This document shows, piece after piece, positions 1 through 54,655 of a stretch of 54,655 nucleotides of DNA. The translations under genes and the position numbers were made by a program. The notes below the pieces were generated by a model. That model was not told the origin of the DNA, ran no database searches, and worked only from the letters and a program-made list of their open reading frames with translations. The stretch is from Synechococcales cyanobacterium bin59.metabat.ball.084. Its GTDB lineage: Bacteria > Cyanobacteriota > Cyanobacteriia > Cyanobacteriales > Chamaesiphonaceae. The stretch spans positions 1 through 54,655 of the forward strand of contig JAAFHZ010000012.1 in assembly GCA_013297675.1 (NCBI GenBank), written 5' to 3'. Every line of letters starts with the position of its first letter. The first letter of the stretch is position 1.

Positions 1-1475
1 CCAGGGCGATTAACCTGACCAATGACAGCTACTTTAATGGGGTTGAGTACTTGAGGACCGAAGCTGCTAGCTGCCAACTGTCTACTACCATCAGAACCAA
101 TTACTGGGTCGGTTGGTAGGTAAATGGTGTCACCATTTTGCAGGACAATATCTTGAGTGTTGTCGCCAGCATTGAGTAGGCGCAATAAATTCACCGGAAT
201 TTTTTGGGGTGAGCCATTGCGGGTGAGACGTCTGACCACAATTCTGCTGGCATCGGCAGAAGCCGTAGCACCTCCAGCTAAACGGATAGCCTCGGTCAGA
301 GTAGGTAAGCTCAATCTACCGCTAGTTCCAGTGCTACCAGCGCCTGAAGATCCTTCCGCTCTGAGGTTGTAAGTACCGGGCTTAGAAATTTCCCCAACAA
401 TCGCAATTTTAATCGCCACATCCTGGCTGCCAATGTTGGAGTCCGAAATCCGGGAAACGTCACTAGCATCAATATTGGTGGCAGTAGGAATAAAAATTCG
501 ATCGCCATCTCGTAAAGTAATGTCCTTGCCAGCATTTTTAATTACGGCCAGCAAGTCAAACGGCGGCATCATAGTACTGCCACGGGCAATCAGGACACGT
601 CTCAGATCAGATGTCTGATTCACCCCCCCGGCCAATTGTACGGCCTGGCTCAGGGTTGGGAATCTACGAGATTCACTAGGATTATTAGACAAAGAAATGC
701 TGTAGGAACCAGCTCGGTTTACTTCCCCAGCCACGGTAACTCTAATCGTGTTTTCTTGACCACCAATATTAGATTCTGCAATCCGAGAGATATCATTGGC
801 ATCAACATTCGTAGCAGTGGGAATGAAGATCGCGTCACCATCGCGCAAGGTGATGTCTTGAGAAGAATCGGCTCTTTGTAGGACTGCCAACAAATTAACT
901 GCTCCAACGCGCCGACCTCGCTGAATACGCACTTGCCGTAAGTTAGCAGATTGATTTACGCCGCCAGCTAGCTGCACAGCTTGGCTGAGGGTGGGAAACT
1001 TTCTGGCATCAGCGAGAGGAATGCTGTAGGAACCAGCGCGATTAATTGCACCGGCAATTGTGATCTGAATTGGTCTGGCTATCAGTAAGCCAACGGTAAC
1101 GTTGGGTGTCCGCACATACAATTGATACTTAGCTTTAATAGCTTCGGATGCTTGGGCAAGAGTTGCCCCCGCTACTGGGACTGCTCCGATAATGGGCAGG
1201 TTTACGCTACCGTCAACCAGCACAATAAATTCGCCGCTGTACTCCGGTACATTGAAAACATCTACGCGCACTCGATCGCCAGGACCAAGAGTGTAAGCAT
1301 CAGGATTTTGCCGCTGTTGAACTTGGCGTGGTGCTACTTTGCTAGGCTGTGGTAAAACTTTGGGCTTAGCTGATGCGGCCTGCGGTAAACCCAGGAATGC
1401 ACACAGTGGAGTGGAGCTTAAGCCGATCAATAGCATCTTGCAGAAGAACTTACTTAGCCTAGCAGTGTCAATCAT
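1..1475 (-). CDS. SLBB-domain polysaccharide export protein (3' end outside window)
   Basis: The gene runs leftward from an ATG at 1475 and stays open to the window edge, so about 491 residues are visible and the C-terminus is missing. A hydrophobic N-terminal signal segment ends near a Gln-Ala-Ala-Ser-Ala-type cleavage region. It is followed by a Wza-type polysaccharide export domain (starting around YTLGPGDRVRVDVF) and then at least three SLBB beta-grasp repeats, each containing blocks such as ITLRDGDAIFIPTATNV and VAGEVNRAGSYSI. The family forms periplasmic or outer-membrane parts of capsule/exopolysaccharide export machines. The SLBB repeats are also similar at DNA level. Family assignment is firm; the exported polymer is unknown. 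Confidence 0.88.
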   Translation of the reverse strand, partial: MIDTARLSKFFCKMLLIGLSSTPLCAFLGLPQAASAKPKVLPQPSKVAPRQVQQRQNPDAYTLGPGDRVRVDVFNVPEYSGEFIVLVDGSVNLPIIGAVPVAGATLAQASEAIKAKYQLYVRTPNVTVGLLIARPIQITIAGAINRAGSYSIPLADARKFPTLSQAVQLAGGVNQSANLRQVRIQRGRRVGAVNLLAVLQRADSSQDITLRDGDAIFIPTATNVDANDISRIAESNIGGQENTIRVTVAGEVNRAGSYSISLSNNPSESRRFPTLSQAVQLAGGVNQTSDLRRVLIARGSTMMPPFDLLAVIKNAGKDITLRDGDRIFIPTATNIDASDVSRISDSNIGSQDVAIKIAIVGEISKPGTYNLRAEGSSGAGSTGTSGRLSLPTLTEAIRLAGGATASADASRIVVRRLTRNGSPQKIPVNLLRLLNAGDNTQDIVLQNGDTIYLPTDPVIGSDGSRQLAASSFGPQVLNPIKVAVIGQVNRP

Positions 1476-1734
1476 TTTGAGTAGAGGTCTGTTAATTTAT
1501 CTGGTGAACCATTTTCATCTTATGCGCTTTTCCAGAGGTTTACCTTCGGCTGTTTGTCGTAGTTTTAGACGATTACAACATCGATCACGGTAATTGAGCG
1601 ATGCAGATTAAAATACTACGGAAGACTACAGGAAATTGGCCAAGAGAAAAAATATTTTTAAATCATAGACAATGATCCTCACTAAAGGTTAATATATGTA
1701 TTCGTGAGTTTTGCCATGAGTTTCGATATCTTCC

Positions 1735-2097
1735 ATGAACGCCCAAGAAATTATTCGCTCGATTGAGGCAGAATACCTCAAAAGTGACCTGCCAGAGCTT
1801 TTCATCGGTGACACCATTAAAGTTGGAGTCAAGATCAAAGAAGGCGAAAAAGAACGGGTTCAACCCTACGAAGGGATCATCATTGCCAGACGGCATGGTG
1901 GTATTAATGAAACCATCACCGTTCGACGGGTTTTCCAAGGTGTAGGTGTAGAGCGGGTCTTCCTGCTGCATTCTCCCAAGGTAGATACCATCACAGTAGT
2001 ACGTCGTGGTAGAGTCAGAAGAGCTAAGCTTTTCTATCTGCGCGATCGCGTGGGCAAAGCCACTCGCGTCAAACAGCGCTTCGATCGAGACAAATAA
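1735..2097 (+). CDS. rplS: 50S ribosomal protein L19
   Basis: This 120-residue protein is full length for bacterial L19, a large-subunit protein at the 30S-50S interface. It shows the family core, including [12 protein letters not shown], the [13 protein letters not shown] block and a basic C-terminal stretch ending [10 protein letters not shown]. The ATG at 1735 gives the expected [11 protein letters not shown] start. A tRNA-Trp follows about 50 bp downstream on the same strand, and a strong hairpin terminator follows the tRNA, so the two are probably cotranscribed. Confidence 0.98.
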
Positions 2098-2146
2098 AGT
2101 CTCTATTGAGGTTCCAGGCAGAGGTTGATGATAGTCTCTGTCTTCT

Positions 2147-2219
2147 GCGTCCTTAGTTCAGTTGGTAGAACGTTGGTCTCCAAAACCAAATGTCGAGGGT
2201 TCGAGTCCTTCAGGGCGCG
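2147..2219 (+). tRNA. trnW: tRNA-Trp (anticodon CCA)
   Basis: The 73-nt sequence folds as a cloverleaf: acceptor arm GCGTCCT (2147-2153) pairs with AGGGCGC (2212-2218), with G2219 as discriminator base. The D arm contains AGTTCAGTTGGTAGAAC, the anticodon stem-loop is TTGGT-CTCCAAA-ACCAA with anticodon CCA, and the T arm contains GGTTCGAGTCC. The 3' CCA is not encoded. It lies between rplS and a hairpin terminator. Confidence 0.96.
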
Positions 2220-2230
2220 TCCATAAATTT

Positions 2231-2275
2231 AAAAATACAGCTTGTCAATAATCTGCGACAAGCTGTATTTTTTCA
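2231..2275 (+). terminator. Strong intrinsic terminator after trnW
   Basis: A near-perfect 16-bp stem (2231-2246 pairing with 2257-2272) closes a 10-nt loop and runs into a T-rich tract (TATTTTTTTC). It should end the rplS-trnW transcript. The A-tract on the 5' side means it may also work for transcripts coming from the right. Confidence 0.88.
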
Positions 2276-2319
2276 GGCAATGTTTTATGATTGCCACATA
2301 ACTCTTCTTGCTCTCAGCC

Positions 2320-2691
2320 GTGCCCATCTACAAACAGCAGAAAATAGATCTTCGTGAAAGCTATCCTTGTCCTTGCTGTCGCGGGAGTTTGCAGCAAATT
2401 GTCTTAACTGAGGCTTTGGGCTGCGATCGCTGCCAAAAAATTTTCGCCCTCTGGACAGATGGCTATGTAATTGAGCAAACCTCTAGCCCTTATCACAACT
2501 GTTGGCGCTGGGATGGCAAACACTGGCAAACCAAAAATCCAGCTCCTCATAGTAGCTGGATCTTGTTTGGCGGTTTAGTGTTGACCGCAGCTTTTGCAAT
2601 TGGTGCTTTGCATCTGTTGTCGCGTTCCCCTGAAAAAACTCCGATAGCACCTTATCCGCCTAGAATCAGTGAAAAATCACCAACCTCCTAA
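2320..2691 (+). CDS. Conserved cyanobacterial zinc-ribbon protein with one TM helix
   Basis: About 123 residues from a GTG at 2320 (MPIYKQQKIDLRESY); an in-frame TTG at 2308 is the upstream alternative, but the GTG fits the start of cyanobacterial homologues I recall. Paired cysteines at residues 17/19/20 and 35/38 (CPCC and CDRC) form a likely zinc ribbon. A single hydrophobic helix (about residues 80-98) follows, with a Pro/Ser-rich tail. Function is unknown. It converges on the KH-like gene with an 8-bp gap. Confidence 0.75.
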   Translation: MPIYKQQKIDLRESYPCPCCRGSLQQIVLTEALGCDRCQKIFALWTDGYVIEQTSSPYHNCWRWDGKHWQTKNPAPHSSWILFGGLVLTAAFAIGALHLLSRSPEKTPIAPYPPRISEKSPTS

Positions 2692-2699
2692 AAACAGAT

Positions 2700-3059
2700 T
2701 TACTCAGTTTTTTTTACTGGGCGGGCAACACGAGAAATTGGTGGATTGGATCGCTCACTTATGGGGGGCAGCTCTGAAGTAGCCAATCTTCTCGCACCAG
2801 CATTGGGGTTGTACAAATCTAAATGCACCGACTGGCCAGCTTCTCTGGCAGCGGCAGCTAAAACTGCCTTGGTGGCATACAAGTGGCGATTACCAGTAGC
2901 CACCAACATTCCTTGATCAATTTCAGCAAAAGAAACCCTCACCCAAACTCGCGCATGAGTGGGAATATATTCACAATCTACACGCAGAGCTTCTGGCTGG
3001 CTTAAAAAAGGCTTCAGCAAAGCAGCAATGATCTGCTGGTATGGAGGGTGATTTGCCAT
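2700..3059 (-). CDS. KhpA-like KH-domain RNA-binding protein
   Basis: 119 residues, encoded 6 bp downstream of rpsP on the same strand, which is the conserved position of the small KH protein KhpA. The N-terminal half (YQQIIAALLKPFLSQPEAL and following strands) matches the KhpA layout. The usual GxxG RNA-contact loop is not evident: the equivalent region reads DQGMLVATGNRHLYATKAVL. The C-terminus carries a basic, proline-containing extension ending RVARPVKKTE. RNA binding is therefore inferred from family and context, and the degenerate loop lowers certainty. Confidence 0.78.
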   Translation of the reverse strand: MANHPPYQQIIAALLKPFLSQPEALRVDCEYIPTHARVWVRVSFAEIDQGMLVATGNRHLYATKAVLAAAAREAGQSVHLDLYNPNAGARRLATSELPPISERSNPPISRVARPVKKTE

Positions 3060-3065
3060 CTAGGT

Positions 3066-3341
3066 CTATGCGCTAGGTGCAGCCGCTGCAACAGGTCTAG
3101 GAGTAGCAGTTAGAATGCTGGCATTGACCAACAGCCTGCGGACAGTTTCGGTAGGCTGAGCGCCTTGACTAAGGCGGGCTTTGATTGCTTCTTCATTCAG
3201 ACGCACTTCTTTAGTGCGAGGATTATAAAAACCTAGTTCTTCTAGAGGGCGACCATCGCGGCGGGTGGTACTCTGACAAGCTACGATTCTGTAGCTGGCT
3301 TCGCGCTTTTTACCCTGTTTCTTGAGCCGTAATTTAACCAT
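3066..3341 (-). CDS. rpsP: 30S ribosomal protein S16
   Basis: The start is set at the ATG at 3341 giving [19 protein letters not shown], the canonical bS16 N-terminus; the reading frame is open seven codons further upstream but that extension is not family-like. The 91-residue product contains [20 protein letters not shown] and an Ala/Pro-rich C-terminal tail typical of cyanobacterial S16. It is the first gene of a two-gene unit with the KH-like protein. Confidence 0.97.
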
Positions 3342-3486
3342 GTGCTGAGTACTAACTAACAAAGTTTTGATTCTATCACTAAACCAGATCGTTCGTCATC
3401 TGTTTGGCAGCAAAATCTGGTGAATATTTTCTCTGGCGACCGATCTCTGGGCAAACTGAGACTATCAGCATCTGAAAAATATACAT

Positions 3487-3882
3487 ATGAAAAATCTTTC
3501 TTCCGTGGTTCGACCAGCAATTTGCCTAGTGGCAATCGGTCTCCTCACCATGCTCTCGGCTTGCAATAGCCCCCAAAAGACCGCTGCGGTTCTGCCTGCT
3601 GCCACTCAAAAATCTGAGATAAAGCCCGGTGGCATCTATGTATACAAAGGTGGTGATGGCAGCTTAGGAACGCTGAAAGTTTTGGCTACTGGCGACGGCA
3701 CAGTAGATGTGCGGCTGTATAAAAATCGCTTTCAGACAGTCCCAGGATCGATCGATCTCAAGACCTTAGAAGTAAGTGTCAAACGTGAAATTTTGTCTGT
3801 CAGAGGATTTCAGACTTGGCAACCCCAAATAGTAGCAGAGCAGCCAGTGACCAAAGAAGAACTGGCTGAACCTCCCCAGTAA
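3487..3882 (+). CDS. Small lipoprotein of unknown function
   Basis: 131 residues with a lipoprotein signal peptide: a basic N-terminus, a hydrophobic core, and a lipobox (MLSAC) placing the lipidated cysteine at residue 26. The mature part (about 105 residues) is probably beta-rich, with segments such as GGIYVYKGGDGSLGTLKVL. I do not recognise a named family. It converges with accD, the two stop codons being only 3 bp apart. Confidence 0.72.
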   Translation: MKNLSSVVRPAICLVAIGLLTMLSACNSPQKTAAVLPAATQKSEIKPGGIYVYKGGDGSLGTLKVLATGDGTVDVRLYKNRFQTVPGSIDLKTLEVSVKREILSVRGFQTWQPQIVAEQPVTKEELAEPPQ

Positions 3883-3885
3883 GCC

Positions 3886-4782
3886 CTAAATCCCCGCAGC
3901 GACAGTATCTGCCACAGATAATTCATGGCGTTGATGTAACCGTAAAAGCTGAGCCAAAGACGATCGCAGCTTGGGACGAGGAACAATTCGATCGACGAAG
4001 CCATGCTCGAATAGATACTCGGAAGTCTGAAAATTGTCGGGTAACTTTTCTCGCAGAGTTTGTTCAATTACCCGCCGACCAGCAAAGCCGATCGTGGCTT
4101 TGGGTTCGGCCAAAATAATGTCGCCCAACATTGCAAAGCTAGCAATTACGCCCCCCATGGTGGGGTTAGTCAAGATGGGAATGTATAGCAGCTTGGCTTC
4201 TCGATGACGAGCCAAAGCGGCGGAGATTTTCGCCATTTGCATGAGGCTGAGCATTCCTTCTTGCATTCTGGCTCCACCGGAGGCGCAGAGAATGACTACT
4301 GGCAAACGGTGACTGGTACCAAACTCGATCGCCCGCGCCAATTTTTCGCCTACCACCGAACCCATACTGCCGCCCATAAACCGAAAATCCATCACCCCCA
4401 GCACCACTCCTTCGCCCTCGATTTTGCCGCTGCCGGTGAGCACCGCATCGGTGAGTCCGGTTTTGTCTTGAGTTTCTTTAATCTGATCAATGTAAGGCTT
4501 GCGATGCACAAACTTTAGTGGATCGGAGGGGCGAATGTGATCATCTAACGAACTCCAAGTGCCACTATCTACTAACTGCGCCACGCGCTCATCGCAAGTT
4601 ACCCGGCGGTGGTGTGCGCAGTCTAAACAGACCATCTGATTAGCTTTGAGGTCTTTACTATAGGCGATCGCCCCGCAGGCATCACATTTTGTCCATAGGC
4701 CATCAGCGATTTCTCGCTCTTGCTGGGTTTGAATGGCGGGGTCAGCTTTTTGACGATTAGCAAACCAATCGATAAGAGTCAT
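3886..4782 (-). CDS. accD: Acetyl-CoA carboxylase carboxyltransferase subunit beta
   Basis: This 298-residue protein is the beta subunit of the carboxyltransferase that moves carboxyl from biotin-BCCP to acetyl-CoA to make malonyl-CoA, the first step of fatty-acid synthesis. A four-cysteine zinc finger is visible (C33, C36, C52, C55), followed by the crotonase-fold carboxyltransferase domain with [42 protein letters not shown] and [12 protein letters not shown]. Length is normal for cyanobacterial AccD. Confidence 0.97.
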
Positions 4783-4926
4783 AGTTTAGAACGCTGATAT
4801 GTGCGGTTTTTCAGAGATTCCCCTGATTTATCCAGGGTCAGTCAAAGATATTACCAAATCTTAACATTGGCTTAAGACAAATCGATGGCGGTGGCACGAG
4901 TATTTCTTATCAGAATGTGCAGGTAA

Positions 4927-7200
4927 TTATTGTTTTTGCTTAGGTGGCTCGACTCTACGTAAAGCTGGTCGTTGGCTTTGCAGAGGAGTCCCTCGATCAA
5001 ATACACCTCTGATCGGCGCTGCTGTAACCGGTGCTTCAGTTTTAGTCTCTTTCACTGCCCGATGCTTCATCGTTAGCGCTACTCGCTTCAGGGCTTTGTC
5101 GATTTCCATCACTTTAACCTGCACCACTTGCCCGACTTTGACAATTTCTTTGGGGTCACTGACATACCGATCGGCTAATTGCGACACATGCACCAAGCCA
5201 TCTTGATGTACGCCGATATCCACAAAAGCGCCGAAGTTGGCCACGTTAGTCACAATGCCTTCTAGCTCCATGCCCACTTCCAGGTCAGACATTTCTTTGA
5301 TATTGGCGCTAAAAGTGGCATAGCGGAACTCGGCACGGGGGTCTCTTCCGGGTTTTTCTAGCTCGTTAATGATATCCCGCAAGGTTGGTTCACCGATTGC
5401 TTCAGTAATATAGCTACGCAAATTTTTCTTGAGGAGTTCGGCAATTTGAGTGGTTTCGGTCAACGGGATTTTTTCGGCTTTGGCGATCGACTCTACTAAG
5501 CCATAGCTCTCGGGATGTACGGCGGTATTGTCTAAGGGATTTTTGCCCGATCGAATTCGTAAAAATCCGGCGGCTTGTTCAAAAGCTTTTGGCCCTAGTT
5601 TGGGCACTTTGCGCAGAGTTTTGCGATCAACAAAAGCACCATTCTCGTTGCGATAAGCCACAATATTTCCCGCGATCGCGGCAGTCACGCCAGAGACAGA
5701 AGTTAACAGTTCTTTAGATGCCGTATTTAAATCTACGCCCACATAGTTAACGCAGCTCTCTACGGTTTCATCGAGCTGTTTCTTGAGTAACTTTTGATCT
5801 ACATCGTGCTGATATTGCCCAACGCCGATCGACTTAGGATCAATCTTCACTAGTTCAGCCAAAGGATCTTGGAGACGGCGACCGATGCTGATGGCACCGC
5901 GCACGGTAATATCCAGTTCAGGGAATTCTTCGATCGCTACTTTGCTGGCGGAGTAAATAGAGGCTCCCGATTCGTTGACCATTACTTTGACAATGGCTCT
6001 ATCAATCTTTTGCAGAACTGTAGCGACAAATTCATCGGTTTCGCGGCCAGCAGTGCCATTACCGATCGCAATTAGTTCGATTTGGTATTTTTCTAGTAAC
6101 TGGTAGAGAGTAGCAGCGGCTTTTTCGGTTTGGCCGGTGTGAGGAAAGATTGCTTGATATTCTAAGAATTTGCCAGTGTTGTCTAACACTGCTACCTTAC
6201 AGCCCGTGCGGAATCCGGGATCGATCGCGCAAGTCGGCTTCATCCCAGCCGGGGCAGAGAGTAGCAATTCTTTTAAGTTGGCAGCAAAGGTTTGGATTGA
6301 CTCTAAATCGGCGGCCTGTTTCTTAATGCCGCGAACTTCGTTGATTAAGGAGTTTTTGAGAAGTCGTTGCCAGGTGTCTTCGATCGTGCTGCGGTAAAAA
6401 TCTCGCAAAGGAGCGTCTTTAGTACGAATAATGCGACTTTGTAAATATTCTTGCACTACATCTTCGTCGCAGACTAGGGCAAAATCTAGGATTTCTTCCT
6501 GTTCACCCCGATAGAGGGCTAATAGATTATGGGCAGCAATGTTTTTGATGCGATTGCTGTAGTTACGATACATCTCAAACTTGGTGCTGCCTTCTGGGTG
6601 GGCGGCTTTGATTTTGGAGACAAAGCTGCCATTGTTTAATAAAAATTCTCGTAGATAAGCGCGGAATTCAGCAGTATCGGCTATTTCTTCTGCGAGAATA
6701 TCTGATGCTCCTTGGAGCGCTTCGGTAGCGGTTTTGACTCCTTTAGCTTCGTCAACATATTGGGCGGCAGCGGTTGCTAAGGATGCAGGAGTTGCGGCGG
6801 GCTGGTTTTGAGCTTTCAGCCACTGAGCTAGAGGTTCTAGTCCTTTTTCGCGGGCGATCATGGCCTTGGTGCGGCGTTTGGGTTTGTAGGGTAGGTAAAG
6901 GTCTTCTAGTTCGGTTTTTTGCAGACAGTTTTCAATTTGCTGGCGCAGTTCGGGGGTGAGTTTGCCTTGAGATTCGATCGATTCCAAAATTACTTTTTGT
7001 CGATCGACCAATTCTGTTAGGTAGGTAAATCGATCGTTCAGATCCCGGAGCTGAGTCTCATCCATGGTGTCGGTGCGCTCTTTGCGGTAGCGGGCGATAA
7101 AGGGAATGGTGGCTCCTTCAGCAAAGAGTTCGAGGGCGGCCTGTACTTGGTGGGGGCGCAGGGAGAGTTCGGCGGCTAGTAGTTTTGGGATATCGATCAT
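4927..7200 (-). CDS. tex: Tex-family RNA-binding transcription accessory protein
   Basis: 757 residues with the usual Tex architecture: N-terminal helical region (LAAELSLRPHQVQAALELF, IPFIARYRKERTDTMDETQL), a YqgF/RNase H-like domain (CAIDPGFRTGCKVAVLD), helix-hairpin-helix repeats (LTSVSGVTAAIAGNIVAYR), and a C-terminal S1 domain at about 639-712 (GIVTNVANFGAFVDIGVHQDG). A basic, proline-rich tail of about 45 residues follows. Tex proteins bind nucleic acid and affect transcription; the role in cyanobacteria is not well defined. Confidence 0.95.
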   Translation of the reverse strand: MIDIPKLLAAELSLRPHQVQAALELFAEGATIPFIARYRKERTDTMDETQLRDLNDRFTYLTELVDRQKVILESIESQGKLTPELRQQIENCLQKTELEDLYLPYKPKRRTKAMIAREKGLEPLAQWLKAQNQPAATPASLATAAAQYVDEAKGVKTATEALQGASDILAEEIADTAEFRAYLREFLLNNGSFVSKIKAAHPEGSTKFEMYRNYSNRIKNIAAHNLLALYRGEQEEILDFALVCDEDVVQEYLQSRIIRTKDAPLRDFYRSTIEDTWQRLLKNSLINEVRGIKKQAADLESIQTFAANLKELLLSAPAGMKPTCAIDPGFRTGCKVAVLDNTGKFLEYQAIFPHTGQTEKAAATLYQLLEKYQIELIAIGNGTAGRETDEFVATVLQKIDRAIVKVMVNESGASIYSASKVAIEEFPELDITVRGAISIGRRLQDPLAELVKIDPKSIGVGQYQHDVDQKLLKKQLDETVESCVNYVGVDLNTASKELLTSVSGVTAAIAGNIVAYRNENGAFVDRKTLRKVPKLGPKAFEQAAGFLRIRSGKNPLDNTAVHPESYGLVESIAKAEKIPLTETTQIAELLKKNLRSYITEAIGEPTLRDIINELEKPGRDPRAEFRYATFSANIKEMSDLEVGMELEGIVTNVANFGAFVDIGVHQDGLVHVSQLADRYVSDPKEIVKVGQVVQVKVMEIDKALKRVALTMKHRAVKETKTEAPVTAAPIRGVFDRGTPLQSQRPALRRVEPPKQKQ

Positions 7201-7427
7201 GATCTGGGGCGCTGTCTGGGGAGTGATTTAGGCTATTCTAACGCCGATTTGCAAAGATGCTGGCACTGTTCAGGGATAATTTTAGTAAAAATTTGGGGAG
7301 AAAATTGTTCCTGTTTCCGGCCACTAGCGAGGCAGCATGATAAATTTCTCTCTTGGTGTAAATGCCTTTAATTAATCAGGGTCTGGCTGGGTATAATCTA
7401 ATCGAGTGCCATTACCACCCTACCACC

Positions 7428-7790
7428 ATGAACCTTGATCCTGACAGTCAACCTTTACAAATCGATTGGGAACGCCTGAGTCAAATTTCTGACGATGACG
7501 AAGAATTTCAGCTAGAGCTACTGAATATGCTGGCAACAGATGTTACCGATCAAATAGCTATGATCAGCAGCGCCATCGCGCAACAGAACAGCAAAGAGTT
7601 GCAAGAACTCGGTCATTACCTCAAAGGCTCTACTGCCAATGTGGGCGTAAACTCCATGGCTTTGATTTCCAAACAGCTCGAAGAAGCGGGCAGAACAGAA
7701 CAGCTTGAGCTAGCAACGACTTGCCTAGCAGCTTTGGCTGATCAACAAAATAAATTGCTAGCCTATTTAGCCACTAAAACAGCGGGCTGA
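7428..7790 (+). CDS. Stand-alone Hpt phosphotransfer protein
   Basis: About 120 residues from the ATG at 7428; the frame is open 22 codons upstream but the extension does not resemble an Hpt domain. The Hpt signature HYLKGSTANVG places the phospho-accepting histidine at residue 63. Such proteins relay phosphate between receiver domains and a hybrid kinase or output regulator. No kinase or receiver is encoded nearby, so its partners are elsewhere. Confidence 0.85.
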   Translation: MNLDPDSQPLQIDWERLSQISDDDEEFQLELLNMLATDVTDQIAMISSAIAQQNSKELQELGHYLKGSTANVGVNSMALISKQLEEAGRTEQLELATTCLAALADQQNKLLAYLATKTAG

Positions 7791-7802
7791 TATCAGCCCG
7801 CT
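7781..7802. terminator. 22-bp perfect palindrome between convergent genes
   Basis: A perfect 22-bp palindrome (AGCGGGCTGA followed by its complement-symmetric half) spans the stop codon of the Hpt gene and ends 18 bp before the stop of the convergent ABC-binding lipoprotein gene. It could act as a bidirectional terminator or 3'-end stabiliser. There is no clear T-tract on either side. Confidence 0.5.
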
Positions 7803-7820
7803 TAGGTTTAAGCTATTGAC

Positions 7821-9215
7821 TTAGTTAGTCTTAGCTGGAGTCTTTTCTGCTTCTTTGGGTTTCTCGCTGGCTTTAGAGTCGGGCTTAGCACCTTCTTTAG
7901 CCACCCCGATCGATACGTTACTGATGGTTTTGTAAGTGTTGTCGGGCTGAATTTCCCAAACGTCATAACTGCCTAGCACATCACCGTATTGGTCGATATC
8001 TACCGCCCCACTGGCTCCTTCGTAGTTAATTGTCTTGCCCGCCTTGAGCAGTTCCAAGCCTTTGCAAACATCGGTAACTGCTTCACCGCCGCCAGTACCA
8101 CCAGATACCTCCCGGATTTTGCTTTGAATACCTTCGCCAGTGTTGGATTTCGCCGACTGCGCTGCCAGCATCATCAACATTGCGGCATCCCAAGACTGTG
8201 CTAGGTAGGGAGTGAAGGGCTTATTGGTGGTTTTCCAGGCAGCTTCAAAGTCTTTGTAAGCATTACCTTTAGCACCGGGCACAGTACCTAAGGCTCCGGC
8301 TAACATCGATTTACCTTCTTTGGTTTTCGCCACCAGTTTAGGGAAAGCATCAGAGTAGCCAGCATCGGGCATCAAAATCTGTACGCCCTTGAGCAAGCCG
8401 CTTTCGTAAGCTGCTTTGAGTACTGACGGGCCACTTTCATCTGGGTAGACGATCGCTGCCAAACCTTGAGGATTACCGGCTAATGCAGTTTTTACCTCGG
8501 TATCAAAGGTAGACCCTTTGGGGTCGTAATGTACGGGGTTGCTTTCGTTAGTGATTGTACCGCCCAGTTTCTTGAAGGCTGAGATAAATTCTTTCTCGAA
8601 AGCAGTACCGTAATCGTTTTTGATCGAAAGCACCGCTACTTTTTTTAATCCTTTATCAAAAGCTACTTTGGCTAAAGCAGGCGCTTGATGAATATCTGAA
8701 GGAGCTGTGCGTGACCAATACCCTTGAAACTTCCCTTCTTTAGCCGAATCAGTAAACTTAGGGCTAGTGCTGCCGGGAGAGATGAGCATTACTTTGTTTT
8801 TGGTGGCGATCGAAGTAGCCGCGCTAGAAACGCTGCTAGCAAAAGAACCCACTACTCCGGCCACCTTATCGGCAGTGGCGAGTTTGGTCATGGCAGATGT
8901 TGCTGACTCCGACTTACTTTGATCGTCTTCTACCACCACATCAGCCACGGGTTTGCCATTGACACCGCCGCATTTATTGACTTTGGCTACGGCTAGCTTC
9001 ACCGCTTCGGGCAAGGGTGCGGCGATCGAAGCCACATCTCCGGTCGCCGAAAGTAAGGTGCCTAACTTTAATGGCGAACTGGCATCCGGCGCACTAGCCG
9101 CCGGGCTATTTGCAGCGGCGGTTGCACCGGGCTTCGGAGGCGCTGGATCTGTACAGCCGGTTAAAATGCTGGTGGTGCTTAGAGCTAAGCAAATGGCGAT
9201 CGTAGACTTATTCAT
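7821..9215 (-). CDS. ABC transporter substrate-binding lipoprotein (branched-chain amino acid type)
   Basis: 464 residues with a lipoprotein signal (lipobox ILTGC, lipidated Cys21), an Ala/Pro-rich linker, and a periplasmic-binding domain of the LivK/Peripla_BP_6 kind: LKLGTLLSATGDVASIAAPL near the start, then VNKCGGVNGKPV, VAGVVGSFASSVSSAAT and ISPGSTSPKF. It ends in a Lys/Glu/Pro-rich charged tail. No permease or ATPase genes of this transporter are adjacent. The ligand (amino acid, urea or other) cannot be told from the sequence. Confidence 0.9.
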   Translation of the reverse strand: MNKSTIAICLALSTTSILTGCTDPAPPKPGATAAANSPAASAPDASSPLKLGTLLSATGDVASIAAPLPEAVKLAVAKVNKCGGVNGKPVADVVVEDDQSKSESATSAMTKLATADKVAGVVGSFASSVSSAATSIATKNKVMLISPGSTSPKFTDSAKEGKFQGYWSRTAPSDIHQAPALAKVAFDKGLKKVAVLSIKNDYGTAFEKEFISAFKKLGGTITNESNPVHYDPKGSTFDTEVKTALAGNPQGLAAIVYPDESGPSVLKAAYESGLLKGVQILMPDAGYSDAFPKLVAKTKEGKSMLAGALGTVPGAKGNAYKDFEAAWKTTNKPFTPYLAQSWDAAMLMMLAAQSAKSNTGEGIQSKIREVSGGTGGGEAVTDVCKGLELLKAGKTINYEGASGAVDIDQYGDVLGSYDVWEIQPDNTYKTISNVSIGVAKEGAKPDSKASEKPKEAEKTPAKTN

Positions 9216-9321
9216 AAAAACTGAAACTCCTCATCACTAGATTACTTTCGACATCAGCATCGAAATCTAGCCTGATTGTAGCGCGAAGCACCTGCACTGC
9301 CTAGGTATTGGTTAACTAATC

Positions 9322-9840
9322 TCAGCTATTCGATCGACGGATTGATTTACCAGCGGCAATACGCAGCCGAGGGCCTCTGGGCAGTAAATCGATATTATCG
9401 ATCGGCTTTATATCCACATAGGGTAAAAAAGCATTCTTTTCTTCTTTGGTAAAACGTTTAGTTTTCCAGGAATTTTTATCTACAAACATGCTGCGTTGAT
9501 AGCCTTCGGCGGCCATTACCTGATCGCTCATATTCTCAGTAGCAGAGGCGGCATTAAAAAATTGAAACCGCATGACTGCCGAAGAATATCCTAGAGCAGA
9601 GAGCCACACCTCTATCCATACTCGATCGGTTAGAAATAATGGGGTTTTATAAGAAATTGTGGTTTGAGCTAAAGCCGGGTAAGAGCCTTTGGTGACTAAG
9701 ATATCCATGGGTAAACCAACAGCATCTAGCATTTTCAGCCGACCAATTTCCATCCAGTTTACATACACAGCATTGTGAACTTGGCCATTACAATCAATTT
9801 GATAAGAGTAGATATCTAGATCAAAAGTAAGTTTTTTCAC
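9322..9840 (-). CDS. Hotdog-fold acyl-CoA thioesterase (4HBT family)
   Basis: The GTG at 9840 is preferred, giving about 172 residues starting MKKLTFDLDIYSYQID, which aligns with the normal start of the family. The frame is open further upstream but that stretch is the operator region. A 4HBT-like motif is visible (QIDCNGQVHNAVYVNWMEIG) with the catalytic-type Asp at residue 16; the usual His of GHV is Gln here. The enzyme would hydrolyse acyl-CoA or acyl-ACP thioesters. It is divergently paired with a TetR regulator and the shared intergenic region carries several operator palindromes, so regulation by that TetR is likely. Confidence 0.8.
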   Translation of the reverse strand: MKKLTFDLDIYSYQIDCNGQVHNAVYVNWMEIGRLKMLDAVGLPMDILVTKGSYPALAQTTISYKTPLFLTDRVWIEVWLSALGYSSAVMRFQFFNAASATENMSDQVMAAEGYQRSMFVDKNSWKTKRFTKEEKNAFLPYVDIKPIDNIDLLPRGPRLRIAAGKSIRRSNS

Positions 9841-9864
9841 GGTAGTAACCCAAAAAAGGGAGAA

Positions 9865-9997
9865 GTCACTTATGAGTGACAATATATTTAATCTAACATA
9901 GTCACTTTTTGGTGACAAGTACTTAGAAAGTAATAAATTGTTAATAGGTGACAATGTATTTTTTGGATATGAGCTAAAATAGTCACCCAGCGGTGAC
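9865..9997. promoter_or_regulatory. Array of TetR operator palindromes GTCAC-N6-GTGAC
   Basis: Three perfect 16-bp inverted repeats of the form GTCAC-N6-GTGAC lie at 9865-9880, 9901-9916 and 9982-9997, between the divergent thioesterase and tetR genes. A fourth GTGAC half-site sits at 9948-9952. The right half-sites begin at 9876, 9912, 9948 and 9993, so the first three are exactly 36 bp apart. The site nearest tetR ends 16 bp before its start codon, just after a possible -10 (TAAAAT, 9975-9980). Autorepression plus control of the thioesterase is the simplest reading. Confidence 0.85.
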
Positions 9998-10013
9998 ACT
10001 AAAGGAAGAAATC

Positions 10014-10607
10014 ATGCCCAGAGACAAAGAAAAAACCAAAGCACGCATTCTACAGGCAGTGGGTAAGCTGTTAGCAGAGTCAGGCTTTAGTTCTTTGGGT
10101 ATTAATGCAATTGCCAAAGAAGCTGGGGTAGATAAAGTCTTAATTTATCGATACTTCACAGACCTACCCACTCTCTTGCAAACTTTCGGTCGAGAAGGAA
10201 ATTATTTATCAGGAAGTATAATCCCCCCAGAGCTAGAGAATGCAGAGTCATTGTCAGATGGATTAGTTAATTGGTTAATGTATTTTCAACAAGAACTAAA
10301 AGACCGTCCAATTACGCAAGAAATTATTCGCTGGGAATTAGTAGAAAACAACGAATTAGTCAAAGAATTGAGAGAGATTCGACGAGATGTGGCCACCGCA
10401 AGACTGATGTTTCTCAGTGATAAATTTGGTCTACCAACCGATCAAGATACCGTTGCCATCATGGCTATCTTGGGTTCAGCCATTATTTATCTCCAGCTTC
10501 GGTCTAGAATTAGCCCGACTTTTTCAGGTTTAGATTTTAGTACTGCGGAAGGCTGGGAAAGGATTGATGCGGCAATTTCCACAATTATTCATGCTGTAAT
10601 GCCTTAA
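10014..10607 (+). CDS. TetR-family transcriptional regulator
   Basis: 197 residues from the ATG at 10014, which follows an AAAGGAAG ribosome-binding site; the in-frame GTG at 9993 lies inside an operator and is unlikely. The N-terminal TetR helix-turn-helix is clear (ARILQAVGKLLAESGFSSLG, INAIAKEAGVDKVLIYRYF), followed by an all-helical ligand-binding domain. It probably represses the divergent thioesterase and itself through the GTCAC-N6-GTGAC sites. The inducing ligand is unknown; an acyl-CoA or fatty acid is a guess based on the neighbour. Confidence 0.92.
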   Translation: MPRDKEKTKARILQAVGKLLAESGFSSLGINAIAKEAGVDKVLIYRYFTDLPTLLQTFGREGNYLSGSIIPPELENAESLSDGLVNWLMYFQQELKDRPITQEIIRWELVENNELVKELREIRRDVATARLMFLSDKFGLPTDQDTVAIMAILGSAIIYLQLRSRISPTFSGLDFSTAEGWERIDAAISTIIHAVMP

Positions 10608-10649
10608 AATAACGCTTCCCAATCAGAATCATGGCATCTGCCCTAATTG

Positions 10650-10815
10650 GGTCGAGAGAAAGTATTGCCTATGGGCAACGCTTCGCGAACGGATGGTTGG
10701 ATTTCTGTCAGGGTGACAGTTTCTTGGGGAGAAAAGAAACAGAAATCCTAGTTGTGAAGCTAGGGAATTTCAGTGGCTTTAGCTCTGAGAGTAGTCAACT
10801 ATATTGCTATGATAT
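10650..10815 (+). other. Highly structured non-coding patch, possible IS200/IS605-type end remnant or small RNA
   Basis: No convincing gene lies here, but several helices stack in series. GGATTT (10699-10704) pairs with AAATCC (10743-10748), enclosing hairpins CTGTCA-GGG-TGACAG (10705-10719) and TTTCTT/AAGAAA (10720-10725/10734-10739), a three-way junction. Then come CCTAG/CTAGG (10747-10751/10760-10764) and a bulged TCAG..GGCT/AGC..CTGA hairpin (10770-10788). The patch begins with CCTATGGGCAACGCTTCGCG, which resembles dispersed cyanobacterial repeats. Identity as a transposon-end or guide-RNA-like remnant is only a suggestion. Confidence 0.35.
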
Positions 10816-10862
10816 GCATTATGCTTAGGCGGCTAGCATAGCTCTGACTTTTCAGACATCCT

Positions 10863-11849
10863 CTAAGAAACTGATTGCTGACGGAGAACTGCTAACAGTT
10901 TTTCAAAATGCAAGGGTAATGGAGCAGTCACTTTGATAGTTTCTCCAGTTACTGGTTGAATGAGTTCTAATTGCCAAGCGTGGAGAGCTTGTCCTGGTAA
11001 TTTGACCTTGATGCCTCGACCGCAACCATATACTGGATCTCCAACGATCGGGTAGCCCATGCGGTTGCTGTGTACCCGAATTTGATGGGTGCGTCCAGTG
11101 CCTAAGCGAAACTTGATCACGGTGAAATTGCCGAGTCTTTCCAGGACTTCCCAGTAGGTCTGTGCCGATCGACCGCCATCTGCGATTTCTATAATGGTTT
11201 GTTTCTGTCGATCGACTGGATGACGACCCAGGGGCAAATCCACTAGACCCATATCTTCACGGGGAGAACCGACGACTACGCCTAGGTATTCCCGGCGGGC
11301 AGTTTTAGCTTGGATTTGTCCTTGGAGGCTCTGATGGGCAAAGTCGGTTTTGGCTACTACGATCGCTCCAGAGGTATCTCGATCTAAACGATGAACAATG
11401 CCGGGACGATGGACACCACCGATCGCGGCTAATGGACAATGAGATAGCAGGGCGTGGACGAGGGTGCCGCTGCTGTGGCCGGGGGCGGGGTGAACTACCA
11501 TGCCAGCGGGTTTATTGATAATAATGAGCTGGTCGTCTTCATAGAGAATATCTAGAGGAATCTGCTCGGGGATGAGGTCAAGGGATGTCGGGGGTGGAAT
11601 GGTGATGGTGATTTGGTCATTGACTTGCAGCTTGTGTTTTTTGGCGATCGGCTGGTTATTTACTAACACATGGCCTTGAGCAATTAGCTTTTGCAGACGG
11701 GCACGAGAAAACTCTGGCAATCTTTGGGCTAGCCAGGTATCAATGCGTAGGTCGGTGTCTGTGGCGGTGACAGAGAGTTCGATCTGTTCGCTTTCATCCC
11801 AAGAATTATCTGTGTCTTCCAATATGTCCTCGCTATTTTCGTTCAACAA
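10863..11849 (-). CDS. RluD-family 23S rRNA pseudouridine synthase
   Basis: 328 residues. An N-terminal S4 RNA-binding domain (about residues 35-85, RLPEFSRARLQKLIAQGHV) precedes the RluA/RluD catalytic domain. The catalytic motif HRLDRDTSG is present with Asp156. GRTHQIRVH, another family block, is also visible. It isomerises uridines in ribosomal RNA; assignment to RluD rather than RluC is from the overall layout. Confidence 0.93.
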   Translation of the reverse strand: MLNENSEDILEDTDNSWDESEQIELSVTATDTDLRIDTWLAQRLPEFSRARLQKLIAQGHVLVNNQPIAKKHKLQVNDQITITIPPPTSLDLIPEQIPLDILYEDDQLIIINKPAGMVVHPAPGHSSGTLVHALLSHCPLAAIGGVHRPGIVHRLDRDTSGAIVVAKTDFAHQSLQGQIQAKTARREYLGVVVGSPREDMGLVDLPLGRHPVDRQKQTIIEIADGGRSAQTYWEVLERLGNFTVIKFRLGTGRTHQIRVHSNRMGYPIVGDPVYGCGRGIKVKLPGQALHAWQLELIQPVTGETIKVTAPLPLHFEKLLAVLRQQSVS

Positions 11850-11925
11850 GTTTACCTGAGCTGCTGTTGGATATCAATTTATTCGGTTCGTTTAGACACA
11901 GTGAAAACCAAGGAAATCAATAAAG

Positions 11926-12010
11926 GGTGTTCCCTGAGCGGAGCCGAATGGGACACCATTGAAAATCGTTGAACTCATGGGGGTGGGGTTCGACTCCGCT
12001 CACCCACCCC
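11926..12010. repeat. Paired-hairpin palindromic repeat element
   Basis: Two hairpins sit side by side: GGTGTTCCC/GGGACACC (11926-11957) and GGGGTGGG/CCCACCCC (11980-12010). Their loops are in turn inverted copies of each other: GAGCGGAGCCGAA (11936-11948) is complementary to TTCGACTCCGCTC (11989-12001) except at one position. The element is GC-rich in an AT-rich spacer and marks the left edge of the lipid island, immediately after the SLATT-like gene. It resembles intergenic palindromic repeats common in cyanobacteria. Confidence 0.65.
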
Positions 12011-12060
12011 ATTTTGATGAAATTTTTGGTATCTTAAATCAATCTGTATTGACATCAATC

Positions 12061-12594
12061 TCATTTTTTATAGGAATAACTTTTGGGCTTGCCAATGATC
12101 GAATCATAATAATTTAGAACTGATTCAGCCTCGGAAATTTTAAGATCTAACTCTATTTTGCTAATTTCTTTTTTTTCTACGTGCTCATAAAATCCTGATG
12201 CTATTCCAACTAATTTGTTGAGTCGATGAGCTAAGGCGTGAGTTTCGTGGTTATGAGAATTGATTATATTCTTTCTTTCTAACTCATTATCATCATCATA
12301 CAAATGGAATAAAGACATAGAAGATGCAGAGAGTGCTAAGAAAGACACCATAAGTATAAAAAAATGTGTAGAAGAATCCATTCTTTTATGATAGGCTATT
12401 GCATAAACACAAGCAACCGCAGATATAATGGCAATAGAAAAGAGAAAAGTTTTAATAATAATAAGGCTTCTATCTATGTAGTCACATTTTTTTTGGAGCT
12501 TGGCAGAATACTCTTCTAAAAGGGCAATAAGCTTGTCTCTATCTTCTGGAACAATTCTATTCTCGTACTTGATATCATCTTGAAAGCTGTCCAT
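12061..12594 (-). CDS. Two-TM membrane protein, SLATT-like
   Basis: 177 residues. A charged, probably coiled-coil N-terminus (EDRDKLIALLEEYSAKLQKK) is followed by two hydrophobic helices at about 45-65 and 75-95, then a long charged helical tail. This two-TM plus flanking-helix layout recalls SLATT proteins, predicted pore-forming or membrane effectors in bacterial conflict systems. It starts 11 bp after the GTPase-like gene and is the last gene of the minus-strand unit. The SLATT label rests on topology only. Confidence 0.55.
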   Translation of the reverse strand: MDSFQDDIKYENRIVPEDRDKLIALLEEYSAKLQKKCDYIDRSLIIIKTFLFSIAIISAVACVYAIAYHKRMDSSTHFFILMVSFLALSASSMSLFHLYDDDNELERKNIINSHNHETHALAHRLNKLVGIASGFYEHVEKKEISKIELDLKISEAESVLNYYDSIIGKPKSYSYKK

Positions 12595-12605
12595 AATGAT
12601 TTCCT

Positions 12606-13424
12606 CTATTGACAGAATTCATCGATCTTTTTGAAAACTTCTGCAAGATTGGCAAACTGCAAAGGTTGGCTATAGTCAGATGCAATCGACTTTAAGGGTT
12701 CTCCAGTGCCAGAAGTGAATCCATTAATAATTAAAGAAGTCGAGACATATTCATGGGAAAAATTAGCGGTGCCTCTTGTACTCAAGATCTCCTGAATAGT
12801 GTTGTTGTATTCAGAATCAGAATAGTGTTTTGTTACAACATCTCGATCTTGCCACCAGATATCTTGCTTAGAAACCAGAGTGAGCATCAGCGTTGGTACT
12901 GCCTTGGACATCTTGATTGGTGTAGATATTTCCTTGAGTTGATTTATCTCTTTTTGCCTACATTTTTCGGTGTAAATCTCTACAAATTCTTCAACCGTCA
13001 TGCCTTGTTGATAAAGTTTATCTGAGACATAGCTGATCTCACGAAAAGAATGATAACCATAAGAAACCACGTTAATGATAATCCGAAATTTTCCGTCGGA
13101 AACTTGGCGGAAAGCAGCTAACCATTCATCATCTCTGCGTCCCTGTCCCGGCGGAATTATGATAATTCCTGACTGCTCCCGTTTAAAGTTAAATTTTTCA
13201 GTTGTGCGGCTTTCCTCATAGTCGGCTAAGATACTGGGATCTGATTCTCCAGCCAACATTTTACCCAAAGTGGTTTTGCCAGTACCACCAGCTCCAAACA
13301 CCACAATTTTCGCCTCGCCACCACGCAGTCGCTTTACAAGACGCTGCAAACTAGGACGAGATTTATTGACCAGCTCGTAGATACTCAGCCCAGTACTGAC
13401 GACTTCGATCGTGTCTTTAAACAT
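12606..13424 (-). CDS. P-loop GTPase-like protein
   Basis: 272 residues. A Walker A/G1 motif GAGGTGKT lies at residues 44-51, a possible G3 element IIIIPPGQG near 87-95, and a G4-like LVSKQD element in the middle of the protein. An N-terminal helix (about 1-35) precedes the domain. The gene is followed 11 bp later by the two-TM SLATT-like gene, suggesting a nucleotide switch controlling a membrane effector. I do not recognise a named family; the specificity for GTP rests on the weak G4 motif. Confidence 0.65.
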   Translation of the reverse strand: MFKDTIEVVSTGLSIYELVNKSRPSLQRLVKRLRGGEAKIVVFGAGGTGKTTLGKMLAGESDPSILADYEESRTTEKFNFKREQSGIIIIPPGQGRRDDEWLAAFRQVSDGKFRIIINVVSYGYHSFREISYVSDKLYQQGMTVEEFVEIYTEKCRQKEINQLKEISTPIKMSKAVPTLMLTLVSKQDIWWQDRDVVTKHYSDSEYNNTIQEILSTRGTANFSHEYVSTSLIINGFTSGTGEPLKSIASDYSQPLQFANLAEVFKKIDEFCQ

Positions 13425-13566
13425 TCTGCTACCGATGCCCCAGGTCGAATCAGTTTTTCATGTTCTCTAAGACTGATCATAGCCCAGATTCCCACATTAT
13501 TCCCTGACCGACCCTTATTGACAATGCCGAACTTTGCATATTGCTCACTTGATTTACCCGTATTTT

Positions 13567-14034
13567 TTAGCCATGCAGATCGCGGATTTTTCGACTGGCT
13601 TCCACTGGCCCTAGTTTAGGTATTTGCTGAGACAATTCATCCGCAGATTGATTAGCCGGAATGGTCATGGCATCTTGGGTATTTTTTTTCCACTCTTGCT
13701 TATCAGCGTGAGTAGTAAGCCAACTAGAGCCGGAGTAGCCAATTAGTCCCGCACCAAAAACCGAGGAGATCGTTAATAAATCACGGCTCATGTTCCCTAA
13801 AATGCCAAGGGTAACTGCTGGACCATACAGCCCCCAAGAAAACAGTGCTGCTGCGATACCAGTAATTATGTTAATTATGTAAGTGAGCCTAACGCTCTTA
13901 CCGCCAACACTTAAATTAGGAGCGGCCTGCACCCACCTTAGATGAATTAGTGCGGAGTTCACACCACCGCCTACGGCACCAGCAATAGCAATGATGGCGG
14001 CACCTACATAGACTGGAATTTCTGGTGTATTCAT
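13567..14034 (-). CDS. Small membrane protein, about three TM helices
   Basis: 155 residues with hydrophobic segments at about 8-30, 48-71 and 86-106, the first two rich in Gly/Ala, and a soluble C-terminal tail of about 45 residues. I do not recognise the family. It lies between the alpha/beta hydrolase and the GTPase-like gene on the same strand. A different small membrane protein precedes the patatin gene in the plus-strand half, so each half pairs lipases with a membrane protein. Confidence 0.6.
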   Translation of the reverse strand: MNTPEIPVYVGAAIIAIAGAVGGGVNSALIHLRWVQAAPNLSVGGKSVRLTYIINIITGIAAALFSWGLYGPAVTLGILGNMSRDLLTISSVFGAGLIGYSGSSWLTTHADKQEWKKNTQDAMTIPANQSADELSQQIPKLGPVEASRKIRDLHG

Positions 14035-14109
14035 ATAAAAAGCAAACCAAAATTATTTAAAAGCAACGGAAGTGAATAGAGAATTATTATGTGAACTTAT
14101 TTTCAATGG

Positions 14110-15021
14110 TTACAGATAATTCTTAGCAAAATCATGAAGTGTTGATAGCATTGAGTCAAAGAAAGGATTAGCTAATTCTAATGGCGAATGGTTTTTAGAT
14201 AGTACCGGATTTTTTAGCACTACGCTGGCATGTGGCACATTAAAACACTTACCAATTCTGAACATTTCGGCTTGTGGCGATCGAGCAACCAATTTTTCAA
14301 TAGCGGCAATATCTGCGGTGGTATCTGCCTCGGAATGGACAGCAAACAGCGGCTGAATTACCATTTGCTTGGTCATCAGTTGCTCTACTTCTTTAATGAG
14401 CTTAGATAACTCCGCCGCCCCGCCAATATCCATTTTGGAATACCGATAGGGGTTGCCACTCGGAGAATTATTGGTCAAACTAGTGTGATCTAGATGATCG
14501 AAAAATGTCGCTAAAGGACTGCGCAGCAGCACTTCAGCCAAATTGCCTAAGCCCTCAATATGATCAGGATTAGCTAAACCCAAGGCTGCCGAAAAGAGAA
14601 AAACGCCGCCGTTGATGATCTGTGACTGGGATATGGCCATGTCAACGCTCAGAGTACCGCCAGTAGAAAGACCCCCGATCGAGATTTTGCCGCCACTTTG
14701 CTGAGCTGCTCCTAGAGCAAAGGCCACATCTTCTTTCCAGCGATCAGCCGAGGCATCTTTCATATCTTCGGGTTGCTTTAAACCATGAGCTCGTAATAGG
14801 GGTAAATAGACATCAAAGCCCATTTCTGAGCAAAAATATTCCCCGATCTCCCGCAAAAAGTAAGGAGAATCGGTCAATCCATGTACCAGGACGATCGCAT
14901 TACGAGTACCACCATGCTTAAACATTAGTGGATGACAACCATCTCGCACGTCAGCCTTGGTCTTATAGCCCTTAAAATGGCTATCGTAGTAGTTATCCCA
15001 ATCTTTTAACATCCCTGACAT
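14110..15021 (-). CDS. Alpha/beta hydrolase, carboxylesterase/lipase-like
   Basis: 303 residues. The oxyanion-side motif VLVHGLTDSP and the nucleophile elbow GLSTGG are clear, with a plausible acid in HSEADTTAD and catalytic His in VPHAS. This is the thermostable-carboxylesterase/monoacylglycerol-lipase kind of fold. No signal peptide is seen. The gene follows a second hydrolase gene by 41 bp and probably belongs to the same transcript as the lipoxygenase fusion. A role in releasing fatty acids from lipid is inferred from context. Confidence 0.82.
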   Translation of the reverse strand: MSGMLKDWDNYYDSHFKGYKTKADVRDGCHPLMFKHGGTRNAIVLVHGLTDSPYFLREIGEYFCSEMGFDVYLPLLRAHGLKQPEDMKDASADRWKEDVAFALGAAQQSGGKISIGGLSTGGTLSVDMAISQSQIINGGVFLFSAALGLANPDHIEGLGNLAEVLLRSPLATFFDHLDHTSLTNNSPSGNPYRYSKMDIGGAAELSKLIKEVEQLMTKQMVIQPLFAVHSEADTTADIAAIEKLVARSPQAEMFRIGKCFNVPHASVVLKNPVLSKNHSPLELANPFFDSMLSTLHDFAKNYL

Positions 15022-15062
15022 GGTTGATCACCTGTTGCTTAGAGTAGATATTTGCCAAAACA

Positions 15063-16103
15063 TTATGGCTGAGGAAACGTGGATTTAATGACCTTGGCAA
15101 TATTTTTGGCCACGGTGGCATCAGTCCAGTAGCTGCCATGAGCACCACCACCATTCAATAAAGATACAGGGAAAAAGGGTACTTGGTTAACAGCTTGTTC
15201 TAACCATCCTGGATTGGTCACAATATCTTTGAGCGACACAAATTGGATGGCATTTTTCAGGGACAACTTCATGGCTCCAGTTATTGGGTAGGCGATCGGA
15301 TCACCGGGATGGGCGTAATTTTGCCAAGGCAGCGGTGTGCCCATCAGCTTAGAAGAAGATTCTAAGAATTCTTTTAGTTTAGGGGTGAGATTAAAATTTT
15401 TGCCGTTCCCAGAATTGATCAAGTTAAATAAGGCGATCGGGGAACCCATGGTATGCAAACTAGCTATTGGAATCCCCACATTTTTGATATCAATAGCTGC
15501 TCCTTCAGATTTATCTAACTCTTTGCCAATCCCAAAAAAGCAGCTCCGCAAATTTTCGACAGCTTTCAGAATATCTGGCCCTAAGTCTTGATCTTCCCAG
15601 CGATCGGCAAACATAATATCAAATAGAATTACCGTTCCCCAACTGTGGGTAACTAAATGTAGCCGATCTTGATCCCCATTCACTGGCGACTTACTCTGCA
15701 TTTGCTGTAAATCAATTTTTAGTTGACATAGCGCCTGGTCAGTCAGTTGGTTAATAATATCAACACTCACTCCCCGACTGAGATAGAGGGCTGCATCGCC
15801 CACAAAATTCAAGATGGCATTTTTACGTAGCTCCGGAAACCAGAACTTTTTCCAAGTAGCAAAATCGCCAGGATCTTTAGCGGTCTTACCGTTATCATCA
15901 GATCCTTGCAGGCCGTTGCTTAGATCAATGATCGACTTTTCCGCAATGTTTCCCCAGAATAAAAAGATCGGCTTCAACTCTCTAGAAGGACTAGATCCAA
16001 CTTCTTTTGTGATCACGTCAAACATCTTCTGAGCTTGAGCCGTAAAATCATCATATTTGCGATTATTGACCCCGTGAATAAAAACGATAAAATCTGTTGC
16101 CAT
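15063..16103 (-). CDS. Alpha/beta hydrolase with THSWG nucleophile elbow
   Basis: 346 residues. It opens with FIVFIHGVNNR (oxyanion region), has the nucleophile elbow LVTHSWGTV, a candidate acid in HPGDPIAYP and a candidate His in GGAHGSYWTD near the C-terminus. The layout resembles PGAP1/DUF676-like lipases. It is encoded between the lipoxygenase fusion (89 bp upstream) and the second hydrolase (41 bp downstream). Substrate is unknown; a lipid ester is the contextual guess. Confidence 0.75.
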   Translation of the reverse strand: MATDFIVFIHGVNNRKYDDFTAQAQKMFDVITKEVGSSPSRELKPIFLFWGNIAEKSIIDLSNGLQGSDDNGKTAKDPGDFATWKKFWFPELRKNAILNFVGDAALYLSRGVSVDIINQLTDQALCQLKIDLQQMQSKSPVNGDQDRLHLVTHSWGTVILFDIMFADRWEDQDLGPDILKAVENLRSCFFGIGKELDKSEGAAIDIKNVGIPIASLHTMGSPIALFNLINSGNGKNFNLTPKLKEFLESSSKLMGTPLPWQNYAHPGDPIAYPITGAMKLSLKNAIQFVSLKDIVTNPGWLEQAVNQVPFFPVSLLNGGGAHGSYWTDATVAKNIAKVIKSTFPQP

Positions 16104-16192
16104 AAAAGTTCTCGATTGATAGTCAATTTGATGATTTATTTCTATAAACTGTAGAGCCAGAGAAAGAAGTGATCATCTCTCTCTGGCATTAG

Positions 16193-18673
16193 CTAAATAT
16201 GAATACTAGTCATCATATTCTCTAGAGGCAAACCAGGACTGATTTTGTCGCGGCGTTGCCATAGCAGCTTTTTTAAAGCCGGGTTGCCATTTTCCAAAAT
16301 AGGGTTATAGCGTACCTGAGATAAAGTCCATACCGATAAAACCTGTTGAATTTGTTTTTGAGCAACATCCAGCGGATTGTAATGCTCACTATGACTATTC
16401 CAGAGGCCAAGCGTTGCGTAGTCTACATCGCCGCCATCTTCATATTGTTTATAATTCACCCAAGAGTGTAAGAAAGAAGAATGATAGATCAAGTAAGTAC
16501 AAAGCTTTTGTAACTCTGTAACATTGGCGATCGCCAGCGTGCCGTATTTAGATTGCAAAATAGAGTGTGCCACCAAATCTGTAGACATCGCTTCAATCTC
16601 TGGCCAATATTTCTGGATTTGCTCACTCTGAGCGGCAAAGAAACCGGCCACATACTCTTCGATCGCTCCCCAAGCGGCCAAGGCTGCCGGATCAAAGAAA
16701 TTATTGGCCACCACGTCTGGCAAGACGTGCTGCTGTGGATGCCAGTCGTGAAAATTCAACTCACTGACTTCTTCGACAATTAATTTTTCGACTTGCTCCG
16801 CGTTTAAAGCCGAAGCTTGAGGAATAATCCCCGTCTCGCCAAAAATAATTGAGGCACCTAGCTTGTTGACATTCAACAAACCTTCAAAATGTGGCTCTAG
16901 CAAAAGCTTAATTGGGTTGTTCACCACATTGCGGTAATAAGGCATAGCGTACTGTTCCACATTTAGGTGAGTACGAGCCAAATGAGACTGAGCTTCTTGC
17001 AAAACAAACTCTACTGATCGGAATAAACGCTTCGCCCATTCCCAATCTGCCTGACCGGGCAGACTCAGAACCGTAGCATCATTGAGTTCGTATTCGATCG
17101 AATGAACCGCTAAAGTCTGCCCTGTTAATACAAACCTTGCCTCAATCCTGGTGGGGAAGATTCCACCCGGCTTGACCTGGTACTTTTCCTTGGGACAGTT
17201 GTAGCGAATAATATACTGCCAAGGCTGGTCTTTTGCGGGCTTCATTTTGCCGGGATTAAAGCCGTTCAAACGCCGCTCTACAAAAAAGGCATCGCTAAAC
17301 TTATCTGGACGACAGCGAGTTAAGTTGGCAGGCATGATGGCTGGTGTTGCCAACTGCTGAATAATTTCTACGATCCCCGAAATGCCCAACAGCTTACCGT
17401 TAGCTGCTTGTCTAGCCGGAATTACAGATAGTCCAATATTGGCAGCCAAACGGGGCTTGGGTGCTACCCGAGGCGGTAATTCTAAACTCGGATCTAAACG
17501 GGGGATATCTTGACCAGCGACCCCAAAGTACTTATAGACATCTTTAGCTGCCGGTTTCTTGTCTACTCCCCAATCTACTAATTCCGAACTAGGCGGCTGA
17601 TATTTGCGCATGTTCGCCGAAATTTCATAGACGATCGATCGCACGTGGTTAATCGAAGCGGTTTCGTGAACCGAGTGAGCCAAAATCAGCGCTAAATCGG
17701 CTGGTGCATGATAGGCGTTAAACTCCAGTTGCTCAGCCACTGGGTCAGGCAGCATGGTATTTAGGGTCAGTTGAGCCACATCTTGAAAGGGATACATGGT
17801 CTCATCCCAGGCTTCGGTACAGTCTTTGGCTAGCTCATTTTTCTCATGGTCATCAGATACCGGCTGTAACTGAATTTGCAGGATGTAGCTCACTCCATCC
17901 TGAGTAACCCGCTGCCGGAAATCTTGGCGCAGATAATTAGCTGGCCGAAAATCGTTGGTTAATCGGGGTAAGAAATCTAGTGGTAAGCGAATATCTTCGA
18001 TCGGCACAAATCCGCTATCTGGAGATCGATCGGCATTGATCAACCGATAACGCATGTAGTAATCTTGCGGCTCACAGTCATCAGACTTGAACAGATAGGT
18101 CGTTTCGGAGTAATAATGTAGTTTGGTGTATGACTCTGGATTACGAATGATTTCGTGAAAAATTGGTAAAAATTTGGGCAGCTCCGGCAACATTTTGGCT
18201 CTGTCTTCTGTCGAACTAGCTAACCATCGACTAAAAGTTGCCGCATTGCTGAAAGTGAAGCAATGACCAGTGCTCATCAAAACATCAAGTAGGTAGTCAT
18301 CTAAATTCAAGCTATTTAGATCATCTACGTTACCGTTTAAAATTCGGATGCTTGCTCCCCGGCCATCAATAATTGCGTCATCAGGAAAACCCTTGATGTT
18401 GGCATGTCGCAACAGTACGGGGAAACTATTACCTGAAGAAAATACGCGATGACTAGGGATAGAGAGATTTGGTAAAACTACCAGCTTCCCTGCTGCTACC
18501 GTACCAAAAGAGTGAGTTGCTCTTTTGCCCTTCATCTGAGCAGCCTTGCCAAAAAAGCTGGCAACATTAGAAATTATGGTCTGAAACTTTGGTTCAATAT
18601 CTACCGTGCGGGGATCACCAACCAATGATCCTAAAATCTCTTTAGCATCCGCCAACTTATTCTCTATCAACAC
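16193..18673 (-). CDS. Catalase-related (allene-oxide-synthase-like)/lipoxygenase fusion
   Basis: 826 residues in two domains. Residues 1 to about 370 resemble catalase-related hydroperoxide-converting haem enzymes: distal His54 in ATHSFGTVAAGKL, RHANI and DGRGAS blocks, and the proximal haem-ligand signature RSIVY (R345, Y349). Residues about 400-826 form a compact lipoxygenase without a PLAT domain: iron-ligand pattern SHLARTH (H564, H569), HSWVNYKQY (H736, N740) and the obligatory C-terminal isoleucine I826. Known relatives (Anabaena, Acaryochloris, corals) oxygenate polyunsaturated fatty acids and convert the hydroperoxide to an epoxide or allene oxide. It is the first gene of a unit with two lipases. 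Confidence 0.87.
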   Translation of the reverse strand: MLIENKLADAKEILGSLVGDPRTVDIEPKFQTIISNVASFFGKAAQMKGKRATHSFGTVAAGKLVVLPNLSIPSHRVFSSGNSFPVLLRHANIKGFPDDAIIDGRGASIRILNGNVDDLNSLNLDDYLLDVLMSTGHCFTFSNAATFSRWLASSTEDRAKMLPELPKFLPIFHEIIRNPESYTKLHYYSETTYLFKSDDCEPQDYYMRYRLINADRSPDSGFVPIEDIRLPLDFLPRLTNDFRPANYLRQDFRQRVTQDGVSYILQIQLQPVSDDHEKNELAKDCTEAWDETMYPFQDVAQLTLNTMLPDPVAEQLEFNAYHAPADLALILAHSVHETASINHVRSIVYEISANMRKYQPPSSELVDWGVDKKPAAKDVYKYFGVAGQDIPRLDPSLELPPRVAPKPRLAANIGLSVIPARQAANGKLLGISGIVEIIQQLATPAIMPANLTRCRPDKFSDAFFVERRLNGFNPGKMKPAKDQPWQYIIRYNCPKEKYQVKPGGIFPTRIEARFVLTGQTLAVHSIEYELNDATVLSLPGQADWEWAKRLFRSVEFVLQEAQSHLARTHLNVEQYAMPYYRNVVNNPIKLLLEPHFEGLLNVNKLGASIIFGETGIIPQASALNAEQVEKLIVEEVSELNFHDWHPQQHVLPDVVANNFFDPAALAAWGAIEEYVAGFFAAQSEQIQKYWPEIEAMSTDLVAHSILQSKYGTLAIANVTELQKLCTYLIYHSSFLHSWVNYKQYEDGGDVDYATLGLWNSHSEHYNPLDVAQKQIQQVLSVWTLSQVRYNPILENGNPALKKLLWQRRDKISPGLPLENMMTSIHI

Positions 18674-18970
18674 AGCAGCTCTCCCTGAATTTGGTAACTA
18701 GATATTATTGTAGTATACAAGCAATTTACTTCGATCGAAGGCTGAAGAATCACCAGAAAGACTTGCCTTACCAACTTCCTGGCGATATCTGTCGCCCATT
18801 CCTAGAATCTCTTGTAGCATAAAGTAACTTTACTTAATGGGCAGTGAGAAAAAGTCAGTAATTTTTTACCTCGATAATTAAGAAATGTAAAACCATTTTT
18901 GCTTAACCTACAAATTAAAGGGTGAAAGTATTATCATGCCTGCATTCCACTATTTTGAGATTGCGGCTAC
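18674..18970. promoter_or_regulatory. Divergent promoter region of the two island halves
   Basis: This 297-bp spacer separates the lipoxygenase fusion (leftward) from the STAND gene (rightward). It contains a nested inverted repeat: GCCCATT (18794-18800) with AATGGGC (18836-18842), and inside it AAGTAA-CT-TTACTT (18822-18835). The latter could be an operator. No clear promoter hexamers can be assigned. Confidence 0.4.
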
Positions 18971-21900
18971 ATGACCGGACAAAAAGCACTCAAAATCTTC
19001 GATCGACTGCTGGAGCAAAATCAACTGGCGAAGCTGAAAGATACCCAGTCAGTGGTTTTGTTGCAAATTTATGAGGGCAAATCCTATCGAGAGATTGGTG
19101 AAAACCTAGATTACGATCCAGATTATATTAAACAGATAGCCGCCAACTTATGGCAGATGCTGTCGGGAATTGTGGGAGAAAAAGTTGCTAAGAGCAATAT
19201 TAAATCTATCTTGCAACGCTATGAGCTAGAACTGCATAGCGTGGACTGGGGGGAGGCGATCGATGTATCTCGCTTCTATGGCCGCACTACCGAATTAACC
19301 ACCTTAACCGATTGGATTGTTGATAGTCGCTGCCGACTGGTGGGGATTTTTGGCTGGGGAGGAATTGGTAAAACAGCGCTGTCTGTAAAGCTAGCCCAAC
19401 AGTTAGAGTCTCAGTTCGATTTTGTAGTATGGCGTAGTTTGCAGCAAGCTCCCACCGCTGACGATTTATTAAATGAAATTTTGCCGATATTAACCGGTTC
19501 GGACGTGCAAGAAAGCTCTTTTACTCTGCTGATGGAGCAATTACGCCAAAAGCGTTGTTTATTGGTGCTAGATAATGTGGAGTCGATTTTACAACCTGGA
19601 AATCGGAGTGGGTTGTACTTAGCAGGCTACGAAGCCTATGGTCAGATGTGTGCGCGGGTGAGTGATGAAAATCATCAAAGCTGTGTGGTGATCACCGGCA
19701 GAGAAAAACCCAACGGGATCACTCTGCGGGAAGGAGCAGATCTGCCAGTAAGATCTTGGCAACTGGGGGGACTGCCGCTCGAAGCTGGCCAACAAATTCT
19801 TACGGATAAAGGAATTACAGCCTCTCTTAGCGACCAAAAGAACCTAATTAACTATGCCAACGGCAGCCCTTTAACTCTCAAACTATTAGCTACCAATGTT
19901 AAAAATATCTTTGGTGGCGATGTACAGGCATTTTTAGCCCAAGGAACCGCTGTCTTTGGCAATCTGTGGGACTTGCTGCATGAACAGTTTGAAAGACTCT
20001 CCACACTGCAAAAGCAGGTAATGTACTGGCTGGCCATTAATCGAGAAGGATTGACCCCCGCTAGACTACAGGCCGAAATACTCCTGCCCGTGACCCTCAA
20101 TCAACTTTTAGAAACCCTGGAAACTCTGCGCGATCGATCGCTGATTGAAACCACCGCCAGGGGCTTGACTCAGCAGCCAGTGATTATGGAATATATCACC
20201 GAGCGCTTCATTCAGCAGATCGAGCAAGAAATTATTTCTGGTGAATTAAATCTATTAAAAACTCATGCTTTGATTGAAGCCCAAACTCAGGACTATCTGC
20301 GCGATGCTCAAATTCAGCTAATTTTACAGCCCTTGGTCGATCGGCTATTAGTAAATTTTGCTGGTCAAGAAAGCTTAGAACAGCATCTCTACCAAATTAT
20401 TGGCACCTTACGTCATCAATCCATTCCAGAAACCGGCTATGCCGGAGGTAATTTACTCAATTTATTTTGCCATTTAAAAACTGAGCTACAGGGCTTTGAT
20501 TTTTCTTATTTGGTGATTCGCCAAGCCTACTTACTCAATGCCATGTTGCATGAAGTCGATTTTACTGGCAGTCACCTGAGCCAAACCATTTTTGCCGAAA
20601 CTTTTGGTGGCGTAGTGGGCATTGCTTTTAGCCCAGATGGCAAGTGTCTAGCTACGAGTGACACCAAAGGCGATATTCAAATTTGGAACTCCCTAACTTT
20701 AGAGAAATTAACCCATTGTCAGGGTCATCAACATTGGACTTGGTCGGTAGAGTTTAGTCCTGACGGTCAATACTTAGCAAGTGCCAGCGATGACTACAAG
20801 GTTAAACTGTGGGATGTGGCTACGGGGGACTGTTTATATACATATGTTGGACATACCTACTCAGTTAATACTGTGAAATTCAGCCCTGATGGCAAGATGA
20901 TTGCTAGTGCTTCTCAAGATGGCACTATTCGGCTGTGGCGGGTTGCGGTTGGTAAGTTGAATCCAGAAATCCAGGTTTTAACGGGGCATAGTGGCCGGGT
21001 GTGGGCGATCGCCTTCAGCCCTGATGGTAAAAATCTAATTAGCGGCGGTGAAGATCCAGTAATACGACTGTGGGATCTCCAGAGCGGCGATTGCATGGCC
21101 ACCTGGGAAACTCATGCCGATTGGGTGCGTTCGGTAGATTTCAGCCCGGACGGTCGATCAATTGTTACCGGCAGCCATGATCGCACCAGTAAGATATGGG
21201 ATGTAGCCACTCAAGAGTGCCTGCAAGTTTTCCAGGGACATCAACATGTGGTCAGCAAAGTAGCTTTTAGCCCTGATGGTCAACAAATCATTAGTGGTAG
21301 CTACGATCGCACCATCAAACTTTGGGAAGTCAGCACTGGCAAGTGTATAAAAACTTTCTTAGGGCATCGCAGCCGAGTTTGGAATGTGGTTTTTCATCCT
21401 AACGGTAAGCAGATTGCCAGTGGTGGCGATGACCATACTACTAAAATCTGGAGCCTGAAACTAGGTCGCTGTATTAACACTATTACTGGATATACCAATG
21501 CAGCATTGTCGATAGCGGCAAACCCCCAGGGTAATTATGTAGCTAGCGGACATGAAGATCGCACAATTCGTATTTGGCATGTGCAAACTGGTCAAGTTGT
21601 CGAAACCATGCTGGAACACACCAATCGAGTTTGGTCGGTTCAATTTAGTCCCGATGGTCGTCTATTAGCTAGTGGCAGCGCCGATTATTTGGTGAAGTTG
21701 TGGGACTGGCAATCGGGTGAATGTCTCCAAACTTTTCGTGGACATACAAGCTGGGTCTGGAAGGTGGTTTTTAGTCCTAATGGTCAAATGCTAGCCAGCA
21801 GTAGTTACGACCAAATCGTAAAAACCTGGGATATTGTTACTGGAGAATGTTTGCAAACCCTCAGTGGTCATAGTAGTCCGGTAGTTTCGGTGGCTTTTAG

Positions 21901-22483
21901 TCCCAATGGTCAAATGCTCGCCAGCAGTGATTTTTTGGGCAAAATTAAGTTGTGGAATGCCGCTACTGGTGATTGTTATCAAGATCTGCAAGAGCATACC
22001 AATAGCGTGTGGTCGATCGCTTTCAGTGCAGATAATCAGTGGCTGGTCAGTGCCAGCTACGACAAAACTTTACGGCTCTGGTCGTTAGCTACCGGTGAAT
22101 GCCTCAAAACTTTTACTGGGCATCAAGGAGCTGTTTTACAAGTGCAATTTAGTCCCGATAATCGATCGCTGATAAGTGCTGGACTCGATCGCACCATCAA
22201 AATTTGGGATATTGAGAGTGGTGAATGTCTGCAAACTCTGTCTGGCCACAGTGGATTGATCTATGCCATGGATCTTGCTACGTCGCTGGAATCAACTTCA
22301 CAATATATCTACACGGGTAGTTTGGATGAAACGATTAGGAGGTGGGACGTGACCACCACCAACTGTCTATCTACCTGGAAAATTCGTCGCCCCTATGAAG
22401 GCATGAAAATTGACAAAATGCAGGGGTTAACTGATGCTCAAAAATCTACCTTAAAAGCATTAGGGGCGATCGTGAGTCGTTAG
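18971..22483 (+). CDS. STAND NTPase: vMAP-type HTH, NB-ARC, 14 WD40 repeats
   Basis: 1170 residues. The N-terminal 85 residues match the vWA-MoxR-associated HTH domain frequent in cyanobacterial STAND proteins (YDPDYIKQIAANLWQMLS). An NB-ARC ATPase follows with Walker A GWGGIGKT (128-135), Walker B LLVLDNVES (Asp201) and a NGSPLTLKL motif. From about residue 548 there are 14 WD40 repeats, each with FSPDG- and LWD-type signatures, enough for two seven-bladed propellers. STAND proteins are oligomerising sensors: the repeat domain senses and the NTPase switches. No effector domain is fused, so the output must be in trans, possibly the lipase genes on either side. Confidence 0.9.
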   Translation: MTGQKALKIFDRLLEQNQLAKLKDTQSVVLLQIYEGKSYREIGENLDYDPDYIKQIAANLWQMLSGIVGEKVAKSNIKSILQRYELELHSVDWGEAIDVSRFYGRTTELTTLTDWIVDSRCRLVGIFGWGGIGKTALSVKLAQQLESQFDFVVWRSLQQAPTADDLLNEILPILTGSDVQESSFTLLMEQLRQKRCLLVLDNVESILQPGNRSGLYLAGYEAYGQMCARVSDENHQSCVVITGREKPNGITLREGADLPVRSWQLGGLPLEAGQQILTDKGITASLSDQKNLINYANGSPLTLKLLATNVKNIFGGDVQAFLAQGTAVFGNLWDLLHEQFERLSTLQKQVMYWLAINREGLTPARLQAEILLPVTLNQLLETLETLRDRSLIETTARGLTQQPVIMEYITERFIQQIEQEIISGELNLLKTHALIEAQTQDYLRDAQIQLILQPLVDRLLVNFAGQESLEQHLYQIIGTLRHQSIPETGYAGGNLLNLFCHLKTELQGFDFSYLVIRQAYLLNAMLHEVDFTGSHLSQTIFAETFGGVVGIAFSPDGKCLATSDTKGDIQIWNSLTLEKLTHCQGHQHWTWSVEFSPDGQYLASASDDYKVKLWDVATGDCLYTYVGHTYSVNTVKFSPDGKMIASASQDGTIRLWRVAVGKLNPEIQVLTGHSGRVWAIAFSPDGKNLISGGEDPVIRLWDLQSGDCMATWETHADWVRSVDFSPDGRSIVTGSHDRTSKIWDVATQECLQVFQGHQHVVSKVAFSPDGQQIISGSYDRTIKLWEVSTGKCIKTFLGHRSRVWNVVFHPNGKQIASGGDDHTTKIWSLKLGRCINTITGYTNAALSIAANPQGNYVASGHEDRTIRIWHVQTGQVVETMLEHTNRVWSVQFSPDGRLLASGSADYLVKLWDWQSGECLQTFRGHTSWVWKVVFSPNGQMLASSSYDQIVKTWDIVTGECLQTLSGHSSPVVSVAFSPNGQMLASSDFLGKIKLWNAATGDCYQDLQEHTNSVWSIAFSADNQWLVSASYDKTLRLWSLATGECLKTFTGHQGAVLQVQFSPDNRSLISAGLDRTIKIWDIESGECLQTLSGHSGLIYAMDLATSLESTSQYIYTGSLDETIRRWDVTTTNCLSTWKIRRPYEGMKIDKMQGLTDAQKSTLKALGAIVSR

Positions 22484-22824
22484 TCTGGGTAGCTGTTGGC
22501 TGAGATTAGCTTCTTGGAACAAACACTTTGGTCACAGCCTGTCACATGGCATAGTTAACATTTCTTTGCAATTTAGAAGGATAAGAACCTACTTTTTCCT
22601 ACTTTCTTTTTGACTCTACCGTGATAACCTTCCATCATAGACAAGTATAACGAATAAATAGTGAAACAGCATGTTTCATTGAAAAACATCACCATTGCTT
22701 GGTAAATGAGTGCATTTTACGCTTATTTTTTATAACTAATATTAAAAATAAGTTTAATTAATTACCGGTCTTGGGTTATCCGCTGATTTAGTTTGTAACA
22801 ATAATTTTTAGTGGTTTTACTTTT
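22484..22824. promoter_or_regulatory. 341-bp AT-rich spacer with a TGAAACA inverted repeat
   Basis: No gene is visible between the STAND gene and the small membrane protein. The stretch is AT-rich and lacks HIP1 words. It contains a 17-bp inverted repeat TGAAACA-GCA-TGTTTCA at 22662-22678, suitable as an operator for the downstream membrane protein/patatin/lipase genes. No promoter hexamers can be assigned securely. Confidence 0.5.
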
Positions 22825-23280
22825 ATGAACAAGAATAATCCGAATGGTTATAACAGTTTGATGCGTTTCATTTTGGGTACGCCAGTAGATTTCCGTGAGA
22901 ATATCAAAGTGATTGTAGCCGCTTCTTTGGCTGCTGGCTGCTGGATTTCATATGGAGTTTTAATCCATACTCAGTTTGCAGCTAGCCGCGATGCTGCGGC
23001 AAAAATCACGGCATTTACCACCACTCAAAAAGCTATTACTCCTGAAGATGAGAAACGTATTGCCATTATCAAGGATGCTAATAGTGTTGTTAACCAGACA
23101 GCTAGTTCTATTTATGCATTAATCACTCCAGTTGCCACTGCTATTACTGGCTATTTCTTTATTTCTTCAGGCTTGAAAAAAAACTCAGATTCTACTGATG
23201 AAGAACAAGAGAATAACTCTGGGAAAGAAAATGCTACCGCAACAAAAAACCCTTTGTTAGGCGTGGAGGTAAATTCATAA
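22825..23280 (+). CDS. Small membrane protein upstream of patatin
   Basis: 151 residues with two predicted TM helices (about 28-50 and 97-117) separated by a charged, helical loop, and a hydrophilic Glu/Asn/Lys-rich C-terminal tail. No family is recognised. It is followed after 85 bp by the patatin gene and then by the class-3 lipase, so it probably begins a three-gene unit and may anchor or regulate the lipases at the membrane. Like its neighbours it is AT-rich. Confidence 0.65.
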   Translation: MNKNNPNGYNSLMRFILGTPVDFRENIKVIVAASLAAGCWISYGVLIHTQFAASRDAAAKITAFTTTQKAITPEDEKRIAIIKDANSVVNQTASSIYALITPVATAITGYFFISSGLKKNSDSTDEEQENNSGKENATATKNPLLGVEVNS

Positions 23281-23365
23281 AAACTTCTTCGAGAGCTGAA
23301 TACAAAATAGCAAGAAAATTAATTAGTGAATTCACGAAAATTTGTTAAAATAGGAAGCTATTATT

Positions 23366-24490
23366 ATGGTGAGCAAAATCAAAAAGAAAATTCTTTCAAT
23401 TGATGGCGGTGGCATTCGGGGAATTATCCCTGCAATTATTCTTGATTACATTGAGAAAAAAACTGAGCAGAGAATATCAAGCATGTTTGATTTGATTGCA
23501 GGTACTTCAACAGGAGGTATTCTCGCCTTGGGTCTAACAAAACGCAACTCAGATTCAAAAATCAATAGTGAGCCAGAGTATACGGCGGCTGAATTGAGAA
23601 ACTTTTACAGCAAATATGGGCAGAAAATTTTTAGCGATGAACCAGACCATACGGAAAGTAATGATACGGGGATTTACCAAAAATATGGGCAGTTACTACT
23701 TGGCGATCACAACCCGCTAGACACACTGCTTGGCCCTAAATTTAGCTCGAAAGGTAGACATGATGTTCTGCAAATCATATTAGGAGATGCACTGCTTGAA
23801 GATGCATTGAAAGAAACGCTTGTTACTAGTTATGATACTGAGTTACGTGCACCTGTTTTTTTTACTAGTAATCCTTACAAAGAACAAGCTGAAGGTGTGG
23901 ATGCTCGCAAAATATGTGCGGGGATCAAAATGATTGAAGCCGCAATGGCCACATCGGCAGCACCTACATTTTTTCCTCCTTACAAACTGACAACAGCGCA
24001 TCGAACTGATGAAGGTCACTATACGTTAGTTGATGGTGGAGTTCTTGCAAATAATCCATCTTTAATAGCTATAATGGAAGTCCTTGCTGCTTCGATAAAA
24101 TTAGATAAAGAAAAAGCACCTGAAAACAAAGAAAATCTGCAACATGATAATATTTTGCTGGTTTCATTAGGTACTGGTTCATTCACCAGAAAGTATAAAT
24201 ATAATAATGTTAGAAAGTGGGGACAGCTTCAATGGGTAAACCCAATTATTGATATTGTTCTTGATAGTCAAAGTGAGTCGGTTGCATATCAAATTCAAAG
24301 TGTAATGCAAACCGAAGGAGATCATCAAAATTATTATCGTTTTCAGTTTCCATTAAGCGGTGAAGATGGTCGAGATCAGATGGATAATGCTAGCTTTGAT
24401 AACATCGAATACTTAGAGAATCTGGGTAAGAAAATAGTCGAACAACGCAAATACTCATTAGATAAACTATGTGAGATGTTAACATCGTGA
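23366..24490 (+). CDS. Patatin-like phospholipase
   Basis: 374 residues with the complete patatin signature: oxyanion hole GGGIRG (14-19), nucleophile elbow GTSTG with Ser48, and the dyad Asp223 in LVDGG. An AGGAAG ribosome-binding site precedes the ATG. Patatins are Ser-Asp acyl hydrolases that cleave phospho- and galactolipids; bacterial ones include cyclic-nucleotide-activated phospholipases in CBASS defence. No fused sensor domain is present. It sits between a small membrane protein and a class-3 lipase and opposite a lipoxygenase fusion. Confidence 0.93.
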   Translation: MVSKIKKKILSIDGGGIRGIIPAIILDYIEKKTEQRISSMFDLIAGTSTGGILALGLTKRNSDSKINSEPEYTAAELRNFYSKYGQKIFSDEPDHTESNDTGIYQKYGQLLLGDHNPLDTLLGPKFSSKGRHDVLQIILGDALLEDALKETLVTSYDTELRAPVFFTSNPYKEQAEGVDARKICAGIKMIEAAMATSAAPTFFPPYKLTTAHRTDEGHYTLVDGGVLANNPSLIAIMEVLAASIKLDKEKAPENKENLQHDNILLVSLGTGSFTRKYKYNNVRKWGQLQWVNPIIDIVLDSQSESVAYQIQSVMQTEGDHQNYYRFQFPLSGEDGRDQMDNASFDNIEYLENLGKKIVEQRKYSLDKLCEMLTS

Positions 24491-24572
24491 AAATTGATAG
24501 GCTTAATTATCTAAATAATGCATAAAATGAAATTCTCATCAACTTCACCTTATTTTCAAGTAATATAATACT

Positions 24573-25586
24573 ATGGCAAGACTAAAGATTCCAGCAGACT
24601 GTAACTTCCAAGCCGATCGGGCAATGGAATTGGCTAATCTCATTCAACGTGCTTATGAACAGTATAATAATTATGAAAATAGCCCCAAGAATCAGCGGCA
24701 TTTTTTTGGATCTAATGACAAATTAATAGGTTCAATGAAATGCGATAATGATCTTGATGATCCCCACAATCAGGGGAGAGTAGAATACAAGATTTTAGCT
24801 CTTTTTAAATTTACCGAATACAAGTCCATAATTTTCCCAGAGCGACTACCATTCTTCTCAGAGACAGTGCCATTTGGATTTATTGCAGAGCGTCAATTAG
24901 AAAACGGGGTGCCAGGGATATTTATTGTTTTTAGAGGGACTTTAACCAAAGCTGAATGGTACTTCAACTCCCAGTTTAAACAGACTTATTTTATGGGTAA
25001 TTCTGATCTAGGGCTGGTGAGCAGCGGATTTAATAAAATCTATATTCGTCCTGGTCATTTACCCGATGTCAAATCTCTGGAACAGACGGTGATAGATACG
25101 CTCAAAATGTGCTCTCCCAACTCCCAGATTTTTGTGACTGGTCATAGCTTAGGAGGAGCTTTAGCCACTATGGCTACTCTGCATATTGCGAAAAGTCGTG
25201 ATCATTCAATTATCAATAAACCTATTTTATATACTTATGCTAGCCCAAGAGTTGGCAATAAGCAGTTTGCTCAACATTTTTATCATTTAGAGTGCTATAG
25301 AATTGCTAACAGTGAAGATATGGTAGTGAGGGTTCCACCTTCTACTGGTAAATTTATTGGTCCAGAAATGTCTAATAAGTCAGATAGTAATAAGAAGGCG
25401 ACTCCATCCCAAAATGTGAATGCAAGAAATATGCAAAGTATGGCTGGCGGAGATATTAGAAGAAATTCTTCTAATTATGTTTATGAACATGTTGGAGAGC
25501 CTTTATACTTTACCGAGCAAAAAGAGTTTGTCTCCACTAATCATAATATGATAGACACTTACAGAAGAGCGCTACCTGAACTATAA
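24573..25586 (+). CDS. Class-3 lipase family protein
   Basis: 337 residues of the fungal-lipase-like (Lipase_3) fold: FIVFRGT near residues 117-123, nucleophile elbow GHSLGG with Ser192, acid Asp249 in NSEDMVVRVPP, and a probable catalytic His324 in STNHNMIDTY. No signal peptide is seen, so it is probably cytoplasmic or membrane-peripheral. It is the last gene of the plus-strand half, 82 bp after the patatin gene and followed by a hairpin terminator. Probable role: hydrolysis of membrane glycerolipids. Confidence 0.9.
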   Translation: MARLKIPADCNFQADRAMELANLIQRAYEQYNNYENSPKNQRHFFGSNDKLIGSMKCDNDLDDPHNQGRVEYKILALFKFTEYKSIIFPERLPFFSETVPFGFIAERQLENGVPGIFIVFRGTLTKAEWYFNSQFKQTYFMGNSDLGLVSSGFNKIYIRPGHLPDVKSLEQTVIDTLKMCSPNSQIFVTGHSLGGALATMATLHIAKSRDHSIINKPILYTYASPRVGNKQFAQHFYHLECYRIANSEDMVVRVPPSTGKFIGPEMSNKSDSNKKATPSQNVNARNMQSMAGGDIRRNSSNYVYEHVGEPLYFTEQKEFVSTNHNMIDTYRRALPEL

Positions 25587-25594
25587 TCCCTGAG

Positions 25595-25640
25595 ACGGGT
25601 AAACCTTTTTCGCTGTGGGCTTTACCCGTTTGGTTGTTTC
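25595..25640 (+). terminator. Intrinsic terminator after the lipase gene
   Basis: A 9-bp stem ACGGGTAAA (25595-25603) pairs with TTTACCCGT (25621-25629) and is followed by the T-rich sequence TTGGTTGTTTCC. It begins 9 bp after the lipase stop codon and bounds the lipid island on the right. Confidence 0.75.
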
Positions 25641-25752
25641 CTCTCAGCATTGAGCTTTACGAGCTATTTTCTCCCGTAAAAATAAATTTATATGCCAAAT
25701 CTATCTTAATATTTTAAGGCGGCTATCTAATATAAATTTCCTGTCAGATTTG

Positions 25753-27315
25753 ATGTCCTATCTTTCTAGCTCAAAAGTACCTCATCAGCAATCTAATCAC
25801 TCTGGGATAGCTCGATCGATCAAGTTCATCGCTTTTAGTCTGGCTATTGCGATCGCTTATGCTCTGATGGCTAAAGTGAGTATTAATTTTGCCACCTTAC
25901 CAGGCAAAGTTACCGCAGTCTGGCTGCCATCAGGTTTAACTACCGCATTAGTGGCCTGGTGTGGCAGACGAGCCTTACTCGGAGTTGCTCTAGGGTCAAT
26001 GGTGGGTTCATTGCCCGATTTATTGACTATGAATCCACCCCTGCCATTTCCCAGCATCATTTTTTTGAATCTGGCGTTTGCTGTGGCCAACTGTCTGCAA
26101 CCTTTAGCAAATATTGCCGTAATCCGACGGTTGGCTGGTCTGCCACCGACTTTTACCCAGATTCGATCGGTTTTAGTCTTCATTTCATCTACTCCGGTCG
26201 GCCCAGCTATCTCTGCTACGATTGGCATTACTAGCCTATGTTTGGTTCAAGTTGCCCCATGGGAAAGCTATTGCTTTCTTTGGCTTACTTGGTGTCTATC
26301 TAGTACTTTGGCGAACTTACTGTTTACACCGCCGCTACTGTTTTTGCAACAACAATCCCAGTTTAAGCTGCCTTGTCGCTGGGGGGAGAGTACGCTGGTT
26401 TTAGGATTGGGTTTAGGCTTGAGCTGGCTGGCCTTTATTAAAGGCTATCCTCTGGAATATATGTTTCTGCCCATATTTATTTGGACTACTCTTCGATCGG
26501 GCGGATTTTTTACCAGCCTTTTTGTCAGTCTGGTGTCAGCAATTGCAATTTTTGCTAATTCCCAAGGGCTAGGGATATATGTTGCCAATTCTCCCACAAT
26601 CTCTTTTCTACTCTTACAGTCTTTTATTGCGGTGTGTTCTGTCACAACTTTGGTGTTGGCAGCGGCTATCCAGGAGCGTAAATCAGCGGAAATTTTACTC
26701 CAGCAAACACTGGCATCTTTAGAACAGCAAGTTGCCGATCGTACTGCCGAGCTAACCAGAGAAATCAGCGATCGTAAACTACTAGAAACTCAGCTTCAGC
26801 AGCAAGTTCGTCAAGATCAGCTCACTGGAATCTCTAATCGGCTCCACTTTAAAGAGGCTTCTGAGTTGGAGTGGCGGCGCTGTAAGCGGAATCAACAGCC
26901 TTTTTCTTTAATTTTATTGGATATTGATGAGTTCAAAAACTACAACGATACCTACGGACATGTGGCTGGTGATGCTTGTTTGATCCAGGTGGCTAATATG
27001 TTATCTACGGTGGTAGGTCGGGCTGGTGATTTGGTCGCTCGCTATGGAGGGGAAGAGTTTGTGATTTTGTTGCCAGAAACAAATGCGGCAGGAGCAGCTC
27101 ACATTGCTGGTTTGGTGCGTCAACGCTTACAGGAACAACAAATTCCTCATTGTGGTTCTACAGTTTCTAGCTATGTAACTGTCAGTATGGGTGTTGCTAC
27201 CTATCTCCCCAGTGCTAGTTTGCAGGTAGATGATGTGATTCAGGCTGCTGATGAGGCTTTGTATGAATCTAAACGACAGGGGCGCGATCGATTGACAGCT
27301 ACAATTAATACGTAG
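25753..27315 (+). CDS. MASE1-GGDEF diguanylate cyclase
   Basis: About 520 residues from the ATG at 25753 (a TTG lies directly before it in frame). The N-terminal ~300 residues are a multi-spanning MASE1-type membrane sensor (WLPSGLTTALVAWCGRRALL). A short coiled coil (LEQQVADRTAELTREISDRK) connects it to a GGDEF domain with intact active-site GGEEF (432-436) and inhibitory RxxD site (RAGD) five residues upstream. It should synthesise cyclic di-GMP in response to an unknown signal. Confidence 0.92.
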   Translation: MSYLSSSKVPHQQSNHSGIARSIKFIAFSLAIAIAYALMAKVSINFATLPGKVTAVWLPSGLTTALVAWCGRRALLGVALGSMVGSLPDLLTMNPPLPFPSIIFLNLAFAVANCLQPLANIAVIRRLAGLPPTFTQIRSVLVFISSTPVGPAISATIGITSLCLVQVAPWESYCFLWLTWCLSSTLANLLFTPPLLFLQQQSQFKLPCRWGESTLVLGLGLGLSWLAFIKGYPLEYMFLPIFIWTTLRSGGFFTSLFVSLVSAIAIFANSQGLGIYVANSPTISFLLLQSFIAVCSVTTLVLAAAIQERKSAEILLQQTLASLEQQVADRTAELTREISDRKLLETQLQQQVRQDQLTGISNRLHFKEASELEWRRCKRNQQPFSLILLDIDEFKNYNDTYGHVAGDACLIQVANMLSTVVGRAGDLVARYGGEEFVILLPETNAAGAAHIAGLVRQRLQEQQIPHCGSTVSSYVTVSMGVATYLPSASLQVDDVIQAADEALYESKRQGRDRLTATINT

Positions 27316-27398
27316 ATTGTAAAGCCTCTCTAGCAAGCAGGATTTTTGCTTAACTTCTCTAATTCAACTCCTCTGATGAAAAAATCCCTGCACTCCAC

Positions 27399-28169
27399 AT
27401 GACAACTATTAATCAAGCCGCCGCTGCAAACTTTATCTATCGACCACCGGCCAGCGCCCACAATGCTCGAAGAATTCTGCTCAAGCCTAACCTGGGCTAT
27501 CCTAAACCGGCACCAGTGACTGTTAGTATGCCAATCTTGCAAGCCGTACTGCAAGGATTACGAGCCGCTAGCCCCCAAGCAGAAATTTTGATTGTTGAAG
27601 GAGTCTGTTCACCAGTGAGCCTGGTAGATATTGCTGCTAAACTAGGCGTGTATCAACTGTTGGATGAAGGAATGCAGCTATTAGATGCTGATGACTTACC
27701 GATTATTGAATATCCCAATACTGCTAAGCAGCCCATACGCTATGAAACTATGTGGGCACCAGCTTTGCTCCAAGAAGTAGATTGTAGAATTAGTTTAGGT
27801 ACTCTCAAGCGCACCACTCTGAAGGGAGAACTACTGATTTCGGCCAGTTTGAAAAATCTTTACGGCCTGTTTCCTCGCGCCAAATACAAGGCCCGGAGCC
27901 GCAATTCACGGGGACAACTGCACCGTCCCAGCGTGCCCGCAATTTTACAGGATGTTTATTTCTCGATCGGCCATCTGTTTGATGGAGCCGTAGTCGATGC
28001 TGATCAGCGTCTGGTTAGCTCAGACTGGCAGCCCGATCGAGGGCAAACTATCCAATCAGGTCAGGTGTTTTGGGGTGATAGTTTGTTAGAAGTCGATCGC
28101 AGAGCTTGCCAAGTGCTTGGGGAAGCTATCCCTAACTATTTAGAAACAATCCAAAAACTGCTCTGTTAA
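27399..28169 (+). CDS. DUF362-family protein
   Basis: 256 residues from the ATG at 27399. The pattern ARRILLKPNLGYPK, an ILIVEGV strand, DCRISLGTLKRTTLKGELLI and SLKNLYGLFPRAKY match the DUF362 family, whose function is unknown. No cysteine-rich ferredoxin segment is seen. It stands alone on the plus strand after the diguanylate cyclase. Confidence 0.8.
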   Translation: MTTINQAAAANFIYRPPASAHNARRILLKPNLGYPKPAPVTVSMPILQAVLQGLRAASPQAEILIVEGVCSPVSLVDIAAKLGVYQLLDEGMQLLDADDLPIIEYPNTAKQPIRYETMWAPALLQEVDCRISLGTLKRTTLKGELLISASLKNLYGLFPRAKYKARSRNSRGQLHRPSVPAILQDVYFSIGHLFDGAVVDADQRLVSSDWQPDRGQTIQSGQVFWGDSLLEVDRRACQVLGEAIPNYLETIQKLLC

Positions 28170-28370
28170 AATCTGATAGTTCTTGGCAGAATTAGAATTG
28201 TACAGCGATTATTCGTCGATCGCTCTCAGTTTTTGAACCCCAGCAACAAAACTCCTTCGATCGATGTTTGGGGGGCAGCCTGATCGAAATCAAAAAGGGG
28301 CATAATAATACTTGTGCTTTATGATAGTACTTCTACTTAAGCATGTGCACCACTGAAACGTGAGGGTAAA

Positions 28371-28408
28371 CCAGCAAAACGCAAAAAACAAAAATTGCGT
28401 TTTGCTGG
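28371..28408. repeat. 14-bp perfect inverted repeat upstream of the Fic gene
   Basis: CCAGCAAAACGCAA (28371-28384) is the exact inverted complement of TTGCGTTTTGCTGG (28395-28408), with an A-rich 10-nt spacer. It lies about 50 bp before the Fic gene start. It could be an operator, an RNA leader hairpin, or a small mobile-element relic. Confidence 0.7.
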
Positions 28409-28456
28409 CAAAATTTGATATGCTGTAGGTAATCCAATCGATAGATAAGATAATTT

Positions 28457-29836
28457 ATGGCAAGAATTAGATTACCTACACCTTTTATACAGTTAATACA
28501 GGGCTTAAAACCAGAAACACTGCTGCTATTGATATCCAAATATCAGACAAAATATCAGGCAACAAATTCTAAAGGACAGTATCTACATTGGAATGATTTT
28601 AAATGGCGAGTTGAGAAAGGTGATGAAGAAGTTGCTGCCTGGATAGCAACTAAGATGGCTCGTCAATCTATCACTAAAGATTTAGTGAATTTACAAGCAG
28701 TGGATAATAAATGCTTTAGTTACTGCATTCCTAATTCGTTGTTTGCTCAGTTACACTCGATCGATACAATGGCTGGTGGTGGCAAGAAAATTAGTGATGG
28801 TTCACTGGTATCTTCTGATGATAAAAACCGATATTTGGTGAAAAGCTTGATGATCGAAGAAGCCATTACTTCATCTCAACTAGAAGGAGCTTCAACTACC
28901 AGAGAAATTGCCAAAGACATGATCCAAAAAGGCTTAGAGCCAAAGGACAAATCTCAACAGATGATTTTAAATAATTATTTGTTAATGAAAAAGGCTGTAG
29001 AGCGAAAAGATGAAGATTTATCGATAGAATTAATTTTAGAGCTACATGAAATTGCTACTCGCAAGGCAATTGAAAATCATGCTGCTTGTGGTGAATTTCG
29101 ACAATCTAATAATATTGTTATTTCTAATTTATATAATGAAAATACTTTCTATCCACCTGACCATGAAACAATTGTATCCAGGCTAACGAATCTCTGTGAA
29201 TTTGCCAATATTGATCACAGCCAAAACGAACCCAGTAATTTTATTCATCCGATTGTAAAGGCAATTATTTTGCACTTTATGATCGGATATATTCATCCTT
29301 TTGGTGATGGCAATGGTAGAACTGCAAGAGCAATTTTTTATTGGAGTATCCTTAAGTCTGGCTATTGGCTATTTGAATATGTTTCAATCAGCAAATTGAT
29401 TCAAGAAAAACGTAATGATTATGACAAATCTTTTATTTATACTGAAACTGATGATTTCGATCTTACTTATTTTATTTATAACCAAGTTGAAACTATCGAC
29501 AAAGCAGTAAAGATTCTGTATGAGCATATAGAGAAAAAACAGCGGGATTTTTATAATTTCATAGGTTGGGTAGAGAAAAATCCAATAGCAAAGAAGCTAA
29601 AACGAGAACAGTTAGAAATATTAAAAGAAGCTGTAAAGTCTCCAGGCAGAGAATTTACAGCAAACCAAGTGGCAGATGATTTTGGTGTTTCTATTAACAC
29701 AGCGAGAAATTATCTGAATAAATTGGTTTCGGAAGAATTTTTAGTTCAAGCCAAAACGAAGAATGGTAAAACAGTAGTTTATTTAGCTCCTGTCAGCCTG
29801 AGATCAAAATTAAACCTTTCATCTCTGGAAAAATAG
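28457..29836 (+). CDS. Fic family protein with N-terminal inhibitory helix and C-terminal wHTH
   Basis: 459 residues. The Fic motif HPFGDGNGRTAR occupies residues 280-291, complete for AMPylation-type transfer. An (S/T)xxxE(G/N) autoinhibitory motif, SSQLEG, with Glu143 identifies a class II Fic. The C-terminal ~80 residues form a winged helix (REFTANQVADDFGVSINTAR). Such Fic-wHTH proteins may AMPylate a protein target and bind their own promoter; the 14-bp inverted repeat upstream is a candidate site. AT-rich composition and absence of HIP1 words around it suggest transfer. Confidence 0.92.
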   Translation: MARIRLPTPFIQLIQGLKPETLLLLISKYQTKYQATNSKGQYLHWNDFKWRVEKGDEEVAAWIATKMARQSITKDLVNLQAVDNKCFSYCIPNSLFAQLHSIDTMAGGGKKISDGSLVSSDDKNRYLVKSLMIEEAITSSQLEGASTTREIAKDMIQKGLEPKDKSQQMILNNYLLMKKAVERKDEDLSIELILELHEIATRKAIENHAACGEFRQSNNIVISNLYNENTFYPPDHETIVSRLTNLCEFANIDHSQNEPSNFIHPIVKAIILHFMIGYIHPFGDGNGRTARAIFYWSILKSGYWLFEYVSISKLIQEKRNDYDKSFIYTETDDFDLTYFIYNQVETIDKAVKILYEHIEKKQRDFYNFIGWVEKNPIAKKLKREQLEILKEAVKSPGREFTANQVADDFGVSINTARNYLNKLVSEEFLVQAKTKNGKTVVYLAPVSLRSKLNLSSLEK

Positions 29837-29862
29837 CCACTGATTACAAGTTCTATCATTAA

Positions 29863-31911
29863 CTATTTCCAGTCTTTCCAGTTGTTATTGAAAATCGAAG
29901 TGCCAGGAAACACCGTGGGATTATCTTGGCGCTCTAAGCGATTACGTAACTCTTGAAGCTGAGGATTCGCCCGAGGGAGATTTTCTACCAACTGGTAAGG
30001 CAATACCCCTTTTTCTAAAGCATAGGCGATCGTCGTCCCCGCAGCCGCCCCCGCCGACCACTCAAAAGCCTGTACTCGATAAGCCGCCGCCGCTATATGA
30101 CTAGTAGCAATCCCCTTACCCGCTACCAGCATATTGTCGATCTTCTGGGGAATCATCGCTCTCAGTGGCACCTGGAAAGGATAGGCTTGGCCCTCACCAT
30201 TTCTACCACCCAACCGCTCCAGATTTGCCGGAGCTTCAGCAGGACTACTCTGCATACAAGGGTGGAAATCGATCGCATAGTGACCAATCCCCACCGTATC
30301 GGGATAAACTGTAGCCCGCTGGCGCTGCTTAAGTTCAACCTGAACTCCAGGATCTTGCAGACGATCGATCGCGCCATTACCATCAGCTAATCTGGCACCC
30401 AATAACCGGCGCTCCTGCTCGGTCAAGCTCTCAATGCGACCTGGCTTCCACAAATCATTGCGCGAAATATCAGTTTCGGTAATTACAAACCCCTGGCTAT
30501 AACCAAAACTAGGGCGACCAATAATTCGCCGACTCTCCCGGATATAAGGATATTTAGATAAACCATTGGCAGTGCCCATGGGAGAATCTAAGCCTTGCAG
30601 ATAGCGCTGGTTTGGATTTGGTGTTTTTTGCCAAGCTTCTTTAGCCAAAGCGGCACGGCTATCGGTAGTGCCCGCCACTAACCAATAGTAAAAGCCCTGA
30701 GCAATTTCTTCGCCTTTTTGCAGGGTTTCTGGCCGCAGACCACCCAGCCAACCACCGGGTTTTAGCTGACCACTGGCGGCTAACTGTTCATCATCCAAAA
30801 TTAAATTGTCTTGACTGCTGCCCGGTCGATAGTCGTTACCCCAAGTCCAGTTTTGCATAGAGATATCCCCCGGTGCTGGAGCGGTATAGCCAATGCCACC
30901 AAAAGTCATTTTTTGGCCTGTGCCCTTGCTCATAATCCGCCGATAGCTATAAACCAACCCAAAGTCGGCCAAGCGTTTTAGCTCATAGCTATAGTAAGGG
31001 GCATACTGCTGATAGAACTTTGGCTCTACTTGGGGCTGGGGAGTCTCAGTCGTAGCCATGGCAAAGGGATAGGTAAAGCCCTGGGTGCAATATCGATCGC
31101 CTTTTTCATCGGGTGAAGAAGGCTCGGCAGCACTACGGGGATCGATGCCTAATTTATGCGGAATACCAGCCAAGGCAATCAATTCACCAGTTTCGGTAGC
31201 TTCTACTACATACCAATCTGCCACTGCCGGTTTAGCGGATTTAGTAAGATCGATTTTGGCGGGGCTGGGAGCGAAGCGAATAGTTTCTTTACGGAACCGA
31301 GGAGAATTTTCGTAAGTGTAGGCATCGGTAATAGTTTGAGATAGGGGTAAGCTGTTGATGGGAGCAGTACCCGGTTGGGGGGAATGTTGAATGCCGATCG
31401 CGGCTGCTATTTGTTGACCTTGGCCTTTGGGGGCTATTTGCAGGTCTTTGATTACCGTGTTTGGATACCACTTGAGCTGTCCACCTCCTTTGGTCGCTGC
31501 TTTTTTCAACATCTCAGTCAAAATCAAGTGACCATCTTTAGGCAAAAAGCAAGATTCGCTCACCCAACAGGCTCCTGGATTTAACTTGCCATAGCGATCT
31601 TTGATGCTCTGGCGCAGTTCTTTATAGCCCCGAGGAAAAATTCCTTCTTTGCGCTGGGTGGGTCGTTCATCTAAGGCCGAAACCCCTTGGCTAGAAATTT
31701 GACCACCTACCCAGTCGGTGATATCGGTCATACAGACTTTTTTGCCAGCTAGTAAGGCTTCATAGGCGGTAGCAGCGCCACTAAACCCGCCGCCGACTAC
31801 TAAAATATCGCAGGTAACGGTGGTGATACTTGCTGGAGTGACAGCGAAGGTGGATTGCTGGACAGCCAGAAAAGCTACGGTATTAGCGAGTAATAGAGCA
31901 GTGGATTTCAT
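29863..31911 (-). CDS. Exported FAD-dependent oxidoreductase
   Basis: 682 residues. An N-terminal signal segment (LLLANTVAFLAVQQSTFAV) precedes a Rossmann FAD-binding motif VVGGGFSGAA (G40, G42, G45), and a second FAD-contact block DNMLVAGKGIATSHIAAAA lies near the C-terminus. This fits the FAD_oxidored family of secreted or periplasmic flavoproteins with unknown substrate. GC-richer and HIP1-containing compared with the flanking Fic and HEPN-module genes. Confidence 0.85.
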   Translation of the reverse strand: MKSTALLLANTVAFLAVQQSTFAVTPASITTVTCDILVVGGGFSGAATAYEALLAGKKVCMTDITDWVGGQISSQGVSALDERPTQRKEGIFPRGYKELRQSIKDRYGKLNPGACWVSESCFLPKDGHLILTEMLKKAATKGGGQLKWYPNTVIKDLQIAPKGQGQQIAAAIGIQHSPQPGTAPINSLPLSQTITDAYTYENSPRFRKETIRFAPSPAKIDLTKSAKPAVADWYVVEATETGELIALAGIPHKLGIDPRSAAEPSSPDEKGDRYCTQGFTYPFAMATTETPQPQVEPKFYQQYAPYYSYELKRLADFGLVYSYRRIMSKGTGQKMTFGGIGYTAPAPGDISMQNWTWGNDYRPGSSQDNLILDDEQLAASGQLKPGGWLGGLRPETLQKGEEIAQGFYYWLVAGTTDSRAALAKEAWQKTPNPNQRYLQGLDSPMGTANGLSKYPYIRESRRIIGRPSFGYSQGFVITETDISRNDLWKPGRIESLTEQERRLLGARLADGNGAIDRLQDPGVQVELKQRQRATVYPDTVGIGHYAIDFHPCMQSSPAEAPANLERLGGRNGEGQAYPFQVPLRAMIPQKIDNMLVAGKGIATSHIAAAAYRVQAFEWSAGAAAGTTIAYALEKGVLPYQLVENLPRANPQLQELRNRLERQDNPTVFPGTSIFNNNWKDWK

Positions 31912-31964
31912 TAGGTGCGATCGGGTAGATGGTTTTGGTTATTTTCTCACAAAAAGTTACCAGG

Positions 31965-33452
31965 CTACTTGGGACGCTTTACTCCTCCTTTGCGTTTGAC
32001 TTGAAACCCATACAAATAAATTTCAGGCATGTTAATTCGCCCATCAGAACGACTTTCAACAACTCCCAATTGCAATAAATATTTCAAAATTTCTTCAGGA
32101 TTACTGGCCGGTGGTTGTCTGTCAGTTCTCCAGATAGTGGATTTTACCGCCTCTAAAAACTTATCCTTTGGCACTGGAGCTTCCAGCCCCTTCAGGCTTA
32201 TTTTAAGGGACTCTAACCAAGGATATTCTTCACCTAACTCTAGGATTCGTGCTTCGGAGGTATCCATTAAAGCTCCTTGTAAATTGGATGGCTGCAGAAG
32301 TGCTCCAGTCTGAAACAGTTGTTGAATTCGCTGTTTTGCAGCTAAGGCAAATAGTTTAAGGAATGAGCGTGGTGCAATTCGGCCACTGGCATCTTGAAGA
32401 TGATTAGGTATCCAGCGATAAGTAAAACCCTTTTTCGGAGTAGTTCCCATATACTTTCCAATCATTTTTTCTATCAATTCTTCAAATAGTTTCTCATCTG
32501 ATGAAACAGCCCAGCCTAATCCGTTTTGATTATTGTTGTTAATTAGTTCTGGGATATTTTGTAAGTACTCAACCATCTCACTGCCAGAGTTCGCAAGCCT
32601 TTTAATTAATAGTTGATATAGCCATGAATGCTTCCACTCCAATTTAACTTGATGAGCTTTTAACTTAGAGGCATCTGGAAATTTTAAAAAGTCTTCTTGA
32701 AATAAATCAGTCCGCAAAAAGATTTTAGGTCGTATTCTATCCCACCGTCGAAAACGTTCCAGCCACAGAGCTAAAAGTTCACGGATCGGATTTGCTAAAG
32801 AAGTATAAGAAGTAACTAATCTGTCTAGTTCATCATAGCTAACAAATAGCCATTCATCTACTTCAAACAGCTTTTGATCTAATTCATCCAAAATGGAGTT
32901 TAATTGCTCAAAGTTCTGATAAACAATAGATTGCCAATCTGATAAGAGTGATAATCTATCTCTTAGAGCCATAGCTATCTCCGCATCCATTTTTTCAACA
33001 ATAAAACCTTTGAATTTAAAGTCTTCTTGCTGTAAGAGTATGCCTAAAACCAGACCAACCCAAAAGCTTCGCCATTGAATATTATCGGCATTAATCATAT
33101 GCTTTTCAATAATTTCTGGAGCTGGGAATTTTTTACTAACTTTCTTTGTTCTACCAAATCCAGCTATCCACGTTGTCTTATTTAAGTCTGGTAAAGATGT
33201 GATATTTAAACTTCTAACTAAATATTCTCTTCCAGAGGGAATCGCCAGTAATCGAAATAGTTCTGTTTTCCCGACACCACGACCGCCTAGTATTAATAAT
33301 GTACTAGGTTCTAGAGCATAACGATAATCAACTATGGGCAAGAAGTTGTTCAAAAATTCTTGGTCTTGATCGCTTTCTTGTTCAGCCGTTCCGCCGCCAG
33401 GCGCAATATTAATAATTAGCTCAAGTAATCTTCTATTATTGACTTCATTCAT
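31965..33452 (-). CDS. P-loop ATPase of a HEPN/ATPase module
   Basis: 495 residues with Walker A GGRGVGKT (56-63) in LLILGGRGVGKTELFRLLA. The middle has SYDELDRL, a possible Walker B/sensor region, and the C-terminus a winged-helix-like segment (LLQLGVVESRSDGRINMP). It resembles P-loop ATPases next to ParA-like proteins in uncharacterised conflict loci. Its start codon overlaps the upstream ATPase stop by 4 bp (ATGA), so translation is coupled. Confidence 0.75.
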   Translation of the reverse strand: MNEVNNRRLLELIINIAPGGGTAEQESDQDQEFLNNFLPIVDYRYALEPSTLLILGGRGVGKTELFRLLAIPSGREYLVRSLNITSLPDLNKTTWIAGFGRTKKVSKKFPAPEIIEKHMINADNIQWRSFWVGLVLGILLQQEDFKFKGFIVEKMDAEIAMALRDRLSLLSDWQSIVYQNFEQLNSILDELDQKLFEVDEWLFVSYDELDRLVTSYTSLANPIRELLALWLERFRRWDRIRPKIFLRTDLFQEDFLKFPDASKLKAHQVKLEWKHSWLYQLLIKRLANSGSEMVEYLQNIPELINNNNQNGLGWAVSSDEKLFEELIEKMIGKYMGTTPKKGFTYRWIPNHLQDASGRIAPRSFLKLFALAAKQRIQQLFQTGALLQPSNLQGALMDTSEARILELGEEYPWLESLKISLKGLEAPVPKDKFLEAVKSTIWRTDRQPPASNPEEILKYLLQLGVVESRSDGRINMPEIYLYGFQVKRKGGVKRPK

Positions 33453-34828
33453 GACCTTGACTCATCCAAATTATTAAATTTACGTTGGAAAATTTCGCAC
33501 AGTTTTTCGGCAATTTTAGAATAAGGTTCATCTGTCATTATTCTAATAAGATTAGAAACTCGATCGAGTTCGTCAAGCACTGTATCATCAGAAAAAAGAG
33601 CGATGTCTCCACGCAAACTATCTTGGTATGGCATGACGATCGGCAAGAATGGAGCACTTTCATCATTAGAATTAGGAACATCTTCAGATTCAGAGTAATA
33701 ATTTTCTTTGAACACAAGGTAGGCTTGCTCTCTAAAACTTGTCAACTCTTTGCCTCTTCCGGGTATGCTAATTGCTGGAGCCATTGCATGAACAAGAATC
33801 AGTGGTAAACGATCATCAATTTCAGGTTTTCCTAGATGACGAATAATATGAGTTAATCCTGTCCAACTTTGGCGTGATTGAGTGCCAAACATGACCACAC
33901 CATGAGAAAGGTTTGTAATAGCTAATCCACCAATATCATGAAAACCAGCTCGTGCATCCATTAAAATAAAATCTAACGGTCTTACGCTAGCTTCTAATTC
34001 CCTCAACATTTCTTTCATTATACTTTTCAAATCACTCATTACAAGATTTTGAAAATCTAACCGAGCCAGCTTTTCCAAGTAATTTTTATCTACTGTTCCA
34101 GCCGAAAACAAATGAATAACTTGACCTTCCTCTCCTAATAAAATTTGATCACTTATTGGACTTGTTCTTAGTCTCCAATCATTTTTCTGAATGGGCTTTT
34201 CTAGTAGGTAATCAATCACACCAACGTCACTAGAGCTATCCGGCAAAAGAATCGTAGCCACACCTGGTGCTTCTAAATCAAGGTCAACAATCGCAACGCG
34301 ATGACCATTACGAGCCAATGTTAATGCTGTTGCGACAAGGGCACTAGTTCTACCTCCTCCTCCTTTAAAGGAGAAGAAAGATACAATGGCCGGTTTGTGC
34401 CCATCATAAACTAGCTCTTCTGACCAAGGTAATTGACTCGATCTACTTTCCGTCCATGCCTGCTTAGCAATATGACGCTCCAGTATGTACCAGCGGGGTA
34501 GAACTAACTCATTGTCCCATTCTGCCCGGAGCCTATCGTTTTTAACGATATCAATTAGAGTTCCATAAGCATCATTATTATTTTTTGGTATCCAGATATC
34601 TTTCCCATAATAATTTCCAAGTTTTTCAGAAAGCAATGCACCTAAAATAGCCGTGTCTGATTCTTCAATAAAATTATCTTGTTGTGGTTCTAAGAACAGT
34701 CTGATTTTCCCTTGCACATCCCGAATAATTGTGACTGAATCTAGCTTCGGAACTAGTAAGGTCAGTATATTTACGTCTTGAAAGCATTCTTTTACTCGAT
34801 CAAACGTTTCACCAAAGTTAATCGCCAT
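33449..34828 (-). CDS. ParA/MinD-like ATPase with KGGGGRT variant motif
   Basis: 459 residues. After about 150 N-terminal residues, a deviant Walker A KGGGGRTS begins at Lys155 in SFFSFKGGGGRTSALVATAL, followed by VAIVDLDLEAPG (switch/Walker A'-like Asp). The usual KGGxGKT Lys is Arg here, as in the KGGVGR-variant ATPases. C-terminally DFILMDARAGFHDIGGL supplies the Walker B region. It is encoded 1 bp after the HEPN gene and overlaps the next ATPase gene by 4 bp. The role is unknown; regulation of the HEPN protein is plausible. Confidence 0.82.
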   Translation of the reverse strand: MAINFGETFDRVKECFQDVNILTLLVPKLDSVTIIRDVQGKIRLFLEPQQDNFIEESDTAILGALLSEKLGNYYGKDIWIPKNNNDAYGTLIDIVKNDRLRAEWDNELVLPRWYILERHIAKQAWTESRSSQLPWSEELVYDGHKPAIVSFFSFKGGGGRTSALVATALTLARNGHRVAIVDLDLEAPGVATILLPDSSSDVGVIDYLLEKPIQKNDWRLRTSPISDQILLGEEGQVIHLFSAGTVDKNYLEKLARLDFQNLVMSDLKSIMKEMLRELEASVRPLDFILMDARAGFHDIGGLAITNLSHGVVMFGTQSRQSWTGLTHIIRHLGKPEIDDRLPLILVHAMAPAISIPGRGKELTSFREQAYLVFKENYYSESEDVPNSNDESAPFLPIVMPYQDSLRGDIALFSDDTVLDELDRVSNLIRIMTDEPYSKIAEKLCEIFQRKFNNLDESRS

Positions 34829-34829
34829 T

Positions 34830-35261
34830 TTAAATATCCTTACTGAAAATTAGGCCATCTAATACTAGTTTTAAGACTGTTTCTTTATATATTGCCTCGG
34901 CACGTTGAACAGCCAACTCTGCTTCAGCTTGACTCCAAAGGCCAGATCTAGCACATCTTCTCTCTGGATGACTTTTGGCTAAAACGGTTTCATCTATGCG
35001 AGAAATTGGGAGCTGTTGATCCAAGATCGGATACAGAGTTCGCAAGCGTTCCATGGCTTTTCCCTCAAGTTCTGTCAGGTCATGACCATATTTTTTAGCT
35101 GTACCCTGACCAGATTTGAAATTGTATTCAATAAGTACTTTGAAGGAACATTCTACAACGTAGCCCGCTAAATAAACAGCATTATCCCACCGCTGCGTAT
35201 CTGCAAGAATTTGGGCATCTTGAAGATGCCTGCTTGCTGCACTAGAAAAAGAGTCTGGCAT
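34830..35261 (-). CDS. HEPN-domain protein
   Basis: About 143 residues from the ATG at 35261 (an in-frame TTG lies seven codons upstream). The HEPN-type helix is recognisable in RWDNAVYLAGYVVECSFKVL. The classical RNase signature R-x4-6-H is not obvious in the expected C-terminal helix, though KSHPERRCARSG is nearby. It leads a tightly packed three-gene unit with two P-loop ATPases, a typical place for a nuclease or adaptor component of a conflict system. Confidence 0.75.
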   Translation of the reverse strand: MPDSFSSAASRHLQDAQILADTQRWDNAVYLAGYVVECSFKVLIEYNFKSGQGTAKKYGHDLTELEGKAMERLRTLYPILDQQLPISRIDETVLAKSHPERRCARSGLWSQAEAELAVQRAEAIYKETVLKLVLDGLIFSKDI

Positions 35262-35421
35262 AATCTTCTCGGGATGGAGCAATTAAAAATGCAGCTAGCA
35301 GTACCCAGGAAGTATATCCGATCAATCGATCGCTCATACCTGAATCTGATACACTGCCCTCGGGGCATACTATAGAGTATCTATCGACTTTAACATTGAG
35401 TTTGAAAAGGAATAGCGAACA

Positions 35422-36201
35422 ATGAACGCAATTCGGATCTGGGCAGTGGGTGTCAACAGCTTTCGAGAAATCATTCGGGAGCGGATTCTGTACGCGATCG
35501 GCATCTTTGCCCTCATTATGGTGGCGGCTTGGCAAATTTTACCGGAAGTAGCCGTCAGTGCCCAAGGCAAAATGATGTTAGATCTGGGCTTAGCCATTGC
35601 CCAAATCTTAGGCACCGTGATCGCTGTTTTTGTCGGCTGTAACTTAATAAATAAAGAGATCGATCGCAAAACCATCCTGGCTCTCATTCCCAAACCAGTG
35701 AGCCGTGCGGAGTTAATTATTGGCAAGCATTTCGGTCTTTCGGCGGTCATGGCCGTAATGGTCGTGGGCATGATGGTAATTTATTTGGGGATGCTGTCGA
35801 TCGCCAAAATTCCTTATCAGGCCATGCCCCTCATTATCTCGGGCTGCTTTTTGTTTCTGGAGCTAGTGGTAATGGTTTCGGTCTCGCTGATGTTTGGCTC
35901 CATGACTAGCTCTCTGCTGGCAACTTTAATGACCGCTCTGATCTGGTTTGCTGGCCATGGTACCCAAAGCATGGTGGAGCGCACCAATAGCGGCGTTGCC
36001 GCCAGCTCTGCTCTGCGTAAAACCAGCGATATCATGTTTATGATCTTGCCAGACCTCTCTCGGTTAGATTTAAAGAACTTGGCAGTTTACGGCGATTTAC
36101 CCGCTGCCTCTGTCCTGTGGTATTCGGTGGGCTATGCCTTGCTCTTTACTGCCATCTTTTTGGGTATTACCATTGGGATATTCTCCCGTCGTCAATTTTG
36201 A
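35422..36201 (+). CDS. ABC-2-type transporter permease
   Basis: 259 residues with about six TM helices, beginning IRIWAVGVNSFREIIRERIL, the typical start of cyanobacterial ABC-2 permeases, and a conserved GCNLINKEIDRKTI cytoplasmic loop. No ATPase partner is adjacent. larE follows after 3 bp, so the two are co-transcribed. Substrate is unknown. Confidence 0.85.
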   Translation: MNAIRIWAVGVNSFREIIRERILYAIGIFALIMVAAWQILPEVAVSAQGKMMLDLGLAIAQILGTVIAVFVGCNLINKEIDRKTILALIPKPVSRAELIIGKHFGLSAVMAVMVVGMMVIYLGMLSIAKIPYQAMPLIISGCFLFLELVVMVSVSLMFGSMTSSLLATLMTALIWFAGHGTQSMVERTNSGVAASSALRKTSDIMFMILPDLSRLDLKNLAVYGDLPAASVLWYSVGYALLFTAIFLGITIGIFSRRQF

Positions 36202-36204
36202 CCC

Positions 36205-37032
36205 ATGCCCATGCAAGCTTCTACCCATGACAAGCTAGTTGCCCTTCGTCAATTGATTAGCAGCCTCGATCGAGGGCTAGTAGCCTATTCTGGTGGCGTA
36301 GATAGTACGCTGGTGGCCAAGGTGGCTTACGACTGCCTCGGTGATAAATCTTTGGCTGTCACCGCCGCCTCGCCTTCTTTGCTGCCCGAGGAACTAGAAG
36401 ATGCCCAAATTCAGGCGGCAGTCATTGGCATTACTCATCAGGTGGTGAGCACCAATGAGCTAGATAATCCGGAATACCGGTCTAACCCGGTAAATCGCTG
36501 CTATTTTTGCAAGAGTGAGCTGCATGATACTCTCAAGCCTTTAGCCCAGCAGCTTGGCTATCCCTATGTCTTAGATGGCGTGAACGCCGATGATTTGCAG
36601 GACTACCGACCAGGCATTCAAGCTGCCCAAGAGCGCGGTGCCCGATCGCCCCTCGCCGAACTGGGTATCACCAAAATAGAAGTGCGAGAAATCGCCCAGC
36701 ATTTAGGTTTATCGGTATGGAACAAGCCCGCCCAGCCCTGTTTGAGTTCCCGCTTTCCCTATGGCGAAGAGATTTCGATCGATAAGCTCCACCGAGTCGG
36801 CAGAGCCGAAATTTATCTGCGCAAGCTGGGTTACGAGCAGCTCAGGGTGCGATCAATCAACGATACCGCCAGGATTGAGTTACCTGCAGAATTGATTGGT
36901 CAGTTTGCCAGTAGTTCAGAGCTGCCCTCGATCGTCGAAGCTTTGCAAGACCTAGGATTTGCTTTTGTCACTCTAGATCTCGAGGGCTTCGCCAGCGGAA
37001 AAATGAATCGAGTGCTGGAATCGATCTCTTAA
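36205..37032 (+). CDS. larE: LarE-type ATP-dependent sacrificial sulfur transferase
   Basis: 275 residues with the PP-loop SGGVDS (29-34) that adenylates the substrate, a RCYFCKSEL block, and the sacrificial cysteine Cys179 in PAQPCLSSRFPYG. LarE donates sulfur from its own cysteine to build the nickel-pincer cofactor of lactate racemase and related enzymes. larB and larC are not in this window. The 3' end overlaps the stop of the convergent small gene by 4 bp. Confidence 0.9.
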   Translation: MPMQASTHDKLVALRQLISSLDRGLVAYSGGVDSTLVAKVAYDCLGDKSLAVTAASPSLLPEELEDAQIQAAVIGITHQVVSTNELDNPEYRSNPVNRCYFCKSELHDTLKPLAQQLGYPYVLDGVNADDLQDYRPGIQAAQERGARSPLAELGITKIEVREIAQHLGLSVWNKPAQPCLSSRFPYGEEISIDKLHRVGRAEIYLRKLGYEQLRVRSINDTARIELPAELIGQFASSSELPSIVEALQDLGFAFVTLDLEGFASGKMNRVLESIS

Positions 37033-37253
37033 ACATCAAATTGATTAGACAAGTGAACTGCGGGCGGTGTTGATTGCTCCGATTCTTTGGCAATCGGCGA
37101 TCGATAAAATTCAATTCCGCGACTTTTAGCACTTTTAGCCATTCTACTAATAAAAACTTGCCGTGCTTCAATACCTTCCGGTGTGTCACGATGAGCCACC
37201 ATGTAGTTTGCTAGCTCATTACGACTCATTGCGTCAAAGTTCGGTTTACTCAT
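37029..37253 (-). CDS. DUF6887-like small protein
   Basis: 74 residues starting MSKPNFDAMSRNELANYMVAHRD, close to the short cyanobacterial DUF6887 proteins that I recall as KPNFxAMTxxELxxYVLxHRDD. Such genes are often paired with a second small gene, here 37271-37483 just upstream, which looks like a small accessory or addiction-type pair. The function is not known. The stop overlaps the larE stop. Confidence 0.65.
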   Translation of the reverse strand: MSKPNFDAMSRNELANYMVAHRDTPEGIEARQVFISRMAKSAKSRGIEFYRSPIAKESEQSTPPAVHLSNQFDV

Positions 37254-37270
37254 TTATCTACTCCATAAAA

Positions 37271-37483
37271 CTATTCTGACAAGAAAGAGCCATCAACATA
37301 AATGTAATAGGCTTGAGTTAGCGACCACTCAGAATGATCGATAGGAATGCCAAAGACTGCTAGGTAACATCCTGGATAAACGCTATTGGGATCGGGAGCA
37401 AAATCATATAACAACCCACTTTGTCGCCAATTAGACTGGATCAGGTGATGTAATCGCCGCAGTTGCGCCTCTGTTGGTTCCAT
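37271..37483 (-). CDS. Small hypothetical protein, partner of the DUF6887-like gene
   Basis: 70 residues, no signal or TM segment. It has an amphipathic N-terminus (EPTEAQLRRLHHLIQSNWRQ) and a Tyr/Trp-rich C-terminal half. It starts 17 bp before the DUF6887-like gene on the same strand, so the two are probably one transcription unit. No homologous family is recognised. Confidence 0.5.
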   Translation of the reverse strand: MEPTEAQLRRLHHLIQSNWRQSGLLYDFAPDPNSVYPGCYLAVFGIPIDHSEWSLTQAYYIYVDGSFLSE

Positions 37484-37706
37484 TTAAGTTTAAAAACTTG
37501 CTTTCTTAGTCTAACACTACCGCTTGATCTTGGTAATACTCCATCCAGTATCAATACATCTCATTAATCCTCAAAAACAAAAAATCTTTTTTTCCTTCAC
37601 CGGTTTCTGGTTACAATATTTTTCTAACTGTCACAGATCGATGATCCCTGTGGTAAGAGAATATAGACAATTAGCTAGCTAAATTAATATAGGTAAATAA
37701 AATCTT

Positions 37707-38909
37707 ATGACTAAAAAATCAGTAGCCAGTCTTTCTGCTGCCGACCTGACCGGCAAAAAGGTATTAGTCCGCGCCGACTTTAACGTGCCGGTAGACGACA
37801 ACGGCAAAATCACCGACGATACCCGCATTCGCGCCGCTCTGCCCACCATCAAAGACTTGACTGGCAAAGGTGCGATCGTGATTCTGTGCAGCCATTTTGG
37901 TCGTCCCAAAGGCGTAGATGAAAAGCTCCGCTTAACTCCGGTCTCCGATCGACTCTCTGAACTCTTAGGCCAAACCGTTGTCAAATGCAATGACTGTATC
38001 GGCGATGAAGTAGCCAGCAAAGTTGGAGCCATGACCAATGGCCAAGTTGCTTTATTAGAAAACGTGCGCTTCTACCCGGAAGAAGAAAAGAACGATCCAG
38101 AATTTGCCAAGAAACTGGCTTCGATCGCCGATCTTTATGTAAACGATGCTTTTGGTACCGCTCACCGTGCTCATGCTTCTACTGAAGGCGTGACCAAGTA
38201 CCTGAAGCCTTCGGTAGCTGGTTACTTAATCGAAAGTGAACTGAAATATTTGCAAGGGGCGATCGAATCTCCTCAGCGTCCTTTGGCGGCGATCGTCGGT
38301 GGCTCGAAGGTTTCTAGCAAAATTGGGGTGATTGAAACTCTCTTGGACAAATGCGACAAGCTGTTCTTGGGCGGCGGTATGATCTTTACTTTCTACAAAG
38401 CCCGTGGTTTGAGCGTGGGTAAATCTTTGGTAGAAGAAGATAAGTTGGACTTAGCCCGCGCTTTGGAAGCTAAAGCCAAGGAAAAAGGCGTACAGCTTAT
38501 CTTACCTACTGATGTAGTGGTAGCGGATAATTTCTCTCCCGATGCCAATGCTCAAACTGTGGATATCAACAATATTCCTGATGGCTGGATGGGTTTAGAT
38601 ATTGGTCCTGATTCGGTCAAGACTTTCCAAGCAGCTTTGGCTGATTGTAAGTCGGTAATTTGGAATGGCCCGATGGGTGTGTTTGAGTTTCCGAAGTTTG
38701 CGGCTGGTACTGAGGCGATCGCTCATACTTTGGCAGATATTTCGGCTACGGGTGCTATCACTATTATTGGTGGTGGTGACTCGGTAGCGGCGGTAGAGCA
38801 AGTGGGCTTGGCTGATAAGATGAGCCATATTTCTACTGGTGGCGGTGCTTCCTTGGAGTTACTCGAAGGCAAAATCTTACCTGGAATTGCTGCTTTAGAC
38901 GAAGCTTAG
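37707..38909 (+). CDS. pgk: Phosphoglycerate kinase
   Basis: 400 residues, full length. It starts [20 protein letters not shown] and shows [16 protein letters not shown] (substrate site), [40 protein letters not shown] and GGGDSVAA (nucleotide site). It interconverts 1,3-bisphosphoglycerate and 3-phosphoglycerate in glycolysis and the Calvin cycle. A hairpin terminator lies directly downstream. Confidence 0.98.
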
Positions 38910-38929
38910 ATTCATAGATTGTTTGATGT

Positions 38930-38982
38930 AAAACCCTGGCTCGATCGCCTAATCATAGGTAAAGATCACGAGTCGGGGTTTT
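38930..38982 (+). terminator. Intrinsic terminator after pgk
   Basis: AAAACCCTGGCTCG (38930-38943) pairs with CGAGTCGGGGTTTT (38969-38982) in a 14-bp stem with two mismatches, about 20 bp after the pgk stop codon. The stem ends in TTTT followed by GCTT. Confidence 0.75.
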
Positions 38983-39041
38983 GCTTAGTTGGCAGCTCTC
39001 GTTCAAAAATGGTATAATTGATCTTATTTCCTTCCCTGCTC

Positions 39042-39638
39042 ATGGCCTACAACAACTTCACTTTAGAAACTGTTAAGCACCAGTTTGGGTTGAATCTGAT
39101 TGATTCTTCTTTCTGTGAGTCTCTGCCCCATGCTAATCCCCAACCTGAATTTCTGACTATCTTTCGTCAGTGGTTGCCTTTGGCTCAAAGAGCTAAATCT
39201 GAAAAAGCTAAATCGGAACTTCTGGTCAGTCCTGTTCTGACTGAAGTTAAAAGACTGACTGGTGAACAAATTCAGTTGTTCTCTGGTGAAGAATTCAATG
39301 TCGATAAAGAGCGTGGTTTAAATGGATTCTGTGATTTTCTCTTGAGCAGGTCTACTGCTCCCTATGTGATTGAAGCTCCTATTCTGATGTTGGTAGAAGC
39401 CAAAAGAGGAGAATTAGATGCTGGACTCGGCCAGTGTGTCGCGGAAATGTTTGCGGCGCAATTGTTCAACGAAAATGCTGGAAAAGTAACTACAATTATC
39501 TATGGCTGTGTCACCAGCGGCAAGTTATGGCAGTTTCTTAAGTTGGAAGGTAAGGATGTAAGCATTGATACTAATGAATATTCAGTTACTCCGGTAGAAA
39601 GGATTTTAGGCATTCTCAAGTGGATGGTGGATGGCTAG
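39042..39638 (+). CDS. PD-(D/E)XK-type nuclease-like protein
   Basis: 198 residues from the ATG at 39042 (an in-frame start at 39018 would add eight residues). The core reads GFCDFLL with Asp98 and LMLVEAKRGE with E119-A-K121, followed by Gln131 in LGQCVAEM; this D...ExK...Q pattern is the restriction-endonuclease-like fold. No methyltransferase or other subunit is adjacent. Many cyanobacteria carry such orphan proteins of unknown use; whether it cuts DNA is unproven. Confidence 0.7.
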   Translation: MAYNNFTLETVKHQFGLNLIDSSFCESLPHANPQPEFLTIFRQWLPLAQRAKSEKAKSELLVSPVLTEVKRLTGEQIQLFSGEEFNVDKERGLNGFCDFLLSRSTAPYVIEAPILMLVEAKRGELDAGLGQCVAEMFAAQLFNENAGKVTTIIYGCVTSGKLWQFLKLEGKDVSIDTNEYSVTPVERILGILKWMVDG

Positions 39639-39657
39639 CTTACATCCAAATTGGGTT

Positions 39658-39999
39658 TTAAGCTACCCCATAACCTGTGTAAGGTCGCTTATAGGCCGGG
39701 TGCAGCCCCAAAATAATATCTTCTTTGGGAACTCCCAATTCCACCAAAGCCTGACCCAAATCCACTTCCGTCATATTCCGCTGAATCCAAACTTTGTCGT
39801 TTTTAATATCAATATGGATAAAGCAGTTATAAACTCGCTTTAAACCTTCCCAACCGACATCCAAAAGCTGATAGTGATCGTTTTCTGTATCTACTACCAT
39901 CTGGCAATCGATCTCTTGATCTACACTATTTTGATCTAACGATGCCTGTGCAGCTAATAACTGCCGAATAGCTTGGCGATACTGCGTTATTCTTTCCAT
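39658..39999 (-). CDS. xisI: XisI-family protein
   Basis: 113 residues that match the XisI fdxN-element excision-controlling-factor family: start MERITQYRQAIRQLL, then YQLLDVGWEGLKRVYNCFIH, and IILGLHPAYKRPYTGYGVA at the end. In Nostoc XisI works with XisH and XisF in element excision, but isolated xisHI pairs are widespread in cyanobacteria. It overlaps the xisH gene by 13 bp. No fdxN element is visible here. Confidence 0.9.
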   Translation of the reverse strand: MERITQYRQAIRQLLAAQASLDQNSVDQEIDCQMVVDTENDHYQLLDVGWEGLKRVYNCFIHIDIKNDKVWIQRNMTEVDLGQALVELGVPKEDIILGLHPAYKRPYTGYGVA

Positions 40000-40402
40000 A
40001 AAGTGATGACCTCTTGAACAGGATTATAAACAACAAGTTTAACTTGATATAATTTGACAGCCTCTTGGATAAAGCTCTCTTGAAAAAAAGAGTTAAAAGT
40101 GTCCTCTGGTACTGCCAAATATAGTATTCGATCGGGTTCACTCATTTGGAGAGCTAGCCGATAGTTCAAAAACTGACCCAGAGCTGCGTGGAAGTCTGTG
40201 ATGGCAGAAGGATTCAGAAAACTTTTGATTTCGACAGCAATCTTTTGACCGGCTTTCTCCGCAGCAAATACCTTGTCTGCGGCCAAATCAATTTCTAGCT
40301 TTACTCGATCTTAATAGTCAATGGATCGGCTGTAATTACCCACTGTTCTTTAATTAAAGCTTCATGTAAACCATTGAGTAGATGCCGTTTCCGGTGGGGA
40401 TC
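39987..40402 (-). pseudogene. xisH: XisH-family gene, disrupted by a frameshift
   Basis: The C-terminal two thirds reads in one frame (VKLEIDLAADKVFAAEKAG, then KIAVEIKSF and PDRILYLAVPEDTF), and the N-terminal part (HRKRHLLNGLHEALIKEQW, then VITADPLTIKIE) in another. The first frame hits TAA at 40301-40303 and the second is blocked upstream by TAA at 40311-40313. One missing base near 40310-40313 explains both. No good start codon precedes the N-terminal homology; it could lie at 40471 within the divergent bciB start region. Either a real mutation or an assembly error. Confidence 0.75.
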
Positions 40403-40469
40403 GATATGAGCAGCCCAAATTTTGGCTTTCCTGGTAGAATTGTCAGACCTGGCAAAACCAAAACAGCTC

Positions 40470-41669
40470 ATGACCGCGACCAACTCTCCCAAACACCTTA
40501 AATCCAAAGGACTCAAAGCTACCAGCCGCCGCCCTGCCCTGGAACTTTGCAGCGAATGTGGACTCTGTGACACCTACTATATTCATTACGTCAAAGAAGC
40601 CTGTGCCTTTTTGCACCAGCAAATTCCAGAGCTAGAAACCCAGACCCACGGGCGTAGCCGGGACTTAGAACAAGAAGACGATCTATACTTTGGTGTTCAT
40701 AACCACATGATGGCTGCCCGTAAAATCGAACCGATTCCTGGTGCCCAGTGGACAGGCATTGTGAGCACGATCGCCATTGAAATGCTGGAACAGGGTTTGG
40801 TTGAGGGGGTAGTATGCGTGCAAAATAGCCCAGACGATCGATTTCAACCCCAACCAATTATTGCCCGCAACCGAGCAGAGATCTTAGCCGCCAAAGTCAA
40901 TAAACCCACCTTGTCTCCTAATTTATCAGTGTTAGAGCAAGTCGCCCAGTCGGGAATGAAGAAGCTGCTGGTGATCGGTGTGGGCTGTCAAATCCAAGCT
41001 CTACGCGCCGTAGAAAAAGAGTTAGGCATCGAAAAGCTCTATGTGCTAGGGACTCCTTGTACCGATAACGTCAGCCGTGCTGGCTTGCAAAAGTTTTTGG
41101 ATACTACCAGTCGATCGCCCTCTACTGTGGTCTACTACGAGTTTATGCAAGATTTTAACGTGCATTTTAAACATGAAGATGGCTCCACAGAGTTAGTGCC
41201 CTTCTTTGGTCTAAATACCAAAGAGCTAAAAGATGTCTTTGCACCTTCTTGTTTGAGCTGCTTTGATTATGTGAATTCCCTCGCCGACTTGGTGGTGGGC
41301 TATATGGGTGCGCCTTTTGGCTGGCAGTGGATTGTAGTGCGGAACGATCGGGGTCAAGAAATGCTGGATCTAGTGCAAGGTTTATTGGAAACCCAGCCGG
41401 TTAGCTCTCAAGGAAAACGCCAGGAGGCAGTGCAACAGGGGATTACAGCCTACGACAAAGCTACCACTCTGCCCATGTGGGTAGCTAAGGTTTTAGGTGT
41501 AGCTATTAAACAGATTGGCCCCAAAGGGTTAGAATATGCCCGGTTCTCGATCGACTCTCATTTTACTCGGAACTATTTATATGTGAAACGTAACTACCCT
41601 CAAAAGCTTGCAGCTCATGTGCCAGCTTTTGCTAAAAAAATTGTCGCTCAGTATAAGCTACCAAAATAG
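40470..41669 (+). CDS. bciB: F420-dependent-type (BciB) divinyl chlorophyllide 8-vinyl reductase
   Basis: About 399 residues from the ATG at 40470; the in-frame upstream ATG at 40422 would add a non-family extension of 16 residues. Homology is to the FrhB/FdhB group in the cyanobacterial Slr1923 subfamily: iron-sulfur cysteines in ELCSECGLCDTYYIH, IGVGCQIQALRAV, LGTPCTDNVSR and FAPSCLSCFDYVNSLAD. Slr1923-type proteins reduce the 8-vinyl group of divinyl chlorophyll(ide) using ferredoxin, an essential step in chlorophyll a synthesis. Specific function is assigned by family. Confidence 0.87.
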   Translation: MTATNSPKHLKSKGLKATSRRPALELCSECGLCDTYYIHYVKEACAFLHQQIPELETQTHGRSRDLEQEDDLYFGVHNHMMAARKIEPIPGAQWTGIVSTIAIEMLEQGLVEGVVCVQNSPDDRFQPQPIIARNRAEILAAKVNKPTLSPNLSVLEQVAQSGMKKLLVIGVGCQIQALRAVEKELGIEKLYVLGTPCTDNVSRAGLQKFLDTTSRSPSTVVYYEFMQDFNVHFKHEDGSTELVPFFGLNTKELKDVFAPSCLSCFDYVNSLADLVVGYMGAPFGWQWIVVRNDRGQEMLDLVQGLLETQPVSSQGKRQEAVQQGITAYDKATTLPMWVAKVLGVAIKQIGPKGLEYARFSIDSHFTRNYLYVKRNYPQKLAAHVPAFAKKIVAQYKLPK

Positions 41670-41707
41670 TCATCAGTACTTACCAAATCAATAAGTTCAA
41701 CCAAAAG

Positions 41708-41746
41708 TACGACTTCTTAGTTGAGGGCTATGGATCAGAAGTCGTA
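41708..41746. terminator. Hairpin between convergent bciB and DUF3370 genes
   Basis: TACGACTTCT (41708-41717) pairs exactly with AGAAGTCGTA (41737-41746). It lies in the 90-bp gap between two convergent genes, so it may serve as terminator for both; no strong T-tract follows. Confidence 0.6.
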
Positions 41747-41759
41747 TTGCTGACCGTAC

Positions 41760-43238
41760 CTAGGGAATTTCCACCGGGACAAGTGGTAGCTGTCGCTCGG
41801 ATGGTGCTGCTGGTGCGGTGGCAGGATCGGTGGATTCCAAGGTAAAAACTTGGGGAGGCGTAGCATCTGGGGGATAAACCAAATCAATTTCTACTAGCTT
41901 TTGGCTACCTGCTGGGATATTAATTGTCACCAGTGGTTTGCCCTGCTCACCCTTGCGTTGCACCACATGGATTTGCCGCACTGCTGGTTCATTGCTATCA
42001 GCTTGGGGATAGGCAATGCGCACAGTACCGCGAAAAGCTACTTGATTGCTGGGTTGGGCATTAAAACGCAGTTTGTCGGCATTCAAATCATCTTTGAGCG
42101 GCGTTTGCATTTTAATCACCACGGCCTGATCGGCACCGGTTTTGTTGATTAAAGGCATAGTTAACCGATAGTAAGTAGTATAGTTACCATGAGCTGCCAA
42201 TGCTGTATCTGGATAGCGCACTGATAGCAATGCTGTCTGAATTTGACCAGTGCCCAAAGTACCTCCATATAACCCGTTCAGAACGTAAGAAAATGCTTTG
42301 TCTCGATCGGGAATAGTTAAACTAGTATCTCCGGGCTTATCAGCAAGCGATGCTTCCCAGCGGGTACCTAACGATACTCCGGCTACTCGTCCATATACCA
42401 AGGCACCATATCGACCGGGCTGACTAGGGGCTTCGTCACGGGGGGTAGCCAAAGGCGCATTATTTAAAGCATTGAGCCAATCAGCTGCTTGAGGGGACTT
42501 GAGAATTGGTGCTGGTGGTGGTCTGGGGATATCGAAGGGGGCAAGAATTTCTGGGATTACCGGGGGGATTTCAATGTTGTCTAACAGGGCAATGCTCGCA
42601 ATTTGCACGCCGCCGCTGCTGCGCAGTTTCATTAAACTCGATCGAGCGCTGCCAGTGGGGATTGGCTGATTAAAAATCACCTGGGTTTGGCCGGGAGCAA
42701 GCGTGATGCTCGTGGTGGGATCGCTGATACCGCGCAGAATATCGGTGGCAAGGCGAGAACCAGGACCGGAATATACTTCACCGTTGACATTGTCGGCATA
42801 GGGCGGCAGTTCCCGAAAAGGGGCATCTGTTCTGCTGGTGTAGCTGAGTGATTGTAAAACTTCGATCGTTACGGGCTTTTTACCAGGATTGTAAGCAATA
42901 ATCCCCAAGTTCATTTGGCGTTTAGCAATGACTGGATCTATTGGTGGACGAGCAATGTGGTGAGTGAAAATATCAAAGCGTCCATTAAAAGTGTAGTTTA
43001 AATGGGCATCGCGGTTACTTCTACCTTGAGGTGAAAAAGTAGAGAGTAAAATTCCGGGGTTTTTCACTACTTCTGGACTGTTGCTATTAAATACCGGAAT
43101 CTTATCAAGTCTGCCAGGAAGCGATCGAACGGGTTGTTTTTGAATAATATACTGGGGCGGCGGTGGCTCTGGGGCTACGGGTGGTTCTATTTCAGGAGTG
43201 GCTTGGGCGATGAGAATGGGCGCGAAGACGTTGAGCAT
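41760..43238 (-). CDS. DUF3370 domain-containing protein
   Basis: 492 residues. A short hydrophobic N-terminus followed by a Pro-rich linker leads into the DUF3370 hallmark: RSLPGRLDKIPVFNSNSPEV, GILLSTFSPQGRS, AHLNYTFNGRFDIFTHHIAR. DUF3370 proteins are conserved in cyanobacteria, probably periplasmic or cell-surface, and of unknown function. Later parts (GALVYGRVAGVSLGTRWE) look beta-rich. Confidence 0.88.
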   Translation of the reverse strand: MLNVFAPILIAQATPEIEPPVAPEPPPPQYIIQKQPVRSLPGRLDKIPVFNSNSPEVVKNPGILLSTFSPQGRSNRDAHLNYTFNGRFDIFTHHIARPPIDPVIAKRQMNLGIIAYNPGKKPVTIEVLQSLSYTSRTDAPFRELPPYADNVNGEVYSGPGSRLATDILRGISDPTTSITLAPGQTQVIFNQPIPTGSARSSLMKLRSSGGVQIASIALLDNIEIPPVIPEILAPFDIPRPPPAPILKSPQAADWLNALNNAPLATPRDEAPSQPGRYGALVYGRVAGVSLGTRWEASLADKPGDTSLTIPDRDKAFSYVLNGLYGGTLGTGQIQTALLSVRYPDTALAAHGNYTTYYRLTMPLINKTGADQAVVIKMQTPLKDDLNADKLRFNAQPSNQVAFRGTVRIAYPQADSNEPAVRQIHVVQRKGEQGKPLVTINIPAGSQKLVEIDLVYPPDATPPQVFTLESTDPATAPAAPSERQLPLVPVEIP

Positions 43239-43396
43239 GGTAGATGCAGGTGACTAAGTTAACAGTTGAGTTGGGAGTGGACAATTGCTAGCCGAAAGTG
43301 AAGAATCAATGACAATTGTAGTTATAGAATGAACTGTTATGCCTGAGGCAGTTCAGCAAGCGCAACGTGTTAGGTGATCGCATGTTACTGATGACG

Positions 43397-44758
43397 TTAA
43401 TCTACTTTGCCCAATAGACTCTGAACTGTTGCTGCTAGTTCGGCTACTGGCACATCTTGCTGTTGACGGGTGGCCAGCACCTTAATTTGACAGCGGTTTT
43501 CGGTTTGTTCGATCGATCCTTGAATAATGGCAATTTCGATGCCGAGCTTTTCGGCTTTTTTGAGCTGATCGCCCATTTTGCTGGCTTCAAAGTTGTTGAT
43601 GGTAGCGATGCCTGCTTGGCGGAGTTGTTGGGCGAGCTTGAGGTAGCTGGGCATTAATTGGTTGTCTAGGTTTAGCACCATGACCCGAGCCGGAGATTGG
43701 GGTAGGGCGGTGACGATTTTTTCTTTCAGGAGATTTTTGATCAAGCGGGTAAGACCGATCGAGATGCCCACTCCCGGCATGTCTTCTCCGGCAAACAGTC
43801 CTACTAACTCAGCATAGCGGCCACCAGAGCAAATGCTGCCTAAGCTTTCATAGCCCAACAGAGTAGTTTCGTAGACGGTGCCGGTGTAATAGCCCAGTCC
43901 TCGGGCGATCGATAGGTCAATACAAAAGTTGTCTGGGGCGACTCCTAACGAGCGGACTCCAGCAATTACTGCCGTTAGCTCCGCTACGCCGGTTTGAAAT
44001 TCGCTGGCTGCGGGAAACATCCCCTGTAGCTTAGTCAGAATTTCGTCGGGGCTGCCTTGGATCTGGGTGAAATCCATGATTTGTTGGGCTTGGCTAGCAG
44101 CTCCGATTTTTTCTAGCTCGGCTTGCACTTTGGCTCCGCCGATTTTATCTAGTTCATCGACGATGTTGATGCAGGTTTTGGCTAGTGCGGGCGCAATCCC
44201 TATAGCGGTGAAGAAGCCGGTGAGGATCTTACGGTTGTTGATTCTGATCTGAAACTTGCCGATATTGAGCTGGGTAAAAATTTCGGCAATAATGGCGGGC
44301 ATTTGGGCATCGTAGAGCAAATCGAGCTTGCCGCGCCCTACAATATCGATGTCACACTGGCGAAACTGGCGATAGCGTCCGGCTTTGGCGCGTTCGCCCC
44401 GAAATACCATGTCCATTTGGTAGCGGGCAAAGGGAAAGATCAAGTCGTTGAGGTGGCGGGCAATATAGGCGGCTAGGGGAACGGTTTGGTCGAATTTGAG
44501 TGCTCGATCTGCTTCGCCGCTTTCGGCATTGGCCACTAGGGGCGAGATGCCATAAATGATGTTGTCGCCCTGTTGACCTTTGGCTTGTAAGACTTCTAGG
44601 CGCTCTACTGCGGGGGTTTCGATCGGGGTGAAGCCATATAGCTCAAATACCCGGCGCATGGTGTCAAGAAACTGTTGTTCTAGGCGCTTTTCTCCGGGCA
44701 AAAACTCAATATCGAAGCCGCTGGGGGAGGTGTAATTAAATTTTTCTGGTTTGCTCAT
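43397..44758 (-). CDS. hisS: Histidyl-tRNA synthetase
   Basis: 453 residues of a class II aminoacyl-tRNA synthetase. Motif 2 is MDMVFRGERAKAGRYRQFRQ, the histidine-specific region ARGLGYYTGTVYE and SICSGGRYAELVG follow, and motif 3 is GVGISIGLTRL. The C-terminal anticodon-binding domain begins near VMVLNLDNQLMPSYLKLAQQ. Length is usual for the bacterial enzyme. Confidence 0.97.
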   Translation of the reverse strand: MSKPEKFNYTSPSGFDIEFLPGEKRLEQQFLDTMRRVFELYGFTPIETPAVERLEVLQAKGQQGDNIIYGISPLVANAESGEADRALKFDQTVPLAAYIARHLNDLIFPFARYQMDMVFRGERAKAGRYRQFRQCDIDIVGRGKLDLLYDAQMPAIIAEIFTQLNIGKFQIRINNRKILTGFFTAIGIAPALAKTCINIVDELDKIGGAKVQAELEKIGAASQAQQIMDFTQIQGSPDEILTKLQGMFPAASEFQTGVAELTAVIAGVRSLGVAPDNFCIDLSIARGLGYYTGTVYETTLLGYESLGSICSGGRYAELVGLFAGEDMPGVGISIGLTRLIKNLLKEKIVTALPQSPARVMVLNLDNQLMPSYLKLAQQLRQAGIATINNFEASKMGDQLKKAEKLGIEIAIIQGSIEQTENRCQIKVLATRQQQDVPVAELAATVQSLLGKVD

Positions 44759-44829
44759 GAGTCTGCGCCAAATATTTGATGTTCAAATGGGTCGGGTTCG
44801 ATCGTAGCATTAAGATCGATCGCCACAGA

Positions 44830-44858
44830 AAAGGCTCCCAAATAATTTCAGAGCCTTT
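44830..44858 (+). promoter_or_regulatory. Leader hairpin before the Rpn-type nuclease gene
   Basis: AAAGGCTC (44830-44837) pairs with GAGCCTTT (44851-44858) with a 13-nt loop, 11 bp before the start codon at 44870. It could affect translation of this gene or be a remnant of a terminator. Confidence 0.4.
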
Positions 44859-44869
44859 GCTACTATTCG

Positions 44870-45676
44870 ATGTTCGAGTTTTTCAAATCATATAGTCCTG
44901 TTATGTACGATGATACCTGTCGATTTCTTGCCGAACACTTTTCTGCTGATTTTGCCAGTTGGCTACTGGGAGAACCTGTCACCATGACAGAAATTCAACC
45001 TTCAGAACTTTCCCTTGATCCCATTCGCACTGATGCCCTGATTCTACTGGAATCAGAAGATTCTATCTTACACATAGAATTTCAGACTCTTCCCAAGAAA
45101 AGCATTCCATTTCGGATGTTGGATTATCGCGTGCGACTGCACCGCAAAGATCCCAGCAAAAATGTTCTCCAGGTAGTGTTTTATCTTCAGCAAACTAGCT
45201 CAGAGCTAGCTTTCCAAACAAGCTTTTCAATGAAACGCACCCACCATGAATTTGAAGTGATTCGTTTATGGGAGCAACCTTCCACCATTTTTCTTGAATA
45301 TCCCGGATTAACCCCTTTCGCCGTACTCGGCCAAAATGCAGATCCAGAAGAAACACTGCGTCAAGCTGCTGCGAAAATAGCCCAGCTATCAGATCCGGAG
45401 AAGCAAGCAAATCTATTGGCAGCATCAGGGATTCTCGCTGGGTTAAAATTAGAAGATGAAATTGTTTACCGCGTATTACGGAAAGACATTATGCAAGAGT
45501 CCACTGTTTATCGATCGATTCAAAGAGACGCTCAGAAAGAAACATCGAGGATGATTGCCCTCAATCTGTTACGAGGAGGCGTAGATACAAGTCTCATCGC
45601 CTCCTCAACCGGTCTGTCTCCCGAAGAAGTTCAACAGCTTCAGCAGCAGCTTTGTAGCGAATCAGCAAACACATAA
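44870..45676 (+). CDS. Rpn/PD-(D/E)XK family nuclease or transposase-like protein
   Basis: 268 residues of the Rpn (PDDEXK_nuclease_tran) kind common in cyanobacteria. The catalytic core is RTDALILLES with Asp55, then LHIEFQT giving Glu70-x-Gln72, then RMLDYRVRL. C-terminal helical region (IASSTGLSPEEVQQLQQQL) resembles the usual Rpn tail. Rpn proteins promote RecA-independent recombination in E. coli; function here is unknown. No terminal repeats are seen. Confidence 0.85.
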   Translation: MFEFFKSYSPVMYDDTCRFLAEHFSADFASWLLGEPVTMTEIQPSELSLDPIRTDALILLESEDSILHIEFQTLPKKSIPFRMLDYRVRLHRKDPSKNVLQVVFYLQQTSSELAFQTSFSMKRTHHEFEVIRLWEQPSTIFLEYPGLTPFAVLGQNADPEETLRQAAAKIAQLSDPEKQANLLAASGILAGLKLEDEIVYRVLRKDIMQESTVYRSIQRDAQKETSRMIALNLLRGGVDTSLIASSTGLSPEEVQQLQQQLCSESANT

Positions 45677-45682
45677 CTGTTG

Positions 45683-46231
45683 TTAGCGCCGACTAGGTAA
45701 CACCAATTCTTTCTCTGGGTGATGCTCTGGCAAAACAACTGGCAATTTTACTGCTGGTTTTTCGGGTATTTTTTTCAGGTGCATGACCCGGTAAGGGCGT
45801 TTACCCCAATAGGATTTAGCAGCAAAACTAGTTTCAGCAACCCCGGTGCTAGTTTGAGCACCAATAAACTTTAGCGCCTGGGGATCGGTGACGATGCCCA
45901 CATGATCAGAAGCACCACGATAGCCCGGAAACACAATTAAATCACCGGCAGCCGGAGGGGTTGCTTCGGTAAAGCTCTGGTCACTGAGATATTCTCGTGC
46001 GATCCGGTAGTCAAAACCGGGCAATGCTTTGCTATAAATCGAATACACAAAATGGGAGCAGTCAATGCCATTGCGGCTGTCGCCACTGTAACGATAAGGC
46101 GTACCTTGCCAACTTTTGGCCTCGGCCACGATCTCTTTGAGCCGACTTTCTGGCAAATCAGCCGCCTGTGCTATGGGAGTTGCTGCGAACAGAGCAGTCA
46201 AAAAAGCTAAAACGGTAGTGAGTATCTTCAT
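45683..46231 (-). CDS. Exported NlpC/P60 (C40) cysteine peptidase
   Basis: 182 residues with a signal peptide (MKILTTVLAFLTALFAATPI, cleavage after AQA). Catalytic Cys58 in NGIDCSHFVYS and His110 in SDHVGIV are clear; the third polar residue is probably Gln126 in FIGAQTSTGV where many relatives have His. The C-terminal tail is basic and Pro-rich. C40 peptidases cleave peptidoglycan stem peptides in the cell wall. Confidence 0.9.
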   Translation of the reverse strand: MKILTTVLAFLTALFAATPIAQAADLPESRLKEIVAEAKSWQGTPYRYSGDSRNGIDCSHFVYSIYSKALPGFDYRIAREYLSDQSFTEATPPAAGDLIVFPGYRGASDHVGIVTDPQALKFIGAQTSTGVAETSFAAKSYWGKRPYRVMHLKKIPEKPAVKLPVVLPEHHPEKELVLPSRR

Positions 46232-46291
46232 AACTTGTGATCCTCGGATGCAATCAGTTTTAGCTTGCCCGGAAAGTTAGCCAAGATTCAC

Positions 46292-49200
46292 CTAGGCATC
46301 TCGAATCAGCTTCAGCAGGTCATCGGTGGAAATGCGCCCACTCATTTCGGTGCCCTCTAGCAAGCTATTGGCCAAATCCCGTTTGTGTTGGTGCAAGGCC
46401 ACAATTTTGTCTTCGATCGTATCCTTAGCCACCAGGCGATAAATCGTCACTGGGCGCAGTTGACCAATCCGGTGTGCCCGATCGGAAGCCTGATCTTCCA
46501 CCGCTGGGTTCCACCAAGGATCGAGGTGAATTACATAGTCTGCGGCGGTGAGGTTTAAGCCCGTGCCCCCAGCTTTCAGGCTGATTAAGAACACATCGCC
46601 CTCTCCAGCCTGGAAAGCATCTACCCGCCTCTTGCGTTCCTTAGCGGGGGTGCTGCCATCGAGATATTGATAGGTGATTTTTTGTTCATCTAGGTAAGCC
46701 CGCACAATGCTGAGGTGATCCACAAATTGGCTGAAGACTAGAGCTTTATGGCCGTTATCAAGTAATTCGGTTACGGTTTCACCAAACAGTTCTAGCTTGG
46801 AGCTAGCCAGATTGATTTCTGGTTTGACCAATTTGGTATGACAGCAAGCGCGACGCAGACGCATGATTTCGGCCAGGACTTGCAGGTGCTTTTGACCGGC
46901 GTTGGCTTCGCTGTTGGTGAGTTTTTCTAATGCTTCACGGCGTAGGGCTTCATAGAATAGCTTTTCTTCCTTGCTGAGCTGTACGTGAAGCACAATCTCA
47001 GTCCTGGCTGGCAGCTCGGCTAATACCTGGGCTTTGGTGCGGCGCAGAATAAAGGGTTGAATCAGTTTTTTCAGGCGCAGACGAGCATCATGTTCTTGTA
47101 GACGCTCGATCGGGTTAGCAAATTTTTGATTGAAGTTATCCAATGAACCCAATAGTCCAGGGTTGATAAACTGAAACAAGTTCCATAGCTCACCCAAATG
47201 ATTTTCGATCGGTGTCCCCGTAGTCAGTAGTTTGAAATTCCCCTGTAGGCGCATAGCGGCCTGCGATCTTTTAGTGGCGGCATTTTTAATCGCTTGGGCT
47301 TCGTCTAATACGATGGTTTCCCACATCACGTTTGCCAACATTTCGCCCACTTCTTCTTGTTGCAGCAAACCATAGCTACAAACCAGTAAATCTCTTGGTT
47401 GCAAGCTGTCTAGAGTTTCTTGTCGATCGAGGGCGCTGAGTTGCACCACTCGCAGAGTGGGGGCAAACTTCTCTGCTTCGCCAATCCAGTTAGTACAGAC
47501 CGAAGTTGGTGCCAAAATCAGCGTCGGTCCGGCTGCTGCCCGATTCAAAATTAAAGCTAAAGATTGCAGGGTTTTACCCAGACCCATATCGTCGGCTAAA
47601 CAGGCTCCTACGCCCCAGTGGGCTAGCTGTGATAGCCAGCGAAAGCCATCTAACTGGTAATCTCGCAGCTCTGCCTGTAGTGTAGAAGGCAAAGTGGGCT
47701 GGAGGGTGGGCAATTCTTTTAAGCGGCGCACCTGGTCTTGCCATTTTTGGTCGGCCACCAAGTCTTCCATATCTTCAAACAGATCCTGCATCGCCAAACC
47801 GGCGAGGGGATGGAAGCGCAAATTGTCTCCCTGCCGCTGGGAAAAAGTGCGCAGTTCGTCAAGCTGCTTGCGGAAGCTGGCCGTGAGAGCCAAAAATTCG
47901 CCATCACCCAACGGAATAAATCGCCCAGGAGTGGCAGATAACAAATCCATCAACTGCTTCATGTCGAGCACCTGATCATCGCTAAGCTGAAGCTCACCGC
48001 TGGCTTCAAACCAGTCTTGCTGGCTGCTGATGCGCATCTTAAAGCTGTCTACGCCAGCCCGCTGCTTAATACGCATTTTTTCGCCTTCTGGCCATTCGAT
48101 AATTGCTCGTTCGCCCAGCTCTTGTAGCTCCAAAATCAATTCCAAACAGGCTTCCGGGTCAGAAATCAGCCACTCACTGTTATCAGATTCCCAATTTTGC
48201 ATAGTTGGGCAAGCTTCAATAACTGCTTCGGCTAACTGGCGTTCATCCAAAAGCGATCGCTGGGTTTGTAACCTTTCTCCGGCTACTTCTACAATGACGC
48301 TAACTCCACCCAAACCGGGCTGAAAATATGGCCCGGTTTGGTCAAAAGGCCGAACTAATAACGCCGCTTTTAAACCAGTGGTAGCTGGCAGTAAATGCAC
48401 ATGGGGAGTAGCGATCGCTGGCACCATTTTGGCATTGCTAACTCCACCGCCAATATCGGAATGTACCGTCACTAGGTTGGCAATGTTTTCGATCGCTGCC
48501 AACACCCGGTCTTGGGCTTCGCTGGGTACTTCTAGGCTGGTGCCAATCAGTTCACTAATTTTGCGATATTCGGGAGTGACTTTGACTATTTTGAGCTTGG
48601 TGGGAGTTTCTTTGACTACAACAATATTTTGGGCTTTTTCTGCCCGAGGTGAAATCTCGATCGAAATCCCATCCTCGGTTTTTTGCACCAGCAAAGCTGG
48701 CTCACCGCTTACCACTTCTACGCTAATCGTCGGTGAATCTGCCCAGAACAATAAGGGATGACCAACTAAGTTGGCGATCGAATCTTCTCCAAAAGAATAT
48801 TCAGTTTCGCCCCCATAGCGACTATATAAATATTCGCTTTCAATACCACTACAGATCCGCAGGTCTTGTTCAGTGAGATAGTCAAAATCTGCGGCTTTCA
48901 TCAGCCTTTTGATGGCGATCGGCCTGCCCTTGCTCCATTCGCCCTTGGTGCTAATTTTTTGTTCCCGAGGTTCCAAATGACAGCTATTAGAACCATAGTA
49001 AGAAATCAACCAAACTAAGCGGCGATCGGCTTGGGGCGACTTGCGATCGGCAGCAGGTGCAAGGCCAAAGTTAGTAAGGGCATTGAGGCTCAGCTCCCAA
49101 GACTCCTGCGGACGAATGGCATCGACTACTGTAGCTGTTTTGATGTTTTGCCGCAGCTCTTCGGTGGTTATTTTGTAGCGGGGTTGTAAGCGCGAGAGTA

Positions 49201-50476
49201 GTTCTAGGCATTCGATCGCCAGCCAGTTGTATTCGCTGGCCAAAGATAATTCATATAAAGGCACTAATACTCTAGGCAACACTTTTTTGGCAGTATCTTT
49301 GTCTGCCCAATATAAACAGAGCGATAAAATAAATACCTCTAAGCTGTTGGCACCAGGAAAAGCCGGAATACCGCCGTTAGTAATTAGCTCTTTTTGGCTC
49401 AGATCACCCAGTTGGAGCTTAAATACCGAAGATAGGCGACGGGCGCTGTTTTGGAGCCAGTGACCATTTTGTTTGCTGACCTGACCGGCATATTCTTCGG
49501 CCTGCTGCAAGGAGGTGCTAGAACCTTCGCGCAGTAAAGACAAGATGAAAATCATCCCCTCGACGTTATCAAAAAAGCCTTTGCGTTTGCCCGAAACTTT
49601 GCGGGTAGAATTTAATGCCTGCTCAAAACAATCGATCGCCTGCTTGTCATCACCTTCTAGAAATTTCACCCAGCCCAAATAGGTCAGACTATAACCGCTC
49701 AAATCTAGAGTAGAAATAATACTGTTAGCTTCGGCAATCCGCCCCCGCATTAACAGTTGGGCAATTAATAGCCGCCGCCGAAAATCGCTGCGGTGGCCAG
49801 CTTCATAGTTTTCAACTAACCACTGCAAAACTTCTGAGGTATCGCTGAGTTTAAACACCGAATCAGAAAAAATGCTGTTGAGCACTGCTTCAGATAATTC
49901 TGGCGATAGTCGCTGTAAATGGGCAGCGCTAAAAGGGTTGTTAAAAACCGAGTTGAGCAGGTCAGGAAAATTAAAGGTGCGATCGTAGCTATAGCTCTCA
50001 TAGTCTTGTAACTGCTTGGCGACAAAGGCCGCATCGTTGCGATATAGTCCTATGCGCACTTCTCGCAGTAGCTCATTGCGACTGCTAAATTGTCTGCCAC
50101 CCCGATAGCCGGTGCGTATGGGCATTGTGCGATCGATCGCTTCCGCAAACCGATCGAATTCAGCAAGTTCTAGCGCTTCTCGCGTTAAGGTTTCAGCTAG
50201 TAGCGGGTGACATTGAGGGCCAAGACCCGTAGACTGCTCCAGCATCCCTAGCTCCACTAGTCTATCTAGGTGGCTCTTGAGGCTGGTAACGTTGAATGAT
50301 GGAGTCCCTTTAGGTAAGACTCGGTTGATGCAGGTCAAAAAATTGGTGCGGCTGACCGGAGCATAAATCACCGAAAATAGGCGCAGCAAATATCGATCGA
50401 GTTCTGTTTGCTTACGATATAGCTTCAGGATTGTATCGCGGAGGCGATCGGAGTCTGGGAGGGAGAGGCCATTCAT
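46292..50476 (-). CDS. Large SNF2-family DEAD/DEAH helicase
   Basis: 1394 residues. The C-terminal ~460 residues are a complete SNF2 ATPase: Walker A ADDMGLGKTLQ (Met964), DEAQ box (1058-1061), LLTTGTPIEN, ALVFSQFVDHLSIV, LISLKAGGTGLNL and DQASDRAHRIGQ. The first ~900 residues are not helicase: a helical, probably TPR-like region (VKFLEGDDKQAIDCFEQALN) and beta-rich parts that I cannot name. SNF2 proteins are double-stranded DNA translocases; the N-terminus may give it a special partner. Unusually long for a bacterial HepA-like protein. Confidence 0.9.
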   Translation of the reverse strand: MNGLSLPDSDRLRDTILKLYRKQTELDRYLLRLFSVIYAPVSRTNFLTCINRVLPKGTPSFNVTSLKSHLDRLVELGMLEQSTGLGPQCHPLLAETLTREALELAEFDRFAEAIDRTMPIRTGYRGGRQFSSRNELLREVRIGLYRNDAAFVAKQLQDYESYSYDRTFNFPDLLNSVFNNPFSAAHLQRLSPELSEAVLNSIFSDSVFKLSDTSEVLQWLVENYEAGHRSDFRRRLLIAQLLMRGRIAEANSIISTLDLSGYSLTYLGWVKFLEGDDKQAIDCFEQALNSTRKVSGKRKGFFDNVEGMIFILSLLREGSSTSLQQAEEYAGQVSKQNGHWLQNSARRLSSVFKLQLGDLSQKELITNGGIPAFPGANSLEVFILSLCLYWADKDTAKKVLPRVLVPLYELSLASEYNWLAIECLELLSRLQPRYKITTEELRQNIKTATVVDAIRPQESWELSLNALTNFGLAPAADRKSPQADRRLVWLISYYGSNSCHLEPREQKISTKGEWSKGRPIAIKRLMKAADFDYLTEQDLRICSGIESEYLYSRYGGETEYSFGEDSIANLVGHPLLFWADSPTISVEVVSGEPALLVQKTEDGISIEISPRAEKAQNIVVVKETPTKLKIVKVTPEYRKISELIGTSLEVPSEAQDRVLAAIENIANLVTVHSDIGGGVSNAKMVPAIATPHVHLLPATTGLKAALLVRPFDQTGPYFQPGLGGVSVIVEVAGERLQTQRSLLDERQLAEAVIEACPTMQNWESDNSEWLISDPEACLELILELQELGERAIIEWPEGEKMRIKQRAGVDSFKMRISSQQDWFEASGELQLSDDQVLDMKQLMDLLSATPGRFIPLGDGEFLALTASFRKQLDELRTFSQRQGDNLRFHPLAGLAMQDLFEDMEDLVADQKWQDQVRRLKELPTLQPTLPSTLQAELRDYQLDGFRWLSQLAHWGVGACLADDMGLGKTLQSLALILNRAAAGPTLILAPTSVCTNWIGEAEKFAPTLRVVQLSALDRQETLDSLQPRDLLVCSYGLLQQEEVGEMLANVMWETIVLDEAQAIKNAATKRSQAAMRLQGNFKLLTTGTPIENHLGELWNLFQFINPGLLGSLDNFNQKFANPIERLQEHDARLRLKKLIQPFILRRTKAQVLAELPARTEIVLHVQLSKEEKLFYEALRREALEKLTNSEANAGQKHLQVLAEIMRLRRACCHTKLVKPEINLASSKLELFGETVTELLDNGHKALVFSQFVDHLSIVRAYLDEQKITYQYLDGSTPAKERKRRVDAFQAGEGDVFLISLKAGGTGLNLTAADYVIHLDPWWNPAVEDQASDRAHRIGQLRPVTIYRLVAKDTIEDKIVALHQHKRDLANSLLEGTEMSGRISTDDLLKLIRDA

Positions 50477-50608
50477 GGAGCTAGGGAGTGAAGGACTTTA
50501 TGAGCCGATTGACCATTTTAACCTACTCTCTAAATTAAATGCACCGCAGATTGAACTTTTTGGCTAAAGAATGTGCCTGGGTTCAATTTAATACTGATTT
50601 CCACCGGT

Positions 50609-50671
50609 AGAAGGTGGGATATTTTTCCTAGGGAGTAAACCACCTTTTGCCCTATCCACCTTCTGCCCTAT
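50609..50671 (-). repeat. Tandem 16-bp repeat with an overlapping hairpin
   Basis: CCACCTTTTGCCCTAT (50640-50655) is followed directly by CCACCTTCTGCCCTAT (50656-50671), one base different. Part of the second copy (TATCCACCTTCT, 50653-50664) is complementary to AGAAGGTGGGATA (50609-50621) with one bulge. It lies just downstream of the small Cys-peptide gene on the minus strand and could act as its 3' hairpin. Confidence 0.55.
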
Positions 50672-50674
50672 GTA

Positions 50675-50914
50675 TTAGCAGCGAAGCAAGCGATATCTGC
50701 GACCATTTACCTGTTTAAAGCGACCAGTCGGGCGACATTTAGTAGCACCGCTACATTTTAGAACTGGTAGTCCACCGGCATAACGGCCAGTTGGACGGCA
50801 ACCTGCTTCGGCGGCTGGGGTAATGGCGGTTAGCTCTAAGGTGGTCAAAGCCATCAAAGAGGTAAAGGCAGTGGCAAGACCGATCGTGAGGCCACGTAGT
50901 GATTTTTTGCGCAT
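50675..50914 (-). CDS. Small exported peptide with a CRPTGR repeat
   Basis: About 79 residues from the ATG at 50914, which follows a GGAG ribosome-binding site; an in-frame TTG lies four codons upstream. A signal peptide (basic N-terminus, hydrophobic core, probable cleavage after AEA) leads to a mature peptide of about 40 residues with two copies of CRPTGRY/F, each about 17 residues ahead of a second cysteine (LKC, LRC). Four cysteines fit two disulfides. Function is unknown; a secreted peptide or wall-associated factor. Confidence 0.68.
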   Translation of the reverse strand: MRKKSLRGLTIGLATAFTSLMALTTLELTAITPAAEAGCRPTGRYAGGLPVLKCSGATKCRPTGRFKQVNGRRYRLLRC

Positions 50915-51087
50915 AATTTTCTCCAAAAGTTAATTGTCAAATATTTCTCTTACCAGTGATAGATTTATAGAATCTTCCTGGTTAGAATGAACAATAATTT
51001 CTTTACACCTAATGGGTATTAGATATAAATGTTGCTTTTAGAGTCTGGGGATTTTGATGAAGATAGATTGTATCACAAAATAATTCT

Positions 51088-51639
51088 CTAGCCAAAAATT
51101 GCTGATTCGATTTCGGCTAATGCTGTATCTAAATCATCATTAATAATCTGTAAATCAAATTCATCAGCCGCTGCAATCTCCGATCGCGCCACAGCCAAAC
51201 GCTTTAAAATAGCCTCTTCTGAGTCTTGAGCACGGGATCTAAGGCGTTCTTCCAGAACTTTCATACTGGGCGGTAAAATAAAAATCCGCAGCGCTTCTGG
51301 GAATATTTTGGCCACCTGGCGCGCCCCCAGTAATTCAATTTCTAAAATCATCAAACCGCCTGCTGCTACTCGATCGCGCACGGGTTGAATCGGGGTGCCG
51401 TAGTAGTTGCCCGCAAACTCTGCCCACTCTAGCAAGTCTCCATTTTGAATGGCCGCTTCAAACTGTGGTCGATCGAAAAAATAATAGTTTACGCCTTCAA
51501 CTTCGCCCTCGCGGGGAGTGCGAGTAGTAGCCGAAATAGATAAATATAGCTCTGGGTGAGCTTGGAGTAACGCCTGAAGCAAAGTGCCTTTACCCACACC
51601 GCTAGGGCCGGTGAGTACAATTAAACGACCAGAATTCAT
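51088..51639 (-). CDS. gmk: Guanylate kinase
   Basis: 183 residues, full length. P-loop GPSGVGKGTLL (about 11-21), SISATTRTPREGEVEGVNYY for GMP binding, and the usual C-terminal region VARSEIAAADEFDLQIINDD. It phosphorylates GMP to GDP. It is the last gene of a three-gene unit (moeB-cysA-gmk), 7 bp after cysA. Confidence 0.97.
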   Translation of the reverse strand: MNSGRLIVLTGPSGVGKGTLLQALLQAHPELYLSISATTRTPREGEVEGVNYYFFDRPQFEAAIQNGDLLEWAEFAGNYYGTPIQPVRDRVAAGGLMILEIELLGARQVAKIFPEALRIFILPPSMKVLEERLRSRAQDSEEAILKRLAVARSEIAAADEFDLQIINDDLDTALAEIESAIFG

Positions 51640-51646
51640 AGTGCAA

Positions 51647-52684
51647 CTAAATAGAGTAATCTAGGGGAAACGATTTGGGTTTAGCTTCTTTTGGTTTAAC
51701 ATAAACCGTTTGCTGTGGCTCCAAATCTAACTCATCAAAGCGATCGCGTGATAAGTGCGCCATGATGATGTCTTTTTCGTTGGCCAAAATTAGCTCTACC
51801 TGGATTTCCCAGCCCAAATGAATAATGCGGTTAACAGTAGCTTCTACGCCGGGACTATGGGGCGTATGGCCAAAGGTAGTCTCGATCGTGATGTCTTGGG
51901 GGCGCAGAAAAATTTGCGGGTTGTTAGAATCAAAGCCATTGCTCTGAAAAATCCCGGAGTTGCTGTTTAGGACGTTAACGGGACCAATGAAGCTCATCAC
52001 AAAAGCAGTGGCCGGATGATCATAAATCTGAGCCGGAGTGCCGGTTTGTTCGATCTTGCCTTTATTCATGACCACCACTTTATCGGATACTTCCATCGCT
52101 TCTTCTTGGTCGTGGGTGACAAATACTGTAGTTACATGAACTTCGTCGTGGAGCCTGCGCAGCCAAGCCCGCAAATCTTTGCGCACTTTGGCATCTAAGG
52201 CTCCAAAAGGTTCATCTAGCAACAATACCCGTGGCTCTACCGCCAAAGCTCTGGCCAAAGCGACCCGCTGACGCTGACCACCAGAGAGCTGAGAGGGATA
52301 TCGATCGCCCAAGCCGCTAAGCTGCACGAGTTCTAATAAGTCTTCTACCCGAGCTTTGGTTTTTTGGGGATCTTTTTTGCGAATATCTAGGCCAAAAGCA
52401 ATGTTTTGGCGAATGGTCATGTGTTTAAACAAAGCATAGTGCTGAAACACAAACCCAATATTGCGCTCCTGCACCGATTGGTAGGTGGCATCGGTGCCGG
52501 TAAGCCAAATTTTGCCAGCATCGGGCAGCTCTAAACCAGCAATCAACCGCAACAGCGTAGATTTGCCCGATCCCGAGGGGCCTAAGAGGGCGACTAATGC
52601 TCCAGACTCAATATCTAGGCTGACTCGATCGACTGCCCGGAAATTGCCAAAGTCTTTAGATACATTTTCTACCGCAATGCCCAT
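51647..52684 (-). CDS. cysA: Sulfate/thiosulfate ABC transporter ATPase
   Basis: 345 residues. Walker [13 protein letters not shown] signature [15 protein letters not shown], Walker [13 protein letters not shown] and H-loop [10 protein letters not shown] are all present, with a C-terminal TOBE-like regulatory domain. Sequence and length are close to CysA of sulfate permeases. The cognate permeases cysT/cysW and a binding protein are not in the window. It lies between moeB (12 bp upstream) and gmk (7 bp downstream). Confidence 0.9.
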
Positions 52685-52696
52685 TTAGACTCCCTG

Positions 52697-53968
52697 TTAG
52701 TATTGAGTGACAGTCGGATCTACTTGCTGGCTCCAGGCTTGGATGCCGCCCTGGACATTGGTGCCGGTGATGCCCGCAGCTTGCAGAATGCCCACAGCTT
52801 TGGCCGATCGACCGCCCATTTTACAATGAACAATCAGTCTTTTGTCACCAATCAAAGACCTGACCTTTTCGACTCCGCTGCCCTGCTCAATGTCTGGTAA
52901 AGGAATCAAGACTGCACCAGGGATCTTGGCTATTTCGTATTCGTTGGGGTTGCGCACATCCACCAGCAAATAGTCTTGGGCACCGCTGTCCATAAGCTGT
53001 TTGAGTTCAATCACGGTCATTTCATTCATGGCACTTTGCGCCGCTGCTTCGGCGGCTTGGGCTTGAGGGATTCCACAGAATTCTTGGTAATCTACCAGTT
53101 GTTCAATAACCGGTCGATCGGGAGCGGGACGCAGCTTCAGTTCCCGGAAACTCATTTCTAGGGCGTTGTACAGCACCAATCTACCGCTGAGAGTGCGTCC
53201 TTGCCCCAAAATAATCTTGACGGTTTCAGTAGCCTGAATTACGCCAATAATGCCGCAAAGGATTCCCAATACGCCGCCTTCGGCGCAGGAGGGCACCATG
53301 CCCGGTGGTGGGGGATCGGGGTAAAGGTCGCGGTAGTTGGGAGCGGGTAGTTCGCTGTTATAAATCCATTCGCTGCCATCTTTGCGCATCTTGGCTTTTT
53401 CTTCGGTGCTAGCACTTTCGTAGGCTGCGGCTCTTTCCCAGCCGCCTTTGTAGTTGAAGACAGTGGCCTGTCCTTCAAAGCGCAAAATGGAGCCATAAAC
53501 GTTGGGTTTGCCCAACAATACACAGGCATCGTTTACCAAATAACGGGTAGGAAAGTTATCGGTGCCATCTACCACCACATCGTAGGGGCGCAGAATATCT
53601 AAAGCATTTTCGGAGCTGAGGGCAGTTTCGTACAAATCCACTTGGCAGTGGGGATTGATCTCTAAAATGCGGTTTTTGGCCGATTCAATTTTGGGCTTGC
53701 CCACCCAAGAAGTGCCATGAATTACCTGGCGTTGCAAATTGGAGTGATCGACAATATCAAAATCGACAATTCCAATCCGACCAATGCCAGCAGCAGCCAA
53801 ATACAGCAGCAGGGGCGAACCCAAGCCGCCAGTGCCCACACAGAGCACGCTGGCTGCCTTCAGACGCTTTTGACCATCTACGCCCACTTCAGGCAAAATT
53901 AGATGGCGAGAATAACGAGCATAATCATCGGCAGTTAACTGCACTTGCTCTAGATTTGGATTGAGCAT
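52697..53968 (-). CDS. moeB: MoeB/ThiF-type adenylyltransferase with rhodanese domain
   Basis: 423 residues. The N-terminal adenylation domain has the ATP-binding GTGGLGSPLLLYLAAAGIG and VVVDGTDNFPTRYLVND motifs; the C-terminal rhodanese domain has the active Cys382 in HCKMGGRS. MoeB activates the small sulfur carrier MoaD for molybdopterin synthesis; rhodanese-fused forms can also serve other carriers. About 33 extra residues (177-209, WERAAAYESASTEEKAKMRK onward) interrupt the usual FNYEGG-PNYRDLYP junction. The ATG at 53968 leads the unit with cysA and gmk. Confidence 0.92.
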   Translation of the reverse strand: MLNPNLEQVQLTADDYARYSRHLILPEVGVDGQKRLKAASVLCVGTGGLGSPLLLYLAAAGIGRIGIVDFDIVDHSNLQRQVIHGTSWVGKPKIESAKNRILEINPHCQVDLYETALSSENALDILRPYDVVVDGTDNFPTRYLVNDACVLLGKPNVYGSILRFEGQATVFNYKGGWERAAAYESASTEEKAKMRKDGSEWIYNSELPAPNYRDLYPDPPPPGMVPSCAEGGVLGILCGIIGVIQATETVKIILGQGRTLSGRLVLYNALEMSFRELKLRPAPDRPVIEQLVDYQEFCGIPQAQAAEAAAQSAMNEMTVIELKQLMDSGAQDYLLVDVRNPNEYEIAKIPGAVLIPLPDIEQGSGVEKVRSLIGDKRLIVHCKMGGRSAKAVGILQAAGITGTNVQGGIQAWSQQVDPTVTQY

Positions 53969-54153
53969 AAATTAACCTTAAAAATCTGTAGAGAATAACT
54001 AATGCAGCGATTCAAGAGGTGGGGTATCTAGAAACTAGCGCTCTACAAACCGGCAAATAACAAAATTCGGTCGAAAGACCCATTATGCCATTTCTCGTTT
54101 AATGTTACCTTGATTGTGTCTTAGCAATCGTTGCAAATTTTTAACCCACTCTG

Positions 54154-54655
54154 ATGATCACTGCTCCCTACGGCTCTTGGCAGTCTCCTATTACTGGCGC
54201 ATCTGTCACTGCTGCCAAAATGAACCTAGACTCGGTAATGTTAGACGGTGCAGATACCTATTGGCTGGAGTCACGACCCCAAGAAAAAGGCCGGATGGTG
54301 ATCATGCGCCAAGACGGTCAGGGAAATATCAGTCAGGTTACGCTAGAAGGCTTTAATGTGCGCAACCGAGTACATGAATATGGCGGTGGTGCATATACAG
54401 TCTGGAATGGCGAAATCTATTTTTGCAATGATGCAGATCAGTGTATTTATCATCAGTCTGGCAGTACTGTTTCTCTGGCTTCCCCGGCAGTCAGGGGCGA
54501 TCGACCCACTCGTCGCTATGCTGATTTGGTGATCGACTCCCATCGGCGGCGGCTGATCTGCATCTTGGAGGAGCATAAGTCGGCAGATGTAGAAGCAGTT
54601 AATTCGATCGCCAGCATCAATCTAGACAACCCGGAAGATCTAAAAAATTTTGGTG
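54154..54655 (+). CDS. S9-family (prolyl oligopeptidase-type) peptidase, N-terminal part
   Basis: The ATG at 54154 opens a frame to the window edge (167 complete codons), so the catalytic domain is missing. The visible part, MITAPYGSWQSPITGASVTA, then WLESRPQEKGR, RVHEYGGGAYTVWN and DLVIDSHRRRLICILEEH, fits the N-terminal beta-propeller of cyanobacterial S9 peptidases. It is divergent from moeB. Confidence 0.85.
   Translation, partial: MITAPYGSWQSPITGASVTAAKMNLDSVMLDGADTYWLESRPQEKGRMVIMRQDGQGNISQVTLEGFNVRNRVHEYGGGAYTVWNGEIYFCNDADQCIYHQSGSTVSLASPAVRGDRPTRRYADLVIDSHRRRLICILEEHKSADVEAVNSIASINLDNPEDLKNFG

Follow-up and report, generated by a model that had tools for sequence, protein, structure and literature searches.

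Three open reading frames on the minus strand fill positions 31965–35261 of the window (the whole stretch of DNA analysed, 54,655 nt), and a check of the reading frames found all three open at these coordinates. Gene A (34830..35261, minus strand) codes for a HEPN protein of 143 aa, identified by profile matches and alignment. Downstream of it are gene B (33449..34828, minus strand), encoding a MinD/ParA-like ATPase of 459 aa with a KGGGGRT motif, and gene C (31965..33452, minus strand), encoding a predicted ORC/Cdc6-STAND-type AAA+ ATPase of 495 aa, both assigned from profiles and predicted models. The start of gene A was placed at the ATG at 35261, to which the homologues align; a TTG at 35282 is also open. 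A 1-bp gap separates A from B, and B and C overlap by 4 bp (tcat on the plus strand, ATGA on the coding strand), so the tight coupling of three genes described in the sequence-only reading of this DNA is correct at base level. The host genome is 4.64 Mb in size, and the nearest homologues of the genes are cyanobacterial.

Conservation of the three genes as a unit

A scan of GTDB representatives retrieved 45 loci with homologues of the trio, from Cyanobacteriota, Bacillota, Chloroflexota and Planctomycetota. Complete A-B-C operons, by strict full-length criteria, are present in 34 of these, with intergenic distances between −92 and +15 bp. Three further loci (L096, L099 and L100) also carry three full-length ORFs in unchanged order, and the remaining eight consist of two at contig edges, one with an uncertain start of A and five broken copies. 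The 45 loci were retrieved independently, and the recurrence of one gene order in 34 of them, and in three more, excludes a chance arrangement, and removes the concern, raised at the outset, that the genes might not be conserved together. More remote versions of the trio are found on plasmids of Pseudomonadota and Actinomycetota, and the homology search in other phyla that had been proposed thus shows the A-B-C order kept across six phyla. Among 149 relatives, full-length B is present in nine, including the window genome itself, and all three genes occur together at the other eight loci. In a mirror-tree comparison the pairwise distances correlate at 0.96 for A-B, 0.92 for A-C and 0.97 for B-C, as expected for genes that travel together.

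The distribution is patchy, C being found in 31 of 386 cyanobacterial genomes, 4 of 201 Chloroflexota genomes and none of 14 controls. A tree of C groups the sequences by phylum, with families mixed within the cyanobacteria. Some Streptomyces plasmids carry homologues of C without A and B, so C might serve other purposes as well.

B and C are fused into a single protein of 869–926 aa at 19 cyanobacterial loci, each of which has a HEPN gene immediately upstream of the fusion (the one at L109 was located by tblastn, and those listed at L111 and L117 are shortened ORFs). Long B-C frames make up 27 of the 39 matches to C in the phylum scan. Such fusions downstream of a HEPN gene argue strongly, though indirectly, for B and C functioning as a unit that has A as its partner.

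Features of the three proteins

The P-loop of B reads SFKGGGGRTS, with the KGGGGRT Walker A codons (residues 155–161) computed from the gene start to lie at 34346..34366 on the minus strand. B matches the NCBIfam model NF047398 ("KGGVGR-motif variant AAA ATPase") with 173.7 bits (cut-off 90), and is far below the cut-offs of the ParA and MinD models in the same collection. An Arg replaces the P-loop Lys in all 28 aligned B members, most of which read KGGVGRT/S, with Q, A, L or M also occurring at the Val position. The observation that Arg stands in place of the P-loop Lys is thus upheld, as a family-wide trait of the KGGVGR class, and is not the peculiarity of this locus that it first appeared to be; private to the window copy is the Val-to-Gly change that gives KGGGGRT. 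B has kept its signature Lys (Lys155), both A' aspartates (182 and 184) and the Asp of Walker B (Asp291).

The predicted model of B (pLDDT 84.5) comprises a putative N-terminal alpha/beta domain (residues ~1–140) and an ATPase of MinD/ParA fold (~145–449) that is MinD/FleN/Soj-like. Its fold matches FleN/MinD with a Z score of 20.9, the top folds being 7ejw and 5j1j, and in a search against the sequences of solved structures the P-loop region gave the only match. The same fold, together with the retained signature Lys, A' residues and Walker B Asp, would suit a partition or protein-positioning system of ParA type. This explanation is very improbable: the KGGxGK[ST] signature of ParABS partition ATPases, with its P-loop Lys, is absent from B and the Arg is universal in the family, the NCBIfam scores place B in the KGGVGR class, and neither a HEPN protein nor an ORC/STAND ATPase is a part of partition systems. 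MinD/ParA domains predicted to be inactive do occur in conflict systems (Kaur 2020, PMC7159879).

Gene A of the window scores 20.3 bits against the Pfam HEPN family PF05168, just under the gathering cut-off of 22. The family is matched by all eight close homologues of A (E ≤ 0.01, best E 8.3e-7), and a divergent member, in L100, reaches 23.2 bits; these matches support the HEPN identity originally proposed. At E ≤ 0.1, the Pfam matches of A are PF05168 and a weak match to AbiV, and do not include PF18737 (the MAE_28990/MAE_18760 HEPN family). The RX4-6H motif conserved in canonical HEPN RNases is absent from the window protein, as had been noticed, and the family members show only scattered, non-homologous matches to it.

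Four other residues of A are nearly invariant. In an alignment of 57 rows, Arg102 is present in every row, and Glu37 and Lys41 (Glu37-x3-Lys41) in all but that of L140, a misassigned gene; the upstream gene of L140 was rejected as an A homologue, as it does not align. His60 is found in 48 of the 49 non-plasmid rows, made up of 32 of 33 trio members and 16 of 16 fusion-type members, and the plasmid-type HEPN proteins have a His close to this position, where their alignment is not clean. An Ex3[KR] motif has been described in HEPN proteins, and in HEPN-T and AbiV, where the motif His is lost, another conserved His, located between helices 2 and 3, could form an active site with a retained basic residue (Anantharaman et al. 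2013, PMC3710099). With E37-x3-K41, H60 and R102, A has the sequence features of this alternative-site type (HEPN-T AF0298 / AbiV).

HEPN proteins without the motif can also act through binding (PMC3710099), and the missing RX4-6H had led to the idea that A is an adaptor. By this account A would be non-catalytic, serving as an adaptor or binding RNA, and B-C would be the effector. The idea is weakened by the conserved residues, since these correspond to the alternative site of PMC3710099. Neither B nor C showed a nuclease or other effector domain, and a non-catalytic A is rather unlikely. We prefer to see A as a putative effector with an alternative Glu/Lys/His/Arg site, a reading based on the fit of its conserved residues to the published site.

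C matches NCBIfam NF047389 ("P-loop ATPase, Sll1717 family") with 111.3 bits (cut-off 75). B and C match separate families (NF047398 and NF047389), in agreement with the early description of two different ATPases. The Walker A (GGRGVGKT) and Walker B (WLFVSYDELDR) motifs of C are intact, and the C-terminal tail (IYLYGF-KR-GGVKRPK) is basic and near-invariant. The predicted model (pLDDT 90.4) was matched by Foldseek to ORC2 (1w5t, E 2e-5), BrxC (9zll, E 3e-5) and STAND (2qen, E 8e-5), and the VIA comparison gave Z scores of 13.6 to Orc/Cdc6 and 2fna, and 12 to CED-4. C thus models as an ORC/Cdc6-STAND-type AAA+ ATPase, close to archaeal Orc2/Cdc6, BrxC, archaeal STAND and CED-4/NLR cores. An ORC-like fold is also consistent with DNA-handling roles other than sensing. 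Searching the sequences of solved structures gave no match for A and one, insignificant, for C.

A candidate defence system and its genomic context

All three proteins match component models of one entry in PADLOC-DB 2.0.0 (2023), the candidate system PDC-M28. The matches to PDC-M28B (E 5.9e-64, 214.8 bits) and PDC-M28C (E 4.3e-85, 284.4 bits) cover the full length of B and C, and that to PDC-M28A (E 2.6e-12, 45.4 bits) covers residues 1–45 of A. Since the models are matched in adjacent genes, the trio is, by these profiles, a cyanobacterial member of PDC-M28, a catalogued candidate anti-phage system; the assignment was made from the profile matches rather than by PADLOC's own system rule. The PDC set probably comes from Payne et al. 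In the literature searched, neither a published test of PDC-M28 nor the name itself was found; the gene order is thus one already listed as a candidate, though still uncharacterised, as the sequence-only reading held.

In the sister species G001 both flanking genes have orthologues with 86–87% DNA identity, and the flank alignments are 165 bp apart, compared with 3.4 kb in the window; this is an empty site, lacking the stretch of ~3.4 kb at 31950..35360. The alignment with the sister species shows no clear target-site duplication at the edges of the insertion. The GC content of the trio is 38.5%, against 45.0 ± 3.0% for 3.3-kb stretches of the window.

A search for neighbouring defence genes, which had been suggested, found the trio flanked by BREX genes at four loci, always in one orientation. 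These are in Streptomyces (pglW-A-B-C-pglX), Thiodictyon (pglX-A-B-C-pglY-pglZ-brxD), Sphaerotilus (pglX-A-B-C-DUF6079-pglZ) and an Anaerolineales bin (BrxC-PglX-A-B-C-PglX). A copy on a Calothrix plasmid abuts HmaC. Beside other copies in cyanobacteria and Bacillota lie matches to HmaA, PtuA, CBASS effectors and DrmD among many housekeeping genes, in a raw list uncalibrated against random genes; the defence genes near the cyanobacterial copies are a varied set. The neighbours in the window are mostly housekeeping genes, the nearest defence-like gene being a SoFic-like Fic gene ~2 kb away. The PglX, PglZ and BrxC by which a BREX locus is recognised are not among the scanned genes adjoining the window trio, which encode an FAD oxidoreductase, a Fic protein and a LarE-like protein.

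The four BREX-flanked loci, and the one beside HmaC, could also mean that the trio assists BREX or other restriction systems and needs their core proteins. Most loci, that of the window included, have no BREX gene adjoining the trio, and dependence of this kind is quite improbable. Readings of the trio as a ParABS, gas-vesicle or BREX member were considered and set aside. Both the PDC-M28 models and the BREX-flanked loci support the early association of the trio with conflict and defence, and it probably has a defence function.

Copies on plasmids lie beside integrases. This location, and a published proposal that a HEPN gene next to a ParA-class ATPase gene forms a toxin-antitoxin pair (PMC3710099), would favour a toxin-antitoxin or mobile-element stabilisation module with the HEPN protein as toxin and B, alone or with C, as antitoxin. 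Most copies are chromosomal and patchily distributed, however, and those flanked by BREX genes point to immunity. A widely conserved ORC/STAND ATPase of 495 aa would be unusual as an antitoxin, and A belongs to PF05168 rather than to the MAE_18760 family. A module of either kind is unlikely. At the sensitivity of the searches, no homologue of C was found in annotated phages, and the patterns applied to viral contigs confirmed none; nothing in the E. coli complete genomes resembles the Enterobacter plasmid copy at DNA level.

A possible mechanism and comparison with known systems

The best explanation of the trio, to which we give a probability of about 0.5, is that it is a member of PDC-M28 that operates by a sensor, a lock and an effector. 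C would sense infection by engaging a phage protein or phage nucleic acid, and would serve as the platform for assembly. B would bind nucleotide and turn it over slowly or not at all, forming a nucleotide-state lock that is joined to C, as suggested by their fusion in many species, and, bound to C, would report the state of C. A would be kept inactive by B-C until infection releases or activates it; once triggered, it would cut or bind RNA and stop growth, resulting in abortive infection. Complex formation, sensing, gating, RNase activity and phage protection are all things that we infer. The full mechanism, in which C senses, B switches and A is a toxic effector, falls somewhat short of even odds. 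More tentative is the idea of a device resembling an NLR or apoptosome, in which the ORC/STAND sensor C and a hydrolysis-impaired MinD-like lock, B, restrain a HEPN RNase with an alternative site, so that two unlike P-loop ATPases in series would set a two-step gate on one toxin.

Such a three-part model makes an anonymous entry in a defence catalogue concrete and testable. Added to the catalogue entry are the fused form of B-C beside a HEPN gene, the spread of the trio and its empty site in the sister species, the putative alternative site of the HEPN protein and the ORC/STAND fold predicted for C. It describes a broadly distributed, mobile HEPN effector, putatively with a non-canonical site, under the control of a Lys-to-Arg MinD-like ATPase and an ORC/STAND ATPase. 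The role of KGGVGR MinD/ParA-like domains in conflict systems becomes accessible to experiment, as does the question of whether HEPN-T/AbiV-type proteins without RX4-6H are RNases, and the natural B-C fusion predicts which proteins make contact.

With PDC-M28 the window trio shares all three components in the same order, B and C at full length, but it is a diverged relative, C scoring 284 bits against 525–554 for the versions on BREX-2 plasmids. The postulated toxin-antitoxin pairs of a MAE_18760-type HEPN gene and a ParA/Soj gene (Anantharaman et al. 2013, PMC3710099) resemble the trio in combining a HEPN gene with a ParA-class ATPase, whereas the trio has a PF05168 HEPN protein without RX4-6H, an altered P-loop and a third gene for an ORC/STAND ATPase. 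VMAP and related conflict systems (PMC7159879) likewise have MinD/ParA domains predicted to be inactive; the trio lacks the ternary vWA-MoxR-VMAP core and has HEPN and ORC/STAND partners instead. The likeness to BREX lies in the fold of C, which resembles that of the BrxC/PglY ATPase, and in the four flanked loci, but C is ~500 aa rather than ~1200 and PglX and PglZ are absent beside the window trio. For FleN, one of the best fold matches of B, structures in complex with the AAA+ protein FleQ have been solved. FleN has a normal Walker A, serves in the regulation of flagellar genes and has an AAA+ partner unrelated to C. It is nevertheless a MinD-type ATPase whose direct contact with an AAA+ protein regulates the latter, and it offers a model for how B might gate C.

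The C-terminal tail of the ORC/Cdc6-STAND-type ATPase

The last gene of the trio (C) encodes a near-invariant C-terminal tail, IYLYGFxVKRxGGVKRPK (residues 478–495; window 31968–32021, minus strand), and a related form is found in the plasmid versions and in the natural B-C fusion proteins. It is a probable functional peptide.

Broken, variant and partial copies

Degraded natural copies of the trio are present at L064 (9633–10004), L074 (9660–10004), L072, L090 and L095. The damage among these loci includes an in-frame A-B deletion, the product of which starts as HEPN (A) and ends as the MinD/ParA-like ATPase (B), as well as fragments of B and disrupted reading frames in either ATPase gene; C is frequently still open. 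In G005, a genome of the same family as the window, an intact HEPN gene is followed by just the first 39 residues of B close to a contig end, and a second contig carries a B-like fragment adjoining a distant C. Together these two loci (L055 and L056) are possibly an interrupted or variant copy.

Three Streptomyces plasmids (L151, L152 and L157) carry solitary C homologues, with neither HEPN nor B annotated alongside, and C may have other functions given these homologues. On a Sinorhizobium plasmid, a protein with a TIR-domain annotation (L156, 2992–5196) also matches the B ATPase domain, and may be a further effector linked to ATPases of this class.

Genes near the trio

A Fic-domain protein gene (window 28457–29836, plus strand; PADLOC SoFic match, 161 bits) represents a second accessory gene near the trio, since the sister species (G001) carries a different gene at the corresponding place. 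The protein encoded at 39018–39638 (plus strand) matches the PADLOC PD_DExK model PDLC01472 (182 bits), which is labelled CRISPR-associated. Next to an XisH-like ORF (39658–40286, minus strand; PF08814) lies a probable XisI ORF; the XisH–XisI pair is widespread among cyanobacteria.
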